DNA of 64,000 bases from assembly GCA_023664955.1 (NCBI GenBank), contig JAMPEV010000001.1:1296188-1360187 (forward strand). Reading direction: 5' to 3'. Positions 1 through 64,000 of this stretch are shown one piece after another. Source of the DNA: Duncaniella sp. GTDB taxonomy: Bacteria; Bacteroidota; Bacteroidia; Bacteroidales; Muribaculaceae. The notes beneath the pieces were generated by a model. It had not been told where the DNA came from. It ran no database searches and worked only from the letters and a program-made list of their open reading frames with translations. The translations under genes and the position numbers were made by a program. Within the stretch, counting starts at the first letter, position 1, and each line of letters starts with the position of its first letter.

Positions 1-752
1 ATTGGAATCGCATTTTTCAACGTAAAAATCATCTTTGTCTTTCCGGAGTAGAGTGCTTTTATCACCGATGCCGCTCCTTGCGAAGGCGTATAAATAACCG
101 GACGGACAAACAAGTTGCCAAGCGTATCTATTGCCTTATTACCCAAGGTTATGATATTTGTATTTACTACCCATGGGTCAGAGCAGTTAACTGTAATATC
201 TTTTTCTACCATTCTACTCGATAACATATAGGCATAAGCGGTAAGCATTTTCTTACTTCGACCATAGGTGACAAAACGATTATGATGGTGCTTTGACAAG
301 TAATCCCAGTCCTTCCTAAATCGAGCAATCTTTCGAGTGACAGAGGTAGTGAACACTATTGAACTACCTCCTATAAGAGTCGGTAATAATAGTTCTGTCA
401 TAATCACAGGTGAAAGGAAGTTAGTCTGGGTGGCTGATTCATAACCATCCTCAGTTATTTTAACTTCACCAGGCATTGTACCGGCATTATGAATTAACCC
501 CTTAACCTTGTAACCTTTTTTCTTTATATATTCCGCTAACACTCTTACCGATGCAAATGACTCCAAATCAAGGGGATGAGCTATCAATTCAGTCTTAACA
601 TCCTTATAAGATGATATAATAGCCTGAGCCTTACCCATGTTTCTGCATGCAAGGATTATACGATCCACTTTTTTGTTCACTAAATCCGCAACAATGCTCT
701 TGCCGATTCCACCGGTGGCTCCCGTAACAATATATGTGTATTTATCTTCCAT
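1..752 (-). CDS. Short-chain dehydrogenase/reductase (partial, 3' end outside window)
   Basis: The reading frame opens with ATG at 752 and runs without a stop to base 1, giving about 250 residues of an SDR. The cofactor loop TGATGGIG lies at about residue 10, NAG follows at about residue 90, and the catalytic Y-x-x-x-K appears as YGRSK. The layout resembles retinol-dehydrogenase or protochlorophyllide-reductase-like SDRs. Its ATG shares one base with the TAA stop of the upstream gene (TAATG), so the two are almost surely translationally coupled. It is the last visible gene of the operon that starts at 3575. From context (5-alpha-reductase and old-yellow-enzyme neighbours) I infer a hydroxysteroid dehydrogenase role; the substrate and the position oxidised cannot be read from the sequence. 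Confidence 0.85.
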   Translation of the reverse strand, partial: MEDKYTYIVTGATGGIGKSIVADLVNKKVDRIILACRNMGKAQAIISSYKDVKTELIAHPLDLESFASVRVLAEYIKKKGYKVKGLIHNAGTMPGEVKITEDGYESATQTNFLSPVIMTELLLPTLIGGSSIVFTTSVTRKIARFRKDWDYLSKHHHNRFVTYGRSKKMLTAYAYMLSSRMVEKDITVNCSDPWVVNTNIITLGNKAIDTLGNLFVRPVIYTPSQGAASVIKALYSGKTKMIFTLKNAIP

Positions 753-1561
753 TATTTGTCTAATCTGTCGAGCAATTTAGTTTTAATCATAACTCTCGCC
801 CATTCAGGCATTAATGAGACAACCACTATTGATATGCGGTTTAATATTCCATTGATATATTGAGCGTTACCATTTAATGCTCTTTTTACAGCTTTCTTCG
901 CGAAATGGCTTGGAGTGTCAAGAACTCCAAACATTACTCCAATTTTCTTTAATCGTTTAGAAAGTCCAAACAGGTCGGTGGCTATACCGCCGGGGCAGGC
1001 CACCATTACCATCACATTTTTCTCCTTCATCTCTATTCGGTAAGCTCGTGAAAACACCCTGACATAAGCTTTGGTGGCGGTATACATCGCAATTCCAGGC
1101 ATCGGCATCCAGCATGACATAGACGACATGTTTAAAATGTACCCGCCCCCATTCGAAGCCATTATATCCCCTATATCCTTAGTTAGAAAAGTAAGCGCCC
1201 TTATATGTAAATCGATATAAGTGTTTATACGATGTGCCGACAAATGGCTAACCGACTTGAAATCGAAAATCCCGGCATTATTTATTAGGATAAAAGGTGC
1301 TATTTGATTATCGCATAAGAATCTGACAATATCATCTACTCCTGACATTTCAGTTAAATCAACATTCAAATAGAATATTGATTTGCTGGTTTTTGATTTC
1401 AGTATCTCAGCCTTTTCGGCTAATTCTTTGGGCTGGTTACTGACCATCATGAGGTTACAACCCATCTCGCAAAGATACTCACAAAACTCATAACCGATAC
1501 CCGAAGAAGCGCCGGTCACTATAGCCCATTTATCCTGTATTTCATATATTTTAGTCCTCAC
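752..1561 (-). CDS. Short-chain dehydrogenase, HSD17B/ketoacyl-reductase-like (candidate hydroxysteroid dehydrogenase)
   Basis: This 269-residue SDR has the NAD(P) loop TGASSGIG at residues 16-23, NNAG near residue 93, a serine-rich NMSSMS strand and the catalytic YTATK near residue 158. The C-terminal third is hydrophobic (around ISIVVVSLMPEWARVMI), as in membrane-associated 17-beta-HSD/3-ketoacyl reductases. Translation starts at a GTG (1559-1561) overlapping the TGA stop of the upstream flavoprotein gene (1558-1560), a four-base GTGA coupling. The next SDR overlaps its stop by one base. I infer that it interconverts a hydroxyl and a keto group on a steroid or bile acid, because its co-transcribed partners look like ring-A delta4 reductases. 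A fatty-acid or sphingoid 3-ketoreductase role is the main alternative. Confidence 0.88.
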   Translation of the reverse strand: MRTKIYEIQDKWAIVTGASSGIGYEFCEYLCEMGCNLMMVSNQPKELAEKAEILKSKTSKSIFYLNVDLTEMSGVDDIVRFLCDNQIAPFILINNAGIFDFKSVSHLSAHRINTYIDLHIRALTFLTKDIGDIMASNGGGYILNMSSMSCWMPMPGIAMYTATKAYVRVFSRAYRIEMKEKNVMVMVACPGGIATDLFGLSKRLKKIGVMFGVLDTPSHFAKKAVKRALNGNAQYINGILNRISIVVVSLMPEWARVMIKTKLLDRLDK

Positions 1562-2799
1562 TTACCGCTATTTTTGCTACGACATTTTATAGCCTCTATT
1601 TCACGCTGAAGTGAGCGAGGCATATTCTCTATACATTTATGGCATGCCATTTCACGAGAATACATTCTCCCGATGCAATAATTCACATGCTCGCATCCGG
1701 AGGAATTGAGCCCCTCTCGCATTCGGTTCACAAAATCCGGCATCGTCAACAATGCACGTGCCATCTGCACAAATTCAAAATCGGCATCAAGTACCTTCTC
1801 AATTGATTCCCTTGTCGAGGCTCCTCCGACATATATCAACGGTAATTTTAATTCCTTTCTGAATAGTTTTGCATCTTCAAGGAAATAACAATCCTCATAT
1901 GGTACGGTCGGTATCATTATCTTACCAAACATTCTGACACCATATTTCATCCACCAACAGTCCATGTAATGAGTCAACGCGCCAATGGGCATCTCACCTC
2001 TCATAACATACATCGGTGCTTTGCTCACAAAGCCGCCACTTAACACCAATGCATGTGCACCGAGTCGTTCAAGCTCTTTCGCTATTTGTATGCCTTCGTC
2101 AATTTCTACTCCACCCTTGAATCCATCACGCATATTGGTCTTTACCACAACACCGAGATCACTTCCGGCGGCTTTCATAACTTCTTCCATGCAAAGCCGC
2201 ATAAAGCGCATCCTGTTATCTAATGAGCCACCCCATCGGTCATTTCGATGATTAGTATATGGTGACAAAAACTGACTTATGAGATACCCGTGCCCTGCGT
2301 GAATCTCTATACAGTCCATTCCGGCATCCCGTGCGAGACGAACTGCGTCTCCGAACGATTTCGACATCTTGACAATCTCATCATCAGTCATCCTTCTCAC
2401 CGGTGTGGGCGAATATATATTGAATCTTCCTGATGCAGAAATAGGCGTTTCTCCAGCTGTTGATTTATGTGACATATTGCCACAATGTCCTAATTGAATC
2501 GACACCTTGGCTCCGGTTTCATGTATGGCGTCCGTAATATCTCTTAACGATGGTATGATTTCAGGACGCATCCACAACTGTCTTGGAAATGAGAGTCCGT
2601 TTCTCGTCACTGATGCGTAGGCAATCGTAGTCATACCAACACCTCCTTTAGCAACCGACAAGTGATAGTCCTTAAGCATCTGAGATGGACTATTCCCCGG
2701 ACACATTCCTTCAAACGCGGCCGAACGAATTGTCCTGTTACGCAATGTTACCGGCCCGATTTTAGCAGGCGTAAATAGTTTTGAATCGGGATACTCCAT
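1558..2799 (-). CDS. Old-yellow-enzyme family FMN oxidoreductase (candidate 3-oxo-delta4-steroid 5-beta-reductase)
   Basis: This 413-residue TIM-barrel flavoprotein carries the family landmarks: LRNRTIRSAAFEG near the N-terminus, QLGHCGN, the segment EIHAGHGYLISQFLSPYTN followed by NDRWGGS, and the FMN-phosphate region YVGGASTRESIE. A cysteine cluster near the C-terminus (C-x5-C-x10-C-x2-C, about residues 366-390) resembles the 4Fe-4S site of 2,4-dienoyl-CoA-reductase-type members. Those relatives, including BaiCD and BaiH, are usually around 640-670 residues with a C-terminal FAD/NAD module; this protein stops right after the cysteines. It may therefore take electrons from a separate partner or directly from NAD(P)H. 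Six bases separate it from the upstream 5-alpha-reductase-like gene. Steroid or bile-acid delta4 reduction is inferred from context. Confidence 0.88.
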   Translation of the reverse strand: MEYPDSKLFTPAKIGPVTLRNRTIRSAAFEGMCPGNSPSQMLKDYHLSVAKGGVGMTTIAYASVTRNGLSFPRQLWMRPEIIPSLRDITDAIHETGAKVSIQLGHCGNMSHKSTAGETPISASGRFNIYSPTPVRRMTDDEIVKMSKSFGDAVRLARDAGMDCIEIHAGHGYLISQFLSPYTNHRNDRWGGSLDNRMRFMRLCMEEVMKAAGSDLGVVVKTNMRDGFKGGVEIDEGIQIAKELERLGAHALVLSGGFVSKAPMYVMRGEMPIGALTHYMDCWWMKYGVRMFGKIMIPTVPYEDCYFLEDAKLFRKELKLPLIYVGGASTRESIEKVLDADFEFVQMARALLTMPDFVNRMREGLNSSGCEHVNYCIGRMYSREMACHKCIENMPRSLQREIEAIKCRSKNSGK

Positions 2800-2804
2800 A
2801 TCTT

Positions 2805-3575
2805 TTAGTATATATAAGGTATTATTTTTTTCAGTTGTATTGAATCAAACTCGGTAGGAAATTCCTTAGAGTAACGTTTGTATATCTTTCCGGCTCTCGG
2901 TGCAAGATTTGCAAATGTCCATAGAGCAAACACGGCTCCGGCACACGACCATGTCAATACGGCAAAACCTGTCCATTCCACAAATTCTCCAAAATAATTG
3001 GCGGAAGTGACATATTTAAACATCCCTTTCTTTGGCAAATAATGTTTAGTGTCACCGGGCTTACGCAAATTTCTTATCACTGAATCACTATGTATATTTA
3101 TTGCCATTCCGGCTATGAATATTAATGTTCCTATGATAAACTGGGGAGATTCAAGCCAAGTAGACGGATAACGATCCGGTGATGAAACATAAAAAATCCA
3201 TCCTCCTTGCATAAACGCATTGAGAATGTTGAAACATATTCCACACACAATGATACTCAATGGCATTTTGCCTTTGGACTTAATTAAGAATGGGAAAATG
3301 AACGAGCGTTGAAAATAATGAACCTCGAAAAGCAGGAACATTATCAATGGTGCAATATCAAAACGCCGAGTAGAGTGCCACCACAGTATACCCATAGCGA
3401 TAAACACAGGAGCTTCCATTAGCACCCATCCAAGCCTGTTATTCACTGTTATACCCCATTTCTTTGTATACATCATCCCATAACCTGCTTCAACATAATG
3501 TAAAGCTATAAACACAATGGCGGCTGTTACGGCCATTGCTATTAAGAATATGTCAAACGACCCCTCTCCTATCAT
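2805..3575 (-). CDS. Membrane 3-oxo-5-alpha-steroid 4-dehydrogenase (steroid 5-alpha-reductase) family protein
   Basis: This 256-residue integral membrane protein has about six or seven hydrophobic helices. Its C-terminal domain fits the SRD5A family: SANYFGEFVEWTGFAVLTW, then NLAPRAGKIYKRYSKEF and the terminal KKIIPYIY, matching the conserved N-Y-F-G-E-x-x-E-W, L-x-P-R-A and I-P-Y signatures. Family members reduce the delta4 double bond of 3-oxo steroids with NADPH to 5-alpha products. It is the first gene of a four-gene operon and has its own promoter. A related set of 5-alpha-reductase, OYE-type 5-beta-reductase and HSDH has been reported in gut Bacteroidetes converting 3-oxo-delta4-lithocholic acid to isoallolithocholic acid; assigning this operon to that pathway is my inference. 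Confidence 0.88.
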   Translation of the reverse strand: MIGEGSFDIFLIAMAVTAAIVFIALHYVEAGYGMMYTKKWGITVNNRLGWVLMEAPVFIAMGILWWHSTRRFDIAPLIMFLLFEVHYFQRSFIFPFLIKSKGKMPLSIIVCGICFNILNAFMQGGWIFYVSSPDRYPSTWLESPQFIIGTLIFIAGMAINIHSDSVIRNLRKPGDTKHYLPKKGMFKYVTSANYFGEFVEWTGFAVLTWSCAGAVFALWTFANLAPRAGKIYKRYSKEFPTEFDSIQLKKIIPYIY

Positions 3576-3594
3576 AATTAATTGTTTTAAGCAA

Positions 3595-3623
3595 CAAAAT
3601 TATATAATAATTATGATATTCAA
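3595..3623 (-). promoter_or_regulatory. Bacteroidetes-type promoter of the steroid-reductase operon
   Basis: On the minus strand the -7 element TAATTTTG (3595-3602) matches TAnnTTTG exactly and is preceded after 18 bases by TTG (3621-3623). The start codon at 3575 lies about 13 bases downstream of the expected start site, so the leader is very short. Confidence 0.6.
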
Positions 3624-3706
3624 CTCATAACAGTGACTTTTTTTCTTTCTTTCGTGGATCATTATTGCAGTGAAACAGCAAAACCTCCAAAAAGAAAGGA
3701 CTGAGA

Positions 3707-3734
3707 AATTGCCTGAAGAAAATTCAGGGCAATT
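3707..3734 (-). terminator. Likely intrinsic terminator after the GH28 gene
   Basis: An imperfect hairpin with arms AATTGCCTGAA and TTCAGGGCAATT (one bulged base) around a five-base loop is followed on the minus strand by a short T-rich run. It lies just past the GH28 stop and would separate that unit from the steroid-reductase operon. Confidence 0.5.
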
Positions 3735-3765
3735 AATCTCAGCCCGTGCTTAAGAATTAGTATTT

Positions 3766-5097
3766 CTATTTTTCGTTTGCCTTGTCAAGATCTTTAAGGT
3801 CGTAGTTAAGTTTATCCTTATCATCCTCATTAGCTACGACAATCTTAGGAACACGGCCGTTCACAGTGACATTTAACAACTTAACATTTGGGTAGTTGCA
3901 ATGAAACAAATCAGATTTTGCCCTTAGTGTCAGATTCTCCATGATGAAATTCTCAACAGTGTCATCATTATTACCTGCTATGGCACCAAGACCTTCACAT
4001 GACACATTAATATTCTTCATAAGCACATTTTTAACCACTCCCACCGGATGCTCATTTGTACCTTCCAGAGTGAAAAACTGCTTCCAGGGAAGCATTTCTA
4101 TAATCGTACCGCATCTTCCCGTCACATTCTCGATAGTTATATTTTCGTAAGTCTGATACGTGTCCGGACGCATTTTAAGACGTAAAAGTGAACACTCATT
4201 TTCAAGTTTACAATTACGCAAGGTAATATTCTTGGCATGAAAACATTCACTTCCGAGTGTGATTGTGCCATGGAGGTTAGGACCGAACGTGCAGTCCTCG
4301 ACCAAAATATCCTCCACTGAGCCATTTTCAGGTGACTGATGCGCAAATACTCCTTTGCCGCCCTTCATACACACACCATCGTCGTCACAATTAAGATAAC
4401 ATCCCCTAACTGTCACCTTCTTACATCCGTCAAGATCAATGGCATCACTACTCGGGGCTCTCACCGGCTCCACGGGTGCATAGACTTCGCAATTCTCTAT
4501 CAACACATTTTGACAGAGATAAAGGTGAGTGGTCCAGAATGCGGAGTTAATAAGATGAACGCCTGATAATTTAACATTGTCGCATCCCCAAAGGAACACC
4601 AAGCGTGGCCGGCGCACTTCAAGGTTGGTCCAAGCGCGATTCTCTTTACGCGCCTTCTCAACGTAGTCCCAGAATTGCACCCACAAATTATAGCCGTTAC
4701 CATTAATCGTGCCGGGTCCTTTAATCTGGAAGCCATCGACATAGTAGGCATTTACAAGAGCCGGATGGTAATATATGCTACGCCCTTCCATGCGTGAGGG
4801 CATGAGGGGATAATCTGAGATATTATCTGATCCTTTTAACATTCCACCCTCACGGATTTCCAAGGTAGTACCGGGCTTGAAGAAGAGTGCCCCGGATAGA
4901 AATGTCCCCTTCGGTATCACCACATTTCCTCCCCCATCGGATTCTGCAATATCAATCACACGCTGAATTTGGGCCGTTTGAACCTTAGTGCTGTCTGATG
5001 AAACTTGATAGTCGGTGATTACATAGTCTTTTGCACTTGCCATCGTTGCCATGGTCAAGATACAACCCAAAGAAGAAATTTTAAGTAGATTTTTCAT
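3766..5097 (-). CDS. Secreted GH28 polygalacturonase (pectinase)
   Basis: This 443-residue protein has an N-terminal signal peptide ending near MATMASA and a right-handed parallel beta-helix typical of GH28. Active-site landmarks are visible: SSDAIDLD (variant of NTDGID), NCDDDGVCMKGG supplying the adjacent aspartates, LHGTITLGSE in place of G-H-G, and LRLKMRP in place of R-I-K. These variants are common in Bacteroidetes GH28 enzymes that act on galacturonan or rhamnogalacturonan. It probably cleaves oligogalacturonides in the periplasm or at the cell surface. The gene follows the double esterase at 5129-6757 by 31 bases with no promoter between them, so the two form an operon coupling deacetylation with depolymerisation. 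It resembles the GH28 at 23753 more than the one at 38523. Confidence 0.92.
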   Translation of the reverse strand: MKNLLKISSLGCILTMATMASAKDYVITDYQVSSDSTKVQTAQIQRVIDIAESDGGGNVVIPKGTFLSGALFFKPGTTLEIREGGMLKGSDNISDYPLMPSRMEGRSIYYHPALVNAYYVDGFQIKGPGTINGNGYNLWVQFWDYVEKARKENRAWTNLEVRRPRLVFLWGCDNVKLSGVHLINSAFWTTHLYLCQNVLIENCEVYAPVEPVRAPSSDAIDLDGCKKVTVRGCYLNCDDDGVCMKGGKGVFAHQSPENGSVEDILVEDCTFGPNLHGTITLGSECFHAKNITLRNCKLENECSLLRLKMRPDTYQTYENITIENVTGRCGTIIEMLPWKQFFTLEGTNEHPVGVVKNVLMKNINVSCEGLGAIAGNNDDTVENFIMENLTLRAKSDLFHCNYPNVKLLNVTVNGRVPKIVVANEDDKDKLNYDLKDLDKANEK

Positions 5098-5128
5098 TAG
5101 TTCTCTTCTTTATAGTGAACGTAAAAAT

Positions 5129-6757
5129 TTATTTTAATATTTTATCCAAGAAAGCAACAACATAGTCGACAGTAGGTTCCATCCATGGGTGGAAGAACCA
5201 GAAGGGATGCACATCTACCGGAATTGAATTGCGTTCGGAGTAGATGCCATTTTCTTTGTATATGTCAATGAGAATATCGCGTCCGTCACTATAGCGGGGC
5301 AGTCCGCTATTAATAAAGCATACAGGTGCCGATTTGTCTGTCACCCATAGTACTGATGAGGCTTCTTCCCAATTTTCTTTTGCCTTCTCATACAATCCAC
5401 CAAGCCACACGGCATTGATTGGTAGCTCCCCCTTTTGGGCTAACTTATCTTTCGCCTCCGCAATGTTGCTCTCCGACACGAATGTACATGTACCATCCAT
5501 ATTGATTATAGCCTGGACTTCGCTCGATTCGTCAAGCCATTCGCCATATCCCTCATGTCGCTTCGAGCCATTGGTGACACCTGCCAGTGTGGCGAGTTGC
5601 GCTCCGGCCGAACATCCTGAAACCGCAATTTTACTTGGATCGATACCATACTTTCCAGCATTCTTCCTCACCCATCTCACTGCCGTTTTAATGTCATGAA
5701 AACCGGCCGGATACTTGGCTTCAGGGATATGACGATATTCTACCGGAATTGTGACATATCCGCGAGAGGCTATACGTTGAGCCATTGGCACCTGCAGAGA
5801 CTTATCGCCTGAGTTCCATCCTCCGCCGTGAATCATTATCAAAGCCGGGTAAACAACGTCGTCGTCCGGACGGTAAATATCGACATGTAAATCACGGTCT
5901 CCGTAAGGTGAATTACAATGTGTCGTGTATACTACGTCTTTGTACTCCTTAAGTCCTCGAGTTTGGTCGGGTAACGCCAAAGTAACCTCAGGATGACGCT
6001 TAATAACCTTTACATAAGTTGAATGTGTGGTAAATGAGGTGTCGCGAGGCACTTTGCAGTCTGTACGCTTTCCGCAGCAGCCCATATTTCCAACAAGCGA
6101 TTTCAAGAACGTCTCTCCTCTATCAACCATAAGGTTATGACCTTTGTCATTAAGATGCGCCGTGTCATTTGGCCCTTGGAAATAGATGGCACGGAATTCG
6201 GGATTGTTTACATCGATAATATCTGGGGAAGAAACATCAAGAACGGGAATACCATATTTATCACAGGCCTTATGTATCTCAGCAATAACCTCCTTAAAAT
6301 ATTTCCTGTCAACACCCCAAGGGGTAACATAACCGATGGGGTTATATGGATATTTCTGTTTTAATCCAGCTAAAAGGGAATCCAGTCCGGCACTAAATTT
6401 CGACCATGCGCCTTCATGTTTACGCAAATAATCGGCATCATTATGACCTGCTATGATTAAAATCACATCGGCCGAATCAGGCAATTCCTTATATCTGACA
6501 GTCATCGCAGGCCCAAAACCATCTTCAGTCCTATCGAAAGCTATACTACTTCCATTCCTGCCAAAATTAACATAGTTCATCCCTAACTTTTCAGCCACTT
6601 TGTAGTGCCATGCCTCAGAGAACGGACGCTTATGATTTCTGACATAACTATCACCAAACACACAAAGCGTCCTGACAAGCAATGCTTCAGTGCCATCATC
6701 CGCTTGACACATGACACTCACAAGCATAAATGCTAATAGGATTTTCAGTATTTTCAT
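5129..6757 (-). CDS. Secreted bifunctional esterase: SGNH/GDSL hydrolase fused to alpha/beta hydrolase
   Basis: The 542-residue protein contains a signal peptide and two hydrolase domains. Residues about 28-225 form an SGNH hydrolase: block I FGDSYV with Ser37, Asn106 in GHND, and the block V Asp198/His201 pair in NDTAH. Residues about 275-540 form an acetyl-esterase or feruloyl-esterase-like alpha/beta hydrolase: oxyanion motif HGGGWN at 310-315, nucleophile elbow GCSAGA with Ser383, and a candidate histidine in the VHPFWFFHPW segment. Both domains look catalytically complete. With the GH28 gene immediately downstream, removal of acetyl (or other ester) groups from pectin is the likely role. 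The fusion suggests two ester positions are handled by one polypeptide. Exact bond specificity is unknown. Confidence 0.88.
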   Translation of the reverse strand: MKILKILLAFMLVSVMCQADDGTEALLVRTLCVFGDSYVRNHKRPFSEAWHYKVAEKLGMNYVNFGRNGSSIAFDRTEDGFGPAMTVRYKELPDSADVILIIAGHNDADYLRKHEGAWSKFSAGLDSLLAGLKQKYPYNPIGYVTPWGVDRKYFKEVIAEIHKACDKYGIPVLDVSSPDIIDVNNPEFRAIYFQGPNDTAHLNDKGHNLMVDRGETFLKSLVGNMGCCGKRTDCKVPRDTSFTTHSTYVKVIKRHPEVTLALPDQTRGLKEYKDVVYTTHCNSPYGDRDLHVDIYRPDDDVVYPALIMIHGGGWNSGDKSLQVPMAQRIASRGYVTIPVEYRHIPEAKYPAGFHDIKTAVRWVRKNAGKYGIDPSKIAVSGCSAGAQLATLAGVTNGSKRHEGYGEWLDESSEVQAIINMDGTCTFVSESNIAEAKDKLAQKGELPINAVWLGGLYEKAKENWEEASSVLWVTDKSAPVCFINSGLPRYSDGRDILIDIYKENGIYSERNSIPVDVHPFWFFHPWMEPTVDYVVAFLDKILK

Positions 6758-6825
6758 TCCGGTATTAATTTAAATTCTAATTGACTTTAAACTGTCTTTT
6801 CAACTGACGTTTTATCATTATTTTA

Positions 6826-6855
6826 CAAAAGTAATCAAATTTTTGAATAAAACAA
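6826..6855 (-). promoter_or_regulatory. Promoter of the esterase-GH28 operon
   Basis: Minus-strand -7 TACTTTTG (6826-6833) with TTG 19 bases upstream (6853-6855). It leaves a leader of about 60 bases before the ATG at 6757. Confidence 0.6.
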
Positions 6856-6929
6856 TCAGTATATGAATATAAAAAAGTCCGGCAGCACACGGCAACCGGA
6901 CATATAAAAAAACTCAAATAAAAATTCGC

Positions 6930-7166
6930 TCATTCCTTAGCGTAAGAAAGCACAGTGGGACTCTCTACATCAACACCAAATTCCTTGGCACGCGCCACAA
7001 TGGCACGTGCAAGTTGAGGCTTTAAGCCATCTGGGCAATATCTGAAATACGCCTCCGCAGCACGTACATGGGCCGCATCGGGCATCGGATATTCTCTGCG
7101 CTCCGGCAATCCGAACACGCTATCAGGAAGTTCTTTTCGATCTTCGTAACTTATCCTATCATTCAT
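6930..7166 (-). CDS. Small conserved protein (DUF6582-like)
   Basis: This 78-residue soluble protein has the core FGLPERREYPMPDAAHVRAA, a pattern (F-x-L-P-x-x-R-x-Y-P-M-P-D-x-x-H-V-x-x-A) I associate with DUF6582-type small proteins seen both in phage capsid-maturation contexts and as stand-alone chromosomal genes. Nothing phage-like surrounds it, so it is probably a stand-alone copy. It contains no catalytic motif that I recognise. The gene sits 39 bases downstream of the beta-barrel gene at 7206-7724 on the same strand and could be co-transcribed. The function is unknown. Confidence 0.65.
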   Translation of the reverse strand: MNDRISYEDRKELPDSVFGLPERREYPMPDAAHVRAAEAYFRYCPDGLKPQLARAIVARAKEFGVDVESPTVLSYAKE

Positions 7167-7205
7167 GGCTTTATCTTTGGATTGTCTATGATTAAATCAG
7201 TTAAA

Positions 7206-7724
7206 TTACATATTGAATCGGAAACCTACTTGCAAAAGGCCCTGAGCACCATAACCCAGCTCGCCAAACATTGCTACACTGCGATTAAGCCCAACCTCCG
7301 CCCCAAGGGGTGAAGCCTGAAATGCAAAATATGTCTTATTCTTCGACCAGTCACCTGCGGCTGCATGAGTTACATCAACACCCAAACCTAAATGTCCGTA
7401 GAGTGTCACGATGCTATTGCGATAATAGTCGTAACGGCCATTAAGCATAAATACATGATAATAGACATTAGCGTCATCAACATGTTTGTAACTTGCACTT
7501 GAAAAGGTGTAAGTAGCACCCAAATAAAAGCTTGGAAGAACCTTGAAATTGACACCTGCTGTCAACGCGCCCCAAGCATTATCGACTGCGCTGCCGGGGT
7601 GCATATCACTCGCATCCATCTGAGTATAACCACCGTAACCAATCTGAAGTTGTGCACGCTGAGCTTGTGCGCCAAATGCCATTCCCATGACTACGAGCAT
7701 GGTCAGGAAGAATTTTTTCATCAT
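7206..7724 (-). CDS. Small outer-membrane beta-barrel protein
   Basis: The 172-residue protein has a clear signal peptide (KKFFLTMLVVMGMAFGAQA). After it come alternating-pattern strands rich in Tyr, Gly and aromatics (QLQIGYGGYTQ, SFYLGATYTFSS, VTLYGHLGLGVDV), and the chain ends in the beta-barrel-like terminal strand LLQVGFRFNM. The size suggests an eight-stranded OmpA/OmpX-type or PorT-like barrel. No enzymatic motif is present. Its upstream neighbour is lptD (minus, starting at 10671), separated by 100 bases. I see no canonical -7 element in that gap, so read-through from lptD is possible. Confidence 0.8.
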   Translation of the reverse strand: MMKKFFLTMLVVMGMAFGAQAQRAQLQIGYGGYTQMDASDMHPGSAVDNAWGALTAGVNFKVLPSFYLGATYTFSSASYKHVDDANVYYHVFMLNGRYDYYRNSIVTLYGHLGLGVDVTHAAAGDWSKNKTYFAFQASPLGAEVGLNRSVAMFGELGYGAQGLLQVGFRFNM

Positions 7725-7824
7725 ATCTTTAATTTTTTGTTAGAAACGTGAAATATTTAATTAATTTCACATTTAAAACATACAGTATGATGAATTGGTT
7801 TATTGAGGATGGTTTTTTAACACT

Positions 7825-10671
7825 TTAGTACCACTTCACACCATTTGAAAGCGATGATCGCTTGTCATATTTAAGGTCGGCGAGAAGTGATGACTTAACG
7901 GATATGTGGAAATTATAACTCTTGTAGGGTCCCACAGGTACAAAACTTGCTCGCATCGTGAAGCAGTGCATATCGCGGGAGATATTACAGTTCATATAAG
8001 CAAGTTTATGAGTGTCGAAATTGTAACTTGCCGAGAATCCGAAATTCCAATTAGCTGTGGGACGTATATTACCAGAGAAAGAGAGGTTTTGCGTGATCTT
8101 TCCCTTGTACTCTAATTTGTCATAGTCAAACTCGCCATAACCGTAATTTACAGAATAGTTGAATGTCAAATTCCAAGGCACTGACCATTCCATATATCCA
8201 TTTTCTCCCATCTGAATACCGGTGTCTTTATCGCCACCTTTTTTACTCGTAGGACTCTGGTAGTCAGATGTGCTTTCGGCAAAATTTTGAGCTTCCGACT
8301 GACCATTGTTGTTATTTTTGCTATCATTCTTCTTACTACCTCCATCTTTGTCACGCCCGAAGAGTTTCTTAAACGTATCATTATTAAAGGTATAACTGAA
8401 TGAGGTGCCTGTACTCGATAACTTACCCAAACCTTTACCTTCGCTTAAGCGCAGTTTATTGACTCGTACCGGCGATCCGGCCGAATTCAAAGCGTAGGTA
8501 TACACGTCCCATGTGGCCGAAAGGTTGAGGTTGAAATTCTTCACCAAACGAAGCATCAATGAGGTATTAATATTTGACCAGTTCATTGAGTCAGCTGCGA
8601 AATTATAGCTCTGCGATACTGTTAAATTCTCAATGAGCGAAATTTTCTTTTCTTCCACAGAATCATTGTCCGACTTCATTTTCATCTCGAGGTTGTTGCT
8701 CAGAGAAAAACTTACCGACCCATTTTTACCCTGACTTGGCACTCCAAATAGAGCATTCGGATAGTAGGAATATTTGCGTTCCTGAATTTCACCTTGGGCA
8801 TCAGGATATTGATATGTGCCATAGTAACCAAAGAACGGAGACCCGAAATCGGGAGAACCAGAGAATGAAATTGTTGGAGTCATTACATGGCGAATCATCT
8901 TAACCTTATTGCCCAAGAACTTCATCGGACGGTAGAAGCCATAAATCTTTGTGTCCAAGGATACGGAGGCAGAGAAATCCCACACATTATAGAAACTATA
9001 GGTTGTGTCAAGCACTTCAGCAGATGCGTTGGGATCCCATTGACGGCGTATTTTTGAAGTATACATTCGGTCAGTGAAATTAACTGACGGCGTGATATTG
9101 AAATACTTCATTGCATTGAATGTAGCCGAAATAGGAATACTATGCTTCATGCCATTCCTCCAATCCTTTATAAGACTCTTTTTGAAAAACTCATCTTGCT
9201 GGGCGGTCAAAGAGTTATTGAACTGGCCGGAATACGACATTTTAATTTTTTCATACCATTTCTCCTGCCCTACCTGACGCTTGCGCTTGAAAGGATACAT
9301 TTGCGACATGGTAAGTGTGAAGTTTGGGAATGATACCGCCAACGTTGAATCCTGGGTACGTTGTGACACACTCGCAGTCGTCGACAATGACCATTTTGAA
9401 TTCGGGAAGCGATACGTCATGTTGACAGTACTACTCTTGGTGTTCTCAGTGAACGCATTAGAGTAGTAAGAGTTGAGGTCATTTCTTGTATAGCCACTGG
9501 TGGTGAAATTGACACTTGCCGACAAGTTCATATTGGGATTAGCCTTGGAATCCTGGCTGTGACTCCACAATATCTGGAAGTTAGTTGCCTTTGAATAGTC
9601 GGGCATACCTTTATCTCCGGTCACGGTTTTGAGATATGAAAGGTTAAAGCTACCGGAGTATTTGTATCGTTTCACATATGCTGAATTGGCTTGCAAGCCC
9701 CATGAGCCCAATGTGTATACTTCACCCGTAAGCGCAAGATCTATATTGTCACTGATAGCGAAATAGTAACCGCCATTGCTCAGATAATATCCGCGATTGT
9801 AGTCATCGCCAAATGTCGGGAAAATAATACCTGAGGAGTACTTATCTGAAAAGGGGAAATATCCGAAAGGAACCGCGATGGGAAGAGGCATACCGGCAAG
9901 TACCATGTATGACGGGCCTGTCACCACATCCTTTCCGGGACGCATCTTGCCTTTGGTAACCTGAAGATAGAAGTGGGGATCATCATGGTTGTCGCAAGTG
10001 GTATATCTGCCATTTTGTATATAAAAGGTGTTTTCATCGATTTTCTTGCTCTGTCCGCCGGTGAGGTAACCTTCTCCTTGCTGGGTTATCACATCAGTAA
10101 TAAACCCCTGTTCAGTTTTGAAGTTGTAGCTCATCGTTTTTGCCTCGTAGGGTGTTCCATTGTCCTCAAACACAGGTGTGCCCTGTAGCTCGCCGATGGA
10201 GTCTGGCGTTCCGTTGGCATATACAGTGCTATTCTGTAAGTTCATCTCGATGTGGTCAGCATCAAGCTTGATGTTTCCGTATTCCACATGACTCTCACCA
10301 TACATGTATGCCTGACTTCGACCGACAAGAAGCATCGAATCCTTCGCTGTAAAATCAACCGTGTTATCAAGATCGACCTTTGAACGCACGATTTTTGACA
10401 CTTCACCGGGAGCGTCAATGCGTCGGCGACTCAAACGGGTGCGACGCGCGGTATCGGTTGAAACGATATGTGTACGCTTTGCCAATGAATCATTTGTTGC
10501 GAAAACTGAGTCAAAATCCGACTCTGACGTCTCTTCAGAAAGGGTGTCAACCGGCGTCTCCTCTATCTTTATGGGATCAGGATTGACAGGACGTGAAAAT
10601 GCGCCAACTGACAGGGCGCACAATAGCACTAAAGCGATAATATATAGTTGAGAATGTCTCAATTTATTCAA
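7825..10671 (-). CDS. lptD: LPS-assembly outer-membrane protein LptD (OstA family)
   Basis: This 948-residue protein has a signal peptide and a periplasmic OstA/LptA-like segment (about residues 95-250, including AYMYGESHVEYGNIKLDADH and TVYANGTPDS). The LptD barrel follows (from about GPSYMVLAGMPLPIAVPFGY). The repeated aromatic strands, the FPFSDKYSSGIIFPTFGDDY region and the barrel length fit the Bacteroidetes LptD form. LptD with LptE inserts lipopolysaccharide or lipooligosaccharide into the outer leaflet. A low-complexity Lys/Asn/Asp/Ser-rich stretch near residues 765-800 probably forms an extracellular loop. The promoter lies about 60 bases upstream. I did not identify lptE nearby. Confidence 0.85.
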   Translation of the reverse strand: MNKLRHSQLYIIALVLLCALSVGAFSRPVNPDPIKIEETPVDTLSEETSESDFDSVFATNDSLAKRTHIVSTDTARRTRLSRRRIDAPGEVSKIVRSKVDLDNTVDFTAKDSMLLVGRSQAYMYGESHVEYGNIKLDADHIEMNLQNSTVYANGTPDSIGELQGTPVFEDNGTPYEAKTMSYNFKTEQGFITDVITQQGEGYLTGGQSKKIDENTFYIQNGRYTTCDNHDDPHFYLQVTKGKMRPGKDVVTGPSYMVLAGMPLPIAVPFGYFPFSDKYSSGIIFPTFGDDYNRGYYLSNGGYYFAISDNIDLALTGEVYTLGSWGLQANSAYVKRYKYSGSFNLSYLKTVTGDKGMPDYSKATNFQILWSHSQDSKANPNMNLSASVNFTTSGYTRNDLNSYYSNAFTENTKSSTVNMTYRFPNSKWSLSTTASVSQRTQDSTLAVSFPNFTLTMSQMYPFKRKRQVGQEKWYEKIKMSYSGQFNNSLTAQQDEFFKKSLIKDWRNGMKHSIPISATFNAMKYFNITPSVNFTDRMYTSKIRRQWDPNASAEVLDTTYSFYNVWDFSASVSLDTKIYGFYRPMKFLGNKVKMIRHVMTPTISFSGSPDFGSPFFGYYGTYQYPDAQGEIQERKYSYYPNALFGVPSQGKNGSVSFSLSNNLEMKMKSDNDSVEEKKISLIENLTVSQSYNFAADSMNWSNINTSLMLRLVKNFNLNLSATWDVYTYALNSAGSPVRVNKLRLSEGKGLGKLSSTGTSFSYTFNNDTFKKLFGRDKDGGSKKNDSKNNNNGQSEAQNFAESTSDYQSPTSKKGGDKDTGIQMGENGYMEWSVPWNLTFNYSVNYGYGEFDYDKLEYKGKITQNLSFSGNIRPTANWNFGFSASYNFDTHKLAYMNCNISRDMHCFTMRASFVPVGPYKSYNFHISVKSSLLADLKYDKRSSLSNGVKWY

Positions 10672-10731
10672 ATTTCATAGTTTCGGGGGTTAATAATTCC
10701 CCTATGTGATGGAAATGTGCCAAAAACTATG

Positions 10732-10763
10732 CAAAGATAGGACTTTCTCCCCAATTGACCAAC
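10732..10763 (-). promoter_or_regulatory. lptD promoter
   Basis: Minus-strand -7 TATCTTTG (10732-10739) with TTG (10760-10762) 20 bases upstream. This is an exact TAnnTTTG match, about 60 bases before the lptD ATG. Confidence 0.65.
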
Positions 10764-10796
10764 AAGAATAATATTGTTAAATGTTAAATAAAGAAA

Positions 10797-10828
10797 GCAA
10801 CCCGGCCACAACATTGTGACCAGGCTGC
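10797..10828 (-). terminator. Intrinsic terminator after the DUF4293 gene
   Basis: Two 15-base arms (10797-10811 and 10814-10828) pair completely on the minus-strand RNA, using three G-U pairs. They are followed by TTTCTTTATTT. The three wobble pairs would be mismatches on the plus strand, so this terminator works in the minus direction. Confidence 0.8.
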
Positions 10829-10882
10829 AAATTATTAAGAAAATTACCGTCTGACAGCTATCGTCCGACTATTCCTTTTGAG

Positions 10883-11317
10883 TTATCTAAGACGGTCATA
10901 GGATTTCAGGAGCTTGATGTCCTTGCTGATAGCTCCAAGTCCCATGATTTCGAGAATAACAGCGATAGGAAGCAAGATATCCCATACGGAGAAGCGCGCT
11001 GTCATTCCCTCGGCATCAGCTTGTTTAAACAATGTGAAGCACACCACGGCAATGGTGCAAAGCGTCAATAGCAGGCTTATCGTCAGTACTGTCTTCTGAA
11101 AATTAATATTCCCGTAGAGGAATATGTCAACAATCAACAGCAATACTGCAGCTGCGGCAGGAATCAGGATACCATACTCCGTCATGGTGTAAAGTTTTTG
11201 GGTCTCAATCGGTGTGTTGAGCAAGTAGTCGACCTCGCCATATGGCACAATGATAAATATTGCCATTGCCACAACCGCAAGGAAGATGTAGAGGGTTTGA
11301 ATTCGTTGAATCTGCAT
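10883..11317 (-). CDS. DUF4293 family membrane protein
   Basis: The 144-residue protein starts MQIQRIQTLYIFLAVVAMA, the conserved opening of the Bacteroidetes DUF4293 family. It has four predicted transmembrane helices (about residues 8-28, 50-68, 75-96, 115-135) and a charged C-terminal tail. No function is established for the family, and no catalytic residues are apparent. It is a single-gene transcription unit with its own promoter (11374-11403) and a strong terminator before lptD. It is divergent from surE. Confidence 0.85.
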   Translation of the reverse strand: MQIQRIQTLYIFLAVVAMAIFIIVPYGEVDYLLNTPIETQKLYTMTEYGILIPAAAAVLLLIVDIFLYGNINFQKTVLTISLLLTLCTIAVVCFTLFKQADAEGMTARFSVWDILLPIAVILEIMGLGAISKDIKLLKSYDRLR

Positions 11318-11373
11318 GATATTTTAAATTTTGATGATTATAATCTATAATACTCGAAATGGGTTCCATTTGT

Positions 11374-11403
11374 CAAAAGTAATAAAAATTTAACAATCCC
11401 AAA
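11374..11403 (-). promoter_or_regulatory. Promoter of the DUF4293 gene
   Basis: Minus-strand -7 TACTTTTG (11374-11381) with TTTG (11400-11403) 18 bases upstream. Confidence 0.6.
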
Positions 11404-11426
11404 TACATTTAGTTTCATTTTTTCCG

Positions 11427-11434
11427 TAAATTTG
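11427..11434 (+). promoter_or_regulatory. surE -7 element
   Basis: TAAATTTG matches TAnnTTTG 53 bases upstream of the surE ATG. No clear TTTG lies at the expected distance upstream, so this is weaker than the neighbouring divergent promoter. Confidence 0.45.
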
Positions 11435-11486
11435 TACTTTGATAATATTTAAATAGCATTTTATTTCTTCGAATATAGCTCGATAT

Positions 11487-12254
11487 ATGGAAAATAATCG
11501 TCCACTTATACTAATAACCAACGATGACGGCATTGATTCATTGGGCATTAGTCATCTCGCTTCTATCGTAGTCAAACTTGGTGATGTTATAATCATAGCC
11601 CCTGAGACTGCCCAGTCGGGGAAATCATCAGCAATAACCCCTAATGCACCTCTCTTCGTTAAAGAGCATGCCCCGATATTTGGGGCAAAGGCCTTTACAG
11701 TAAGCGGCACTCCTGTGGATTGTGTGAAAGTCGGTCTCCATGCAATCCTTGACCGCACACCTGACCTGCTGCTTTCCGGCATCAACCATGGGTCCAACGC
11801 AGCTGTCAACAATATCTATTCCGGAACAATGGGAGCTACAATGGAAGGTTGTGTGCTTGGTATCCCTTCCATAGGCTACTCCCTGCTCGACCATTCCCCT
11901 TCTGCTGATTTTGAACCATTGACAACTTATATAAATATTATCACTTCAAAGGTGATTAAAAATGGTCTACCAGAGGGGATATGCCTCAATGTGAATTTCC
12001 CGGCCCATTGCTCTGTGAAGGGTGTGAAAGTGCTTAGGAGCGCAAAGGGGCATTGGACTGAAGAATACGCAGACTATGTGACACCTCACGGGCAGCCTTA
12101 CTACTGGCTCACGGGTAAGTTCCATAACGAGGAACCCGATAATCCCGAAACTGATGAATACTGGCTCACACGCGAATATGGTTCCATTGTGCCAATTCGA
12201 CCCGACCAAACCGCCATCGACCAATTACAGCGTATAGAAAAGTTGCTGAGTTGA
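11487..12254 (+). CDS. surE: 5'/3'-nucleotidase SurE
   Basis: This 255-residue protein has the SurE metal-site signature ILITNDDGIDSLG at residues 8-20, followed by APETAQSGKSSAIT. The segments GTPVDCVKVGL and SGINHGSNAAVNNIYSGTMG are further conserved parts of the fold. The acidic pair Asp13/Asp14, Ser44-region and Asn100-region residues supply the divalent-metal ligands. The enzyme dephosphorylates nucleoside 5'- and 3'-monophosphates in the cytoplasm. Its length matches the family norm. It is a monocistronic plus-strand unit closed by a strong terminator. Confidence 0.95.
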   Translation: MENNRPLILITNDDGIDSLGISHLASIVVKLGDVIIIAPETAQSGKSSAITPNAPLFVKEHAPIFGAKAFTVSGTPVDCVKVGLHAILDRTPDLLLSGINHGSNAAVNNIYSGTMGATMEGCVLGIPSIGYSLLDHSPSADFEPLTTYINIITSKVIKNGLPEGICLNVNFPAHCSVKGVKVLRSAKGHWTEEYADYVTPHGQPYYWLTGKFHNEEPDNPETDEYWLTREYGSIVPIRPDQTAIDQLQRIEKLLS

Positions 12255-12255
12255 G

Positions 12256-12288
12256 AAATGTCCCCAATGTGGGGACATTTACTTTTTT
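12256..12288 (+). terminator. surE intrinsic terminator
   Basis: Perfect 11-base arms (12256-12266 and 12270-12280) around a three-base loop, followed by a run of seven T residues. Confidence 0.9.
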
Positions 12289-12313
12289 TAAGGGTTTGGA
12301 GGTGGATGAGCGT

Positions 12314-12344
12314 TTTGTCTATTCGCAAAAATGACGTAATTTTG
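12314..12344 (+). promoter_or_regulatory. Promoter of the DUF6377 regulator
   Basis: TTTG (12314-12317), 19-base spacer, then TAATTTTG (12337-12344). This is a full consensus match about 80 bases before the ATG at 12425. Confidence 0.7.
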
Positions 12345-12424
12345 TGATGGATGAAAAAATATCGATTTTCATTCATCACAATCAATACACCTAAACAATA
12401 GTAACGATCTCTCTACACTCCTCC

Positions 12425-13999
12425 ATGAAACAAATATTAATCGGACTAATATTAGCATTATGCTCCCCGCTTATCCATGCCGGACTTGCGGATTTGCCAA
12501 CATCTAATACTAATCTTCTTAGAATGCTTGATGTGGAGCTTAAAAATCGTGGCAAATACGAGAAAAAACATCGTGAACAGATTGACTCTTTAAGACGTGA
12601 AATTGCCCTGACAGCTGACAGTCTCAGGTTGCTGAACCTATATGAGGATCTCGGCACCTCTTTTCATCTTCTCAATGCCGACTCCTCTGTTATATACTTC
12701 ACTAAGGGACTTGAAATAGCAAAGAGAATGTGTGACTCCGTGTCAATCCAACGTCTTTTCATCCTCCGTGCCCGGGAATACCGCAAGTTAGGAGCTGCTC
12801 ACGATGGTATTCTTGACCTTGAAAATGTTAGGACATCCGGCCTGAAAAGTGAGAACCTTGAACTCTTCTGCGATGTGGGTAGGGAAATAAGCTTTTCCAT
12901 GTCAAGCCTCTACCCCACCACCGATGCCGCAAGCGGTTATCTGAAACGAGGATTGGACTTTGCCCGTAAGGAGATTGAAGTGCTACAACCTGAATCATGG
13001 CGTTATCTTCTTTGTAAGGCTTTAATTCATTTAGGTGAAGGGGAAATGGATCTCGGCGCATCTTTATTGAGCAATATTTTAGTTAATTCTGAAGTAACAG
13101 ATCCGGAATTTGCCGTCGCCGCCACCCTGCTTGGTGAGGTTTACGTAGCTGAACATGACGATGAAAAGGCTATTTACTATTTTGCGGTCGGTGCTCTTTC
13201 TGACATTTTCCGTTCCAACATGCACGGCACTTCTCTTTTACGTCTTGGCGAGGTTCTTTATAGCAAAAAAGAGACAGCTCGCGCCCACAACTACCTTTCT
13301 GTGGCTCTCGAAAATGCCTTAAGAGCCGATGCTAAAATGAACGCGACAATGGTGTCAGGCGCATTTATGCCGGTCGCTAATGATATTCAGCAGAACAACG
13401 ACCGCCGTTTCCTTATGCTTGGTTTTATGCTTCTGTGCCTTTTGATAGCTTGTGGCTGCATTGCGAAAATGTATCTGTCGAAACGTCAGGAAATGATAAA
13501 AGTGCAAGATGTGCGATTCGCTCTTGCTGAGGCCAATCGTTCGAAGGAAACCTACATGGCTCAGTTTATGAATCTATGCTCGTCATATATGGAGAGTATC
13601 GAAGAGTACAACCTCTTATGCCGAAGAAAAATCTCCTCCGGACAGTCAGAGGACCTTCTGAAAGTAATTAAGACAGGGAGGATTTTAGATGATCAACGCA
13701 AGAAATTTTATGACATATTTGACGATTCCTTTTTAAATATATATCCTACATTCGTTAATGAGGTGAATGAGATGTTAATACCTGAAAAGCGCATAACTAT
13801 CCCATCACCTAATGTCCTCACCACTGAGCTGCGCATACTTGCTTTCATGCGACTCGGTGTAGAGGACTCAACACAAATCGCACGTTTCTTAGGAGTGTCA
13901 CTCAACACAATTTACACTTATAGAAATAAGATGAGGACACGCGCTATTAATCGAGAGACATTCGAGGATATGGTGATGAAAATTGGATCGTTTGAATAA
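12425..13999 (+). CDS. DUF6377 family membrane-anchored transcriptional regulator
   Basis: The 524-residue protein has a signal peptide (MKQILIGLILALCSPLIHAG) and a periplasmic alpha-helical TPR-like region (about 25-320). One transmembrane helix follows (RRFLMLGFMLLCLLIACGC, about 325-345), then a cytoplasmic coiled-coil and DUF6377 domain (ETYMAQFMNLCSSYMESIEEY, with FYDIFDDSFLNIYPTF). It ends in a helix-turn-helix (TTELRILAFMRLGVEDSTQIA, then LGVSLNTIYTYRNKMRTRA) near the C-terminus. The arrangement suggests direct coupling of an envelope signal to DNA binding without phosphorelay. Targets are unknown; the adjacent lipoprotein genes and the nearby pectin genes are candidates by proximity only. 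It is transcribed alone. Confidence 0.85.
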   Translation: MKQILIGLILALCSPLIHAGLADLPTSNTNLLRMLDVELKNRGKYEKKHREQIDSLRREIALTADSLRLLNLYEDLGTSFHLLNADSSVIYFTKGLEIAKRMCDSVSIQRLFILRAREYRKLGAAHDGILDLENVRTSGLKSENLELFCDVGREISFSMSSLYPTTDAASGYLKRGLDFARKEIEVLQPESWRYLLCKALIHLGEGEMDLGASLLSNILVNSEVTDPEFAVAATLLGEVYVAEHDDEKAIYYFAVGALSDIFRSNMHGTSLLRLGEVLYSKKETARAHNYLSVALENALRADAKMNATMVSGAFMPVANDIQQNNDRRFLMLGFMLLCLLIACGCIAKMYLSKRQEMIKVQDVRFALAEANRSKETYMAQFMNLCSSYMESIEEYNLLCRRKISSGQSEDLLKVIKTGRILDDQRKKFYDIFDDSFLNIYPTFVNEVNEMLIPEKRITIPSPNVLTTELRILAFMRLGVEDSTQIARFLGVSLNTIYTYRNKMRTRAINRETFEDMVMKIGSFE

Positions 14000-14060
14000 A
14001 GTTCACGTAAAGCCAAAATGGAAAAGTAAATATATTATGCTATGTGTTCATATTAAAGTG

Positions 14061-14092
14061 AATCGGACCGCCTCGTGAGAAGCGGCCCGATT
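14061..14092. terminator. Terminator hairpin between convergent genes
   Basis: Arms AATCGGACCGC and GCGGCCCGATT pair with one A-C mismatch on the plus strand and a G-U pair on the minus strand. It lies between convergent genes ending at 13999 and 14161, so it may serve both. Confidence 0.6.
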
Positions 14093-14110
14093 ATTGTTTA
14101 TGTGAGAATT

Positions 14111-14146
14111 ATAAATCTTATAAATCTTATAAATCTTATAAGTCTA
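14111..14146. repeat. 9-bp tandem repeat (ATAAATCTT, three exact copies and one degenerate)
   Basis: Exact copies start at 14111, 14120 and 14129, followed by ATAAGTCTA. The array is intergenic, just past the 3' end of the lipoprotein gene. Confidence 0.85.
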
Positions 14147-14160
14147 TAATCATCCGTATT

Positions 14161-15885
14161 TTACTTTCCAAGCATAAGTTTGATAGCGTCAATTGCTTGT
14201 TCAGGATTTTCAAAGTTGCTGACTGCAGGCTTTGAAGCTTTGCGAGATGCCTTTGAAGCAGGAGCATTATTAAAATTAAGTGCTATCTTGAATTCAGCGG
14301 TATTATCTGTCCATATAGTCTGGAGATCAGTGAGCTTAGTGATACCCAAGAGTGTCCACATCATACCCATCATAGGATTACCGGCTGCGGCCTTGTCAAT
14401 AGCCCCCTGTGCCATCGGTAAGAACTTAAACAGAATGGTCATGAACGGTTCAGCCATCTCCTTGTCAATGTAAAGTGATAGATAAGTTCCGTCAACCTTA
14501 TATCTCAATGGCACACCGGTCTGAAGCCATGAAAGAATGGTACGAATTACTTCGGGATTGACATCACTCAAGTCAACACCCTGAATGCCAAGAGACGGGA
14601 GAATCTGATTAGCATAGGCAAGGAGTGCCTGAGGTTCCATCTGTGACAATTGCGAAATAAGACCCATAATCATTTCAGGGCTCAAATCTGAATCTGGATC
14701 ATCAGCATCTACCTGACCAATGATTGACATAATGTCCGGAACGAAATAGAAGTAACCATCCTTGCAGTACCAATAGGCCATCCCGAGAGGTGATTCATAC
14801 CACTTGGTTTGTGTGGGAATCATATTGACGTCAAGAAGTCTAAGGAACCAGCCGGCCAATGTCATCATATCGGCATCGTCAAAGTCAGGTATCTGATCCT
14901 CAATAGTTTCGATATCACCATACTTTGCAGCAAAAGTTCCGTTAGGATTAAGGGTAATGTTGCTAAGCAGATTAACCATGAAATGTGACACTGCTCGCGA
15001 TGCAAGGGTAGCGAGTTGGACACCACTCATCTTATTCATGTCCTTCGGTGTCCATGTGAGGCGGAAAGGAGGATATGGAGAAGGAATATAATTATAATCA
15101 TTGTCGGTAGTTGACTCCGGATCGAGTGAAAGATTCCACGTCTGTGCGATGCCTCCTTGCATGGCTGCGCTAAGGGTAGGTTCTACGTTTAATGTAAGGA
15201 TACCGCTACCTGCGTTAAATTGGCCCTTGTACTTAACAGAGGTACCGTTGGTGGTAGTTGTCTCTCCGTTGAACGAACCCTGAGCATCAGGATAAACGGC
15301 AGGAATTGCAACAGTGTAGTCACCGGGAATAACTCCGATAAGAGTAAGCACGGGGACATCATTCATTGCCGAATAAGCAACCGCACGGCCGGGACATGGT
15401 ATGTTGCAGTAGCTGAGCGATAGAGAATCATTGCGGTATACGCCAATGTAGAATGCTGCGCCCGATGCTGTTACCGATACCATCGCTTTTCCGTCGGTAG
15501 TAACTGTTCCACTAACATTTAATGTCATGAACGCATTCTCGCTGCGTGCCTGCGCCGCACGTGAGGGTGCTGTGGTAATGTCAGTAGTACCTTGGAAGTT
15601 AAATGTGCCATTTTGTTGTTCTGCCAATGTGACATTCACAGGTACTTCCGCATAACCGGGAATTGCGTTAATAAGAGTAATAACACCCTCGGTGGCACTT
15701 GTGGCTTTGAATTGGGCTGAGCCGGAATTAGAAAGCTGGCCGTTAACCGATAGGGAAAGATCGCCACTTTCGGTGGTGATGTTGCCATCAGGAAGCAGCG
15801 TCCAGCTTTCGGGATCGTCGCTTCCGCAGGATGTCATAAGTCCTACGATTGCGAGAAAACCAAATAGTCGAAACAAATTTTTCAT
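14161..15885 (-). CDS. Large lipoprotein of unknown function (DUF4925-like region possible)
   Basis: The 574-residue protein has a lipoprotein signal peptide with lipobox LMTSC (Cys20) followed by GSDD, an export-favouring acidic start. Residues about 30-250 contain two similar beta-rich segments (GDLSLSVNGQLSNSG and GSFNGETTTTNGTSVKYKG), both built around a 'G-x-F/Y' scaffold and small-molecule-like loops. Residues about 280-560 are helical and contain ALASRAVSHFMVNLLSNITL and a Met-rich stretch. I recognise no catalytic motif. The N-terminal part recalls DUF4925-type Bacteroidetes lipoproteins, but that match is weak. It is divergent from the PCMD lipoprotein gene at 16148 and may share regulation with it. 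Confidence 0.7.
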   Translation of the reverse strand: MKNLFRLFGFLAIVGLMTSCGSDDPESWTLLPDGNITTESGDLSLSVNGQLSNSGSAQFKATSATEGVITLINAIPGYAEVPVNVTLAEQQNGTFNFQGTTDITTAPSRAAQARSENAFMTLNVSGTVTTDGKAMVSVTASGAAFYIGVYRNDSLSLSYCNIPCPGRAVAYSAMNDVPVLTLIGVIPGDYTVAIPAVYPDAQGSFNGETTTTNGTSVKYKGQFNAGSGILTLNVEPTLSAAMQGGIAQTWNLSLDPESTTDNDYNYIPSPYPPFRLTWTPKDMNKMSGVQLATLASRAVSHFMVNLLSNITLNPNGTFAAKYGDIETIEDQIPDFDDADMMTLAGWFLRLLDVNMIPTQTKWYESPLGMAYWYCKDGYFYFVPDIMSIIGQVDADDPDSDLSPEMIMGLISQLSQMEPQALLAYANQILPSLGIQGVDLSDVNPEVIRTILSWLQTGVPLRYKVDGTYLSLYIDKEMAEPFMTILFKFLPMAQGAIDKAAAGNPMMGMMWTLLGITKLTDLQTIWTDNTAEFKIALNFNNAPASKASRKASKPAVSNFENPEQAIDAIKLMLGK

Positions 15886-15943
15886 AATAAGTTATAAATG
15901 ATGGATTATAATTATTTCTTTGGATAATATTAGTTTCAAGCCA

Positions 15944-15951
15944 CAAAATTA
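15944..15951 (-). promoter_or_regulatory. -7 element of the lipoprotein gene at 14161-15885
   Basis: Minus-strand TAATTTTG, an exact TAnnTTTG match about 60 bases before the ATG. The upstream element is not clear. Confidence 0.5.
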
Positions 15952-15989
15952 CTAAAAAATGTCAAAAAAATGGCGATTGCACAGGATTT

Positions 15990-16032
15990 TTTTGTTTCTA
16001 TTTTGTTTCTATTTTGTTCTATTTTGTTCTTA
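15990..16032. repeat. T-rich 10-11-bp tandem repeat between divergent promoters
   Basis: Four consecutive units read TTTTGTTTCTA (15990, 16001), TTTTGTTCTA (16012) and TTTTGTTCTTA (16022). They lie upstream of both divergent -7 elements (15944-15951 minus and 16081-16088 plus). Confidence 0.85.
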
Positions 16033-16080
16033 TTTTTAACATAACTGTAATCCAAATGTGGAAATTTAAATATTAATTCG

Positions 16081-16088
16081 TACTTTTG
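16081..16088 (+). promoter_or_regulatory. -7 element of the PCMD lipoprotein gene
   Basis: TACTTTTG matches TAnnTTTG. TGTG lies 20 bases upstream (16057-16060), a three-of-four match to TTTG. The ATG follows at 16148. Confidence 0.55.
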
Positions 16089-16147
16089 TAGAATATAAAC
16101 TATAATCATCTGACAACTGATTTACTGTTAGAACTATTTATTATAAC

Positions 16148-17290
16148 ATGAGAGATATTATTAAATTATTGGTATATACGTTTGTGTTATGCACCACCAC
16201 TTCGTGTATCAAGAAAGAACCACTAAATGCTGAGTGTGATATCACAGCTGTAATTGTTGACGGGGATATTCTCAACCGTACTCCAGTTATTGAGAATACG
16301 AAAATCACACTTATCGTAAAAAATAATGTGAATGTCACTAACCTGGCACCAAAATTTGAACTTACTGATGGCGCGACAATTGAGCCTGCAAGTGGCACGG
16401 CAAGAGATTTCACTACCCCACAAACTTACATGACCACATCACAAGACGGTAAATGGCACAAGGTTTACACGATAGAGGTGAAACGAAACGAATCGACCAG
16501 CGGAAGCTTTGAATTCAGCTTCGAGAATGTGCGCCAAGCCACTGCTTTGATGGGTGCTTGCTCCTATGATGTGTTCTATGAAAAAGATGCCATTGGCAAC
16601 GAGACCCTCACATGGGCGAGCGGTAATCCGGGATTTGCACTTACGCTTCAAGGCACGACACCCGCCACCTTCCCCACATTCCAATCTGACAATGGATGGA
16701 GCGGTAAATGCGTTGAGATGGTGACACGCGCCACAGGCACTTTCGGAGAAGGCGTTAAGAAACCTTTGGCTGCCGGAAACCTTTTCATTGGAAAGTTTGA
16801 CATGACAAATGCTGTTAACAAGCCACTTGAAGCAACGCAATTCGGCACTCCCTTTACTAATATTCCCCAGACTCTCAGCGGTTATTACAAGTATACCCCG
16901 GGAGCTCAATATTGCAAGATGAACCCCTCAACCGGCAAACTCGAGCCCGTGTCGGGTAAAGTTGACGAATGTAATGTTTATGCCGTATTCTTTGAGGTGA
17001 CCGAAGGGATGGAATGGCTTGACGGCAACAATGTAATGGCCGATGATAATCCTAACATTATCGCAATTGCACGCTTCTCCGAGGAGCAGCGCAAAGGAGC
17101 TTCCGACTGGACTCAATTCAGCTTACCATTTGAATATCGACCAGGCAAGACTATCGATCCGCAGAAGTTGATAAACGGACAATACAGTATCACTGTGGTA
17201 TTCTCTTCAAGTGTTGACGGCGATTATTTCTCAGGCGCCATAGGTAGCACTCTACTTGTGGACGAAGTGTTTATCACATGTGTTAACTAA
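16148..17290 (+). CDS. PCMD (putative carbohydrate metabolism domain) lipoprotein
   Basis: The 380-residue protein has a lipobox (CTTTSC, Cys20) and an N-terminal Ig-like domain (about 25-120: CDITAVIVDGDILN through KVYTIEVKRNE), as found in DUF5018-type surface lipoproteins. A C-terminal PCMD domain follows (about 125-380), with segments TWASGNPGFAL, WSGKCVEMVTR, LFIGKF and TLSGYYKYTPG, and the terminal strand SIGSTLLVDEVFI-like SGAIGSTLLVDEVF. Such proteins are predicted surface glycan-binding or processing lipoproteins, but no reaction is established. A 16-base gap leads to the start of the outer-membrane barrel gene at 17307, so the two are probably one operon. Confidence 0.8.
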   Translation: MRDIIKLLVYTFVLCTTTSCIKKEPLNAECDITAVIVDGDILNRTPVIENTKITLIVKNNVNVTNLAPKFELTDGATIEPASGTARDFTTPQTYMTTSQDGKWHKVYTIEVKRNESTSGSFEFSFENVRQATALMGACSYDVFYEKDAIGNETLTWASGNPGFALTLQGTTPATFPTFQSDNGWSGKCVEMVTRATGTFGEGVKKPLAAGNLFIGKFDMTNAVNKPLEATQFGTPFTNIPQTLSGYYKYTPGAQYCKMNPSTGKLEPVSGKVDECNVYAVFFEVTEGMEWLDGNNVMADDNPNIIAIARFSEEQRKGASDWTQFSLPFEYRPGKTIDPQKLINGQYSITVVFSSSVDGDYFSGAIGSTLLVDEVFITCVN

Positions 17291-17306
17291 TAAATATCAT
17301 CTATTT

Positions 17307-18098
17307 ATGAAAAATAAAGCTATATATATATGTGTTATCGCCGTTGCGATGCTCTTATTTAACACTTCCAAGGCGGCAGCACAAGAGGAACGTCCCGGCG
17401 GTATCGAGAAGTCAGTAAAACTTGGTCTTGACTATGAACTGAATGCCGGACTTAACATTGGTGGGGCCTCCCCTATCCCTCTTCCTGCTGAAATCCGGAA
17501 AATTAACGGTTACGCTCCGCGGTTGAACCTTCAGCTCGGAGGTAAGGTGACTAAATGGTTTGAACCCGTAAGAAAATGGGGTGTGTCCGTCGGTCTTCGT
17601 TTTGAGACTAAGGGTATGGAAACAAAAGCCACCGTGAAGAATTATGGCATGGAGATTATTCAAGACGGCAAAAAATTGTCAGGAAAATGGACCGGTAAAG
17701 TAAAGACTACCTATCACACTCAGCAACTCGCAATACCGATATTAGCAGCTTACCGCATTAATGAACAGTGGAAGGTGGAACTTGGGCCATATCTCGCCTA
17801 TGCGTTCAGCAATGATTTTGACGGATACGTGTACGACGGTTACCTCCGCGAAGGAAATCCGACTGGCAATAAGGTGTCGTTTGATGGTGAATCACGAGCA
17901 ACCTATGATTTTGGCGATGACCTGCGCAAATTTCAGTGGGGCATAATGGCTGGTACATCCTGGCAAGCTCTTAATCGGTTATGTGTAAATGCTAATCTCA
18001 CTTGGGGATTGAACGATATTTTTAACCGTTCTTTTAAGACTGTGTCATTTAACATGTATCCTATTTATCTGAATATCGGATTCGGATACACATTCTAA
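17307..18098 (+). CDS. PorT-like outer-membrane beta-barrel protein
   Basis: I chose the ATG at 17307 (MKNKAIYICVIAVAMLLF), which opens a proper signal peptide. The longer frame from 17256 would overlap the preceding gene and put 17 hydrophilic residues before it. The mature 263-residue product has alternating strands (LGLDYELNAGLNIGG, GVSVGLRFETKGME, WKVELGPYLAYAFS) and ends YLNIGFGYTF, the aromatic terminal strand of a barrel. It belongs to the outer-membrane beta-barrel (PorT-like) group and is probably partnered with the upstream lipoprotein. Function is unknown. Confidence 0.78.
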   Translation: MKNKAIYICVIAVAMLLFNTSKAAAQEERPGGIEKSVKLGLDYELNAGLNIGGASPIPLPAEIRKINGYAPRLNLQLGGKVTKWFEPVRKWGVSVGLRFETKGMETKATVKNYGMEIIQDGKKLSGKWTGKVKTTYHTQQLAIPILAAYRINEQWKVELGPYLAYAFSNDFDGYVYDGYLREGNPTGNKVSFDGESRATYDFGDDLRKFQWGIMAGTSWQALNRLCVNANLTWGLNDIFNRSFKTVSFNMYPIYLNIGFGYTF

Positions 18099-18115
18099 AA
18101 ATACTTCCTAAAATA

Positions 18116-18170
18116 AATAGGCGGTGCCATGAAGTTGGATATATAACTGACATGGCTCCGCCTATTTTTT
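18116..18170. terminator. Strong bidirectional terminator
   Basis: Sixteen-base arms (18116-18131 and 18151-18166) pair with a single internal mismatch around a 19-base loop and are followed by T residues on the plus strand. The minus-strand gene ending at 18212 also reads into it. Confidence 0.85.
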
Positions 18171-18211
18171 AATTCAAGGCCTATAATTATCTATTATGGC
18201 ACATCGATACG

Positions 18212-21200
18212 TCAAACCTGTGGTTTAACAACCACACCATTGCCTTTAAGCCCATTAACCCCGATGGTCAATGGCTCGTTGAATTCTACAATTCTCACGA
18301 AATCGCTTTCGTAGACTGCTGGCTTAGTGTTAAGGAATTCTACGTCATATAGGTCAGTCACCTCGTCACCTGGACTGCGCTTGGCATTTGTGTCAATTGT
18401 GAAATATGCCACGCCAAATGAAGTGAGATTCTGGAAAAAGTGAGTACCCTGGCTCGGCTCGATTCGATAATTGGGGAGCGAAGACTCCACGATTAATCTC
18501 GCGCCGGAAATTGCAGGCCACTTTACTGGTATGCCAAGGGAGGTATCGGATGAGCCCCAACGTCCCGGTCCGATGAGCAGGTATTTTTCGTCACGGTCGA
18601 GAAAGCCGCGATTAATCTTCTCTATCTCACGCGCTATAAGCGAATTATTGGAAGAAGAAAATTTTTCTGGTCTCACATATACTACAGTCTTCACCCCCTC
18701 TATATTACCGTGACCAAGCGCAGTGGATGATTTCAACAACAGTTTATCATCGGGCGTTGACATAACTGACTCATCGACTGTCTCCTTACGGTCAACAATC
18801 GGACGAATCTGCAACCAATAAAGGTGACCCTTTGAATCTCCGTCTTTCTCTATCATGCCGGCAAACTCAATTTCAACCGGACGTTGCATCTCCTTCTGTC
18901 CTGTTGTCAACATGAAATCAAGTGCTTGCGCAAGAGGAAATACATTGTGTTTCAACACATTATTAAATGTCACAACCTTTCTTCCATCCCCTAAATCATT
19001 ATCACGGAGCACATTGTCACGATAATCATAACTTGACACCATATACTTCAAAGCACCCTTGTCGGCAATATCCTGGACTCTAAGCTTGGCGATATTAAAT
19101 CCATCATCAACCCTCAGATGGGCGAGTGAAGCAGCAGGAGTGGTAAGTTTCTGACCTGTAATTGAATGTTCGCGGTCATCTCCCATCATGTCAAGGGCAT
19201 ACATTCGGGTTTGGGTGTCTCGTAATGCAAGGGAAAGCTCCGAGGTCTGAAGCACATTGTCAGGGTGACGCGGGGAGAAACGTAGTCCCACACCTCCGTC
19301 TACGATATATTTACCAAGCCCCACTGCCAACTCTGCTACGCCATCCTCCGGTTTCTCATCATTGAGTGGATAATAGTTGAGTGAACGTCCCACACCGGAA
19401 AAGCTTGGGAAATAGTATCCATCCACATCCTTCCCCACAACTTCCTGAAGAATCACAGCCATCTTCTCCTGGTCAATAACATTGGAGGTAGCCGTCATGT
19501 AAGCCTTTGAATCACAGTAGAAAACCGAAGCATACACACCCTTGATTGCATCAACAAGCACTTTTAGCATCCTTTCGGAATCTTGGAATTTGGGCACCAT
19601 ATATGTCGAATAAATACCGGCAAATGGCTGGTAATGAGAATCCTCAAGCAAGCTGGAACTACGTACTGCGATTGGGGTATCCACAACTTCCAGAAGTGCC
19701 ATGAGGTCATCCTTGATACGTTGTGGAAGTTTACCTTTGAGGAAATGTTCAAGAATCTCCTCATCCGACGCATCGCTGAGCGCAATTGGATAAAGCTGGT
19801 TCATCTCCATGAACTCATCAAAAATATCGGTACAAAGCACTACTGTGCGAGGTATAGATATGGTAATACCGTCAAAATTATCGCACACCGGATTCTTTTT
19901 GATTATGGAGTCGATGAACGCAAGACCTCTACCCTTTCCTCCCAACGATCCTTGTCCAATACGGGCAAAATTTGAGAACTTGTCGAAGCGGTCCTTCTGG
20001 AAAATGGCCACCACGCCGCGGTTTTTCATCTTCCTGTACTTCACTATCAAGTCATAGAAAAGTTGGCGTACCTGTGGAGCATCTTTAAGATCCCTGAAAC
20101 GGTGGTGCTTGATTACCTCAGCTATCGGGAACATGGCCCGTGAATAGAACCAGCGTGAAATGTCATTGAATGATGCATGCCAGTAGAGTGACTCCGCAGG
20201 AATATCGAAGATATACTTCTGCATATCTTTCAGCGACTTGATACGATAGATTTCCTCACCTGTCTCCGGATTACGGATCACGAAGTCGCCGAAACCGAAG
20301 TTATTTATAATAGCCTTCCCCAGGTCTACAGGAAATTTCTTGGAATTCTTGTCAATGAAAGTACCTCCAAGGTCAAGCACATCCTTCTCATTCTCTATTT
20401 CCGACGATTCTATAATCAAGGGTATATATGGGTCTCGACTGCGCAACTCTTTAGCGAGACGTATACCTGCCTTGGAATCCTTTTTCCCTTCACGCGCAAA
20501 TGACACATCACTAATCACACCTAAGATGTGTTCGCTATATTTTTCATAGAGTTCCAATGCCTCCTCGTAATCACGCGCAAGCATCACCTTCGGGCGTCCT
20601 CGCATTCGGAGCATCTGTTCATGCTCATTCAATGCCTCGGTGGAAAACTCTCGTGATTGTTTCAGAATGAACTTATATACAATCGGCAATACCGATGAGT
20701 AGAATCTCACTGAATCCTCTACAAGGAGAATCATCTGGACGCCCACATTGTTTATATCGTTGTCGGCATTCATCTTGTCCTCAAGAAGTTTGATGATGGC
20801 AAGGAGCAAATCAACATTACCGAGCCATGAGAACACGTAATCTATACCGGAGAAATCCTCATTGGAAAGACGCCGTGACACCTCCTTAGAGAACGGTGTC
20901 AACACAATGATAGGCTGATTGGGGAACTGTTCCTTAATCCTCCTTGCGCCGGTGAATGTCTCGCTAATGTCATTACCCGGCATCATTATTACAAGGTCGA
21001 AATGCTTATGGCTCATAAGCTCCAATGCCTCAGTGGAATTAAGAGCCCTTGTGACACGAGGTGGAGATGAAAGATTAAGTGCGGTATATTCAAAGTATAG
21101 CTGCTCCTCCACGCGGCCATCTTCCTCCATCATGAAGGCATCGTAGGTGGAGGCGATAAGAAGCACATTGAATATGCGTCGCTGCATTAGATTCTGAAAC

Positions 21201-21244
21201 GCCGTATCCTTAAAATATAATTGGCTTAGTGCATCATCATTCAT
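18212..21244 (-). CDS. Receiver-like/PEP-pyruvate-binding (PPDK/PEP-synthase N-domain) fusion protein
   Basis: The ATG at 21244 (MNDDALSQLYF) gives 1010 residues; an in-frame TTG 12 codons upstream is less likely. Residues about 20-155 and 170-310 look like two receiver-type domains (FDLVIMMPGND; ILLVEDSVRFYSS, then GVISDVSFAREG). Residues about 430-830 hold the PPDK/PEP-synthase ATP-binding domain: GQGSLGGKGRGLAFI near 430 and PIAVRSSSLLEDS near 526. A conserved C-terminal domain follows (LLIGPGRWGSSDTSLGIPV). I find no phospho-histidine swivel motif (G-G-x-T-S-H-A type) and no PEP-utilising TIM barrel. It therefore cannot be an ordinary PEP synthase. It is a large conserved Bacteroidetes protein of unknown reaction; I infer signal-controlled phosphotransfer or ATP-dependent chemistry. 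Confidence 0.8.
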   Translation of the reverse strand: MNDDALSQLYFKDTAFQNLMQRRIFNVLLIASTYDAFMMEEDGRVEEQLYFEYTALNLSSPPRVTRALNSTEALELMSHKHFDLVIMMPGNDISETFTGARRIKEQFPNQPIIVLTPFSKEVSRRLSNEDFSGIDYVFSWLGNVDLLLAIIKLLEDKMNADNDINNVGVQMILLVEDSVRFYSSVLPIVYKFILKQSREFSTEALNEHEQMLRMRGRPKVMLARDYEEALELYEKYSEHILGVISDVSFAREGKKDSKAGIRLAKELRSRDPYIPLIIESSEIENEKDVLDLGGTFIDKNSKKFPVDLGKAIINNFGFGDFVIRNPETGEEIYRIKSLKDMQKYIFDIPAESLYWHASFNDISRWFYSRAMFPIAEVIKHHRFRDLKDAPQVRQLFYDLIVKYRKMKNRGVVAIFQKDRFDKFSNFARIGQGSLGGKGRGLAFIDSIIKKNPVCDNFDGITISIPRTVVLCTDIFDEFMEMNQLYPIALSDASDEEILEHFLKGKLPQRIKDDLMALLEVVDTPIAVRSSSLLEDSHYQPFAGIYSTYMVPKFQDSERMLKVLVDAIKGVYASVFYCDSKAYMTATSNVIDQEKMAVILQEVVGKDVDGYYFPSFSGVGRSLNYYPLNDEKPEDGVAELAVGLGKYIVDGGVGLRFSPRHPDNVLQTSELSLALRDTQTRMYALDMMGDDREHSITGQKLTTPAASLAHLRVDDGFNIAKLRVQDIADKGALKYMVSSYDYRDNVLRDNDLGDGRKVVTFNNVLKHNVFPLAQALDFMLTTGQKEMQRPVEIEFAGMIEKDGDSKGHLYWLQIRPIVDRKETVDESVMSTPDDKLLLKSSTALGHGNIEGVKTVVYVRPEKFSSSNNSLIAREIEKINRGFLDRDEKYLLIGPGRWGSSDTSLGIPVKWPAISGARLIVESSLPNYRIEPSQGTHFFQNLTSFGVAYFTIDTNAKRSPGDEVTDLYDVEFLNTKPAVYESDFVRIVEFNEPLTIGVNGLKGNGVVVKPQV

Positions 21245-21380
21245 ATGAAGATATGTGGTAAGTGAATTTTCAATGTGCAAATTTAGCTAAAATAATTAAG
21301 GATTAAAAACAGAATGGTCATATCGTCTGTCGAATTTCACTTTTTATACATACTTTAATACAAAATCCACACTTATTACG

Positions 21381-21388
21381 TAACTTTG
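21381..21388 (+). promoter_or_regulatory. -7 element of the PL10-CE8 gene
   Basis: TAACTTTG, an exact TAnnTTTG match 51 bases upstream of the ATG at 21439. No good TTTG lies at the usual spacing, which would fit an activator-dependent promoter. Confidence 0.5.
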
Positions 21389-21438
21389 CAGAATCATAAA
21401 TCTAATCATCATGAAAATAATCAAGTAAACTATAAACC

Positions 21439-23628
21439 ATGAAGTACAGTGTATTAATTGGACTGAGAAATGCAATGTTGATGCTGGCTTTTACAGCGGC
21501 ATTTAGCATTTATGCCCAGCAGAAAGATCCTAAGCCACACGAACATCACCAGTGGCAAAGTTCACCAAAGAAAATGTTGAAAGAGGATGATCCGGAGTTC
21601 TTCAAGACTCAAGAAGCTCGCCGTATTGGCGACCAAGTTCTCCTATGGCAACGTAACACCGGGGGATGGCCCAAAAATATCGACATGGTTACACCCATGT
21701 CCGAAAAGCTTAAGGCTGAGGTGCTCGCCGACAAGAATCGCCGTGACGATTCTACTACCGATAACGACGCAACCAATATGCAGATGACATATCTTGCACG
21801 TCTTTACAAGGCGACCGGAGATGTAAAGTATCGCGATGCGTTCCGCAAAGGTGTTGAATATCTCCTTTCCGGACAATATGAAAATGGCGGGTGGCCGCAA
21901 TTCTGGCCGGAACAACGAGACTACCAGCCTCACATCACATATAATGACAATGCAATGGTCAACACCTTGCTCATGCTTCGTGATATTCACAATGCCACCT
22001 CACCCTACGATAGCGACCTTTGCGACCCAAAGATGAAAAAGTCTTTGAAAAAAGCTTTTGATAAGGGCGTTGATTGCATAATTGCCACACAAATTGTGAC
22101 TGACGGCGTCCCCACCGTGTGGTGCCAGCAACATGACCACGTAACCTTGGAGCCTGCTCCCGCCCGTGCCTATGAGCTACCATCCTACTGCGCTCCGGAA
22201 AGCTCTTCAATAGTAAAATTGCTAATGGAGATTCCTAATCCCAGCAAGAAAGTCAAGACTGCAATTCATGCCGCCATGGCTTGGTTTGACAAATACAAAC
22301 TCACCGGTCTCACCTATCGCCGTGTGCTTATTGACGGTGCATGGGAAGCCCAATTGAATGATACACCTGATAGCACCGAACCTCTTTGGGCTCGCTACTA
22401 TGACTTGGGACATTGCATTCCATTTGTATGTGACCGTGACGGTATCCCTCGCCGCAATATCACGGATATCGGCAAAGAACGCCGCAACGGTTATTCTTGG
22501 TACAGTGGACGCCCTGCCGAATTATATGAAATTTATGATAAATGGGCTGACAAGTATGACCCGGAAAATAAAGTGAAAATCGACCTCCACTCAAAGGGAG
22601 CGAATGAAAACGGAACTTTCATCCTCGGTGTAGAGCCTAAAGTTGACGAGACGCTCTTTGACGTTGTCGTAAAACGCGGCGAAAACATTCAGGCTGCAAT
22701 TGAAAAAGCTCCTGAAAACGGCACAAAGCCTTTTAAAATTCTAATCAAGAAAGGTGTTTACAATCAGAAGGTTATTATTGACCGTCCCAATATTGTGCTT
22801 GTGGGTGAGCATCGTGACAGTTGTATAATCGTTGGGGCTGAAGCCCGCAACCATTTTATGATTAAGGAACACAATGGTGCTAAAGTGCATCAAGGAATAG
22901 TGATTCTGACCGATAAGGCCGATGACTGCCTGATAAGCGGACTGACAATGATTAACAACTACGGTACAACAGTCACTAACACCACTAACCACCAGTTTAC
23001 AGTCTACGGCAAAGCCACAAGGACTATCATTCTCAACAGCAATATCGTATCCGATGGTAACGACGCCCTCTCTCTTTGGGGAGCCGGTGAAGATGGCAAA
23101 GGCGGTATGTACTACCATTCCGACCTGTTCATCCGCTGTCCCGGTGTTGATTTTATCTGTCCAAGAGGTACATGCTACGCCACCCGTTGCCGCTTCCTTG
23201 GAGACACCCGCGCTATCCTTTGGCATGATGGGCGTGGCGATAAGGACAATAAATTCGTAATAAAGGATTCGGAATTCGATGCTTTGAAGCCTACACCCCT
23301 CGGCCGTTACCATCACGACTCGCAATTCTATCTATTGAACTGTCATCTCTCGAAAAATATCATTGATAAGAATATTGATCATGCCTACAGAAGAGAAATT
23401 GATTTAGGGATTGACAAAGGAAAGCCGATTGATATGTGTCCATGGGGTCACAGGGTCTATTTTGATAATTGTGTTAGAGAAGGAGGACATAATGGCTGGT
23501 TAGACAATAATATGAAAGATGCTAAAGATTCACCCGAATATCACACTGTAACCGCATCATGGACATTCGGTGGAAAGTGGGATCCGGAAAAACGCATCCG
23601 GGACCTATGGCACGTAATCGCCTACTAA
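21439..23628 (+). CDS. Secreted PL10 pectate lyase fused to CE8 pectin methylesterase
   Basis: This 729-residue protein has a signal peptide and then a PL10-type catalytic domain (about residues 50-385): LLWQRNTGGWPKNIDM, DDSTTDNDATNMQMTYLAR, YENGGWPQFWPEQRDY and ITYNDNAMVNTL, the alpha/alpha-toroid core of this lyase family. A CE8 beta-helix domain follows (about 405-725), opening with the classic VVVKRGENIQAAIEKAP and IKKGVYNQKV and containing GNDALSLWGAGEDG and DFICPRGTCYATRC. The CE8 part should remove methyl esters and the PL10 part then cleaves the exposed polygalacturonate by beta-elimination. Both act in the periplasm or at the cell surface. It is convergent with the GH28 gene at 23753 across a strong terminator. 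Confidence 0.9.
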   Translation: MKYSVLIGLRNAMLMLAFTAAFSIYAQQKDPKPHEHHQWQSSPKKMLKEDDPEFFKTQEARRIGDQVLLWQRNTGGWPKNIDMVTPMSEKLKAEVLADKNRRDDSTTDNDATNMQMTYLARLYKATGDVKYRDAFRKGVEYLLSGQYENGGWPQFWPEQRDYQPHITYNDNAMVNTLLMLRDIHNATSPYDSDLCDPKMKKSLKKAFDKGVDCIIATQIVTDGVPTVWCQQHDHVTLEPAPARAYELPSYCAPESSSIVKLLMEIPNPSKKVKTAIHAAMAWFDKYKLTGLTYRRVLIDGAWEAQLNDTPDSTEPLWARYYDLGHCIPFVCDRDGIPRRNITDIGKERRNGYSWYSGRPAELYEIYDKWADKYDPENKVKIDLHSKGANENGTFILGVEPKVDETLFDVVVKRGENIQAAIEKAPENGTKPFKILIKKGVYNQKVIIDRPNIVLVGEHRDSCIIVGAEARNHFMIKEHNGAKVHQGIVILTDKADDCLISGLTMINNYGTTVTNTTNHQFTVYGKATRTIILNSNIVSDGNDALSLWGAGEDGKGGMYYHSDLFIRCPGVDFICPRGTCYATRCRFLGDTRAILWHDGRGDKDNKFVIKDSEFDALKPTPLGRYHHDSQFYLLNCHLSKNIIDKNIDHAYRREIDLGIDKGKPIDMCPWGHRVYFDNCVREGGHNGWLDNNMKDAKDSPEYHTVTASWTFGGKWDPEKRIRDLWHVIAY

Positions 23629-23685
23629 TCTACCATTTTTGACCGGATAAAGATCAGTATTAAAAAATACCATAGTCAACTCGAT

Positions 23686-23730
23686 AATAAATCGCCACTC
23701 ACTAAATCGGATTGTGAGTGGCGATTTATT
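23686..23730. terminator. Bidirectional terminator between PL10-CE8 and GH28 genes
   Basis: Perfect 17-base arms (23686-23702 and 23714-23730) around an 11-base loop. A/T ends give U-tracts in both directions between the convergent genes. Confidence 0.9.
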
Positions 23731-23752
23731 TAAATTCGTATCTTCTGATTTA

Positions 23753-25081
23753 TCAATACTTTTTACCATTGAGAGTAACGTTCTCAATAATGCAGTTAGT
23801 GATTTCCGAAGTATCAAACGAACCATTGGAATCCTCCGCCCAAATATCCCGGAATGTGAAATTACTGATTTCGTAATCCTTGTTTTTGGAATTCTTATAG
23901 AAATCCCGACCACATACGAGATGGCAATTACGGAACACCACATTGTCAATCCCTGATGCCGGCATCGGATCACGCTCTACTTTATTGAAAAACTGTGTCC
24001 AGGTACTTGCTGCAAATGCCGTCCTGACATTCCCTGTCGCTCCGTCAACAAGCACATTTCTGAACTGCTGAGGAGTGTCGGGACGCATTTTGAAAAGCAC
24101 AACATTAAACGTACCTTCAAACTTGCAATCTTTCATAATCACATTTGAACAGTTCCAAGCTTCGCTGCCGAAAGTGATACCACCATTGGTCTTTCCGAAT
24201 GTGCAACGGTTAACGATAACATTTGTCACCGCGCCATTACCCGGGATAGTGTCGACATAGGTGCCTTTCCCGCCTTTCAAGCACACTCCGTCATCATTAA
24301 CATTCATATAGCAGTCGCTGATCAACACATCATTGCACACATCAAGATCGATAGCATCAGTGCTCGGGCCTTTAGGATAGCCCTCAGTGGGCGCAAGGAT
24401 GGTAACTCCTAAGTATTTTACACGTTCGCAGTTATACAAATGATTTGTCCAGAATCCTGAGTTCATCATTGTGATACCACTGACTGTCACATCCTTTGAA
24501 TTGGATGCATAAAACATTCGAGGACGCAGTGCTTCAAGATTCGTACATTTGCGATTCACCTTGCGGCGAAGCCAGAATTCATCGTAGAAACGATGTCCGT
24601 TTCCATCTATTATGCCCTGACCCGAAATGGTGAAGCCATCGCAATCATTAGCGTTTACCAATGCTGCGAAATAGTCAAGAGTCTGACCCTCCAGTCGGGT
24701 CTTTACAATCTGATAATGGGTAATGGCATCGCTTCCCTTGAGTTTACCATTCTTCACGATATGAAGGTGTGTGCCCGGCTTGAAAAAAATCGAGCCTGAC
24801 AGGAAGGTACCTTCCGGGACTACAATCACACCTCCCCCATTTGCCGCAGCGAGGTCAATGACACTTTGGATTTGCTCGGTCTGAATTATGGTGCTGTCGT
24901 TGATTACCCCATGTTCGGTGATAACGTATTGCGTCCCTAATTTTTCAACTTTTTCCACATTGGTGTCGTTAAACCAGTCGGACACTTTGCTCCCGTCAGG
25001 GAAATTCGTAAACTTGGCATTTGCAGTAATTGCGGCCGCCAATGCCGCTGTGAATAGAATAAAACGTGATGAAGTCTTCAT
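23753..25081 (-). CDS. Secreted GH28 polygalacturonase
   Basis: The 442-residue protein has a signal peptide (ILFTAALAAAITANA) and a beta-helix domain. GH28 landmarks are STDAIDLDVC, NVNDDGVCLKGG with the catalytic aspartates, NGGITFGSEAWN, and VLFKMRPDTPQQF. Its subfamily signature (K-M-R-P-D-T-x-Q, D-G-V-C-x-K-G-G-K-G) is shared with the GH28 at 3766-5097, so the two are paralogues. It differs from the exo-type enzyme at 38523. It should hydrolyse galacturonan or rhamnogalacturonan oligomers. It has its own promoter (25123-25153) and converges on the PL10-CE8 gene. Confidence 0.92.
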   Translation of the reverse strand: MKTSSRFILFTAALAAAITANAKFTNFPDGSKVSDWFNDTNVEKVEKLGTQYVITEHGVINDSTIIQTEQIQSVIDLAAANGGGVIVVPEGTFLSGSIFFKPGTHLHIVKNGKLKGSDAITHYQIVKTRLEGQTLDYFAALVNANDCDGFTISGQGIIDGNGHRFYDEFWLRRKVNRKCTNLEALRPRMFYASNSKDVTVSGITMMNSGFWTNHLYNCERVKYLGVTILAPTEGYPKGPSTDAIDLDVCNDVLISDCYMNVNDDGVCLKGGKGTYVDTIPGNGAVTNVIVNRCTFGKTNGGITFGSEAWNCSNVIMKDCKFEGTFNVVLFKMRPDTPQQFRNVLVDGATGNVRTAFAASTWTQFFNKVERDPMPASGIDNVVFRNCHLVCGRDFYKNSKNKDYEISNFTFRDIWAEDSNGSFDTSEITNCIIENVTLNGKKY

Positions 25082-25122
25082 GATATATGTGATATGTAAA
25101 TTTTATTAACCACTGATTTTTG

Positions 25123-25153
25123 CAAAGTTAGGGAAACCTTGCTAAAAAGCAAA
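25123..25153 (-). promoter_or_regulatory. Promoter of the GH28 gene at 23753-25081
   Basis: Minus-strand -7 TAACTTTG (25123-25130) with TTTG (25150-25153) 19 bases upstream. Confidence 0.65.
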
Positions 25154-25181
25154 ATTATTCATCACTTTTATTCATGGCTTC

Positions 25182-26567
25182 TCACCATCCACCACCAAGA
25201 GCCTTATACAGATGCACAAGTGCCAATTGCTTGTCGCGCACGGCATTACTCAACCCTACTTGCGCCTCAAAATAACTTCTTTGGGCATCCAGCACATCAA
25301 GATAACCTATCACACCATTTATATACTGTAATTGGGCAAGTTCCATGGTAGCTTTCGATGACTGCTCAAGTTCTTCCATGGAGGAATGAATTGCCGCCAT
25401 CTTATTAAAAGCCACTATGGCATTACGAGCTTCAGTGAATGCAAGCATCACCGTCTTTTCATAATTATACACTTCCTGCTCATATACATGCTGCTGAGCT
25501 CGGTATGCACTCTGTCTTTTCCCCATATCGAAAATAGGGCCTAACAAGGCTCCACTCAGAAAGTAGGCCGGTGACTTGAACAGAGTCGAAAATTCGTCAC
25601 TCTCCACGCCATACTGCGCCGTCAGTGTCAGCCGCGGAAATCTGTTTGTGTATGCCATGCCGACAGCGGCATTGGCCGCTATAAGTTTCTGCTCTGCCGC
25701 TTTAATGTCAGGGCGGCGTTCAAGCAGTGATGATGGCAAACCCACCGGCAAAACTTCAACTGTCACAAGGTTGTCAGAAAAGGTCTCTCTTCTAACCTTG
25801 AAATCAAGGTCACCTGTTAAATAGGATATCTCGTTTTCCATCATTGAGATATCTCGCTCAAGCACCGGCAAATGTGTGGCTGTGCGAGCATATTCCACTT
25901 TCGCCTGCTGATATGATGTTTCAGAGGTAAGACCACCCTCAAATCTTAATTTTGCCAAGCGCATACCTTCTTTTCGAGCCTTAAGGGTCTGTCGCACAAT
26001 CATAAGCTCATTGTCAAGTGCTATCAACTCGTAATAGTCCTGGGCTACACGGGCAATAAGGCTAATTGTAACCGCCCTTTGATTCTCAATACTTTCAAGG
26101 AAATTCGCCTTACCCTGGTCATTAGCCCATCGGAGATTTCCCCATAAGTCAACCTCCCAACCTAATGTGGCTTTTATGCCTGTTTCAGGGTCATTGGTAT
26201 ACGAATCTCCACCATAATTCAGAGCCTCTTTTTGGGCATAACCATTCCCATTTAACTGAGGAAACAAGTCTGCCCTCTTTATCCTTTTCCTCGCAGCCAT
26301 CTCCTTTACCTTTGCTGAGGCTATCTTAAGCTCCTTGTTATTTTGCAGTGTGACACGAATCAGGCTTTGAAGTGTGGTGTCAGTATACACTTCCCACCAT
26401 CTCATATCCCCGATTGAGAAGGTATCAGCCTTTACTTTTGCCTGATAACTTTCCGGTATATAAACGTCAGGACGCGTATATTTCTGCCCCAATTTACATG
26501 AGGTAAATTGAACGCTCATCATGAGACTTATCACAATATATGGTAAACTTTTCTTAATTCGTAACAT
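25182..26567 (-). CDS. RND efflux outer-membrane lipoprotein (OprM/NodT family)
   Basis: I start at the ATG at 26567 (MLRIKKSLPYIV); the two codons upstream begin with TTG and are less likely. The lipobox is QFTSC (Cys24). The 461-residue protein has the duplicated outer-membrane-factor repeat with long helices (about 60-250 and 270-460), including SLIARVAQDYYELIALDNE, FEGGLTSETSYQQAKVEYA, LERRPDIKAAEQKLIAANA, and the end ALVHLYKALGGGW. It forms the TolC-like exit duct of a tripartite pump. It is the third gene of an operon with the AcrB- and AcrA-type genes, 14 bases after the transporter stop plus leader. Confidence 0.93.
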   Translation of the reverse strand: MLRIKKSLPYIVISLMMSVQFTSCKLGQKYTRPDVYIPESYQAKVKADTFSIGDMRWWEVYTDTTLQSLIRVTLQNNKELKIASAKVKEMAARKRIKRADLFPQLNGNGYAQKEALNYGGDSYTNDPETGIKATLGWEVDLWGNLRWANDQGKANFLESIENQRAVTISLIARVAQDYYELIALDNELMIVRQTLKARKEGMRLAKLRFEGGLTSETSYQQAKVEYARTATHLPVLERDISMMENEISYLTGDLDFKVRRETFSDNLVTVEVLPVGLPSSLLERRPDIKAAEQKLIAANAAVGMAYTNRFPRLTLTAQYGVESDEFSTLFKSPAYFLSGALLGPIFDMGKRQSAYRAQQHVYEQEVYNYEKTVMLAFTEARNAIVAFNKMAAIHSSMEELEQSSKATMELAQLQYINGVIGYLDVLDAQRSYFEAQVGLSNAVRDKQLALVHLYKALGGGW

Positions 26568-26587
26568 AGTCAATCAATTTTTGATTA

Positions 26588-29500
26588 TCAATGAGTCACT
26601 ACTGCTATATCCTTTTTAGTTGGAAAGAATTTCTCAACACTCCTATAGACGAGCACAAAGAAGAATGGGACAAGAAGAACGCCAAACACTACAGCGAATA
26701 TCATTCCGAAGAACACGCCGGTGCCTATAGCCTGTCTACTTGCAGCTCCCGGTCCTGACGCTATCACAAGGGGCAACATTCCCAATATGAAGGCTAATGA
26801 TGTCATCAAAATGGGACGGAATCGCAATTTCGAGGCATATAGAGCTGATTCGAGTGGACTTACTCCCATGTCAGCCTGACGCTTCGCGAATCCCACAATT
26901 AGGATAGCATTCTTTGCCGCCATGCCCAAGAGCATCACCAGGCCGATTTGGAAATAAATGTCATTTTCAAGTCCGCACACCCATGCTCCCAGATAGGCCC
27001 CAAGTGCCGCCACCGGTAAAGACAGAATCACGGCCACAGGGACGCTCCAACTTTCATATAATGCTGACAAGAATAGGAATACGAACACTAACACTAAGAG
27101 TAGAACCAACCCGGTCTTGCCTCCGGCTTGTTTTTGCTGATATGAGAGTCCGCTCCATTCGACACCTATATTTGACGGCAGGTGTTCCCTGACGATATTC
27201 TCAATCTCCTCCATGGCTTCGCCTGAGCTGTAACCTTTGGCTGCCTCACCTCGTATCACCGCACAGTTAAACATATTAAAACGTTTCAGGTTACCCGGGC
27301 CGGTGGTAAACGATGTCGTTCCTAATGAAGTCAGAGGTATCATTGAGTTGTCGCTACCTCTGACAAAATACAGATTAATATTTTCCCGATGTTCGCGATA
27401 TGGTGCCTCAGCCTGTATATATACCCTATAGATGCGGTTAAACATATTGAAGTCATTCACATACACTGAGCCCGTATATGCTTTCATGGTCGAGAAGACA
27501 TCGGCAAGCGGCACTCCGGCAAACATTACCTTATCCCTATTGACATCAAAGTATAGTTGAGGTATATCCGATTGTAATGAAGATGATAGGCCTGACAATG
27601 CTTTGCTCGAAGAGGCATATTTCATCACAGTGTCAACCGCACTCTCCAAGTCCTCTAATGTCGCATCGTTACGAGCCTCCAATTGCATCTCAAACCCACC
27701 GGATGTTCCAAGCCCCGGTATCACAGGCGGGCGAGACAAATAGACTTTACACTCCGGATAATCCGACAAATCTTTCTTCACTTGGGCCATTATGTCGTCA
27801 ATGCTCTCCGAATCTCGTTCTTCCCAAGGTTTTAGGATGACTGTCAACTCGCTGCGTGACTGGCTGCTTCCTACTTGCGTGCTACTGCCCACCACGCATT
27901 GCACATACTCTACGGCCGGATTCAGGCTGATATCTTTAACAGCTTTTTCCGACACAAGGCGCGTACGCTCAAGAGTGGCTCCCTCCGGAAGCTCCAATTC
28001 TACTTTGAAATAACCCTGGTCCTCAATGGGAAGGAAACTCGACGGCATAAGTTTTTCAACTATGATCACAAGTCCTATTAAACATGCATATACTATCAGT
28101 ACCTTTTTCTTGTGGGCCAATAAGTACTGGATAAGAGTCATGAATTTATTCGTTCCATTTGTCAGGCCTTCGTTAATCTTACGGAAAACGATATTCTTTT
28201 TAGCATCCTTCTTCTCCGGACGAAGTATTAGCGAACACATCACCGGGCTGAGAGTCAATGCTACAACCGCTGATAGAATAACTGAAAAAACAATTGTAAC
28301 TGCGAACTGACGATACAGCTGGCCTGTGATTCCTGCTAAGAAACACACCGGAACAAACACTGCCGCAAGCACAAGAGTTGTCGCTATAATCGGGCTTGTT
28401 AATCCTACGATAGCCTTCTTTGTGGCCTCTTTTGGAGGCAAATCCTCTGTTTCCATTATGTATTGCACATTCTCCACCACCACTATGGCATCATCCACCA
28501 CTATACCTATGGCCAGGACAAGCCCCAGGAGTGTGAGCATATTGAGGGAGAATCCAAATACCAACATGAAGCCAAAGGTTCCCACCAATGAGATTGGAAC
28601 GGCGATAAGTGGTATCAACGTAGCTCTCCAACTCTGCAATGACAGATAAACCACGAATATAACGAGAAACAGAGCCTCAAATAGTGTCTTATAAACCTCA
28701 TCGATTGATTCGGAAATATAGGTCGTCATGTCGAAAGGTATATTGTAGCTAAGTCCTTCAGGAAAACTTGCACTAATATCCTTCATGGCATCTTTCACCC
28801 TTTCAGCCACCTCCATAGCGTTAGCCCCGGGTAACATATATATTGCCAATACAGCAGCATTCTCTCCATTAATCGAGCTCTCAGTATTGTAGGACTGTGC
28901 TTCGAGAGAAATATTTGCCACGTCGCGAAGTCGGATGAGAGAGCCGTCAGGATTAGCTCTTACCACCACATTCTCAAATTGTGACACCGATGATAGGCGA
29001 CCCGTTGTGGTGATGGGAATTGTGATATCGAGACCTTTTGTGGGTTGCTGTCCGAGCACACCTGCCGCTGATTCCCTATTCTGATCCCTCAACGCCTTTT
29101 GAAGGTCAGCTATTGTGATTCCGAGATTTGCGAGTTTGTCGGGTTGCACCCAAATTTGCATCGCATAATAACGGCTTCCGATATTTGACACTCGTCCCAC
29201 CCCAGGGATACGGCGCAATAGGTCAAGGACGTTTAATGTGGCAAAATTGCTCAGATATATTTCATCGAATTTCGGGTCGTAGGAGGTCAGACATATGGTT
29301 AGAAGCTGGCTGGAAGCTTGCTTCTCTACTGATATGCCATTTTCGACCACTTCAGCAGGGAGACGTGACTCTGCGAGTTTCACGCGGTTCTGAATCTCCA
29401 CTGCGGCTAATTCCGGCGACGAGGATATATCAAAGGTAACGGTCGCTGAGAAACTCCCAGAATTTGTTGACGATGATTCCATATAGAGCATCCCGGGCGT

Positions 29501-29716
29501 GCCGTTAATCTCCTGCTCGATCGGGGTTGCCACCGCTTGCGACACTGTCAGTGCGCTTGCACCCGGATAGGAGGCGCTAATCTTTACCACAGGAGGGGTG
29601 ATTTGTGGATACTGGTCAACAGGGAGCATTGACAACCCGATAAAACCCAGTATGACAATTAATATGGAAATGACCGCCGAAAAGACCGGACGGTCTATGA
29701 AAAAACTCATTTTCAT
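26588..29716 (-). CDS. RND multidrug efflux inner-membrane transporter (HAE1/AcrB family)
   Basis: This 1042-residue protein has the full HAE1 layout: twelve transmembrane helices and two large periplasmic loops. Landmarks are FFIDRPVFSAVISILIVILG at the N-terminus, GIVVDDAIVVVENV in TM4 carrying the proton-relay Asp pair, SALYESWSVPVAVILSLPVA, GLVMLLGMAAKNAILIVGFA, and RFRPILMTSLAFILGMLPL near the C-terminus. It exports drugs, bile salts or detergents using the proton gradient. Its ATG overlaps the adaptor stop by four bases (29713-29716). The length is normal and no damage is visible. Confidence 0.95.
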   Translation of the reverse strand: MKMSFFIDRPVFSAVISILIVILGFIGLSMLPVDQYPQITPPVVKISASYPGASALTVSQAVATPIEQEINGTPGMLYMESSSTNSGSFSATVTFDISSSPELAAVEIQNRVKLAESRLPAEVVENGISVEKQASSQLLTICLTSYDPKFDEIYLSNFATLNVLDLLRRIPGVGRVSNIGSRYYAMQIWVQPDKLANLGITIADLQKALRDQNRESAAGVLGQQPTKGLDITIPITTTGRLSSVSQFENVVVRANPDGSLIRLRDVANISLEAQSYNTESSINGENAAVLAIYMLPGANAMEVAERVKDAMKDISASFPEGLSYNIPFDMTTYISESIDEVYKTLFEALFLVIFVVYLSLQSWRATLIPLIAVPISLVGTFGFMLVFGFSLNMLTLLGLVLAIGIVVDDAIVVVENVQYIMETEDLPPKEATKKAIVGLTSPIIATTLVLAAVFVPVCFLAGITGQLYRQFAVTIVFSVILSAVVALTLSPVMCSLILRPEKKDAKKNIVFRKINEGLTNGTNKFMTLIQYLLAHKKKVLIVYACLIGLVIIVEKLMPSSFLPIEDQGYFKVELELPEGATLERTRLVSEKAVKDISLNPAVEYVQCVVGSSTQVGSSQSRSELTVILKPWEERDSESIDDIMAQVKKDLSDYPECKVYLSRPPVIPGLGTSGGFEMQLEARNDATLEDLESAVDTVMKYASSSKALSGLSSSLQSDIPQLYFDVNRDKVMFAGVPLADVFSTMKAYTGSVYVNDFNMFNRIYRVYIQAEAPYREHRENINLYFVRGSDNSMIPLTSLGTTSFTTGPGNLKRFNMFNCAVIRGEAAKGYSSGEAMEEIENIVREHLPSNIGVEWSGLSYQQKQAGGKTGLVLLLVLVFVFLFLSALYESWSVPVAVILSLPVAALGAYLGAWVCGLENDIYFQIGLVMLLGMAAKNAILIVGFAKRQADMGVSPLESALYASKLRFRPILMTSLAFILGMLPLVIASGPGAASRQAIGTGVFFGMIFAVVFGVLLVPFFFVLVYRSVEKFFPTKKDIAVVTH

Positions 29717-30921
29717 GACTTCTCGCCTTTAGATTTGGTTAATGATGAGTCGGGCTGTTCTGACATGCCATCCTCGGCAGTTACCTCTCCTACACGCACT
29801 TTTATACCAGGTGAAAGTTTGTGTTGCCCTTCTATTACGATATTCTCATCGGGGCGCACACCGCGTTCCACCACCATGCTATTATGGAACTCGGGACCTA
29901 ATTCGATAAAACGCTTCTCGACTGTGGAATCCCTGCGCATCACGTACACGTAAGCCCCGCCCTTCTCAATTATTATCGATCGGCTTGGGACTACGGTAGC
30001 ATTTTCCCTCACATCTAAAAGTAGCTTTACCTTAGTGAATTGTCCGGGAAGAATTTCGCGTGTCGGATTGGGCATCTCAGCTCTCACCGAGAAAGTGCCG
30101 GTACGCGGGTCCACTTGGGGGTCGGCGAAATCCACAAGCCCTTTGTGGGGATATACCGTATTGTCGGCTAAAGTGATTGTTACGTATGGTTGCCATGAAC
30201 GTGACAGATTCTTTGTGCCAAGTTCCACATTACGTTCCTTGCTCTTCAGGTAATCAAGTGCCGTCATACTGAAATCGATGAAAACGGTGTCGCTTTTCAC
30301 GATAGTGGCGAGAAGCGACTTTCCGCCGGGGCCAACGAGCGTGCCTATATCGGCATTTCTCTCACTGATGTAGCCGGAAAGTGGTGACCTCACTGATGTG
30401 TATCCAAGCTCGAGCTGAGCCTGTGCGAGGTCTGACTTACTCATGGCCACAGAAGCCTTTGCCACATTGTAGGCGGCTACGGCATTGTCGTAATCAAGTT
30501 GGCTTGCGGCGTTTTGTTCATAAAGCGGACGTATTCGTTCCAGATCTCGTTTCGCTTTCTGTTCCTGTGCCTCATCCTTTTGTAATTGAGCCTTTGCTTT
30601 GTCGACCTTTGCCTTATATTGGTCGGGGTTTATGACGAAAAGCACTTGATTTTTTGTAACAGGGGTACCTTCTTCAAACAACATTCTTTCCAGATACCCT
30701 TCCACACGGGCTCTCACCTCCACAAATTGTTGTGCCCTGACTCTACCCACGTATTCGCCATAAATTTCCACATCCTCACACGTTGAAGGTGCAATAGCAA
30801 CAACAGGTGGCTCCACAACCGGCTTCTTACAACCTTGCAGGCACAAAAGAACACAACCGGTCAGAATAAACGCATAACTGCGTAGTGATTTCGGCATCCC
30901 ACAAGACAACTTATTAGGCAT
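29713..30921 (-). CDS. RND efflux periplasmic adaptor lipoprotein (AcrA/MFP family)
   Basis: The 402-residue protein has a lipobox (LCLQGC) after an N-terminal hydrophobic segment. It contains the membrane-fusion core: lipoyl half-motif VRARVEGYLERMLFEEG, alpha-hairpin DKAKAQLQKDEAQEQKAKRD, second lipoyl half VRSPLSGYISERNADIGT, then beta-barrel and membrane-proximal domains (PGQFTKVKLLLDV, VPSRSIIIEKGG). It bridges the AcrB-type pump and the outer-membrane duct. It is the first gene of the operon; no exact TAnnTTTG element is visible upstream, so the operon may depend on an alternative or activated promoter. No local regulator gene was found. Confidence 0.94.
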   Translation of the reverse strand: MPNKLSCGMPKSLRSYAFILTGCVLLCLQGCKKPVVEPPVVAIAPSTCEDVEIYGEYVGRVRAQQFVEVRARVEGYLERMLFEEGTPVTKNQVLFVINPDQYKAKVDKAKAQLQKDEAQEQKAKRDLERIRPLYEQNAASQLDYDNAVAAYNVAKASVAMSKSDLAQAQLELGYTSVRSPLSGYISERNADIGTLVGPGGKSLLATIVKSDTVFIDFSMTALDYLKSKERNVELGTKNLSRSWQPYVTITLADNTVYPHKGLVDFADPQVDPRTGTFSVRAEMPNPTREILPGQFTKVKLLLDVRENATVVPSRSIIIEKGGAYVYVMRRDSTVEKRFIELGPEFHNSMVVERGVRPDENIVIEGQHKLSPGIKVRVGEVTAEDGMSEQPDSSLTKSKGEKS

Positions 30922-31161
30922 AACTAAATTATTTATCTAATTAATAATGATGAATTTATAAAAGACTCATGACTATTAAGAACCTAAAAGGAGTCATTAA
31001 AAACTACTCTTAATGCGATGAAATGAAGCTAATCATGAATCTTCATCATATAAAATGCTTAAACATGCATAATTGTTTACAACTTTTTTATTCTTCATCT
31101 GTTTTTTAGTAAAAAAACATCCACAATCACATTAAATATCATCTGTAATCACGTTAAAACT
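30922..31161. other. AT-rich intergenic region upstream of the RND operon, with an imperfect direct repeat
   Basis: No gene is visible here. An imperfect 12-base direct repeat, AATCACATTAAA (31125-31136) and AATCACGTTAAA (31147-31158), lies 22 bases apart and could be a regulator-binding pair for either flanking unit. I found no convincing terminator or promoter for the RND operon in it. Confidence 0.4.
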
Positions 31162-31290
31162 ATGCACTGGTTCATTGAAATATTTCGCGATAATCCTGTA
31201 ATACCCATTTTCCTGACTATCGGGATTGGTTTTTGGTTGGGAAGTTTACGGTATGATAGTGCCGTTGTTAGTATAGCCACAAGGCTCTGA
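31162..31290 (+). pseudogene. Remnant of an AspT/YidE-type (AAE family) membrane transporter
   Basis: This 42-codon frame encodes MHWFIEIFRDNPVIPIFLTI followed by GIGFWLGSLRYDS. That is the characteristic start of aspartate-alanine-antiporter/YidE-type transporters (D-N-P-x-I-P-x-F-L-x-x-G-I-G-F-W-L-G). After RYDS the family similarity stops (AVVSIATRL, then TGA). A full-length member would have more than 500 residues, so only the first helix survives. The most likely origin is an internal deletion that removed the rest of the gene and left a hairpin at 31330-31369 that may be its old terminator. A functional small membrane protein cannot be excluded. Confidence 0.6.
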
Positions 31291-31329
31291 ATTAAGTTGA
31301 TTCGCTGATAATCCGGCTAACATATTACA

Positions 31330-31369
31330 ATCCGGTTACGGTTAACACTCATTAACTATAACCGGATTG
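31330..31369 (+). terminator. Large imperfect hairpin upstream of susC promoter
   Basis: Arms AATCCGGTTACGGTTAA and TTAACTATAACCGGATT pair at 15 of 17 positions around a six-base loop, followed by a T-rich stretch. It overlaps the -33 element of the susC promoter. It could be the old terminator of the transporter remnant or an operator for susC. Confidence 0.55.
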
Positions 31370-31397
31370 TTTATATATGTTTTTTAGCTTAATTTTG
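31366..31397 (+). promoter_or_regulatory. susC promoter
   Basis: TTG (31367-31369), 20-base spacer, then TAATTTTG (31390-31397). The leader to the ATG at 31545 is about 140 bases, unusually long for this window and large enough for post-transcriptional control. Confidence 0.65.
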
Positions 31398-31544
31398 TAA
31401 ATATTTCATAAACCATGAAAAAAAAGGACAGGATTAAATTTTAAAGAAAACTTTAATTCGTATCCATCTAGACACAATAGTTTCATATGTAATTATCTGA
31501 AATAAAAAAATTACTTATTTAATATCTAACCAATTAAATCTATT

Positions 31545-34500
31545 ATGAAAGTCAAACAGTGTTTTAATCAGCACCGGCATGGTCTGATGTCTCGACTGGT
31601 GGCGCTCGCAATTATGGTAATGACAGTCTTCGCTGTCAATGCCCAAAATGTAAATGTGAGCGGAACGGTTGTAGACACTGACGGTGAACCGGTCATCGGT
31701 GCCAGCGTTATGGTACTTGGCACATCCTTTGGAACTGCCACTGACGTAGATGGCAAGTATATCCTCAAGAACGTACCTTCTAACGGGAAGCTCCGCTTCA
31801 GCTACATCGGATGCACAACCCAGGAAATTGAAGTTAAAGGCCAGACCACAATTAATGTGACACTGATGCCCGAAACCAACATGCTTGACGAAGTTGTGGC
31901 CATCGGTTATGCCACAGTTCGCCGTAAGGACCTTACCGCAGCGACATCATCCGTGGGTGGTAAAGACCTCGTAAACATCCCTGTAACCACAGCCGCCCAA
32001 GCACTAACAGGTAAAGCAGCCGGTGTGAATGTGGTTACTCAAAGTGGTGCCCCCGGTGCTGACATCAACATCACAGTGCGTGGTGGTACGTCAATCACAC
32101 AAAGCTCCGAACCTCTCTACATCGTCGACGGATTCCAAATGGAAAACGGCCTTCAGGCGGTAGACATCAACGACATTGAGACTATCGACGTAATGAAGGA
32201 TGCCTCTGCAACAGCTATCTACGGTTCAGCAGGTGCTAACGGTGTTATCTTGATTACTACCAAGTCAGGACATTCAGGCAAGAGCGAAGTAAGCTATAAC
32301 GGCTATGTCAGCTTCAACCGCCTCGGCAGAAAGCTCGACCTCCTCAACACTGAGGAATATGTAAAATACCAGTATGAATATCAGGAACTTCGCGGAAATA
32401 TCGGAGCATTCGCTACCGTATTCGGCGGTGATGTAAACGCCCCCGGCTTCTACTCAGGCGCAAACGACCGCATCGAGCAGGAATATCGCAACCGCGAAGC
32501 CATCGACTGGCAGGATGAAGTGTTTGGACGCACAGGTATCACCCAGAACCACAACGTTAGTATCACCGGCGGTAATGACCGCACTAACTTCATGGTAAGC
32601 TACAACTACACAGGTGAAGACGGTATCATGAAGAAACACAACTATGAAAAGAACGGTGTACGCGTAAAACTTCGTCACAAAATCTTCGACAACGTACGCT
32701 TCGACTTCGCCACAAGCCTCCAAGCCACAAAGGTAGAAGGCGGTGGCTCACTCGGCGGTTCTTTGAAGCAGACAATCCTCCAGCCTATCACCGGTGGTGT
32801 GCTTTGGACTAACGATGAGATGATTAACAAAGACCTTGCTGATGACTATATGGCACTTCCCGGCGGTAGCGCAAACTACGACTCTAACAACCCGCTTCTC
32901 ACCAACAACGCGATTGACAATGAGAAGAGGACTCGCCTCGCCACTGTGAACGCCGGCCTTGAAATCGACATTATCAAAGGACTCACATTACGCACCGCAG
33001 GAAGCTACATGTGGCGTCAGATTCGCGCAGACTATTGGGACAACGGTACCACCAAGCAGGCCCAGGCCAACAAGAGCCCCTACGGCTACGGCTACCGCAA
33101 CAACTCTGAAAATGACAACTGGCAGATTACTAACACCCTCAACTATCATTTCGACATAAATAAGGTGCATGATTTCAATGTCCTCATCGGTCAGGAGACA
33201 TCTCACTGGAGTTCAATGAAACTTGACAACGAATATCGTGAATTCCCTGACGGCAACTTCGGTCTAAATGATGTGAGCATGGCTCAGCCTTACACTTGGG
33301 AATCAAGCAAGGCAAACGTAGGCCTTGTTTCAGTGTTCGGTCGTATCTCTTATTCTTACGAAGGTCGCTACCTCATCAATGCTACAATGCGTGGTGACGG
33401 TTCTTCAAAATTCGCTAAAGGTAACAAGTGGGACAGCTTCCCCTCTGTATCAGCAGCTTGGCGTATCTCAGACGAATCATTCATGGAGAACACTCGCGAA
33501 TATCTCAACAACTTGAAGTTACGTGCCGGTTACGGTGTGGCCGGTAACAACAAGATTGACAATAACATGTATGCCACAAGCTACGGTTCCGGACACTATG
33601 GTAACGGTTCATCCGACTTCATCACCTTCGTCCCCGGTTCAACCCTCGGTAACGCAGCCCTCGTTTGGGAAAAGACTAAGACGGTGAATATCGGTCTTGA
33701 CATGTCATGGTTCAACAGCCGTCTTAACCTCTCAGTTGACTGGTATAACAACGAGTCACAGAACCTACTTATCAAGAACAAGATTCCTACCTCAACAGGT
33801 TACAACGACCAGTTCCAGAACATCGGTTCAATCCGCAACCGCGGTCTTGAAATCGTGCTCAACGCTGTTCCGGTGGCAACACGTGACTTCACATGGACAA
33901 CCGACTTCAATATCTCATTCAACCGCTCAAAAGTCCTCTCAATCTACGGCGGCGAGGGTGAAGAATCATTCACCTCAGAATATTCAGGAGGTAACGGCGC
34001 AGCTGCAACCTTCCTGATTGAAAAGGGCAAGCCTCTCGGACAGTTCTACGGACTTCTTTATGACGGAATCTACACAACTGATGACTTCGAACAACTCTCA
34101 GATGGCAAATATCGCTTGAAAGACGGCGTTCCCTCACTGAAGGGATTCGACCGCGGTTCAGTGAAACCCGGTGACGCTAAGTATGTACCCGTGACCGGTG
34201 AAACTGACAAAGACGGCAACCCCGTGTGGAGCGTTAACGACCGTACAGTGATAGGCAACGCACAGCCTAAATTCACCGGCGGCTGGACCAATACATTTAT
34301 GTATAAAGGCTTTGACCTCACTGTGTTCATGAACTTCAGCTACGGCAACAAAGTGTTCAACATCAGTACCCAGCGTTTCCTCGGCCCGTACCTTCCCAAC
34401 CAGAACAACCTCGACAAGATGGCTAACCGCTTCGTGCTCATTGACCCTGCGACCGGCAGAGAATCAACTGATCTCGCACGTCTCGCGGCTCTCAACCCCA

Positions 34501-34829
34501 ACCAGCACTCTGAGGACATCATGTGGAACATCTCTGAGAACAACAAAACAGCGATGACCGACCGCAGTAGCTATTTCGTTGAAAACGCATCATTCCTTCG
34601 CATCAACAATATCACCCTTGGCTACACACTGCCAAAGAAACTCGTTAAGAAGGCAATGCTCAGCAACGTACGCTTCTACGCAACTGCCAACAACATCCAC
34701 ACCTTCACTAACTATTCAGGTTATGAACCCGAGGTGGCTGTTTCGAGCAGCGCCCTCACCCCCGGTGTCGACTGGTCAACCTACCCTCGCACAAAGAGCT
34801 GGGTAGTAGGTCTTAACCTTACATTCTAA
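31545..34829 (+). CDS. SusC-family TonB-dependent outer-membrane transporter
   Basis: This 1094-residue protein has an extended signal peptide ending at AVNAQ. A carboxypeptidase-regulatory-like domain follows (about 35-115: VSGTVVDTDGEPVIGASVM), then the SusC signature MLDEVVAIGYATVRRKDLTA. The plug domain has VRGGTSITQSSEPLYIVDGF and DATATAIYGSAGANGVILIT-like DASATAIYGSAGANGVILIT. The beta-barrel ends VVGLNLTF. No FecA-type N-terminal signalling domain is present, so it should not drive an anti-sigma switch. It imports oligosaccharides with SusD. The 21-base gap to susD indicates one operon. Downstream pectate lyase and GH28 genes suggest pectin oligosaccharides as substrate; that is inference. 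Confidence 0.96.
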   Translation: MKVKQCFNQHRHGLMSRLVALAIMVMTVFAVNAQNVNVSGTVVDTDGEPVIGASVMVLGTSFGTATDVDGKYILKNVPSNGKLRFSYIGCTTQEIEVKGQTTINVTLMPETNMLDEVVAIGYATVRRKDLTAATSSVGGKDLVNIPVTTAAQALTGKAAGVNVVTQSGAPGADINITVRGGTSITQSSEPLYIVDGFQMENGLQAVDINDIETIDVMKDASATAIYGSAGANGVILITTKSGHSGKSEVSYNGYVSFNRLGRKLDLLNTEEYVKYQYEYQELRGNIGAFATVFGGDVNAPGFYSGANDRIEQEYRNREAIDWQDEVFGRTGITQNHNVSITGGNDRTNFMVSYNYTGEDGIMKKHNYEKNGVRVKLRHKIFDNVRFDFATSLQATKVEGGGSLGGSLKQTILQPITGGVLWTNDEMINKDLADDYMALPGGSANYDSNNPLLTNNAIDNEKRTRLATVNAGLEIDIIKGLTLRTAGSYMWRQIRADYWDNGTTKQAQANKSPYGYGYRNNSENDNWQITNTLNYHFDINKVHDFNVLIGQETSHWSSMKLDNEYREFPDGNFGLNDVSMAQPYTWESSKANVGLVSVFGRISYSYEGRYLINATMRGDGSSKFAKGNKWDSFPSVSAAWRISDESFMENTREYLNNLKLRAGYGVAGNNKIDNNMYATSYGSGHYGNGSSDFITFVPGSTLGNAALVWEKTKTVNIGLDMSWFNSRLNLSVDWYNNESQNLLIKNKIPTSTGYNDQFQNIGSIRNRGLEIVLNAVPVATRDFTWTTDFNISFNRSKVLSIYGGEGEESFTSEYSGGNGAAATFLIEKGKPLGQFYGLLYDGIYTTDDFEQLSDGKYRLKDGVPSLKGFDRGSVKPGDAKYVPVTGETDKDGNPVWSVNDRTVIGNAQPKFTGGWTNTFMYKGFDLTVFMNFSYGNKVFNISTQRFLGPYLPNQNNLDKMANRFVLIDPATGRESTDLARLAALNPNQHSEDIMWNISENNKTAMTDRSSYFVENASFLRINNITLGYTLPKKLVKKAMLSNVRFYATANNIHTFTNYSGYEPEVAVSSSALTPGVDWSTYPRTKSWVVGLNLTF

Positions 34830-34850
34830 TATTAAAAGATAATACAAATT

Positions 34851-36869
34851 ATGAATAAAATATTCAATATATTAGCGGCCGGCGTGCTTCTTGCAGGAAT
34901 GACCTCCTGCGAGGACTGGCTCGAAATGCCGTCGGAGTCGAAAGCTGACAGTGAGTCAGTCTTCACTACCATCAGCCGAGCTGACATGACAGTTGCAGGC
35001 TGCTATGGCAAGTTGCACTCTCAGGAACTTGGCTACCAGCTCTTGGAAGGTACTGACGAAATCGTCTCTAAAGAGAGCAACTCAAAGTACAACGTGTCAA
35101 ACTACGACTACACCAATCTCACAGGAATGCTCAGTAACACATATACTCAAATGTATGCTTCGATTGAGTATGCCAACGTTGCTTTGAAGAACCTTGACAA
35201 AGTGCCCGTGTCATCAACCGCTGACCAGATTCACCTTGACGGCCTCAAAGGTGAGGCATTAGCTGTGAGAGCATACGCCTACTGGAATCTTGTACGTTTC
35301 TACGGCGATGTTCCCTTCAACGAACGTCCGACTTCCGAATTGACAAGTTTCGAGTCATCACGCGTAAACCGTGACACAATCTACGACCATTGCGTGAGAG
35401 ACCTCCAACAAGCCGTACAGCTCCTCCCATGGCGCAGCGAAACATATCTCGACACACCCGAGCGATTCACCAAAAACGCCGCTTATGGTATGCTTGCCCG
35501 CGTGGCACTTTATGCAGCCGGTTACTCACTTCGCTGGGACCTTTCCACAGTTCCTTATAGCAACTCAACAGTGCGCATAGCCCAGCGCGATGACCAGGCA
35601 CGCATCCACCAACTCTATCAGATTGCCGCTGACGCTTGCAAGGCCGTTATAACAAAAGGTGAAAACAGCCTTCTCGCCAACTACGACCAGATTTACCGCG
35701 ACCTCTGCACCAAGCAGTTCAACAATGAGACAATGTTTGAGTATGGCTGGTATGGCGCTAACTCGGTAGATTGCCGTACAGGTTACGTAAACACTATTCC
35801 TGGTTCCGGAACCAGCTCCACACTTGGTAAGCCCGGTTCGCAGATGATGGCAATGCCCACATTCTACTTTGAATTTGAAGATGGTGACCAGCGCCGCGAT
35901 GTATCAGTTTGTAACTACGGCCTGAAGCTCGGCGGTAGCGACTCATATCAGATGAACACTTACGCAGGCATGGGAGTTGGTAAATATCGTATCAACTGGA
36001 AAGCCGACCGTGGCTCTTCTGACTCACGCCGTGACATCAACTGGCCTATGCTACGCTATGCTGACGTACTCCTCATGTATGCCGAAGCTCTCAACGAATT
36101 GAACAACGGACCTACCGGAGAAGCCATCAGCGCGGTTAAGCAAGTGAGAATGCGCGCATTCCGCAACGACGAAGCCAAAGCAGGCAACATCCCCACCAAC
36201 TATCAAGACTTCCGCAACTTCATTATCCAGGAACGTAAGCTCGAACTCAACGGCGAGGGTCTTCGTCGTTCAGACCTGCCACGCTGGGGTGTACAGTATG
36301 AAGTACTTATGGCCGAGAAAGAAAAACTCGTTCAGCTCGCTAACCACCAAGGTAAATATGCCAACATTCCTCAGTATTGGGCATTCAACATCACCAGCAC
36401 TCCGAAGTTGAGCGACCCCAACATCGCACTTCCCCACATCGAAGTTACCGAGGCCGACCTCGATATTATCGGTGTATCAGCAGCAGACAAGGAGAATCTT
36501 CACATTCTTAACAACAACTCAAAGGGAACTGCAAAATGCACTCTTTACGAGGCCGACGGCAAAGTTTACTTGAACCAGTCGCTCGTACCCTCTGACGCAA
36601 AAGATGTCAAAGCCGTACAGTATACACTCTTGAACATGTGGAGTATCAACACTCTCACTCAGAAGGGTAATCTGTCAACCAAGGATGTCACAGTTCAGAC
36701 AGCAGACGGCGAATCAATTATCGCCACCAACAATCCTTGGATTACAGGTAGCACCGGCGTTTACTACGGCTTGACAAAGAACAAGACCGAGTTGATGCCA
36801 TTTAACCAGACCAACATTATGGATGTCAATCCTGGACTCAACGGCCAGCAGCATCCCGGCTACAACTAA
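34851..36869 (+). CDS. SusD/RagB-family surface glycan-binding lipoprotein
   Basis: The 672-residue protein has a lipobox (GMTSC, Cys20) and the SusD fold: N-terminal TPR-like helices (AVRAYAYWNLVRFYGDVPF) and the C-terminal RagB/SusD segment (DINWPMLRYADVLLMYAEAL, then ERKLELNGEGLRRSDLPRW). At 672 residues it is longer than the usual 500-600. The extra length lies in the last 150 residues (after YWAFNITSTPK) and may be an additional glycan-contact domain. It caps the SusC transporter. Two hairpins separate it from the pectate lyase gene. Confidence 0.95.
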   Translation: MNKIFNILAAGVLLAGMTSCEDWLEMPSESKADSESVFTTISRADMTVAGCYGKLHSQELGYQLLEGTDEIVSKESNSKYNVSNYDYTNLTGMLSNTYTQMYASIEYANVALKNLDKVPVSSTADQIHLDGLKGEALAVRAYAYWNLVRFYGDVPFNERPTSELTSFESSRVNRDTIYDHCVRDLQQAVQLLPWRSETYLDTPERFTKNAAYGMLARVALYAAGYSLRWDLSTVPYSNSTVRIAQRDDQARIHQLYQIAADACKAVITKGENSLLANYDQIYRDLCTKQFNNETMFEYGWYGANSVDCRTGYVNTIPGSGTSSTLGKPGSQMMAMPTFYFEFEDGDQRRDVSVCNYGLKLGGSDSYQMNTYAGMGVGKYRINWKADRGSSDSRRDINWPMLRYADVLLMYAEALNELNNGPTGEAISAVKQVRMRAFRNDEAKAGNIPTNYQDFRNFIIQERKLELNGEGLRRSDLPRWGVQYEVLMAEKEKLVQLANHQGKYANIPQYWAFNITSTPKLSDPNIALPHIEVTEADLDIIGVSAADKENLHILNNNSKGTAKCTLYEADGKVYLNQSLVPSDAKDVKAVQYTLLNMWSINTLTQKGNLSTKDVTVQTADGESIIATNNPWITGSTGVYYGLTKNKTELMPFNQTNIMDVNPGLNGQQHPGYN

Positions 36870-36879
36870 TCTATCCATG

Positions 36880-36913
36880 CTTATATCCCATGGAATATAT
36901 AATGGGATATAAG
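36880..36913 (+). other. First intercistronic hairpin after susD
   Basis: Perfect 12-base arms (36880-36891 and 36902-36913) around a ten-base loop. No T-tract follows, so it is more likely an mRNA-stability or processing structure than a terminator. Confidence 0.6.
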
Positions 36914-36930
36914 TATGATATAACCTATTG

Positions 36931-36977
36931 ATGCATGATTACCATGATTAACCACATCATTTATGGTAATCATGCAT
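36931..36977 (+). terminator. Second intercistronic hairpin (possible attenuating terminator)
   Basis: Perfect 15-base arms (36931-36945 and 36963-36977) around a 17-base loop, followed by CTCTTTTATAA. It lies 48 bases before the pectate-lyase ATG and could reduce read-through from susCD. Confidence 0.6.
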
Positions 36978-37025
36978 CTCTTTTATAACCTTAGTTTCAT
37001 AACAAAATCAATCATATCACAACGT

Positions 37026-38396
37026 ATGAACATCTTGGCACTTATCGTTACAGCATTGACAGCCGTGGGAACTAACACGGTGGCATTTCCGGGGGCTGAG
37101 GGTTACGGTAAATACACAGTAGGAGGTCGGGGAGGAAAAGTATATAAAGTGACAAATCTGAATGATGCAGGTCCGGGCTCATTACGCGAGGCTGTCGAGG
37201 CTGAAGGGGCAAGAATGGTACTGTTTGACGTGGATGGGACGATTGAATTGCAGTCTCCTCTCCGCATTATTAACGACTCCATCACAATAGCCGGACAATC
37301 CGCACCGGGCGATGGAATTTGCCTAAAGGATTACCCTCTGATTATTGACGGAAGTGAAGTCATAGTCCGCTATATCCGTGTACGCCCGGGTGATAAGATT
37401 AGCAGGGATAATGACGGACTTGGAGGGGGACGCTATGGCCAGCGTAACGTGATAGTTGACCATTGCTCAGTGAGTTGGAGCATCGATGAATGTCTTTCGC
37501 TTTATAAAGTTGAGAACATGACAGTGCAATGGTGTCTTGTTTCCCACAGTCTCAACAGTTCAGTGCACACCAAAGGCAGTCATGGATTTGGCGGGATATG
37601 GGGCGGTTTTAAGGCCACCTTCCACCATAATTTATTGGCTAATCATTCAAGCCGCAATCCGCGATTCTCATCGGTTGATGGAACTAAGTGGGTAGATTTC
37701 CGCAACAATGCCATATACAATTGGGGTTTCAAAAGCGGGTATGGAGGTGGACACCATGCAGAAATAAACATGGTAAACAATTATTACAAACCGGGGCCGG
37801 CGTCAGAGCATCAAAGGATATTCGATGTTGCCGAGGATGCCACCGGGCGTTATTACATTACCGGGAATGTGATGGAGGGTAATGACAGTGTCACCGGCAA
37901 TAATCATCTTGGTGTAACTGACTCCCCTGGCAAACAATATTTCCGTCATCACCGAAGCGCGCCGCTCAGCTCCGGGATTTCGCCTAAAGCTGTCCCGGAA
38001 ATGGGGGAAGTAACCAATTCCTGTCTTGTTGACGAGCCCTTCCCATATGAATCAATCATCGAGGACACACCCGAGAACGCATTCCAACGTATTCTCGCAT
38101 CAGTGGGATGCAGTTTTGCACGCGATTCCTATGACAAAGATGTGATTCGCCAGGTGAAATTGGGGTTAGGTGAAAATGGCAAGAACGGTATAATCGATAC
38201 GCCGTCACAAGTGGGTGGCTGGCCAATACTTGAAAGCGGCACGCCCAAAGTTGACACAGATAGTGATGGTATCCCGGATGAGTGGGAAGTGGCTCATGGT
38301 CTCAATCCTGACAATTCAGATGATGCCCGAATGGTTGCCGCGGATAGCCATTATACAAATTTGGAAATCTATCTGGAATCCCTCATAAATAATTAG
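37026..38396 (+). CDS. Secreted PL1-family pectate lyase with C-terminal calcium-binding-type tail
   Basis: I start at the ATG at 37026, which opens a signal peptide (MNILALIVTALTAVGTNTVA). The longer frame from 36963 would begin inside a hairpin. The 456-residue product has the PL1 opening FPGAEGYGKYTVGGRGG and VTNLNDAGPGSLREAV, then VIVDHCSVSWSIDE and TFHHNLLANHSSRNPRFS, the beta-helix catalytic core with the Arg of HSSRNPR. The C-terminal segment DTDSDGIPDEWEVAHGLNP is a thrombospondin-type-3/calcium-binding-like motif common in Bacteroidetes pectinases. It should cleave de-esterified polygalacturonate by beta-elimination and feed the SusCD importer. Confidence 0.9.
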   Translation: MNILALIVTALTAVGTNTVAFPGAEGYGKYTVGGRGGKVYKVTNLNDAGPGSLREAVEAEGARMVLFDVDGTIELQSPLRIINDSITIAGQSAPGDGICLKDYPLIIDGSEVIVRYIRVRPGDKISRDNDGLGGGRYGQRNVIVDHCSVSWSIDECLSLYKVENMTVQWCLVSHSLNSSVHTKGSHGFGGIWGGFKATFHHNLLANHSSRNPRFSSVDGTKWVDFRNNAIYNWGFKSGYGGGHHAEINMVNNYYKPGPASEHQRIFDVAEDATGRYYITGNVMEGNDSVTGNNHLGVTDSPGKQYFRHHRSAPLSSGISPKAVPEMGEVTNSCLVDEPFPYESIIEDTPENAFQRILASVGCSFARDSYDKDVIRQVKLGLGENGKNGIIDTPSQVGGWPILESGTPKVDTDSDGIPDEWEVAHGLNPDNSDDARMVAADSHYTNLEIYLESLINN

Positions 38397-38430
38397 ATTA
38401 CAATACACTATTTTCTAAAGGATTACTAAA

Positions 38431-38467
38431 AAATGCGGAGTTAAGCCTATTAGCTAACTCCGCATTT
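38431..38467. terminator. Bidirectional terminator between PL1 and GH28 genes
   Basis: Perfect 13-base arms (38431-38443 and 38455-38467) with A/T flanks on both sides, between convergent genes. Confidence 0.85.
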
Positions 38468-38522
38468 ATTATTTTACACTTTTAGTTTACTCCGCGCGTT
38501 TATTAATTTTACGCTCATAGTC

Positions 38523-39929
38523 TCACTTCCTGTCAAAAAGATGGTCTTTGTCAGTAACCTGGGATGGTACGCCAGCTCTTCCTCCTATGAAGCAATCGGA
38601 GAAAGTGACTCCCTCGGCATTTTCAACGGAAAGACCGATTTTAGCGGAACCGGCTACAACGTTTTTGAATGTAACATTCCGGATTGGCAAAGATTTTATC
38701 CCTTGTATGACTATAGCTGCATTTGCTACATTGCCGGCGAACAAACCATCGACATGAATATCATTTATCTTGGTAAATTGGTCGTTGCCTTGTCCCTCTC
38801 CGGCATAGGAAGCCGTGATGTAGAACAGGTCCTCGACATCCCCGAACTTACAGTTTACCACATAAATATTGTTAACGAATCCCCCACGGTCGGGATTAGA
38901 CTTGAGATAAATTCCACGTTTGCAGTAACCGGCATAGTCACAATTCTCTATCACGATGTTGCGAATACCACCGGAAAGTTCGCTTCCTAACACCACGGCG
39001 TGCAGTCCCTTGAAATGACAATTACGAATCACAATGTTCTCAGTAGGAGGAGTAGTTTCATCGCGGCCATCATGGTCACGACCACTCTTAATCGCTATAT
39101 TATCATCTCCATTGTCGAAATGGACATCCTCAATCAGAATATTCTTGGAACTCTCAGGATCAATGCCGTCATTATTAACCAACTTGGCATCATATCTAAT
39201 GCCGCGACATATGATGTTGTCACTTCTTAACAAATGGATGCACCAGAAGGGTGAGTTTATTATCTTGACATCCTCGATGGTGACATTAGAACATTGATAG
39301 AACTGCACTAACTGCGGACGCAGCCAATCACCATCGCCAAATTGCCGCTGCCCTACCGGGACACGGTCGTGGTTCATTTGCCGGCTTCTCTGCTGCGCCG
39401 GCTTCTGATTCGGACGCCATGTGGCAAAAGATTCCATAGCATTTCCGTCAATAGTACCATGTCCGGTAATTGCAACATTTTCAACCCGATAAGCCCTAAT
39501 CATGGGCGAGTAATTATAGCAATATGTACCTTCCCATGAGGTATCTACGATTGGATATAACTTAGGGTCAGAATCGAATTTCAACACCGCACCGTCACAT
39601 AGATGCAGATTCACATTGTCAAGGAAATTAATGGGCCCCTTGAGGAGGTACTCCCCTACCGGGACTAATACCACTGCACCTCCCATTGAATTTGCCTTAC
39701 TGATAGCCTTCTCGAAAGCCTTCAGACAATCCTTGCCGCTGTCGGGCTTCGCACCATATTTAGTCACATCTATGGTATCGGAGAATGCTACGGAGCCTGT
39801 AATGTTTTTTAATATACTGTCGCGCAGGGTAATACATTTACTTGTAATATTATTTTCTGCGCATAGGCTGACATTCAAGCCAACCAATATCGCAAGTAGC
39901 AAAATTGCTCGGAATAAATTTGTTCTCAT
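38523..39929 (-). CDS. Secreted GH28 exo-polygalacturonase
   Basis: This 468-residue protein has a signal peptide and the canonical GH28 motifs: NNDGIDPESS (N-x-D-G-I-D), DNGDDNIAIKSG (G-D-D), LHAVVLGSELSGG and RGIYLKSNPDRGG (R-I-K variant). The N-terminal strand DTIDVTKYGAKPDSGKDCLK is the typical family opening. The pattern fits bacterial exo-acting galacturonidases more closely than the two other GH28 enzymes in the window. It would release galacturonate or unsaturated oligomers in the periplasm. It is monocistronic and converges on the PL1 gene. Confidence 0.93.
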   Translation of the reverse strand: MRTNLFRAILLLAILVGLNVSLCAENNITSKCITLRDSILKNITGSVAFSDTIDVTKYGAKPDSGKDCLKAFEKAISKANSMGGAVVLVPVGEYLLKGPINFLDNVNLHLCDGAVLKFDSDPKLYPIVDTSWEGTYCYNYSPMIRAYRVENVAITGHGTIDGNAMESFATWRPNQKPAQQRSRQMNHDRVPVGQRQFGDGDWLRPQLVQFYQCSNVTIEDVKIINSPFWCIHLLRSDNIICRGIRYDAKLVNNDGIDPESSKNILIEDVHFDNGDDNIAIKSGRDHDGRDETTPPTENIVIRNCHFKGLHAVVLGSELSGGIRNIVIENCDYAGYCKRGIYLKSNPDRGGFVNNIYVVNCKFGDVEDLFYITASYAGEGQGNDQFTKINDIHVDGLFAGNVANAAIVIQGIKSLPIRNVTFKNVVAGSAKIGLSVENAEGVTFSDCFIGGRAGVPSQVTDKDHLFDRK

Positions 39930-39957
39930 GATATATAAGTAAGTTCGCTTTCATCTG

Positions 39958-39986
39958 CAAAAGTAACAAAAAAAATTATTTAACAA
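39958..39986 (-). promoter_or_regulatory. Promoter of the exo-type GH28 gene
   Basis: Minus-strand -7 TACTTTTG (39958-39965) with TTG (39984-39986) 18 bases upstream. Confidence 0.55.
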
Positions 39987-40042
39987 GAAATCGCTATTAA
40001 CATTTATTATTAGACAAGAGACAACACTCAGAAGATGAAAAA

Positions 40043-40072
40043 TTGCGTATTGAGGTTTTTTTTGTAATTTTG
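40043..40072 (+). promoter_or_regulatory. Promoter of the DHH phosphoesterase gene, giving a near-leaderless mRNA
   Basis: TTG (40043-40045), 19-base spacer, then TAATTTTG (40065-40072). The ATG is at 40081, so the predicted leader is only a few bases. Confidence 0.65.
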
Positions 40073-40080
40073 CACCCATA

Positions 40081-41127
40081 ATGACAGAAATAAAGAAACA
40101 TAGCAGATTCCAGACAGTACTTGACCCCTCGTCAGTGGAACGGATTAAGCAGCTCGTCCTCGCATCCAATGAGATAGTAATCACCTGCCACGTGAGTCCC
40201 GACGGAGATGCATTGGGTTCGACATGCGCTCTTTGCATGGTATTGAGGTCATTGGGGAAGAAAGCCCATGTCGTGACAGCTGATTGCGCACCAAGACTGT
40301 TGCAATTTCTCCCCGGGGTTAAAGATATAGTCGCAGCGACACGGCAAGCCGACCGGGCATATGAACTTATCGGAGCTGCCGACTTGATATTCTGCCTTGA
40401 TTTTAACGACCCCAAGCGCGTGGACCGGCTCTGCGACGCTTTAATGCGCTCAAAGGCGAGGAAAGTGATGATTGACCATCACCTTGACCCGGTAGTAGAA
40501 GCGGATGTCATCATCTCCCATCCGGAAGTGTCATCTACATGCGCCCTGCTCTACCTTTTCCTTTGGCAAGCTGGATGGACACGCTATCTCAACCGAAGTT
40601 CAGCTGCTTGTATCTACACCGGAATGATGACCGACACCGGCAACTTCTCCTACAACTCCAACGACCCGGACTTGTATCTTATTATCCACGACCTTTTACG
40701 AAAAGGGATCGACAAGGATAACATCTATAAGCATGTCATGGACACATCGTCGGAGAACAGACTGCGAATTATGGGATACGGACAGTATAAGATGCATCAT
40801 CTCCCCGAGCATAAAGCCGCACTTATCATTCTTGACAGTGACGAACTTAAGGAATTTGATTATAGCAAAGGTGACACCGAAGGTCTCGTGAATACTCCCC
40901 TATCGATACCGGAAATCACCTACTCTATATTCATGCGCCAGGATGCCGATGACTATGTTAAAATTTCAATGCGCAGTAAAGACGAATTTCCGGTCAATAA
41001 GATATGCGAGGAGCATTTTAACGGAGGCGGCCACACAAATGCTGCAGGAGGCGAATACAACGGACACATATCCGAAGCCCTGCAATATATCCTTGACATA
41101 CTACCCTCTTACGATAAATATCTCTAA
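40081..41127 (+). CDS. DHH-family phosphoesterase (NrnA-like oligoribonuclease/pAp phosphatase)
   Basis: The 348-residue protein has both DHH and DHHA1 domains. Metal-site motifs are visible in order: HVSPDGDALGS (motif I), LDFNDPKRV (motif II), MIDHHLDP (the DHH motif, about residue 130) and TGMMTDTGNFSYN (motif IV). The DHHA1 signature FNGGGHTNAAGG closes the protein. NrnA-type enzymes degrade nano-RNAs and 3'-phosphoadenosine 5'-phosphate. It heads a cluster with the DUF4827 lipoprotein and glmM, in the order commonly seen in Bacteroidetes. Confidence 0.92.
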   Translation: MTEIKKHSRFQTVLDPSSVERIKQLVLASNEIVITCHVSPDGDALGSTCALCMVLRSLGKKAHVVTADCAPRLLQFLPGVKDIVAATRQADRAYELIGAADLIFCLDFNDPKRVDRLCDALMRSKARKVMIDHHLDPVVEADVIISHPEVSSTCALLYLFLWQAGWTRYLNRSSAACIYTGMMTDTGNFSYNSNDPDLYLIIHDLLRKGIDKDNIYKHVMDTSSENRLRIMGYGQYKMHHLPEHKAALIILDSDELKEFDYSKGDTEGLVNTPLSIPEITYSIFMRQDADDYVKISMRSKDEFPVNKICEEHFNGGGHTNAAGGEYNGHISEALQYILDILPSYDKYL

Positions 41128-41152
41128 AACCAATTTATATTAACTGAAAAAA

Positions 41153-41722
41153 ATGAATCGTATTATAATCCCGATATTTCTATTCATCGCATTTGCCCTC
41201 TCTTCATGCAGCGATTCCAAAAGCTATGCCGAGCTACTCTCCGACGAGACAAAGGCAGTCAACCTATTCCTTTCGCAAAACAAGGTGATTGACGAAATTC
41301 CCGATGCCAATACCGTGTTTGAAATCGGCAAAGATGCTCCCTACTACCGCCTTGATCCGGAAGGGAACGTATATATGCAGGTGCTTTCGCTTGGCGATGG
41401 CGAGAAGGTAGAAAAGGATGCGCGAGTGTATTTCCGTTACACCCGCTACAACATGTTCTATTACACCGTCGGAGCTGACAACACCTTGATAGGCGTTGGA
41501 AATGCCGATGACATGACCTCCGACCCCACATTCTTCATATTCGGAAGCCAGACAATATCTCAGTCCACCCAGTATGGCGAGGGAATCCAAATGCCCTTGG
41601 AATATCTCGGATACAATTGCACTGTTAATATCGTAATTAAGTCACAAGCGGGTCCCACGGCCGACATTTCATACGTGGTACCCTACTTATACACTATTTC
41701 CTATTATAAATCAATGATTTAA
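41153..41722 (+). CDS. DUF4827 family lipoprotein
   Basis: The 189-residue protein has a lipobox (ALSSC, Cys20). The mature part contains SYAELLSDETKAVNLFLSQN and the conserved DAPYYRLDPEGNVYMQVLS, VYFRYTRYNM and a C-terminal LEYLGYNCTVNIVIKSQAGP region. This is the DUF4827 pattern, which resembles peptidyl-prolyl isomerase folds but has no demonstrated activity. It starts 25 bases after the DHH gene and ends 12 bases before glmM, so the three are an operon. Confidence 0.85.
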   Translation: MNRIIIPIFLFIAFALSSCSDSKSYAELLSDETKAVNLFLSQNKVIDEIPDANTVFEIGKDAPYYRLDPEGNVYMQVLSLGDGEKVEKDARVYFRYTRYNMFYYTVGADNTLIGVGNADDMTSDPTFFIFGSQTISQSTQYGEGIQMPLEYLGYNCTVNIVIKSQAGPTADISYVVPYLYTISYYKSMI

Positions 41723-41734
41723 TAGAGAACATAC

Positions 41735-43126
41735 ATGTCGCTAATAAAGTCTATCTCAGGAATCCGCGGCACCATAGGCGGTGCTCCCGGTGACGGCCTC
41801 TCACCTCTTGACATCGTAAAATTCACAGCAGCCTACGCCACATTCATCTCACGTGTCACCACACGCACATCCCGCACCATCGTGGTGGGACGTGATGCAC
41901 GTCTAAGTGGAAAGATGGTCAATGACCTTGTGGTAGGCACACTGACGGCAATGGGGTTTGATGTCGTGAACATCGGACTGGCCTCCACCCCGACCACCGA
42001 GATTGCCGTGGTGGGTGAAAAGGCATGTGGCGGCATTATCCTCACGGCAAGCCATAATCCCAAGCAGTGGAATGCGCTTAAACTTCTCAACGAGGATGGC
42101 GAGTTTCTCAACGACGCCCAAGGCAAAGAGGTGCTACGCATTGCAGCCGCTGATGAATACAAATTCGCGGAAGTAGATGACTTAGGCCATGAATACATCA
42201 ACAACACCTATAATCGCCGCCACATTGACCAAGTGCTTGCCCTTGACCTCGTGGACGTGGAAGCAATCAAAAAAGCCGATTTCACAGTGGCTGTCGATGC
42301 AGTGAACTCAGTGGGTGGGATTGTAATTCCACAATTACTTAAGGCATTGGGCGTTAAGAATGTGATAGAACTTAACTGTGAGGCCACCGGGAAATTCGCA
42401 CACACTCCCGAGCCAATCCCACAGAATCTCACACAGATATCCCAGCTTATGTCTGACGGCAAAGCCGATGTGGGATTCGTGGTGGACCCTGACGTTGACC
42501 GCCTTGCCATAGTGATGGAGAATGGCGAGATGTTTGTCGAGGAGTATACACTTGTGTCGGTAGCCGATTATGTACTTAGCCGGACACCGGGATCAACAGT
42601 GTCAAATCTGAGCTCATCCCGCGCCCTCCGTGATGTGACACGAAAGCATGGATGCGAATACAATGCCGCTGCTGTCGGAGAAGTGAACGTCACCACCAAG
42701 ATGAAGGAAACAGGAGCCGTGATTGGCGGCGAAGGAAACGGTGGCGTCATTTATCCCGCTGCCCACTATGGCCGCGATGCCCTCGTGGGTGTGGCTCTAT
42801 TCCTCACCCTTCTTGCCAAAAGCGGCAAAAAGGTAAGCGAACTCAAAAAGACATATCCCGCATACGAAATAGCAAAAAACAAGATTGAGCTCACACCCGA
42901 AATTGATGTTGATGCAATCCTCTCCGCGGTAAAAGAGAAATTTGCCGGCGAACAGATCACCGACATCGACGGTGTGAAAATCGACTTTGAGGATTCATGG
43001 GTCCACCTTCGCAAATCCAACACCGAGCCGATTATCCGTATCTACAGCGAAGCGGCCGCAATGCGAAAAGCCGATGAACTCGCACAGAAAATCAAAGATA
43101 TCATAGCCGAAATGGTTAGCAAATAA
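41735..43126 (+). CDS. glmM: Phosphoglucosamine mutase GlmM
   Basis: This 463-residue alpha-D-phosphohexomutase has the active-site loop LTASHNPKQWNALK with the phosphoserine at Ser106. The magnesium loop is VDPDVDRLA (about 249-257), the sugar-binding loop is GEGNGGVIYPAAHYGRDA, and the phosphate-binding RKSNTEPIIRIYSEA lies near the C-terminus. It converts glucosamine-6-phosphate to glucosamine-1-phosphate for peptidoglycan and lipopolysaccharide. Phosphomannomutase/phosphoglucomutase activity is possible in this family, but the length and the G-E-G-N-G-G loop favour GlmM. Confidence 0.9.
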   Translation: MSLIKSISGIRGTIGGAPGDGLSPLDIVKFTAAYATFISRVTTRTSRTIVVGRDARLSGKMVNDLVVGTLTAMGFDVVNIGLASTPTTEIAVVGEKACGGIILTASHNPKQWNALKLLNEDGEFLNDAQGKEVLRIAAADEYKFAEVDDLGHEYINNTYNRRHIDQVLALDLVDVEAIKKADFTVAVDAVNSVGGIVIPQLLKALGVKNVIELNCEATGKFAHTPEPIPQNLTQISQLMSDGKADVGFVVDPDVDRLAIVMENGEMFVEEYTLVSVADYVLSRTPGSTVSNLSSSRALRDVTRKHGCEYNAAAVGEVNVTTKMKETGAVIGGEGNGGVIYPAAHYGRDALVGVALFLTLLAKSGKKVSELKKTYPAYEIAKNKIELTPEIDVDAILSAVKEKFAGEQITDIDGVKIDFEDSWVHLRKSNTEPIIRIYSEAAAMRKADELAQKIKDIIAEMVSK

Positions 43127-43145
43127 CATCATTAGCAACTTATCA

Positions 43146-43190
43146 TTCCGCAAAGGGCACTATGAGGTCCCTTTGCGGAACTGTTTTATA
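43146..43190 (+). terminator. glmM operon terminator
   Basis: Perfect 12-base arms (43146-43157 and 43169-43180) around an 11-base loop, followed by CTGTTTTAT. Confidence 0.85.
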
Positions 43191-43204
43191 ATCATCTTTC
43201 AATC

Positions 43205-44080
43205 ATGTGGGTACTGCTTGCTGTCACATCGGCCTTGTGTTTGGGTCTGTATGACGTGATGAAGAAACTCTCGCTCGACAAGAATAACGTGTTGGGCGTC
43301 CTGTTTTTAAACACACTTTTCAGCGCATTGCTGATGCTTCCATTCATCATAGTTGGGCTTTTCCATGGAAATTATGGCCTTGGCAACACCCTACAAGGAC
43401 ATGGGGCGATACTCCTGAAATCTGTCATCGTACTTTCATCTTGGCTATTAGGCTATGCCAGCATCAAGCATCTGCCCCTCACCATCGCCGGACCCATCAA
43501 CGCCTCCCGTCCGGTGATTGTCCTTATCGGCGCATTGCTGATATTCGGTGAAAGACTTAACTTATGGCAATGGGCAGGTGTGGCTCTCGGCCTGTGGTCG
43601 TTATTTTTCATAAGCAGAGTGGGCGGCAAGGAAGGCTTCTCGTTGAAGAATAATCGCTGGATATGGATGGCTATCGGGGCCACCACCATGGGAGCTGTGA
43701 GCGCCCTCTACGATAAATACCTCCTTACCATGTATGAGCCGCTGGAAGTTCAGGCATGGTATTCACTCTACCAGCTTGTGATAATGGGACTTACTATCGC
43801 TATAATGCTCAAAGGGCATAAAGGCGCTACTCCTCTGCGCTGGAAATGGACCATCCCACTGATATCCATATTCTTGACCATAGCCGATGTTGCGTACTTC
43901 TACAGCCTGTCAATGGAAGGGTCAATGATTGCCGTTGTCTCGATGATTCGCCGAGGCAGCGTGATAGTGTCATTCTTCTACGGAGTTTTATTCCTGCATG
44001 AAAAGAACGTGAAATTAAAGCTCGTCGACCTCACCCTCCTCCTTATCGGCCTGACATTCTTAGTAATCGGTTCGCTTTGA
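43205..44080 (+). CDS. EamA/DMT-family membrane transporter
   Basis: The 291-residue protein has ten predicted transmembrane helices in two EamA repeats (about residues 1-135 and 150-290). Repeat ends are marked by PLTIAGPINASRPVIVLIGA and EGSMIAVVSMIRRGSVIVSF, the typical proline/glycine-rich helices. It belongs to the drug/metabolite transporter superfamily; the substrate is unknown. It starts 15 bases after the glmM terminator. Its final codons (around TTCGCTTTGA) carry the left copy of a 14-bp repeat that recurs at 44692. Confidence 0.9.
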   Translation: MWVLLAVTSALCLGLYDVMKKLSLDKNNVLGVLFLNTLFSALLMLPFIIVGLFHGNYGLGNTLQGHGAILLKSVIVLSSWLLGYASIKHLPLTIAGPINASRPVIVLIGALLIFGERLNLWQWAGVALGLWSLFFISRVGGKEGFSLKNNRWIWMAIGATTMGAVSALYDKYLLTMYEPLEVQAWYSLYQLVIMGLTIAIMLKGHKGATPLRWKWTIPLISIFLTIADVAYFYSLSMEGSMIAVVSMIRRGSVIVSFFYGVLFLHEKNVKLKLVDLTLLLIGLTFLVIGSL

Positions 44081-44085
44081 GAAGC
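44072..44085. repeat. 14-bp direct repeat, left copy
   Basis: TCGCTTTGAGAAGC, overlapping the stop codon of the EamA gene. An identical copy lies at 44692-44705, on the other side of the restriction-enzyme remnant. Confidence 0.9.
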
Positions 44086-44216
44086 TTTGAAAATTTTTCA
44101 TAGACAGAGGGGGGAGATTGAAGATTAATCAAAATTCATTAGAGAATGTGCGGAAAATTTAGTAAGTTAGCAATCTAATATGCACGTGCGCAGACACAGA
44201 CCAACAATATAAGTAG

Positions 44217-44627
44217 AAACTTATTTTCAATATATTGAGGCTCCTCCTTGTAGTCGTATTACGGTTTGGTCGACGGTCTGCCTACTGGCTTGAACTGAAA
44301 CATTACGGACAAAAAGTTAATGACGTCGCTGTATGGACACTCAAACGACTCCATAATAGACTTAGCGAAAAACATCACGAAACTTTTTGGATTGATGTTG
44401 AGAATAAGATTCACGATGGCAAAGAATATTCTAGATACAGCAGCATTGAACATACCCGAAATCCCATTATTCCACAATTTGATATCCTTTTAGACGCTGG
44501 CATAATCACTGTCGATTTATTGTTATGCCGTCCAAGTGGATATGGCGACACTTATAGTTTCAAAATTAAGAAAAAAGGTATGCCATTACTATTCCCTGAA
44601 AGTCTTACATATAATCTCCGACCTTAA
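44217..44627 (+). pseudogene. C-terminal remnant of an MvaI/BcnI-type restriction endonuclease
   Basis: The open frame (TAG at 44214-44216, then open to 44627) has no ATG start before its conserved part. It encodes about 135 residues. The segment NDVAVWTLKRLHNRLSEK, FWIDVENKIHDGKEYSRYSS, LLDAGIITVDLLL and DTYSFKIKKKGMPLLF follows the order of the C-terminal half of MvaI-like enzymes: a W-x-x-x-x-L-x-x-x-L helix, a V-E-N-K-I strand with K-E-Y-x-x-Y, G-x-I-x-V-D, then an F-[KR]-I strand. The N-terminal catalytic part is missing, and no methyltransferase is nearby. The stretch is more AT-rich than its neighbours. I infer a decayed, horizontally acquired gene; the family match is by eye only. Confidence 0.5.
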
Positions 44628-44685
44628 TCCTGTGTACTCAATGGTTTAATAACTATAAGCCTACTAAAATTGTGACTTTAAGTTG

Positions 44686-45741
44686 CTATGGTCGCTTTGA
44701 GAAGCGGAGTTCTGTTTTCAGGAGGGGGAAGTAAAGGGTGAGGATGGCGTTGTCGGTCATTGAGGCGTGGATGTCACGGTCGATGGGCTGGAATGTGGAG
44801 TCAAACCATGTCAGGTCGTAATGCTGCTGAAATGCTGTGCCTTTCAGTTTGCCTTTTATCATCAGGGGCTTCCATTTGGTTGCCAATGTTTCGGCACCGT
44901 CCACATATAGGATATGGTAATCATCTGACTCACCCGGACATTTTACTACCGCCAAAGTGTAACGTCCACCCAATCGGCCGTATCGTGGGTCATTCTTTCG
45001 GTCAAGATATTCCCAGTAGCCCTCTAAGGGGTCAGACGAAATTGTAAAATGTTCATTCAATCTATCTATTGACCAGCCACTTGTGAGGAAACGTGAAGGA
45101 TCATACATCGACTCCGCTGATAATGAAGATAAATTGATTTCTCCAACCGCCCACACTTCAACCTGAGGATTAGATACATTCCACCCCGGCAATTCTATAT
45201 CCATAATATACTCACGGGAGCTTGCTCCACCAAGGACTGTCAGCATTGAAGCGCTAAAGTCGTAAGATAGCCCCAAAGTATTATAACGTCCGGACTCCGT
45301 AGTAAATTCCTCGGTCAAATCCTTGGTTTTTAGAACCTTTCCATTTAACTCAGTTGTCACTCTGGTAAAACGTTTATCAAAGAAATCCCCATAGTCATTA
45401 AGCACCTGACGAAGTGTCACCTTTATTGAATCACCTCTATTTTTGAGCGTGAACCCCCAATATGAGCGACTCAAACCCATCTGTTTTCCGGATGCTATGA
45501 CAGAAGCACGGCCTTCAACAGAGAGCGACCTAAGCGCCAAATCATCAATGTATTTCGCGGCTCCATACCTCTCATGGAGGTTTTCTCCAGCGGGTAGTAA
45601 TACAGGCTGCTTTTCATCTTTGAGAGTAATTGGTGCCTGATGATACGTCCTTGAAGTCCAATGAGACTGAGCCATCGAAAAATGCCCAAAGCATAGGGAT
45701 AACAAAAGGCATAAAAACGGGAGAGAGGAGATATGTTTCAT
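44686..45741 (-). CDS. Exported protein of unknown function
   Basis: The 351-residue protein has a signal peptide ending near HFSMAQS. The rest is beta-rich. Notable segments are SRSYWGFTLKNRGDSIKVTL, LEGYWEYLDRKNDPRYGRLG, RYTLAVV and YHILYVDGAE, followed by WKPLMIKGKLKGTAFQQHYD. This resembles secreted Bacteroidetes proteins with a lipocalin-like end domain, but I do not recognise the family and see no catalytic set. It stands alone; its last codons contain the right copy of the 14-bp repeat. A short gap of 69 bases separates it from the purF-like gene upstream on the same strand. Confidence 0.7.
   Translation of the reverse strand: MKHISSLPFLCLLLSLCFGHFSMAQSHWTSRTYHQAPITLKDEKQPVLLPAGENLHERYGAAKYIDDLALRSLSVEGRASVIASGKQMGLSRSYWGFTLKNRGDSIKVTLRQVLNDYGDFFDKRFTRVTTELNGKVLKTKDLTEEFTTESGRYNTLGLSYDFSASMLTVLGGASSREYIMDIELPGWNVSNPQVEVWAVGEINLSSLSAESMYDPSRFLTSGWSIDRLNEHFTISSDPLEGYWEYLDRKNDPRYGRLGGRYTLAVVKCPGESDDYHILYVDGAETLATKWKPLMIKGKLKGTAFQQHYDLTWFDSTFQPIDRDIHASMTDNAILTLYFPLLKTELRFSKRP
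44692..44705. repeat. 14-bp direct repeat, right copy
   Basis: TCGCTTTGAGAAGC, identical to 44072-44085, within the last codons of the minus-strand gene ending at 44686. Confidence 0.9.
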
Positions 45742-45810
45742 CTTTCTAACGTGCTTAGTTTGAATTTCTAATGTATCTTTTGAATTTCTGACAAGTTAAC
45801 TTTAAATTGA

Positions 45811-47700
45811 TTATCTTTTTTCAGTGTTTCCTTCGTAGTAATTAATATATGCACGGTTGACGAGTCGCACTCCGCCGGGAGTGGGGTAATTACCGGAAAA
45901 ATACCAGTCACCCGGACAAGTGGGAATAGCCTTGTGAAGACCTTCAAGGGTCTGATATACAATTTCAACCTCCGCATTAATTGACCCATCGGCAGTAAGC
46001 ATCTCCACAATCTTTTTAGAAATATCATCGGCAGTGAATGGAGCGTAAATCGCTTTTACGCAATTTACCATCTCGATGTCGAGTAGATGTTCCTGCTCCA
46101 GGCATTTGCGGTAAGTTGATTCCAGCACATCCTCCATTCCACGATCCTTAAGAAGCTGCACGGCGGCTCGGAATGCGATAAATTCACCCATGCGTGACAT
46201 ATCGATACCGTAATAATCAGGATAACGCACCTGGGGCGAAGAAGATACGACAACAATCTTACGAGGGTGCAGACGGTCGAGCATCCGCATAATTGACTGC
46301 TTCAGGGTGGTACCACGCACAATGCTGTCGTCAATCACCACCACATTATCCACATTGTTCTCAATTATACCATAAGTCACATCGTAAACATGTGCAGCGA
46401 GGTCATTACGCGATTCACCCTCCGCGATGAATGTGCGAAGCTTGATATCCTTTATGGCAACTTTCTCAATACGCAAATTCTGCCGCATAATCTCCGAAAG
46501 CCGTTGAGGGGTAAGCTCTCCCCTACCTTGAGCTTCAAGAATCTGAGCCTCCTTTACCTTGTTGAGCTCTTTTTCGAGTTGGGTACACATACCTATGAAA
46601 GCCACTTCAGCAGTGTTAGGTATAAAAGAGAACACCGAATGCGCAAAGTCATTGTCGATACTCTTCATTATATCCGGCACCACATTGCACCCTAAAAGCT
46701 TGCGTTCACGATATATGTCGGCATCGCTGCCACGCGAGAAATAAATGCGTTCAAACGAGCAACGTTGGTTTTCAGATTCTCCAAGAATATCGTTAACCGA
46801 CACCGTTCCGGCCTTATTTACTATCAACGCGCTTCCCGGAGTCAGTTCCTTTATGGACGAGCGCGGGATATTGAAAGTGGTCTGGATTACGGGGCGTTCG
46901 GAAGCAAGCACCACAATCTCATCGTCGTAATAATAGAACGCAGGGCGAATACCATGACGGTCACGGAGGGCAAACATGTCGCCCGAACCGGTGGCCCCGC
47001 AAATCACGAATCCTCCATCCCAGGAATGAGCCTTCGAAGCAAGCACCCTTGTCAAGTCGAGGTTATCCTCAATCTGACAAGCCAATCGATATCCGTCCAT
47101 CGAATCGCGATATTGACGATATATGCGGTGATTCTCCTTGTCAAGGGCATCGCCGAGCTGCTCGAGAAGCACCACAGTGTCGCTATATATCCTTGGATGC
47201 TGACCGCAGGCTGCCACTTCAGCGAATATGGAATCGACATTAGTCATATTAAAGTTGCCGCACATCAATAGGTTTCTCGAACGCCAATTATTACGGCGGA
47301 GAAAAGGATGGCAGTATGAGATTCCGCTCTTACCGGTGGTAGAGTAGCGAAGATGTCCCATGTAAATCTCACCTAAGAAAGGCGCGTAACGTTCAATCCA
47401 TTCAGCATCTTTCCCATTAATGTCACAAGCACCGACTTTTTCGCGAATCTCATCAAAAATATCCTGAATAGCATCCTTGCCGAGCGCTCGTTCACGGAAC
47501 ACATATTCATTTCCGGGCTGTGCGTGCATTTTCACTACACCTACGCCCGCGCCTTCTTGTCCACGGTTATGCTGCTTCTCCATGAGCAGATAAAGCTTAT
47601 TAATACCGTAGGAGTAAGCACCGTATTTTTTCTTGTAATATTCCAGAGGTTTGAGCAGGCGAATCATAGCCACACCACACTCATGTTTCAGTATTTCCAT
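45811..47700 (-). CDS. PurF-type amidophosphoribosyltransferase (long form)
   Basis: At 629 residues this protein is longer than usual PurF (about 470-510). The N-terminal class II glutaminase domain begins HECGVAM, where Cys8 would be the nucleophile after removal of a short propeptide, as in PurF of Bacillus subtilis. It continues with QHNRGQEGAGVG, HLRYSTTGKSG and GNFNMTNV. The phosphoribosyltransferase domain has the PRPP loop VVVIDDSIVRGTTLKQS (about residue 445). The final 120 residues form an extra tail. The enzyme makes phosphoribosylamine from PRPP and glutamine, the first step of purine synthesis. The long form is known in Bacteroidetes; whether it is the main PurF here or a second copy cannot be told from this window. 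Confidence 0.85.
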   Translation of the reverse strand: MEILKHECGVAMIRLLKPLEYYKKKYGAYSYGINKLYLLMEKQHNRGQEGAGVGVVKMHAQPGNEYVFRERALGKDAIQDIFDEIREKVGACDINGKDAEWIERYAPFLGEIYMGHLRYSTTGKSGISYCHPFLRRNNWRSRNLLMCGNFNMTNVDSIFAEVAACGQHPRIYSDTVVLLEQLGDALDKENHRIYRQYRDSMDGYRLACQIEDNLDLTRVLASKAHSWDGGFVICGATGSGDMFALRDRHGIRPAFYYYDDEIVVLASERPVIQTTFNIPRSSIKELTPGSALIVNKAGTVSVNDILGESENQRCSFERIYFSRGSDADIYRERKLLGCNVVPDIMKSIDNDFAHSVFSFIPNTAEVAFIGMCTQLEKELNKVKEAQILEAQGRGELTPQRLSEIMRQNLRIEKVAIKDIKLRTFIAEGESRNDLAAHVYDVTYGIIENNVDNVVVIDDSIVRGTTLKQSIMRMLDRLHPRKIVVVSSSPQVRYPDYYGIDMSRMGEFIAFRAAVQLLKDRGMEDVLESTYRKCLEQEHLLDIEMVNCVKAIYAPFTADDISKKIVEMLTADGSINAEVEIVYQTLEGLHKAIPTCPGDWYFSGNYPTPGGVRLVNRAYINYYEGNTEKR

Positions 47701-47719
47701 CGCTTTGGTTTTTTCATTG

Positions 47720-47727
47720 CAAAAGTA
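47720..47727 (-). promoter_or_regulatory. -7 element of the purF-like gene
   Basis: Minus-strand TACTTTTG, an exact TAnnTTTG match 20 bases before the ATG at 47700. The upstream element is unclear. Confidence 0.5.
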
Positions 47728-47868
47728 CGAAAAAATCAGTTTAGTAATCGTAAAAAATTAAGCTGGTATAAATTTTATGAAAGATTACTTATTAGAAAAC
47801 CATGGCAAAAATCCGTAATCAGAAAATTGCCATGGTCAGTTTCTATCTCATACCGTATACCCTAAGGA

Positions 47869-50058
47869 TTAGCGGATAAACAGGAGTTCACGGTACTTGG
47901 GAAGGGGCCACATCTCGTTATCCACCATCAGTTCGAGCTTGTCGATGTGGTAGCGGATTGTGCCGAGGCAAGGGGCCACATTGCGGGAGTAAGCGATAGC
48001 TTTGTCGCGCTCCACATCAATCTTGTTAGCATCTTTGCGGGCATTGATCATCTTAGCGACTTCCTCCTTAATAATGGTGCAGTGGTGCATGATTTTCTCT
48101 ACCGTGGCAGCATCCTGTGAGGAAAGTTCCACTCCCTTGTTGCCGGGGAAAAGATCACGGATTTTCACCATATTGTCAAGAAGGATTGAAAGGTATCGTG
48201 TGGCCACGGGGATAATGTGATTGATGGCGAGGTCCCCGAGCACACGAGCCTCAATCTGAATCTTCTTAGTGTACATCTCCCACTTCACCTCGTTGCGGGC
48301 TTCAAGTTCAACGTGGTTCATGACACCGGTTTTCTGGAACATCTCTACCGACGAAGGACGGAGGTAAGCATCGAAGATGAGCGCGGGATTTGTCTCACAG
48401 TCAAGACCTCGGCGAGCTGCCTCCTCCTTCCATTCATCAGAGTAACCATTGCCATCAAAGTGGATAGCCTCTGAATAAAGCAGAAGAGCCTTTATTTCAG
48501 CAAGTATAGCATGGTGGAGGTCCTCACCGTTTGACAATCGCGCATCAATCTTCTTGCGGAAGTCAGCGAGCTGTTCAGCAACTGCAGCGTTAAGTGAAAT
48601 CATTGCAGAAGCGCAGTTGGCACTTGAACCAACGGCACGGAACTCGAAACGGTTACCGGTGAAAGCGAAAGGAGATGTGCGGTTACGGTCAGTGTTATCG
48701 AGCATGATTTCCGGAATCTGCGCTACACCGAGATTGAGTTCCTCTTTTCCGGCGAGGGCTATAAGCTCATCCTTGTCGGAGTTTTTGATCTTATTGAGAA
48801 TCTCGGAAAGCTGACTGCCGGTAAAGATTGAGATGATAGCGGGGGGAGCCTCATTGGCGCCGAGACGGTGGCAGTTGGTGGCTGACATAATAGACGCTTT
48901 GAGCAGACCGTTGTGACGGTGCACTGCTGCCATTACGTTGGCCACGAAGGTGATAAACTGTAGATTATCCTTCGGAGTCTTGCCGGGAGCGAAGAGGAGC
49001 GTGCCGGTGTCAGTGCCGAGTGACCAGTTGCAGTGCTTACCCGATCCGTTGATTCCAGCGAAAGGCTTCTCGTGGAGAAGTACGCGGAAATTATGGCGGC
49101 GTGCCACTTCTGCCATCACTGACATGATTAGCATATTGTGGTCGTTGGCAAGATTAGTCTCCTCATAGATGGGAGCGAGCTCAAATTGGTTAGGTGCTAC
49201 CTCGTTGTGACGAGTTTTCACCGGAATACCGAGCTTGTGGGCCTCGATTTCGAGGTCGAGCATAAATGCCTGTACACGGGAAGGAATAGCCCCGAAATAG
49301 TGGTCCTCAAGTTGCTGGTTCTTAGCCGATTCATGGCCCATTAGAGTTCTTCCGGTTAACACAAGGTCAGGGCGTGCGGCGTAAAGTGCTTCGTCAACGA
49401 GAAAATATTCCTGTTCCCAACCGAGATTGGAAATCACATGCTTCACGTTGGGATCGAAGAGCCGGGCTACAGAAGTACCGGCTTTATCAACCGCAGAGAG
49501 CGCGCGGAGAAGAGGTGTTTTGTAGTCAAGTGATTCACCTGTGTAGGAGATGAAAATAGTAGGAATACAAAGAGTGTTATCAATTATGAAAGCAGGGGAC
49601 GAGATATCCCATGCAGAGTAGCCACGGGCTTCAAAGGTGTTACGGATGCCGCCATTGGGAAAGCTTGAGGCATCGGGTTCCTGCTGCACAAGGAGTTTGC
49701 CGGTGAATTCTTCAACCATACCCCCTTTTCCGTCATGCTCCACAAAACCGTCATGTTTTTCGGCAGTAGTCTCCGTAAGAGGCTGGAACCAGTGGGTATA
49801 GTGACGGGCGCCATTGTCGATGGCCCACTGTTTCATACCTTCAGCCACGCTGTCAGCTACTTTACGCGACAGCGGCTCCTTGTTGTCAATGGCGTTGATT
49901 AGGGCTTTGTAAGTGTCCAAGGGAAGATACTTGAACATCTTGGCGCGGTTGAACACTTTGCAACCATAGTACTCAGAGGGACGTTCCTTAGGAATTTCCA
50001 CCGGTACGGCTTTACGGTTAGAAGCCTCTTCAACAACTTTGAATCTTAAACTTGACAT
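47869..50058 (-). CDS. glnN: Type III glutamine synthetase (GSIII)
   Basis: The 729-residue length is typical of GSIII and far above GSI/GSII. Characteristic segments are FNRAKMFKYLPLDTYKALIN, HYTHWFQPLTETTAEKHDGF, NGSGKHCNWSLGTDTG (substrate site), LHEKPFAGINGSGKH and NRFEFRAVGSSAN. The enzyme ligates ammonia to glutamate using ATP. It lies between the PurF-like gene, which consumes glutamine, and dapL, making a nitrogen-metabolism run on the minus strand. It probably responds to nitrogen status, but I see no recognised operator in the short upstream gap. Confidence 0.96.
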   Translation of the reverse strand: MSSLRFKVVEEASNRKAVPVEIPKERPSEYYGCKVFNRAKMFKYLPLDTYKALINAIDNKEPLSRKVADSVAEGMKQWAIDNGARHYTHWFQPLTETTAEKHDGFVEHDGKGGMVEEFTGKLLVQQEPDASSFPNGGIRNTFEARGYSAWDISSPAFIIDNTLCIPTIFISYTGESLDYKTPLLRALSAVDKAGTSVARLFDPNVKHVISNLGWEQEYFLVDEALYAARPDLVLTGRTLMGHESAKNQQLEDHYFGAIPSRVQAFMLDLEIEAHKLGIPVKTRHNEVAPNQFELAPIYEETNLANDHNMLIMSVMAEVARRHNFRVLLHEKPFAGINGSGKHCNWSLGTDTGTLLFAPGKTPKDNLQFITFVANVMAAVHRHNGLLKASIMSATNCHRLGANEAPPAIISIFTGSQLSEILNKIKNSDKDELIALAGKEELNLGVAQIPEIMLDNTDRNRTSPFAFTGNRFEFRAVGSSANCASAMISLNAAVAEQLADFRKKIDARLSNGEDLHHAILAEIKALLLYSEAIHFDGNGYSDEWKEEAARRGLDCETNPALIFDAYLRPSSVEMFQKTGVMNHVELEARNEVKWEMYTKKIQIEARVLGDLAINHIIPVATRYLSILLDNMVKIRDLFPGNKGVELSSQDAATVEKIMHHCTIIKEEVAKMINARKDANKIDVERDKAIAYSRNVAPCLGTIRYHIDKLELMVDNEMWPLPKYRELLFIR

Positions 50059-50143
50059 AAGATAGTAAGTTAAGTGATTGTTAATATTATAACTATTAAT
50101 ATTTATCTTGATTGTGATGGATGTTTAATTATATGTGACGGCA

Positions 50144-51376
50144 TTATTCCTGCATACCGCTGAGTCGCTCTATAGCCTTAACGGTATTTTCGCGACTGTT
50201 GAACGCGGTGAGTCGGAAATAGCCTTCACCGGAAGGACCGAAACCGCTGCCCGGTGTCCCCACGATATGATAACGCTCGAGAAGGTAGTCAAAGAACTCC
50301 CATGAAGTCATGTCGCCCGGAGTCTTTATCCACAGGTAGGGAGAGTTAATTCCTCCCACCACACTGTAGCCTGCCTTGGTAAGACCGTCACGGAGTATAC
50401 GTGCATTTTCGAGGTAATAATCGATAGTCTCGCGTACTTGTCGTTGACCTTCGTCGGTGTACAGAGCTTCAGCACCACGTTGAGTAAGATAGCTTGCGCC
50501 GTTGAACTTTGTAGTTTGACGTCGACGCCAAAGAGGATTCAGTGCCACTTCATCACCTTCACTGTCTCTACCCTGGAGAGCTTTTGGCACCACGGTGTAA
50601 CCAAGACGGATACCTGTGAAACCGGCAGTTTTAGAGAAGCTTCTAAACTCTATGGCGACCTCAGTGGCACCCTCGATTTCATAAATTGAATGAGGCACAT
50701 CATCCTCACGGATATATGCTTCGTAGGCAGCATCGAAAAGGAGAAGACTCCCGAAAGTACGGCAGTATTCTACCCATTTCCTTAGTTCATCACGTGTGAG
50801 GGCTGTTCCGGTGGGATTATTCGGATAGCACAGATATATCACATCGGGAGCTTCCTTTGGCAGTGCCGGTACGAAACCGTTATGGATATTGCAAGGGAGA
50901 TACTCAATATTGCTCCACTGCCCATTTTCCAGAAGGTCACCCCCTCTTCCCGCCATCACATTAGTATCAATATACACCGGATATACAGGGTCAGTAACGG
51001 CAATCTTGTTTGAAACGGCAAGAATGTCGCCGATATTACCGGTATCGCTTTTAGCGCCGTCGCTGATGAAAATCTCATCAGGGTCAATCTTGATGCCGCG
51101 CCTGCGATAGTCATGCTCGGCGATTTTCTCCGTGAGGAAAGAGTAACCTTGTTCAGGGCCGTAACCATGGAAAGTTTCACTCTTAGCCTCATCATCGACA
51201 GCCTTGTGAAGAGCTTCTATTACAGCCGGGCAAAGCGGACGCGTCACATCGCCTATACCCATTCTTATTACTTCCACACCGGGGTTGGCTTGCTGGTAAG
51301 CACTGACTCTGCGCGCCACCTCGCTGAATAGGTAGGAGGCTGGAAGCTTGGTGTAATTATCATTTATTCTGAACAT
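50144..51376 (-). CDS. dapL: LL-diaminopimelate aminotransferase DapL
   Basis: This 410-residue fold-type I PLP enzyme opens with [20 protein letters not shown], diagnostic for DapL. It has [20 protein letters not shown], the phosphate-binding [27 protein letters not shown] and the Schiff-base lysine in [19 protein letters not shown]. It converts tetrahydrodipicolinate to LL-diaminopimelate in a single step, bypassing the succinylase or acetylase route. The neighbouring gene upstream is dapF, the next enzyme of the pathway, only 38 bases away, so the pair forms an operon feeding lysine and peptidoglycan synthesis. Confidence 0.96.
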
Positions 51377-51414
51377 ATCACGTGGTCTAAGTTCGTTTCT
51401 ATATATGTTTCTCT

Positions 51415-52287
51415 CTATACACTTCTTGTATATACTCCGTCAAACACTTTTGTAGCACCTCCGGTCATGTACACATGGTTATCATAGCCCCATTTCACTT
51501 TGAGGTCGCCTCCGCGCAGATGTACCGTGGTTTCACGGTCGGTGCGTCCGGTCAAAGCCGCAGCTACAACGGTGGCGCATGCGCCTGTGCCACAAGCGAG
51601 TGTTTCACCGGTGCCACGCTCCCATACTCTCATTCTCACCTCCGAGGGATTAACGACCTCCACAAATTCGATGTTTGCCCTATCGGGCCACACCCCATGC
51701 TTTTCAAGTTCCGGGCCTAAAGTGTCGAAGGGGACATCTTCCAATCGGTCGACGAACACCACACCGTGAGGATTACCCATTGAGACAGCCGTAACTTTGA
51801 CATCACCGCGAGAGGTTGCAACCGGGACTTCTACCATGGAGTCACCTTCGTAATTGACAGGCACATCGGATGGCTTGAACACTGGTTCGCCCATGTCTAC
51901 TGTTACCGATTCCACCTCGTCATCGCTGTCCATATTAAGTGACAAAACCTTGATACCCGATAGGGTTTCAAGGTTTATCACGTTATTAGTTGTAAGCTTG
52001 TTGTCGTGGAGGTAGCGAGCTATGCAACGGGAGGCGTTGCCACACATGCGGGCTTCCGACCCGTCATTGTTAAACATTCTCATTTTGAAATCCGCCACAT
52101 CCGATGGGCATATCAGGACTATGCCGTCGCCTCCCACGCCGAAATGCCGGTCGCTCATTTCTACCGCGAGACGCGGCAGGTCGGAGGGCATTTTTTCTAG
52201 GCAATTGATATATATGTAGTCATTGCCTATGCCATGCATTTTCGTGAAGTGAATTTCTTCACAATTTGGATTGACCATTTTTGGCAT
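51415..52287 (-). CDS. dapF: Diaminopimelate epimerase DapF
   Basis: I start at the ATG at 52287 ([14 protein letters not shown]), giving 290 residues, because a promoter -7 element lies at 52317-52324, overlapping the more upstream ATG at 52329. Catalytic cysteines appear in [12 protein letters not shown] and [14 protein letters not shown], the two half-sites of the racemase mechanism. The N-terminal [14 protein letters not shown] is the family signature. It converts LL- to meso-diaminopimelate. It is followed by dapL after 38 bases. Confidence 0.93.
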
Positions 52288-52316
52288 TGTTATTGTACCT
52301 TTGTTAAAAAACATCG

Positions 52317-52324
52317 CAAAGGTA
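52317..52324 (-). promoter_or_regulatory. dapF -7 element
   Basis: Minus-strand TACCTTTG, an exact TAnnTTTG match. It overlaps the in-frame ATG at 52329, so translation should begin at 52287 instead. Confidence 0.55.
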
Positions 52325-52449
52325 AGCATTTTGTTATAAATAATGCTATAATTCCGACAAAAATTTATAAATATTTTGCTTTTTCCTCCAATTTAGTGAA
52401 CTTCAAAAAATTGGATACATCGACACGCACGCACTGGCTCAGGTGTTGA

Positions 52450-52491
52450 TACCGGGATAAGAGGTGCCGTTACCGGGATAAGAGGTGCCGA
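52450..52491. repeat. 21-bp direct tandem repeat
   Basis: Two adjacent copies (52450-52470 and 52471-52491) share TACCGGGATAAGAGGTGCCG and differ only in the last base. They lie just past the stop of the DnaB-like helicase gene. Confidence 0.9.
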
Positions 52492-52496
52492 TGCTG

Positions 52497-53885
52497 TCAG
52501 AAGGGTGAGCCTGACTTGGATTTGGCCGGGCAGCAGCCATGGTCTAATTCACGGAAATCAGTGGTGGGGGCGTGGAAATTGACGATAAATTTGAACATTC
52601 CGATGTTGCGCCCCTTGGCCACGTCAATCATCGCCGTGCCTTTGGTCTCCTTGTCCTCAAAGGGTTCGGGGTAGGATTTGCCGTAGTATTCGGGGCGGTA
52701 AATCAGCATCACCACATCGGCAGCCTCGGCTATCTGTCCGCTATCACGGAGACGGTTGAGGGTGGGGAGCTGACGTTCCTTGTCACGGTTGAACTGGGAG
52801 ATTACCACAATCCAAATGTCGAGTTCCTTTGCAAGGTTCTTCAATCTGCGGGCCGCTTCCCCCATCAGCTGCTCCTTGTTGAGCGTTTTCATGTTGACAT
52901 TGAGCATCTGTAGATAGTCCACGAAGGCTCCGCGGATGCCGTGTTTGATTTTCAACGCCCTGATTGAGGCTATAATCTTGTCAAGGGAGGATGTGCTGTT
53001 GTCATCGAGGAAGAATCGCTTGGTGTAGTCCTTGCAGCTGTTCACCATCGCCTTTGAGAAGTTATCGTCGCTTAATCGTCCGTAAAGCAGGTGGCTTGAT
53101 GGGATGCCCACTTGGGTGGCGAGAATTCGCGCGGCAATCTCGTGCTTGGTCATTTCCATGGAGTAGAACGCCACACCGGCGCCGCTCATGATGGCGTGCT
53201 TGGCGATAGCAAGCCCGAAGGAGGTTTTACCCATGGATGTTTCCGCGGCTATGACTATGAGATTACCCGCTTGCAGCCCACCCTTGGAGTCGAAAGCGGA
53301 GAATCCCGTGGGCGTTCCGGTGAGCCCCCCGTCACTGTTCATGTTTCGCTCCATCTGCTTGATGAGCGACATTTCCGCATCGTAGAGCGTCATGCAGGAT
53401 TGGTCGGAGAACTCTTTCAGCATACTGTTGGCATCCTCGGCCACGCCCGAAGTTATCTCTCCGATATCCTCGCTCATATCCTCGCATTGTGAAAGGCGGG
53501 AAAGGAGTCTCTGTTTCAGATTCCTGCGGGACGCCAGTTCACGGAGGTAGAGGGCGTCACGGTACACCGAGCCGTATCCTGAATCGGCCACGAGGCTTGC
53601 CACGGCTTCGAGCATGTCGTTGTGGCCCTGCGCAAATAGCTCTCTGCCTATCTTGACCAGGTCGATGCTCTCCCCTTTCTTGTCAAGGCACTCTATGGCC
53701 GAGTAGATGATGAGATGTTCAGGCTTGGTGAAACAGTCGGCCGACACTATTTCCCTCACCTCATTGCGTGAGTTGGTGTTTTTGATTATCATGCCGAGCA
53801 CTTGGCTTTCGCATTGCACGTCAGCGATTCTTGAGTCCCGCGGTATCGCATTCGCCATATTTCTGTCGCAGTTTACTTTTCCCAT
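52497..53885 (-). CDS. DnaB-like replicative helicase (mobile-element type)
   Basis: This 462-residue protein has an N-terminal DnaB helical domain (ESQVLGMIIKN, then LIIYSAIECLDKKGESIDLV) and a RecA-type core. The Walker A motif is AAETSMGKT at 213-221, the Walker B region is GAFVDYLQML, and the H4 motif is VVISQFNRDKE. It is shorter than typical chromosomal DnaB and is paired with a DUF6291 protein, which fits a phage, plasmid or integrative-element replication module. If translation starts at the first ATG (53885), it overlaps the upstream gene by 13 bases; an ATG at 53858 (MANAIPRD) is an alternative. Base composition is GC-richer than most neighbours, supporting transfer. Confidence 0.85.
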   Translation of the reverse strand: MGKVNCDRNMANAIPRDSRIADVQCESQVLGMIIKNTNSRNEVREIVSADCFTKPEHLIIYSAIECLDKKGESIDLVKIGRELFAQGHNDMLEAVASLVADSGYGSVYRDALYLRELASRRNLKQRLLSRLSQCEDMSEDIGEITSGVAEDANSMLKEFSDQSCMTLYDAEMSLIKQMERNMNSDGGLTGTPTGFSAFDSKGGLQAGNLIVIAAETSMGKTSFGLAIAKHAIMSGAGVAFYSMEMTKHEIAARILATQVGIPSSHLLYGRLSDDNFSKAMVNSCKDYTKRFFLDDNSTSSLDKIIASIRALKIKHGIRGAFVDYLQMLNVNMKTLNKEQLMGEAARRLKNLAKELDIWIVVISQFNRDKERQLPTLNRLRDSGQIAEAADVVMLIYRPEYYGKSYPEPFEDKETKGTAMIDVAKGRNIGMFKFIVNFHAPTTDFRELDHGCCPAKSKSGSPF

Positions 53886-54565
53886 AGCTGTTTACTTTGC
53901 AGATAGGTTTTTATCGTGGTCGCCACATTGCCGTATTTGCGGTTGCCGGCAGCTGAGACCTTATTCTCGATTTCCTGCATCACTTCGATGATATCATCGG
54001 CTGACGCATTGTATCTGAGGTAGTTAAGTTCTCTGAGAGTTATCGGAGGGACTGACTTGGCGAATGTGGGAGCGTTTTCGGCCAGCAGACGGTCGAAGTT
54101 ACTGAGCCGCATCTCGTCATCTGTTGAAAGAGTCTCATCGTGTGTGCGTGTGTTACACACACTCTTGTGCTTTATCTTATTCTTACTCTTTATCTTTATA
54201 TTCTTATCCTCGGTCTTATCCTCGGTGTTATCCTCGGTGTTATCCACTTCTTTTCCGTAATACTCGCTGCTACCGTGGTGCTGGTTATTGCCTTTCGGAT
54301 TGTTTACTTTTGACACACTTCCACTTTCAGCTTTTTTCCGCGCGCTTTTTATCAGCGGAGCGATGGTTTTCCATGCTATCCTTGCGGCTTTGGATAATCT
54401 CTCTATCTCATCCTCGAAATCTTCCCCATACAAAAGGCTGCGGATTATGGCGCATCTAAGGATGTCGCCCTCCCTCTTTTTCAATATCGAAATCGCATCT
54501 TCCCACGATGCATAAAAGGTGCACTGGTTACGCACAAAGTCAGCTCTATTATCCGTGTTATTCAT
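53873..54565 (-). CDS. DUF6291-domain replication-associated protein
   Basis: I start at the ATG at 54565 (MNNTDNRADFV); the longer frame begins at a TTG inside the -7 element. The 230-residue product has an N-terminal DUF6291-like domain (FYASWEDAISILKKREGD to IAPLIKSARKKAE), a low-complexity linker with N/K-T-E-D repeats and lysines, and a C-terminal helical domain (PPITLRELNYLRY to TTIKTYLQSKQLW). Proteins with this layout sit next to DnaB-like helicases in phages and conjugative elements and may act as initiators or helicase loaders; this role is inference. No integrase, portal or relaxase lies nearby. Confidence 0.75.
   Translation of the reverse strand: MNNTDNRADFVRNQCTFYASWEDAISILKKREGDILRCAIIRSLLYGEDFEDEIERLSKAARIAWKTIAPLIKSARKKAESGSVSKVNNPKGNNQHHGSSEYYGKEVDNTEDNTEDKTEDKNIKIKSKNKIKHKSVCNTRTHDETLSTDDEMRLSNFDRLLAENAPTFAKSVPPITLRELNYLRYNASADDIIEVMQEIENKVSAAGNRKYGNVATTIKTYLQSKQLWEK
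54204..54247. repeat. 12-bp tandem repeat in the DUF6291 linker
   Basis: Units of [CG]TTATCCTCGGT repeat 3.6 times and encode four-residue N/K-T-E-D repeats on the minus strand. Copy-number changes keep the frame. Confidence 0.9.
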
Positions 54566-54592
54566 TGGCTTTAGAATTAAAAAGTTACACTG

Positions 54593-54600
54593 CAAAAGTA
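54593..54600 (-). promoter_or_regulatory. -7 element of the replication pair
   Basis: Minus-strand TACTTTTG, an exact TAnnTTTG match 28 bases before the ATG at 54565. Confidence 0.6.
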
Positions 54601-54604
54601 ATTA

Positions 54605-54619
54605 TTATCCGACGGATAA
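54605..54619. promoter_or_regulatory. 15-bp palindrome (operator candidate)
   Basis: TTATCCGACGGATAA is a perfect 7+1+7 inverted repeat located five bases upstream of the -7 element of the DUF6291 gene, in the spacer where a repressor would block polymerase. Confidence 0.6.
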
Positions 54620-54691
54620 AGCTGCGATAATGTCAAACCGTATAAAAACGGGACACACTCTCATTATTCGTAAATAAGTTTTGACAACTTC

Positions 54692-54723
54692 TTTGGTAAT
54701 TTGGTCAGGGTGATGTATCTTTG
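54692..54723 (+). promoter_or_regulatory. Promoter of the Omp85 lipoprotein gene
   Basis: TTTG (54692-54695), 20-base spacer, then TATCTTTG (54716-54723), a full consensus match. It places the transcript start after the first in-frame GTG at 54701 and supports the ATG at 54776. Confidence 0.75.
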
Positions 54724-54775
54724 CAAAGCGATTGCGAAGCCACATCACTTAGCATACCGCATCACATCTACAAAA

Positions 54776-57133
54776 ATGCAGTCTTTACGGCATCGCCACA
54801 TATATTATATTATAGTACTTTTGACATTGCTTTCGGCCCTGGCCGGATGCAATTCGGCTCGTCATGTGCCCGCAGGAGAATACTTGCTTGAGAGTGTGAG
54901 CATTAAAGTGGAGGGCGATGATGATATTTCAAGCCGGGATCTTGTCAATTATTTACGCCAAACACCTAATCACGAAGTACTTGGCTTTTGGAAACTGCAA
55001 CTCGGCACATATAATCTGTCAGGTGACGACACGACGAAATGGTACAATAGATGGGTGCGCCGAATGGGGCAACCCCCGGTAATATACCGTCAAGACCTCA
55101 CCGATGCATCAGTACGCCAGCTCGACCTTGCGTTGACCAACCGCGGCTACCTTGATGCCACCGTAGAGATTGACACAATAATGCGGCCCGATGAGAAAAA
55201 AATCGATGTCACCTACAAAGTGGTCACAGGTCTACCCCATCGAATCGTCACCATAGATTACGATATTCCCGACTCAGCCGTAGAGCGCATTATCCTCTCC
55301 GACTCCCTATTGTTTACCCTAAAGCCGGGTGATAAGTTCGACCGCGACAATCTTGACTCCGAGAGAGCCTTAATTACCCAGCGCCTTCGTAATCATGGCT
55401 ATTACTCGTTTAACAAAGAATACATCACCTTCACAGCTGATACCGCAGAGAATTCATTGGATGTCAATCTAACCATGACCGTGCGGCCACCGCGCCGAGG
55501 CATAGGCGACCATACTGTCATTGATTCCCTTTCATCCCATAGCCGCTACTATATCAACCGGGTATTCTTTGTGACTGATTCACGAGGAGGCAGTTCAGTG
55601 GCCGATATTAAATCCGAGGCCGTTGATACCGTATATTATAAAGATGTGACAATCCTTTATGGGAAAGACCATTATCTCACCCCATCATCCCTACAGGAAA
55701 AATGCTTCATAATACCGGGAGAACTTTATAAAGCCTCCGATGTCGACAGAACCTACGAATCGTTGAGCCGGTTAGGCATCCTCAAGTCTATTAACATCAT
55801 ACTCGAACCAATAGGGACCCTTGACGGAAACCAATGGCTTGACGCTTACATACTACTAAGCAGAAACAAGAAACAGTCAATAACTTTTGATGTCGAAGGC
55901 ACCAACTCAGAAGGCGACCTCGGATTCGGACTTGGCGCCACTTACCAACACCGCAACTTAGCAAAGGGATCCCAACTGCTTACTACCCGGCTGAGGATGA
56001 ACTACGAAAGCCTTTCAGGCAGCTTCAATGGACTCATCAATGACCGCTACACAGAATATGCCGCTGAAGTCGGCATCACTTTCCCAAAATTTGAATTCCC
56101 CTTCGCATCCCAGCGCGTAAAGCAGAGATTAAACGTGTCAACTGAATTCGCAGTATCGTTCAACTATCAAGAGCGTCCCGAATACACCAGAATCATAGCC
56201 GGAGCCGCCTGGAAATACAAATGGGTGAACCGTGAGAACACCCGCCGCCACAATTTCGACCTCCTCGACATAAACTACGTGTATCTGCCCGAGCGCACAC
56301 TCGACTTCCTTGACCAAATAGCCCCTGACAATCCACTGCTACGATACAGCTACGAGGACCATTTCATCATGAGCATGGCATACCGTTATTATTTCACCAA
56401 TAAGCGCATCCCCTCTACCCTGCTCCGCCGTTACACGCTCCAGCCTAAAGTCTACACAATCCGCACTTCGCTTGAAACTGCCGGAAACCTGCTTTATCTG
56501 CTCTCATCACTTTCAGGTGCAGAACGCCACGACGGAATGTATGAGCTATTTGGTATTAAATACTCACAATATGTGAAGGGCGAGATTGACTATGCCATCA
56601 CGCGTAACTTCGACAGCCGTCATTCTCTCGCATTCCATGTAGGCGGCGGCATAGGCGTACCCTACGGCAATTCGACAGTTCTCCCCTTTGAAAAGCGTTT
56701 CTATGCGGGAGGTGCCAACGGCGTGAGAGGATGGGGAGTACGCACCCTGGGGCCGGGCAGCTACAATTCACGCAACTCTGTGACTGACTTCATCAATCAG
56801 TGCGGCGACATACGTCTCGACCTCAGCCTTGAATACCGTGCCAAGCTTTTCTGGGTACTCGAAGGGGGCGCATTCGTTGATGCCGGGAATATATGGACAA
56901 TCCACGATTACGAAAATCAGCCCGGCGGTATGTTCCGATTCAACACATTCTGGAAGCAAATCGCCATGGCCTACGGAGTGGGACTGCGTTTTGATTTCAC
57001 ATACTTCCTCCTACGCCTTGACTTGGGTCTGAAAGCCTACAATCCGGCACGTGACCAAGAGCGATGGCCCATCATACATCCTGACTGGCATAGGGACGCA
57101 ACATTCCACTTTGCAGTAGGATATCCATTCTAA
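54776..57133 (+). CDS. BamA/TamA-family (Omp85) outer-membrane lipoprotein
   Basis: I start at the ATG at 54776 (MQSLRHRHIYYII) because the promoter lies at 54692-54723 and this start gives a good lipoprotein signal with lipobox ALAGC. The 785-residue product has periplasmic POTRA-like repeats (about 40-400) and a C-terminal Omp85 barrel. The barrel includes RFYAGGANGVRGWGVRTLGP, the conserved V-R-G-[WY] loop, and GGAFVDAGNIW, and ends TFHFAVGYPF. Lipidated Omp85 proteins of this size are common in Bacteroidetes and are distinct from the main BamA. A role in assembling or translocating outer-membrane proteins is likely. A HAD phosphatase gene follows after 50 bases. Confidence 0.88.
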   Translation: MQSLRHRHIYYIIVLLTLLSALAGCNSARHVPAGEYLLESVSIKVEGDDDISSRDLVNYLRQTPNHEVLGFWKLQLGTYNLSGDDTTKWYNRWVRRMGQPPVIYRQDLTDASVRQLDLALTNRGYLDATVEIDTIMRPDEKKIDVTYKVVTGLPHRIVTIDYDIPDSAVERIILSDSLLFTLKPGDKFDRDNLDSERALITQRLRNHGYYSFNKEYITFTADTAENSLDVNLTMTVRPPRRGIGDHTVIDSLSSHSRYYINRVFFVTDSRGGSSVADIKSEAVDTVYYKDVTILYGKDHYLTPSSLQEKCFIIPGELYKASDVDRTYESLSRLGILKSINIILEPIGTLDGNQWLDAYILLSRNKKQSITFDVEGTNSEGDLGFGLGATYQHRNLAKGSQLLTTRLRMNYESLSGSFNGLINDRYTEYAAEVGITFPKFEFPFASQRVKQRLNVSTEFAVSFNYQERPEYTRIIAGAAWKYKWVNRENTRRHNFDLLDINYVYLPERTLDFLDQIAPDNPLLRYSYEDHFIMSMAYRYYFTNKRIPSTLLRRYTLQPKVYTIRTSLETAGNLLYLLSSLSGAERHDGMYELFGIKYSQYVKGEIDYAITRNFDSRHSLAFHVGGGIGVPYGNSTVLPFEKRFYAGGANGVRGWGVRTLGPGSYNSRNSVTDFINQCGDIRLDLSLEYRAKLFWVLEGGAFVDAGNIWTIHDYENQPGGMFRFNTFWKQIAMAYGVGLRFDFTYFLLRLDLGLKAYNPARDQERWPIIHPDWHRDATFHFAVGYPF

Positions 57134-57183
57134 CATATTTCCCAACAGATTGAGCCGACTATCAGTAAATAGCAACAAAAACA

Positions 57184-57858
57184 ATGAAACATCTTATCAT
57201 ATTCGACCTTGACGGTACACTCCTCAACACTATCGAAGATCTCGGAGCAGCCACCAATTATGCCCTCCATGAATGCGGCTACCCGATTCACAATCTCTCC
57301 TCCTATCCCATGTTTGTGGGCAATGGAGTGTCACGCCTAATCGAGCGCTCCCTTCCGGAGGATGAACGTTCGGCAGAGAATGTGGCAAGATTACGTGAAA
57401 AATTCACCGTGTACTACGACGAGCATTGCGCTGATCTCACTAAGCCTTATCCCGGCATCATGGAGACTCTAAACACGCTTCAAGAAATGGGAGTCAGGAT
57501 GGCTGTGGCATCCAATAAATACCAATCCGCCGTAGAAAGGCTTATCGACCATTTCTTCCCGCAGATTGAATGGGCCGCCATTGAAGGACAGAAAGAAGGT
57601 GTGCCTGTGAAGCCCGACCCATCCATTGTCTTTGAAATCCTTGCAAAGTCTCCCACGAGGAAATCAAAAGTGCTTTATGTAGGCGACTCAGGCGTGGACA
57701 TGGAAACAGCGAGGAGAGCGTGTGTCGACTCCGCAGGTGTGACATGGGGATTCCGTCCGGTGAAAGAACTTCGCGACTACCATGCCGACAACATTGTGAA
57801 TTCACCCGAGGAATTAATCACGATCGTGAAACGCCCCGGTCTCGAACTTGATGTGTGA
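57184..57858 (+). CDS. HAD-superfamily phosphatase (phosphoglycolate-phosphatase-like)
   Basis: The 224-residue protein has HAD motif I DLDGTLLNT (Asp8/Asp10), motif II VASNKY, motif III Lys in KPDPSIVF and motif IV YVGDSGVDMETARRA, with an all-helical cap between motifs I and II (cap type C1). This is the Gph/PGP-like group that removes phosphate from phosphoglycolate or similar small substrates. The true substrate cannot be assigned. It follows the Omp85 gene by 50 bases and precedes the sensor kinase by 95 bases. Confidence 0.9.
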   Translation: MKHLIIFDLDGTLLNTIEDLGAATNYALHECGYPIHNLSSYPMFVGNGVSRLIERSLPEDERSAENVARLREKFTVYYDEHCADLTKPYPGIMETLNTLQEMGVRMAVASNKYQSAVERLIDHFFPQIEWAAIEGQKEGVPVKPDPSIVFEILAKSPTRKSKVLYVGDSGVDMETARRACVDSAGVTWGFRPVKELRDYHADNIVNSPEELITIVKRPGLELDV

Positions 57859-57953
57859 TAAATAATTCCCTAATATACCCTTTAATTCAACCATCACAAG
57901 CAGGTGACTCTCACTAAAGCCAGTCTATACCAACATTATAACCTCAACCTCTA

Positions 57954-60038
57954 ATGAAATCTACATTAAGAAATCTTATTTTTACTTGTTTTATTGCCTG
58001 TAACACCCTTACGGCTCTTTCCGATGAAATAGCCGACAGCTTATATGCCGAGCTCGAAAAAGCAGCCACGCCGGAAGATTCCATCAATATTATGGGTAAT
58101 CTCTTCGACGTCCTCCCGCGTCTCAACGCCACTCAGATGGCATGGAAGCTATATGATGTCGCCGAACGGTCAGACAATCATATCGTGGCATTAGAGATGA
58201 TTCGTAACCTCGCCAACCGAAGTGTGCGTAACGACAGCATCCTCTCCGACCTGTATCAGCGCGCAGAAACATTCCCGGAGTCGCCCGAACGGTTTGAAAC
58301 CCTTCTCTTTATAAACCTCCATCGCAACATTTATCAAACTTACTATGCGACTGAAGCAGAGAGCGACCGCCATCTTCGAGAGTCACTCGATAAAATCTCA
58401 AACAACCAGTCGCAGGATTTAGGGGAACAAATCACCTTACTACACTATATCTGTATGATGCTCGGCAAAAACTCGGCAGGTGAACTCCTGTCAATTTATT
58501 TAAGCCAGCTCAACAGCCTGATTGAACACCTACCACAATCAGCATTCGCTCTACGCAATGCCATAAATGTATTCACATCAGGAGCATATATCCAAAATGG
58601 AGAATACCAAAAGGCTGTCACCACCGACCTCCGACTCCTTGACGACATAACCGGCCTTGAGAAATACTATAAAAACAAAGGGAGAAAATACCGTTCCTAC
58701 GATGGCAGCAAATACGTAGTCTACGTCAGGCTCCTATCATGTTTCCAGGTACTTTCACAAGATGATATTGACAAATTCTACAGCCGCGCCATGAAGTATA
58801 AGGATCTTGATGATTCTGCCGCAAAGAACTATACCAGTTCACGCACACCCGACATCTATTACGCCATGGCCAAAGGGGACTACGCTAAAGCCCTTGAACT
58901 ACTCAAAAAGCACATTGACGCATACGAAAATGTGAATAAGCGACGCATTCTCACAAAATACATGATTGAGTGCGCCGAAAAAGTCAACGACACCGAAACG
59001 CTGCTCGCAGCTTCCCGTGAATACAACAACATGCTTGAAGAATACCTTAGGGAACGCAGCAATGAAAAGTATCGTGAACTTCAGGTAATTTATGATCTCC
59101 AGGACATCCGCGAACGAAACACTGAACTCGCCAAGGAAAAACGCCGCACCGAAGTGAAATGGCAACGCATATTCATAGCCATCATCTCTATAGCTCTCTT
59201 CATCCTTATCATTTCCGTGATATTCCTTTACATTTTATATCGTAAAAACCAAGAACTGGCACGTAACCGCGCCGAGGCCAATAAGAAACTCGTTTCAGAA
59301 AGTGAAAACCTCAAGCGGTCACGCAATGAGCTGGTACGTGCGAGAGACCAAGCCCAAAAGGCCAATGCGATGAAAACCGAATTCATAAAGAATATGAGCC
59401 ATGAGGTGAATGTGCCCGTCCAGGCGATAAATGAATACTGCAAACTCATAGTGGACTGCTCCGACTCCACAAATCGCAAATATCTCGAACATTTTGCCAA
59501 TCTCGTCTACCTCAACAGCGAGCTCCTGACCACCATCGTCAATGATGTGCTGCACCTGTCAGAGATAGAAAATTCATCATTGTCGATACATAGCCACGTG
59601 GTACACCTCAACTCAGTGTGCCAGACCGCCATTGACAGCATGCGCCACAGAGTTAACAAGGGAGTGGAAATCAAATTCGACCACAAGACACCTGATGTCG
59701 ACATTTTCACCGACCCGCAGCGCCTACAGCAAATCCTGCTTAATCTTCTCACTAACGCCGCCAAATTCACTGAGAAAGGACTGATTGAGTTAAGCTATGA
59801 ACTTGACAACAATCAGCAGAATGTCATACTATCCGTCACCGACACCGGTATCGGAATCAAGCCAGAGAATAAGAACAAGATTTTCGAGCGTTTTGTCAAA
59901 CTCGACGGTAACACACAAGGAGCCGGACTCGGTCTCACCATCGCCCGATTAGTGGCCAGACTAATGGGAGGGGATGTCACGCTTGACACCTCCTACACCC
60001 ATGGAGCCCGATTTAACATAACACTCCCAAGGAAATAA
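57954..60038 (+). CDS. Membrane sensor histidine kinase with TPR-like periplasmic domain
   Basis: The 694-residue protein has a signal-like N-terminal helix, a long periplasmic alpha-helical TPR-like region (about 25-395), one transmembrane helix (IFIAIISIALFILIISVIFL, about 405-425) and a coiled coil. The kinase core contains the H-box FIKNMSHEVNVP with His483, N-box LLNLLTNAAKF, G1 DTGIGI and G2 GAGLGLTIA. The protein ends after the ATPase domain, with no receiver or HTH domain fused. No response-regulator gene is adjacent, so it is an orphan kinase in this window. Its ligand and partner are unknown; the H-box has V instead of L after E (HEV), a mild variation. Confidence 0.92.
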   Translation: MKSTLRNLIFTCFIACNTLTALSDEIADSLYAELEKAATPEDSINIMGNLFDVLPRLNATQMAWKLYDVAERSDNHIVALEMIRNLANRSVRNDSILSDLYQRAETFPESPERFETLLFINLHRNIYQTYYATEAESDRHLRESLDKISNNQSQDLGEQITLLHYICMMLGKNSAGELLSIYLSQLNSLIEHLPQSAFALRNAINVFTSGAYIQNGEYQKAVTTDLRLLDDITGLEKYYKNKGRKYRSYDGSKYVVYVRLLSCFQVLSQDDIDKFYSRAMKYKDLDDSAAKNYTSSRTPDIYYAMAKGDYAKALELLKKHIDAYENVNKRRILTKYMIECAEKVNDTETLLAASREYNNMLEEYLRERSNEKYRELQVIYDLQDIRERNTELAKEKRRTEVKWQRIFIAIISIALFILIISVIFLYILYRKNQELARNRAEANKKLVSESENLKRSRNELVRARDQAQKANAMKTEFIKNMSHEVNVPVQAINEYCKLIVDCSDSTNRKYLEHFANLVYLNSELLTTIVNDVLHLSEIENSSLSIHSHVVHLNSVCQTAIDSMRHRVNKGVEIKFDHKTPDVDIFTDPQRLQQILLNLLTNAAKFTEKGLIELSYELDNNQQNVILSVTDTGIGIKPENKNKIFERFVKLDGNTQGAGLGLTIARLVARLMGGDVTLDTSYTHGARFNITLPRK

Positions 60039-60103
60039 AAGTGTGTCCGATAATTGCCATAATAGGGACCGGATTAAAATTTAATATCGGACACACACCA
60101 AAT

Positions 60104-60135
60104 TTTGCAAATGTTGACAAAAAACGTTAACTTTG
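60104..60135 (+). promoter_or_regulatory. Promoter of the C1B peptidase gene
   Basis: TTTG (60104-60107), 20-base spacer, then TAACTTTG (60128-60135), an exact match. The leader before the ATG at 60214 is about 70 bases. Confidence 0.75.
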
Positions 60136-60213
60136 CCAATGCTGAAATATGCGAACATCAAAAAACAATAATAAATCAACCATCAAATATATCGTTCAAC
60201 TTTAATCTTTAAC

Positions 60214-61623
60214 ATGAAACATCCCTATTTATTAGCAGCCGCAATGGTAACACTGGCTTTCATCCCAGGCTACGCTGCATCCGAAATCGACAAGGATGGA
60301 GGTATCTCACCCCAGGCCCTTGAACAGATTCGTAAGGCCTACGAAGCGACACCGGCCAACAAAGCTATCCATAATGCCTTGTCCAACAGTTCCATCGCTA
60401 TCCTCGCAATTAATTCTGACAATCAGAATAACTTCGATGATCATTTCTCACACAGAGTTCCAAGCAAGGGAATCACCAACCAGCGTTCATCAGGTCGCTG
60501 CTGGCTTTTCACCGGGCTTAACGTGCTTCGCGCCCAGATGATGGCCCAGCACAATCTCCCAAAGCTCGAACTTTCACAAAACTACAACTTCTTCTGGGAC
60601 CAGCTCGAGAAGTCCAACCTCTTCCTCCAAGGCATCATTGACACCGCCAACCGCCCCGATGACGACCGCACAGTGGATTGGCTCTTCTCAGCCCCCCTCT
60701 CCGATGGAGGCCAATACACCGGTATCGCTGACAATCTTATGAAATACGGTGTGGTGCCCATCGAAGTAATGGGAGAAACCGCAAGCAGCAAAAGCACTGC
60801 CACCATGCGCCAGCTTCTCAGCCTCCGCCTACGTGAAGACGGGCTTACACTCCGCAAGATGGCATCAGAGGGAGCCGGCAAGAAAGCCCTCAAGGATAAG
60901 AAAATTCAGATGCTCGGTGAAATCTACCGTATGCTCGCCCTCAACCTCGGCGAACCTCCCACAGAATTCACATGGACACGCCGCGACAAAGATGGCAAGG
61001 CAATCGAAACCAAGACCTACACCCCGCTGTCATTCTATAATGAATATGCAGGCAACGACCTCAAAAACGATTATATCATGTTCATGAACGACCCGACTCG
61101 TGAATATTACAAGAACTATGAAATCGAATTTGACCGCCACGCCTACGACGGCAAAAACTGGACATACGTAAATCTTCCCATCGAAGACATCAAGGAAATG
61201 GCCATAGCCTCTATCAAAGGTAACGACGCTATGTACTTCTCATGCGACGTGAAGAAATTCCTCGACCGTGACAAAGGATTGCTAGACCTCAACAACTTCG
61301 ACTACGACTCGCTTTTCGGCACCAAATTCGGCATGAACAAAGCTGAGCGTATCCGCACCCACTCAAGCGCATCATCCCACGCAATGACTCTCGTGGCAGT
61401 TGACCTCGACGACAATGGCAAAGCCAAGAAATGGATGGTTGAGAACAGCTGGGGCAACGGAGCCAACAATGGCCACCTCATCATGACTGACGACTGGTTC
61501 AACGAATATATGTTCCGCGTTGTTGTCAACAAGAAATATGTAGACCCGAAAATCCAGAAGATTCTTGAGCAGAAACCCATCGTACTTCCCCCATGGGATC
61601 CGATGTTTGCTGACGAAGAATAA
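60214..61623 (+). CDS. Exported C1B-family cysteine aminopeptidase (bleomycin-hydrolase type)
   Basis: The 469-residue papain-fold peptidase has catalytic Cys96 in SSGRCWLFTGLN, the histidine in SSHAMTLVAVD (about residue 388) and the asparagine in VENSWGNG (about 411). Its N-terminus is a signal peptide (LLAAAMVTLAFIPGYAASE), unlike cytosolic PepC and bleomycin hydrolase. The C-terminal region KILEQKPIVLPPWDPM contains the arm that in homologues blocks the active site and limits the enzyme to aminopeptidase action. It probably trims peptides in the periplasm. It is a monocistronic unit with its own promoter. Confidence 0.9.
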   Translation: MKHPYLLAAAMVTLAFIPGYAASEIDKDGGISPQALEQIRKAYEATPANKAIHNALSNSSIAILAINSDNQNNFDDHFSHRVPSKGITNQRSSGRCWLFTGLNVLRAQMMAQHNLPKLELSQNYNFFWDQLEKSNLFLQGIIDTANRPDDDRTVDWLFSAPLSDGGQYTGIADNLMKYGVVPIEVMGETASSKSTATMRQLLSLRLREDGLTLRKMASEGAGKKALKDKKIQMLGEIYRMLALNLGEPPTEFTWTRRDKDGKAIETKTYTPLSFYNEYAGNDLKNDYIMFMNDPTREYYKNYEIEFDRHAYDGKNWTYVNLPIEDIKEMAIASIKGNDAMYFSCDVKKFLDRDKGLLDLNNFDYDSLFGTKFGMNKAERIRTHSSASSHAMTLVAVDLDDNGKAKKWMVENSWGNGANNGHLIMTDDWFNEYMFRVVVNKKYVDPKIQKILEQKPIVLPPWDPMFADEE

Positions 61624-61671
61624 AAATTAAAAAAAGTTGCTATGAACATGATTTAGCAACGCACACACAGA

Positions 61672-61712
61672 ACAAAGGAGGTATGTAACCGAGAGCCACA
61701 TACCTCCTTTGT
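61672..61712. terminator. Terminator hairpin between convergent genes
   Basis: Perfect 15-base arms (61672-61686 and 61698-61712) around an 11-base loop, between the peptidase gene and the minus-strand YitT gene. T-tracts are weak on both sides. Confidence 0.65.
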
Positions 61713-61772
61713 CCTGTATAAAACCTGCAAAATGAAGTCAGAGATTAACACATTCTTAACGCATAGTCCGAT

Positions 61773-62693
61773 TTATCCATCGTATTTTACGATACTTTCT
61801 TTCCCCTTCTTAATCTTTAAAGTGTCAAACCCATTTCCGTAAACACATCTCACAAACGAGTTGGTGATATAGGCATTGGGATCCTCTTCTTTAATAATCC
61901 TATACATTTTGTAGGTATCCATCTCCCTGCACCACACAAGCATCAACTGACGGCCGGTCTTAGTCCAGAATCCCTCACAATCCCAAGTAGTCACCCCGCG
62001 GCCTGTCTCATGGGTGATTCTGTCAGCTATTCTTTCCCATTTGTCGGAGAGGATTATAAACTGGACAGTCTGATGCCCCTGCTCGAGGAACCTATCCGTG
62101 ATGTATGAATATAGGAAAATGGCAAGCCATCCGTAAATTATAGTCTCCGAACGAAGCTGCACACGTGCCTCCAAATCACCCTCAAAAGGCAAAAAGAACG
62201 ACAAAGCGACAAGAGTCATATCAATCGACATCATAACTCGCCCTACGCTCACGTCACTTATAGTTGACATGATAGCTGCCACTATATCAGTACCGCCGGC
62301 CGTTCCTTGGTGACTGTAATATACCCCTATTCCCATACCAATCATCACCGCACCTATCACCACGCTCATGGTGGGATCGGTGACAATTGCCGGATGAGAT
62401 GTGAAATAACCCTCCATACTTCCTATCATCAACGAAAGCGTAGTGGCACCGAATATAGTCCTCAGGACGAAACCTTTCCCGAGATACTTATAGCCGCCAA
62501 TGAGCAGAAGCACATTAGTGCCATACATAGTAACCGCCACGGGAACCACCCCTCCGGTTGCATAGAAGACAAGAGTGCCCAAACCGGCCATACCGCCAAT
62601 GACGACATGATGGGGCAAAATGAAAACACAAAAACCCAAGGCATAAATTGCCATGCCAAACACAATGAAAAGTAAATTCTTAACATCCTTCAT
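61773..62693 (-). CDS. YitT family membrane protein (DUF161 + DUF2179)
   Basis: I prefer the ATG at 62693 (MKDVKNLLFIVFGMA), which matches the usual YitT start; a farther ATG at 62738 adds 15 polar residues and lies upstream of a TATCTTTA near-promoter. The 306-residue product has about five or six transmembrane helices (ALGFCVFILPHHVVIGGMAG; TMSVVIGAVMIGMGIGVYYS) and a C-terminal cytoplasmic DUF2179 domain (VQFIILSDKWERIADRITHE, then RGVTTWDCEGFW). Function is not established; family members are widespread in Firmicutes and Bacteroidetes. Confidence 0.88.
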   Translation of the reverse strand: MKDVKNLLFIVFGMAIYALGFCVFILPHHVVIGGMAGLGTLVFYATGGVVPVAVTMYGTNVLLLIGGYKYLGKGFVLRTIFGATTLSLMIGSMEGYFTSHPAIVTDPTMSVVIGAVMIGMGIGVYYSHQGTAGGTDIVAAIMSTISDVSVGRVMMSIDMTLVALSFFLPFEGDLEARVQLRSETIIYGWLAIFLYSYITDRFLEQGHQTVQFIILSDKWERIADRITHETGRGVTTWDCEGFWTKTGRQLMLVWCREMDTYKMYRIIKEEDPNAYITNSFVRCVYGNGFDTLKIKKGKESIVKYDG

Positions 62694-62789
62694 TGTCTGG
62701 GAACGACTGCTACAAATCTGCGATAAAGATAGTGACATTCTTCATGATATTTAATGGTATTCTTTTTAATCTGAACGGAGCGGAATCAT

Positions 62790-63707
62790 TTAGCCGCAGT
62801 GGTGTACGGAGACCTCATCAGACGGCGATTGGGATAAGCGCCATATAGCCACCAGACAAACCCCCGAAAGGATAATCGACAAAGTTATCATCCACCAAGA
62901 GCCAATGCCGATTGTCTCCACCCATCCGGAAGCACTCTCTGAAACTTCCGCGTTTCCAGCCCTACGGCTTAGCCATGACGAATACACCACCACCCCATTA
63001 TTAAGTATGTGGGCAAACACCGGCAACCACAATGACCGGCTCCACAGGAGCAAGTATCCAAAATATGCGCCCAATAACATTCGCGGGAAAAAGCCATAGA
63101 ATTGGGCATGGAACGCGCTGAAAATGAAAGCTGCAAGCCATATTGCCACATGGCGATTCAATGGGCCGCTCGCTAAAAGTCGCTGAAGTGCGCCGCGGAA
63201 GAATATCTCTTCACTGAATCCTGCCAAAACCGCAACTATTAAAAGACTCACCACAAGGTCGCCAACCGAAGTACCTCCGAGTAGGATTTCCACCGACTTC
63301 CTCGCTGCGTCCTCTGACGTGCGCATCCATTCTTCTACCGCCCCCATGTTCTCAGGCAAGCTCAACCCTTCGTTCCAAGCCACAAGCGCATTCATGCCCG
63401 GCAAAGATACGCAAAGCATTAAGTATACCAACAGGAACTGTACGATTTTAACTCCATTGGAAAAGCCAAGAAATGACTGTGGACTCACAGAGACCAACAC
63501 GGCAGTCATAACGGCCGGCAACACAAACAGAAGTACATCCTGAATCACGGTACCGATACGCAGTGAAAGAGTGGTGATTCCCCCACTGGTCACGATAGAC
63601 ATAATCATGCTTACCACAATCAGGCACAGCAGAGTCACCCCGAAAAACAGCAACAATCGTTGGGAGAAACCCTTCGACAAACCATACTCCGCACTATAGT
63701 TGTTCAT
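62790..63707 (-). CDS. CPBP-family intramembrane metalloprotease (Abi/CAAX-type)
   Basis: The 305-residue membrane protein has about eight hydrophobic helices and the conserved CPBP motifs: GFSEEIFFRGALQRLL (EExxxR, about residue 166), FSAFHAQFYGFFPRM (F-x-x-x-H, about 197) and AHILNNG (about 234), which supply the Glu and His metal ligands. Family members cleave or modify prenylated or small peptides; bacterial ones are tied to bacteriocin immunity or processing. Its ATG overlaps the stop of the partial upstream gene by one base (TAATG). Confidence 0.9.
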   Translation of the reverse strand: MNNYSAEYGLSKGFSQRLLLFFGVTLLCLIVVSMIMSIVTSGGITTLSLRIGTVIQDVLLFVLPAVMTAVLVSVSPQSFLGFSNGVKIVQFLLVYLMLCVSLPGMNALVAWNEGLSLPENMGAVEEWMRTSEDAARKSVEILLGGTSVGDLVVSLLIVAVLAGFSEEIFFRGALQRLLASGPLNRHVAIWLAAFIFSAFHAQFYGFFPRMLLGAYFGYLLLWSRSLWLPVFAHILNNGVVVYSSWLSRRAGNAEVSESASGWVETIGIGSWWMITLSIILSGVCLVAIWRLSQSPSDEVSVHHCG

Positions 63708-64000
63708 TACTTATCCAAATAGAAATCTGATGTGAGATTGATATACTCTTCGGTATATACATTATCCTTATTTCGGATGCAAAGATAAGAAATTTCGGGA
63801 TGAAGAACACCATTCTCACCATCTTTTCCCACTTGCCATAATGTTCTGAAGGGGTTTCTACCATCACGGGAAAACACAGTGAAACGCCTTATGACCTCAA
63901 GCCTGTTAAGTGCGAGCAAGAATTCAATTTCATCATTCCTACCGGACGGAGCTATAAATGCCAGCGAATCACCGGCACTTTTCATTAACCGGCTCGAAAT
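63707..64000 (-). CDS. Partial gene at window edge (unknown small protein, 5' part missing or extended)
   Basis: An ATG at 63985 would give 92 residues (MKSAGDSLAFIAPSGRNDEI ...), but the frame stays open to 64000, so the true start may lie outside. The sequence contains LLALNRLEVIRRFTVFS and ISYLCIRNKDNVYTEEYINL. I recognise no family. The stop overlaps the CPBP start codon by one base, so the two are translationally coupled and probably functionally linked. Confidence 0.6.
   Translation of the reverse strand: MSSRLMKSAGDSLAFIAPSGRNDEIEFLLALNRLEVIRRFTVFSRDGRNPFRTLWQVGKDGENGVLHPEISYLCIRNKDNVYTEEYINLTSDFYLDK

Follow-up and report, generated by a model that had tools for sequence, protein, structure and literature searches.

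The window analysed here is a stretch of 64,000 nucleotides from a Duncaniella genome, and at one edge its ORF listing shows four genes on the minus strand, in the order SRD5A, OYE, SDR1 and SDR2, that form an operon candidate. The first gene (2805..3575) encodes a 256 aa protein of the Steroid_dh family (PF02544), a candidate membrane 3-oxo-delta4-steroid 5-alpha-reductase (5AR) of the SRD5A type. It is followed by a 413 aa FMN reductase of the OYE family (1558..2799; PF00724), a candidate 5-beta-reductase (5BR), and then by two genes of the adh_short family (PF00106): SDR1 (752..1561; 269 aa, GTG start), a candidate 3-beta-HSDH, and SDR2, a second HSDH candidate that occupies positions 1..752 of the window as an open reading frame (3-752) open at the edge. 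The sequence-only reading had placed the 3' end of SDR2 outside the window, and the contig does continue there with a complete frame of 273 aa (L002:12119-12940, equivalent to window positions -69 to 752), 70 bases of which lie beyond the window. The four-gene set described in that reading is confirmed, as are the overlaps of 4 bases between OYE and SDR1 (1558-1561) and of 1 base between SDR1 and SDR2 (752), but the gap between SRD5A and OYE is 5 bases (2800-2804) and not 6. The proposed promoter, a Bacteroides-type TTG-N18-TAATTTTG, was found letter for letter at 3595..3623 on the minus strand. Relaxed to TTG-N18-TANNTTTG, the pattern has 4 occurrences in the window where shuffles lead one to expect 0.88, and the promoter-like site is therefore weak evidence on its own.

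The product of the first gene matches PF02544 with 137.6 bits (Pfam cut-off 22.6) and aligns to the solved structures 7c83 (E 9.2e-53; 92 of 241 aligned residues identical, 38%) and 7bw1 (E 1e-38; 84 of 236, 36%). In the alignment, the positions of human E57, Y91, N160, D164, R168, R171, N193, E197 and Y235 are all retained, and we take E57 and Y91 to be the catalytic Glu and Tyr and the others to be NADPH-site residues. The corresponding residues of the window protein (E54, Y87, N160, D164, R168, R171, N193, E197 and Y235) are invariant in a 27-row alignment, a subset picked by length and spread; the SRD5A alignment has 111 rows and 100 distinct sequences. The sequence-only reading had cautioned that the protein might prove to be of the DUF1295 or ICMT type without the NADPH-site residues, and neither identity is borne out: DUF1295 scores 29.5 bits, compared with 137.6 for PF02544, the key residues are in place, and an ICMT model is absent among the Pfam matches listed. 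We also rejected an enoyl-CoA reductase (TECR) identity, for which the match to 22of reaches only E 1.4e-6 compared with E 9.2e-53 for 7c83. Judged by these scores and residues, the protein is a true SRD5A relative, in agreement with its original assignment. PF02544 also has matches in 3 of 14 control genomes, two of them above the cut-off, so that membership in the family is no proof of a steroid substrate.

The second protein has Oxidored_FMN (PF00724; 192.7 bits) as the sole domain listed by Pfam, and its AlphaFold model (pLDDT 87.3, pTM 0.90) finds structural matches to OYE structures, the best being NCR, TMADH and HisD. Profile and model together predict an FMN-binding TIM barrel of the OYE family. 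The protein is without the C-terminal FAD/NAD(P)H domain, having 413 aa compared with 660-729 for the chains of NCR, TMADH, HisD and 1ps9. The description of it as a short, plain minimal OYE nevertheless does not hold, because it ends in a cysteine-bearing tail with the motif C369-x-H371-x-N-Y-C375-x10-C386 (1642..1695, minus strand), a possible metal site. C369, H371, C375 and C386 are present in all 87 distinct aligned sequences, the window protein included (95 rows in the alignment). The cysteines are also found in further OYE tails, two of which, from deeper relatives, have R in place of H371, and this weakens the case for H371 as an invariant ligand. In the four-cysteine Fe-S cluster motif that we assume for FadH, TMADH, NCR and BaiCD, the second Cys would fall at position 372, which in the 87 distinct sequences is S, V, T, A, I, R or N and never Cys. 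The full motif is therefore not present in this OYE, whose conserved tail retains the three cysteines C369, C375 and C386 and may bind a metal cluster.

Conservation of the block was assessed in the best 80 of 106 confirmed SRD5A relatives, of which 79 were scored (L112 was left out, since none of its frames has SRD5A as top profile) and in which genes within 7 kb were counted as near. OYE is near SRD5A in 76 of the 79 scored loci, within 500 bases in 69 of them and at 1.6-4.2 kb in the other 7, and this proximity exceeds chance. The three loci in which OYE is absent near SRD5A are L041, L077 and L086, and the contig of L041 ends inside an OYE. Both SDR genes are near SRD5A in 46 of the 79 loci, SDR1 occurs without SDR2 in 20 (one weak) and SDR2 without SDR1 in 3; in L051 SDR1 is matched only weakly, at 95 and 60 bits. 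The second SDR had been regarded as a local addition, a view that the 46 loci contradict, though among 12 further genomes, hand-picked from 43 rows at 51-69% identity, only 3 have both SDRs and 11 have OYE in the fetched stretch. Of 29 short loci from the family, taken with 1.5 kb flanks, 5 showed no OYE, and none of OYE, SDR1, SDR2 or the secreted PCMD-family protein discussed below was found in 8 distant SRD5A regions hand-picked from 34 full-length rows at 36-43% identity, the 8 homologues themselves being 38-43% identical. Distances in any one of the four families are correlated with those in the others (r 0.80-0.93, with none of 200 permutations as high), a result that shared species history alone could produce.

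SDR1 matches PF00106 with 138.9 bits and the part of SDR2 inside the window with 80.4 bits. The catalytic residues S146/S147, Y160 and K164 of SDR1 (26 aligned sequences) and S137, Y163 and K167 of SDR2 (23 aligned sequences) are invariant in alignments that are likewise subsets picked by length and spread. Neither protein could be named from NCBIfam or the PDB: no NCBIfam model is above its cut-off among those listed, and the PDB comparison gave no close solved relative. For SDR2 the best solved match is 3rd5 (E 1.6e-11), and this weak likeness to any solved SDR, together with the loci that keep SDR1 and lack SDR2, would fit a reading in which SDR2 is not a 3-HSDH of the route but acts at C7, C12, C17 or C20 of the steroid or on another small molecule. 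We regard this as somewhat improbable, as the start of SDR2 overlaps the stop of SDR1 in the window and the two families co-vary with r 0.93 in 47 loci.

The next gene upstream of the operon (3766-5097) is a GH28 rhamnogalacturonidase-like gene, and the observation that pectin genes adjoin the operon is correct for this genome. A link between the operon and pectin degradation is not supported, since GH28 does not occur close to the equivalent position in the genus-mates compared. Nine stretches of genus-mate DNA in the region of the Wzi homologue, two of them ending upstream of Wzi at distances of ~720 and ~180 bases, contain no match to the operon proteins or to GH28, and the best GH28 copies of the genus-mates are on other contigs or ~100 kb or more away. 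Of the 79 scored loci, 26 have the PCMD-family protein at a distance of no more than 7 kb. In the Muribaculaceae sample it is present in 164 of 198 genomes, comprising all 61 with SRD5A and 103 of 137 without (Fisher p 8e-7, uncorrected for kinship), and the 103 led us to discard it as a marker of the operon. The nine PCMD regions compared have no neighbour family common to more than three. The frequency of PCMD, both near the operon and in the family, could be taken to suggest that the operon acts on an endogenous bacterial lipid and that PCMD in other species belongs to the same envelope process. We consider this highly improbable, because the reductase is far closer to the steroid reductases (E 9.2e-53 and 1e-38) than to 22of (E 1.4e-6), because SRD5A in only 61 of 198 genomes is a patchy distribution for an envelope pathway, and because a search of 26 other members of the genus gave no OYE orthologue, with weaker OYE matches in two.

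The four genes probably constitute one operon whose products reduce 3-oxo steroids and isomerise their A/B rings. One SDR would oxidise a 3-hydroxy 5-beta steroid at C3, OYE would convert the resulting 3-oxo-5-beta form into the 3-oxo-delta4 form and back, the delta4 bond would be reduced by the SRD5A enzyme with NADPH to give the 5-alpha form, and the other SDR would set the 3-beta hydroxyl. SDR1 is the likelier candidate for this last step, as it is more often retained where one SDR remains. By such a route lithocholate could be converted to isoallolithocholate. In favour of this route, the genome itself carries a PF02275 gene, though PF02275 is also found in 4 of 14 control genomes. A more far-reaching version, which we think rather unlikely, would make the operon a self-contained inverter of the ring junction, with all four activities for converting a 3-alpha-hydroxy 5-beta steroid to its 3-beta-hydroxy 5-alpha counterpart on a single transcript in gut and forestomach Bacteroidales, a three-Cys Fe-S OYE and, in many species, the secreted PCMD as a linked sterol-handling partner. 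An OYE without its own FAD/NAD(P)H domain would then have to exchange electrons with a separate partner.

The interpretation of the operon in the sequence-only reading is partly supported, and the provenance of the carriers bears on the part that concerns bile acids. Among the best 80 of the 106 relatives, 17 record titles name the rumen, reticulum or omasum and 9 the hindgut or faeces, although titles may err (L040 and L077 carry non-Bacteroidota names). A further 12 of the 80 are RUG genomes, which we presume to be from the rumen. With many carriers from the forestomach, where bile acids are expected to be scarce, specificity for bile acids is doubtful. The operon may therefore serve mainly plant sterol derivatives or steroid hormones, with bile acids as a side activity, a reading that also accords with 7c83 and 7bw1, the nearest solved relatives, being steroid reductases. 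We hold it to be unlikely, considering that rumen genomes may just be abundant in the collection, that the hindgut is represented as well, and that the published Bacteroidota 5AR acts on 3-oxo-delta4-LCA (PMC10382948).

If steroid conversion by the operon is true, the Muribaculaceae, with SRD5A in 61 of 198 sample genomes, join the bacteria that may produce 5-alpha steroids and the 'flat' allo bile acids. Promotion of Treg cells (PMC11271093) and inhibition of Gram-positive pathogens (PMC10382948) have been reported for products of this kind. With carriers in the forestomach, the question of the substrate can be put to the test, and the combination of a cysteine tail with the lack of a FAD domain raises a clear question as to where the OYE obtains its electrons.

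The original studies of the Bacteroidota cluster of 5AR, 5BR and 3beta-HSDH are reportedly those of Sato 2021 and Li 2021. The review PMC10382948 describes 5AR as clustering with a predicted 3beta-HSDH and an NADH:flavin oxidoreductase in gut Bacteroidota, as in Parabacteroides merdae, in which disruption of 5AR left no alloLCA derivatives. The resemblance to this cluster noticed earlier is upheld at the level of the published description, in that both sets have an SRD5A-type reductase adjoining an SDR and a flavoprotein of the NADH:flavin oxidoreductase type. The Duncaniella operon differs in its second SDR, which the original studies may or may not show. PbSRD5A (7c83) and human SRD5A2 (7bw1) have the family and the key positions in common with the window protein, but the window protein is encoded in a gene block with OYE and SDRs. 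The window OYE differs from the BaiCD-type 5-beta-reductases in its length of 413 aa and in being without the FAD/NAD(P)H domain, from BaiCD in scoring 182.7 bits compared with an NCBIfam cut-off of 825, and from clostridial BaiCD and ci2350 in the replacement of the second Cys of the cluster motif assumed above. It shares with these two enzymes the OYE family, and their 3-oxo-delta4 5-beta-reduction is the activity proposed for it (PMC12238238). The Firmicutes bile acid 5-alpha-reductases BaiP and BaiJ catalyse the same net reaction as that proposed for the window SRD5A, but PMC9645264, which names four activities for iso-allo-DCA, describes them as distinct from the membrane-associated Bacteroidetes enzymes. 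Three of the four genes match by type a cluster already reported from related gut bacteria, and the fourth, SDR2, is found again in many other species.

Four minus-strand open reading frames are arranged head to tail, beginning with a candidate 5-alpha-reductase, SRD5A (2805-3575), and followed by an FMN flavoprotein, OYE (1558-2799), and two candidate HSDHs, SDR1 (752-1561, with a GTG start) and SDR2, which crosses the window edge. The contig sequence supplies the 70 bases of SDR2 that lie beyond the window and completes a protein of 273 aa, and a Wzi-like gene follows 27 bases later. In operon order, SRD5A and OYE are 5 bases apart, OYE and SDR1 overlap by 4 bases, and SDR1 and SDR2 overlap by 1. 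The four-gene set described in the sequence-only reading is real and both of its overlaps stand, with its 6-base gap corrected to 5. The promoter proposed ahead of the set corresponds to a promoter-like site at 3595-3623; a looser form of the pattern occurs four times in the window against 0.88 expected.

The SRD5A-type identity of the first protein was also borne out against the alternative of a DUF1295 protein, with 137.6 bits for Pfam Steroid_dh versus 29.5 bits for DUF1295. Its closest solved relatives are 7c83 (E 9.2e-53; 92 of 241 aligned residues identical) and human SRD5A2, 7bw1 (E 1e-38; 84 of 236), while the enoyl-CoA reductase 22of is a much weaker match (E 1.4e-6). The positions of human E57 and Y91, which we take to be the catalytic Glu and Tyr, are conserved, as are those of N160, D164, R168, R171, N193, E197 and Y235, presumably NADPH-site residues. 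Thirty-six of the 67 invariant columns in a 27-row SRD5A alignment are identical in 7c83 and 7bw1 alike. As far as the controls tell, the family is not limited to steroid users, because its profile also matches in 3 of 14 control genomes.

The four genes are conserved as a unit. We searched contigs with the SRD5A protein, retained the best 80 of 106 confirmed relatives, and scored 79 with profiles built from these loci. Of the 79, 76 have an OYE no more than 7 kb from SRD5A (69 of them within 500 bases); both SDRs are present in 46, SDR1 without SDR2 in 20 (one weak) and SDR2 without SDR1 in 3. OYE was not seen in 5 of 29 short family-sample loci with 1.5 kb flanks (L005-L033). Every pairing among the four families shows correlated distances (r 0.80-0.93, a level reached in 0 of 200 permutations), a pattern that shared species history can likewise yield. 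Twenty further genomes were hand-picked: among 12 with SRD5A at 51-65% identity, the fetched stretch holds OYE in 11, both SDRs in 3, SDR1 only in 3 and SDR2 only in 2, whereas none of 8 at 38-43% has OYE, SDR1, SDR2 or a PCMD-family protein. The partnership therefore appears tied to one SRD5A clade. The latter eight (L197-L204) come from a second tier of SRD5A homologues, at the level of the order.

SRD5A is present in 61 of 198 family-sample genomes and absent from all 16 of the host's congeners in that sample; a wider search of 26 other genus members found no OYE orthologue, with weaker OYE matches in 2. The host genome is 2.18 Mb and 83% complete (window at G000:C11:1296188-1360187). Nine genus-mate stretches all carry the Wzi, lipocalin-like and epimerase genes, and 7 carry NeuB, but none has a match to the operon proteins; seven reach 11-13 kb upstream of Wzi, and the other two are cut short by the end of the contig about 720 and 180 bases upstream of it. 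The operon is thus a patchy trait, either gained here or lost in the remainder of the genus. The downstream block, named by inspection as NeuB-like, ATP-grasp-like, NDP-sugar epimerase-like, lipocalin-like and Wzi-like genes (L002:7050-12091 on the host contig), is mostly retained in these nine, and the operon lies at a synteny break adjoining it. On the other side, at 3766-6757, are a GH28 rhamnogalacturonidase-like gene (NF049899, 513 bits, under the cut-off of 650) and a gene whose product has GDSL-lipase and BD-FAE esterase domains, neither of which was found beside the Wzi block of the genus-mates compared.

In 26 of the 79 loci scored from the best 80 of 106, SRD5A has within 7 kb, in several arrangements, a PCMD-family protein (PF13201) whose start resembles a secretion signal on inspection. 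The host's own copy (L187:4703-5677, equal to G000:C11:1360702-1361676) is about 0.5 kb beyond the right window end and about 61 kb from the operon. All 61 SRD5A carriers of the family sample have PCMD, but so do 103 of the 137 other genomes (164 of 198 in total); we rejected it as an operon marker and regard it as a lead.

According to a review, the 5AR gene of Bacteroidota is clustered with one for a predicted 3beta-HSDH and another for an NADH:flavin oxidoreductase, put forward as a possible 5-beta-reductase (5BR), and disruption of the 5AR in P. merdae blocked alloLCA derivatives (PMC10382948). The activities given for the Bacteroidetes iso-allo-DCA route in another paper are 3-alpha-HSDH, 5BR, 5AR and 3beta-HSDH (PMC9645264). 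Judged by gene anatomy and this precedent, the four operon genes could supply these same activities. Both SDRs have the active-site Ser, Tyr and Lys. Neither reaches a curated NCBIfam cut-off among the matches listed or has a close relative among solved structures, so sequence cannot assign 3-alpha versus 3-beta specificity; SDR1 is the better 3beta-HSDH candidate, because it is the commoner survivor where a single SDR is present.

Little bile acid is expected in the forestomach. Record titles for the best 80 of 106 relatives name rumen, reticulum or omasum in 17 and hindgut or faeces in 9; 12 more are RUG genomes, presumably from the rumen, and most remaining titles give no body site. A rumen study nevertheless describes bile acid metabolism genes at that site, and the conversion there of added bile acids (PMC11193847). 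The same genome encodes a PF02275 choloylglycine hydrolase family protein (G000:C11:985053-985913, L196; 122.7 bits), possibly a bile salt hydrolase.

The steroid/bile-acid reductase reading thus comes close in the identity of SRD5A and in the resemblance to published clusters, but with carriers in the forestomach a specificity for bile acids is doubtful. The operon is a system of a known kind, to which we add the PCMD association, the doubt over bile-acid specificity, the OYE tail and the domain that OYE is missing, the breadth over which the second SDR recurs, and a clade-specific linkage backed by a negative control.
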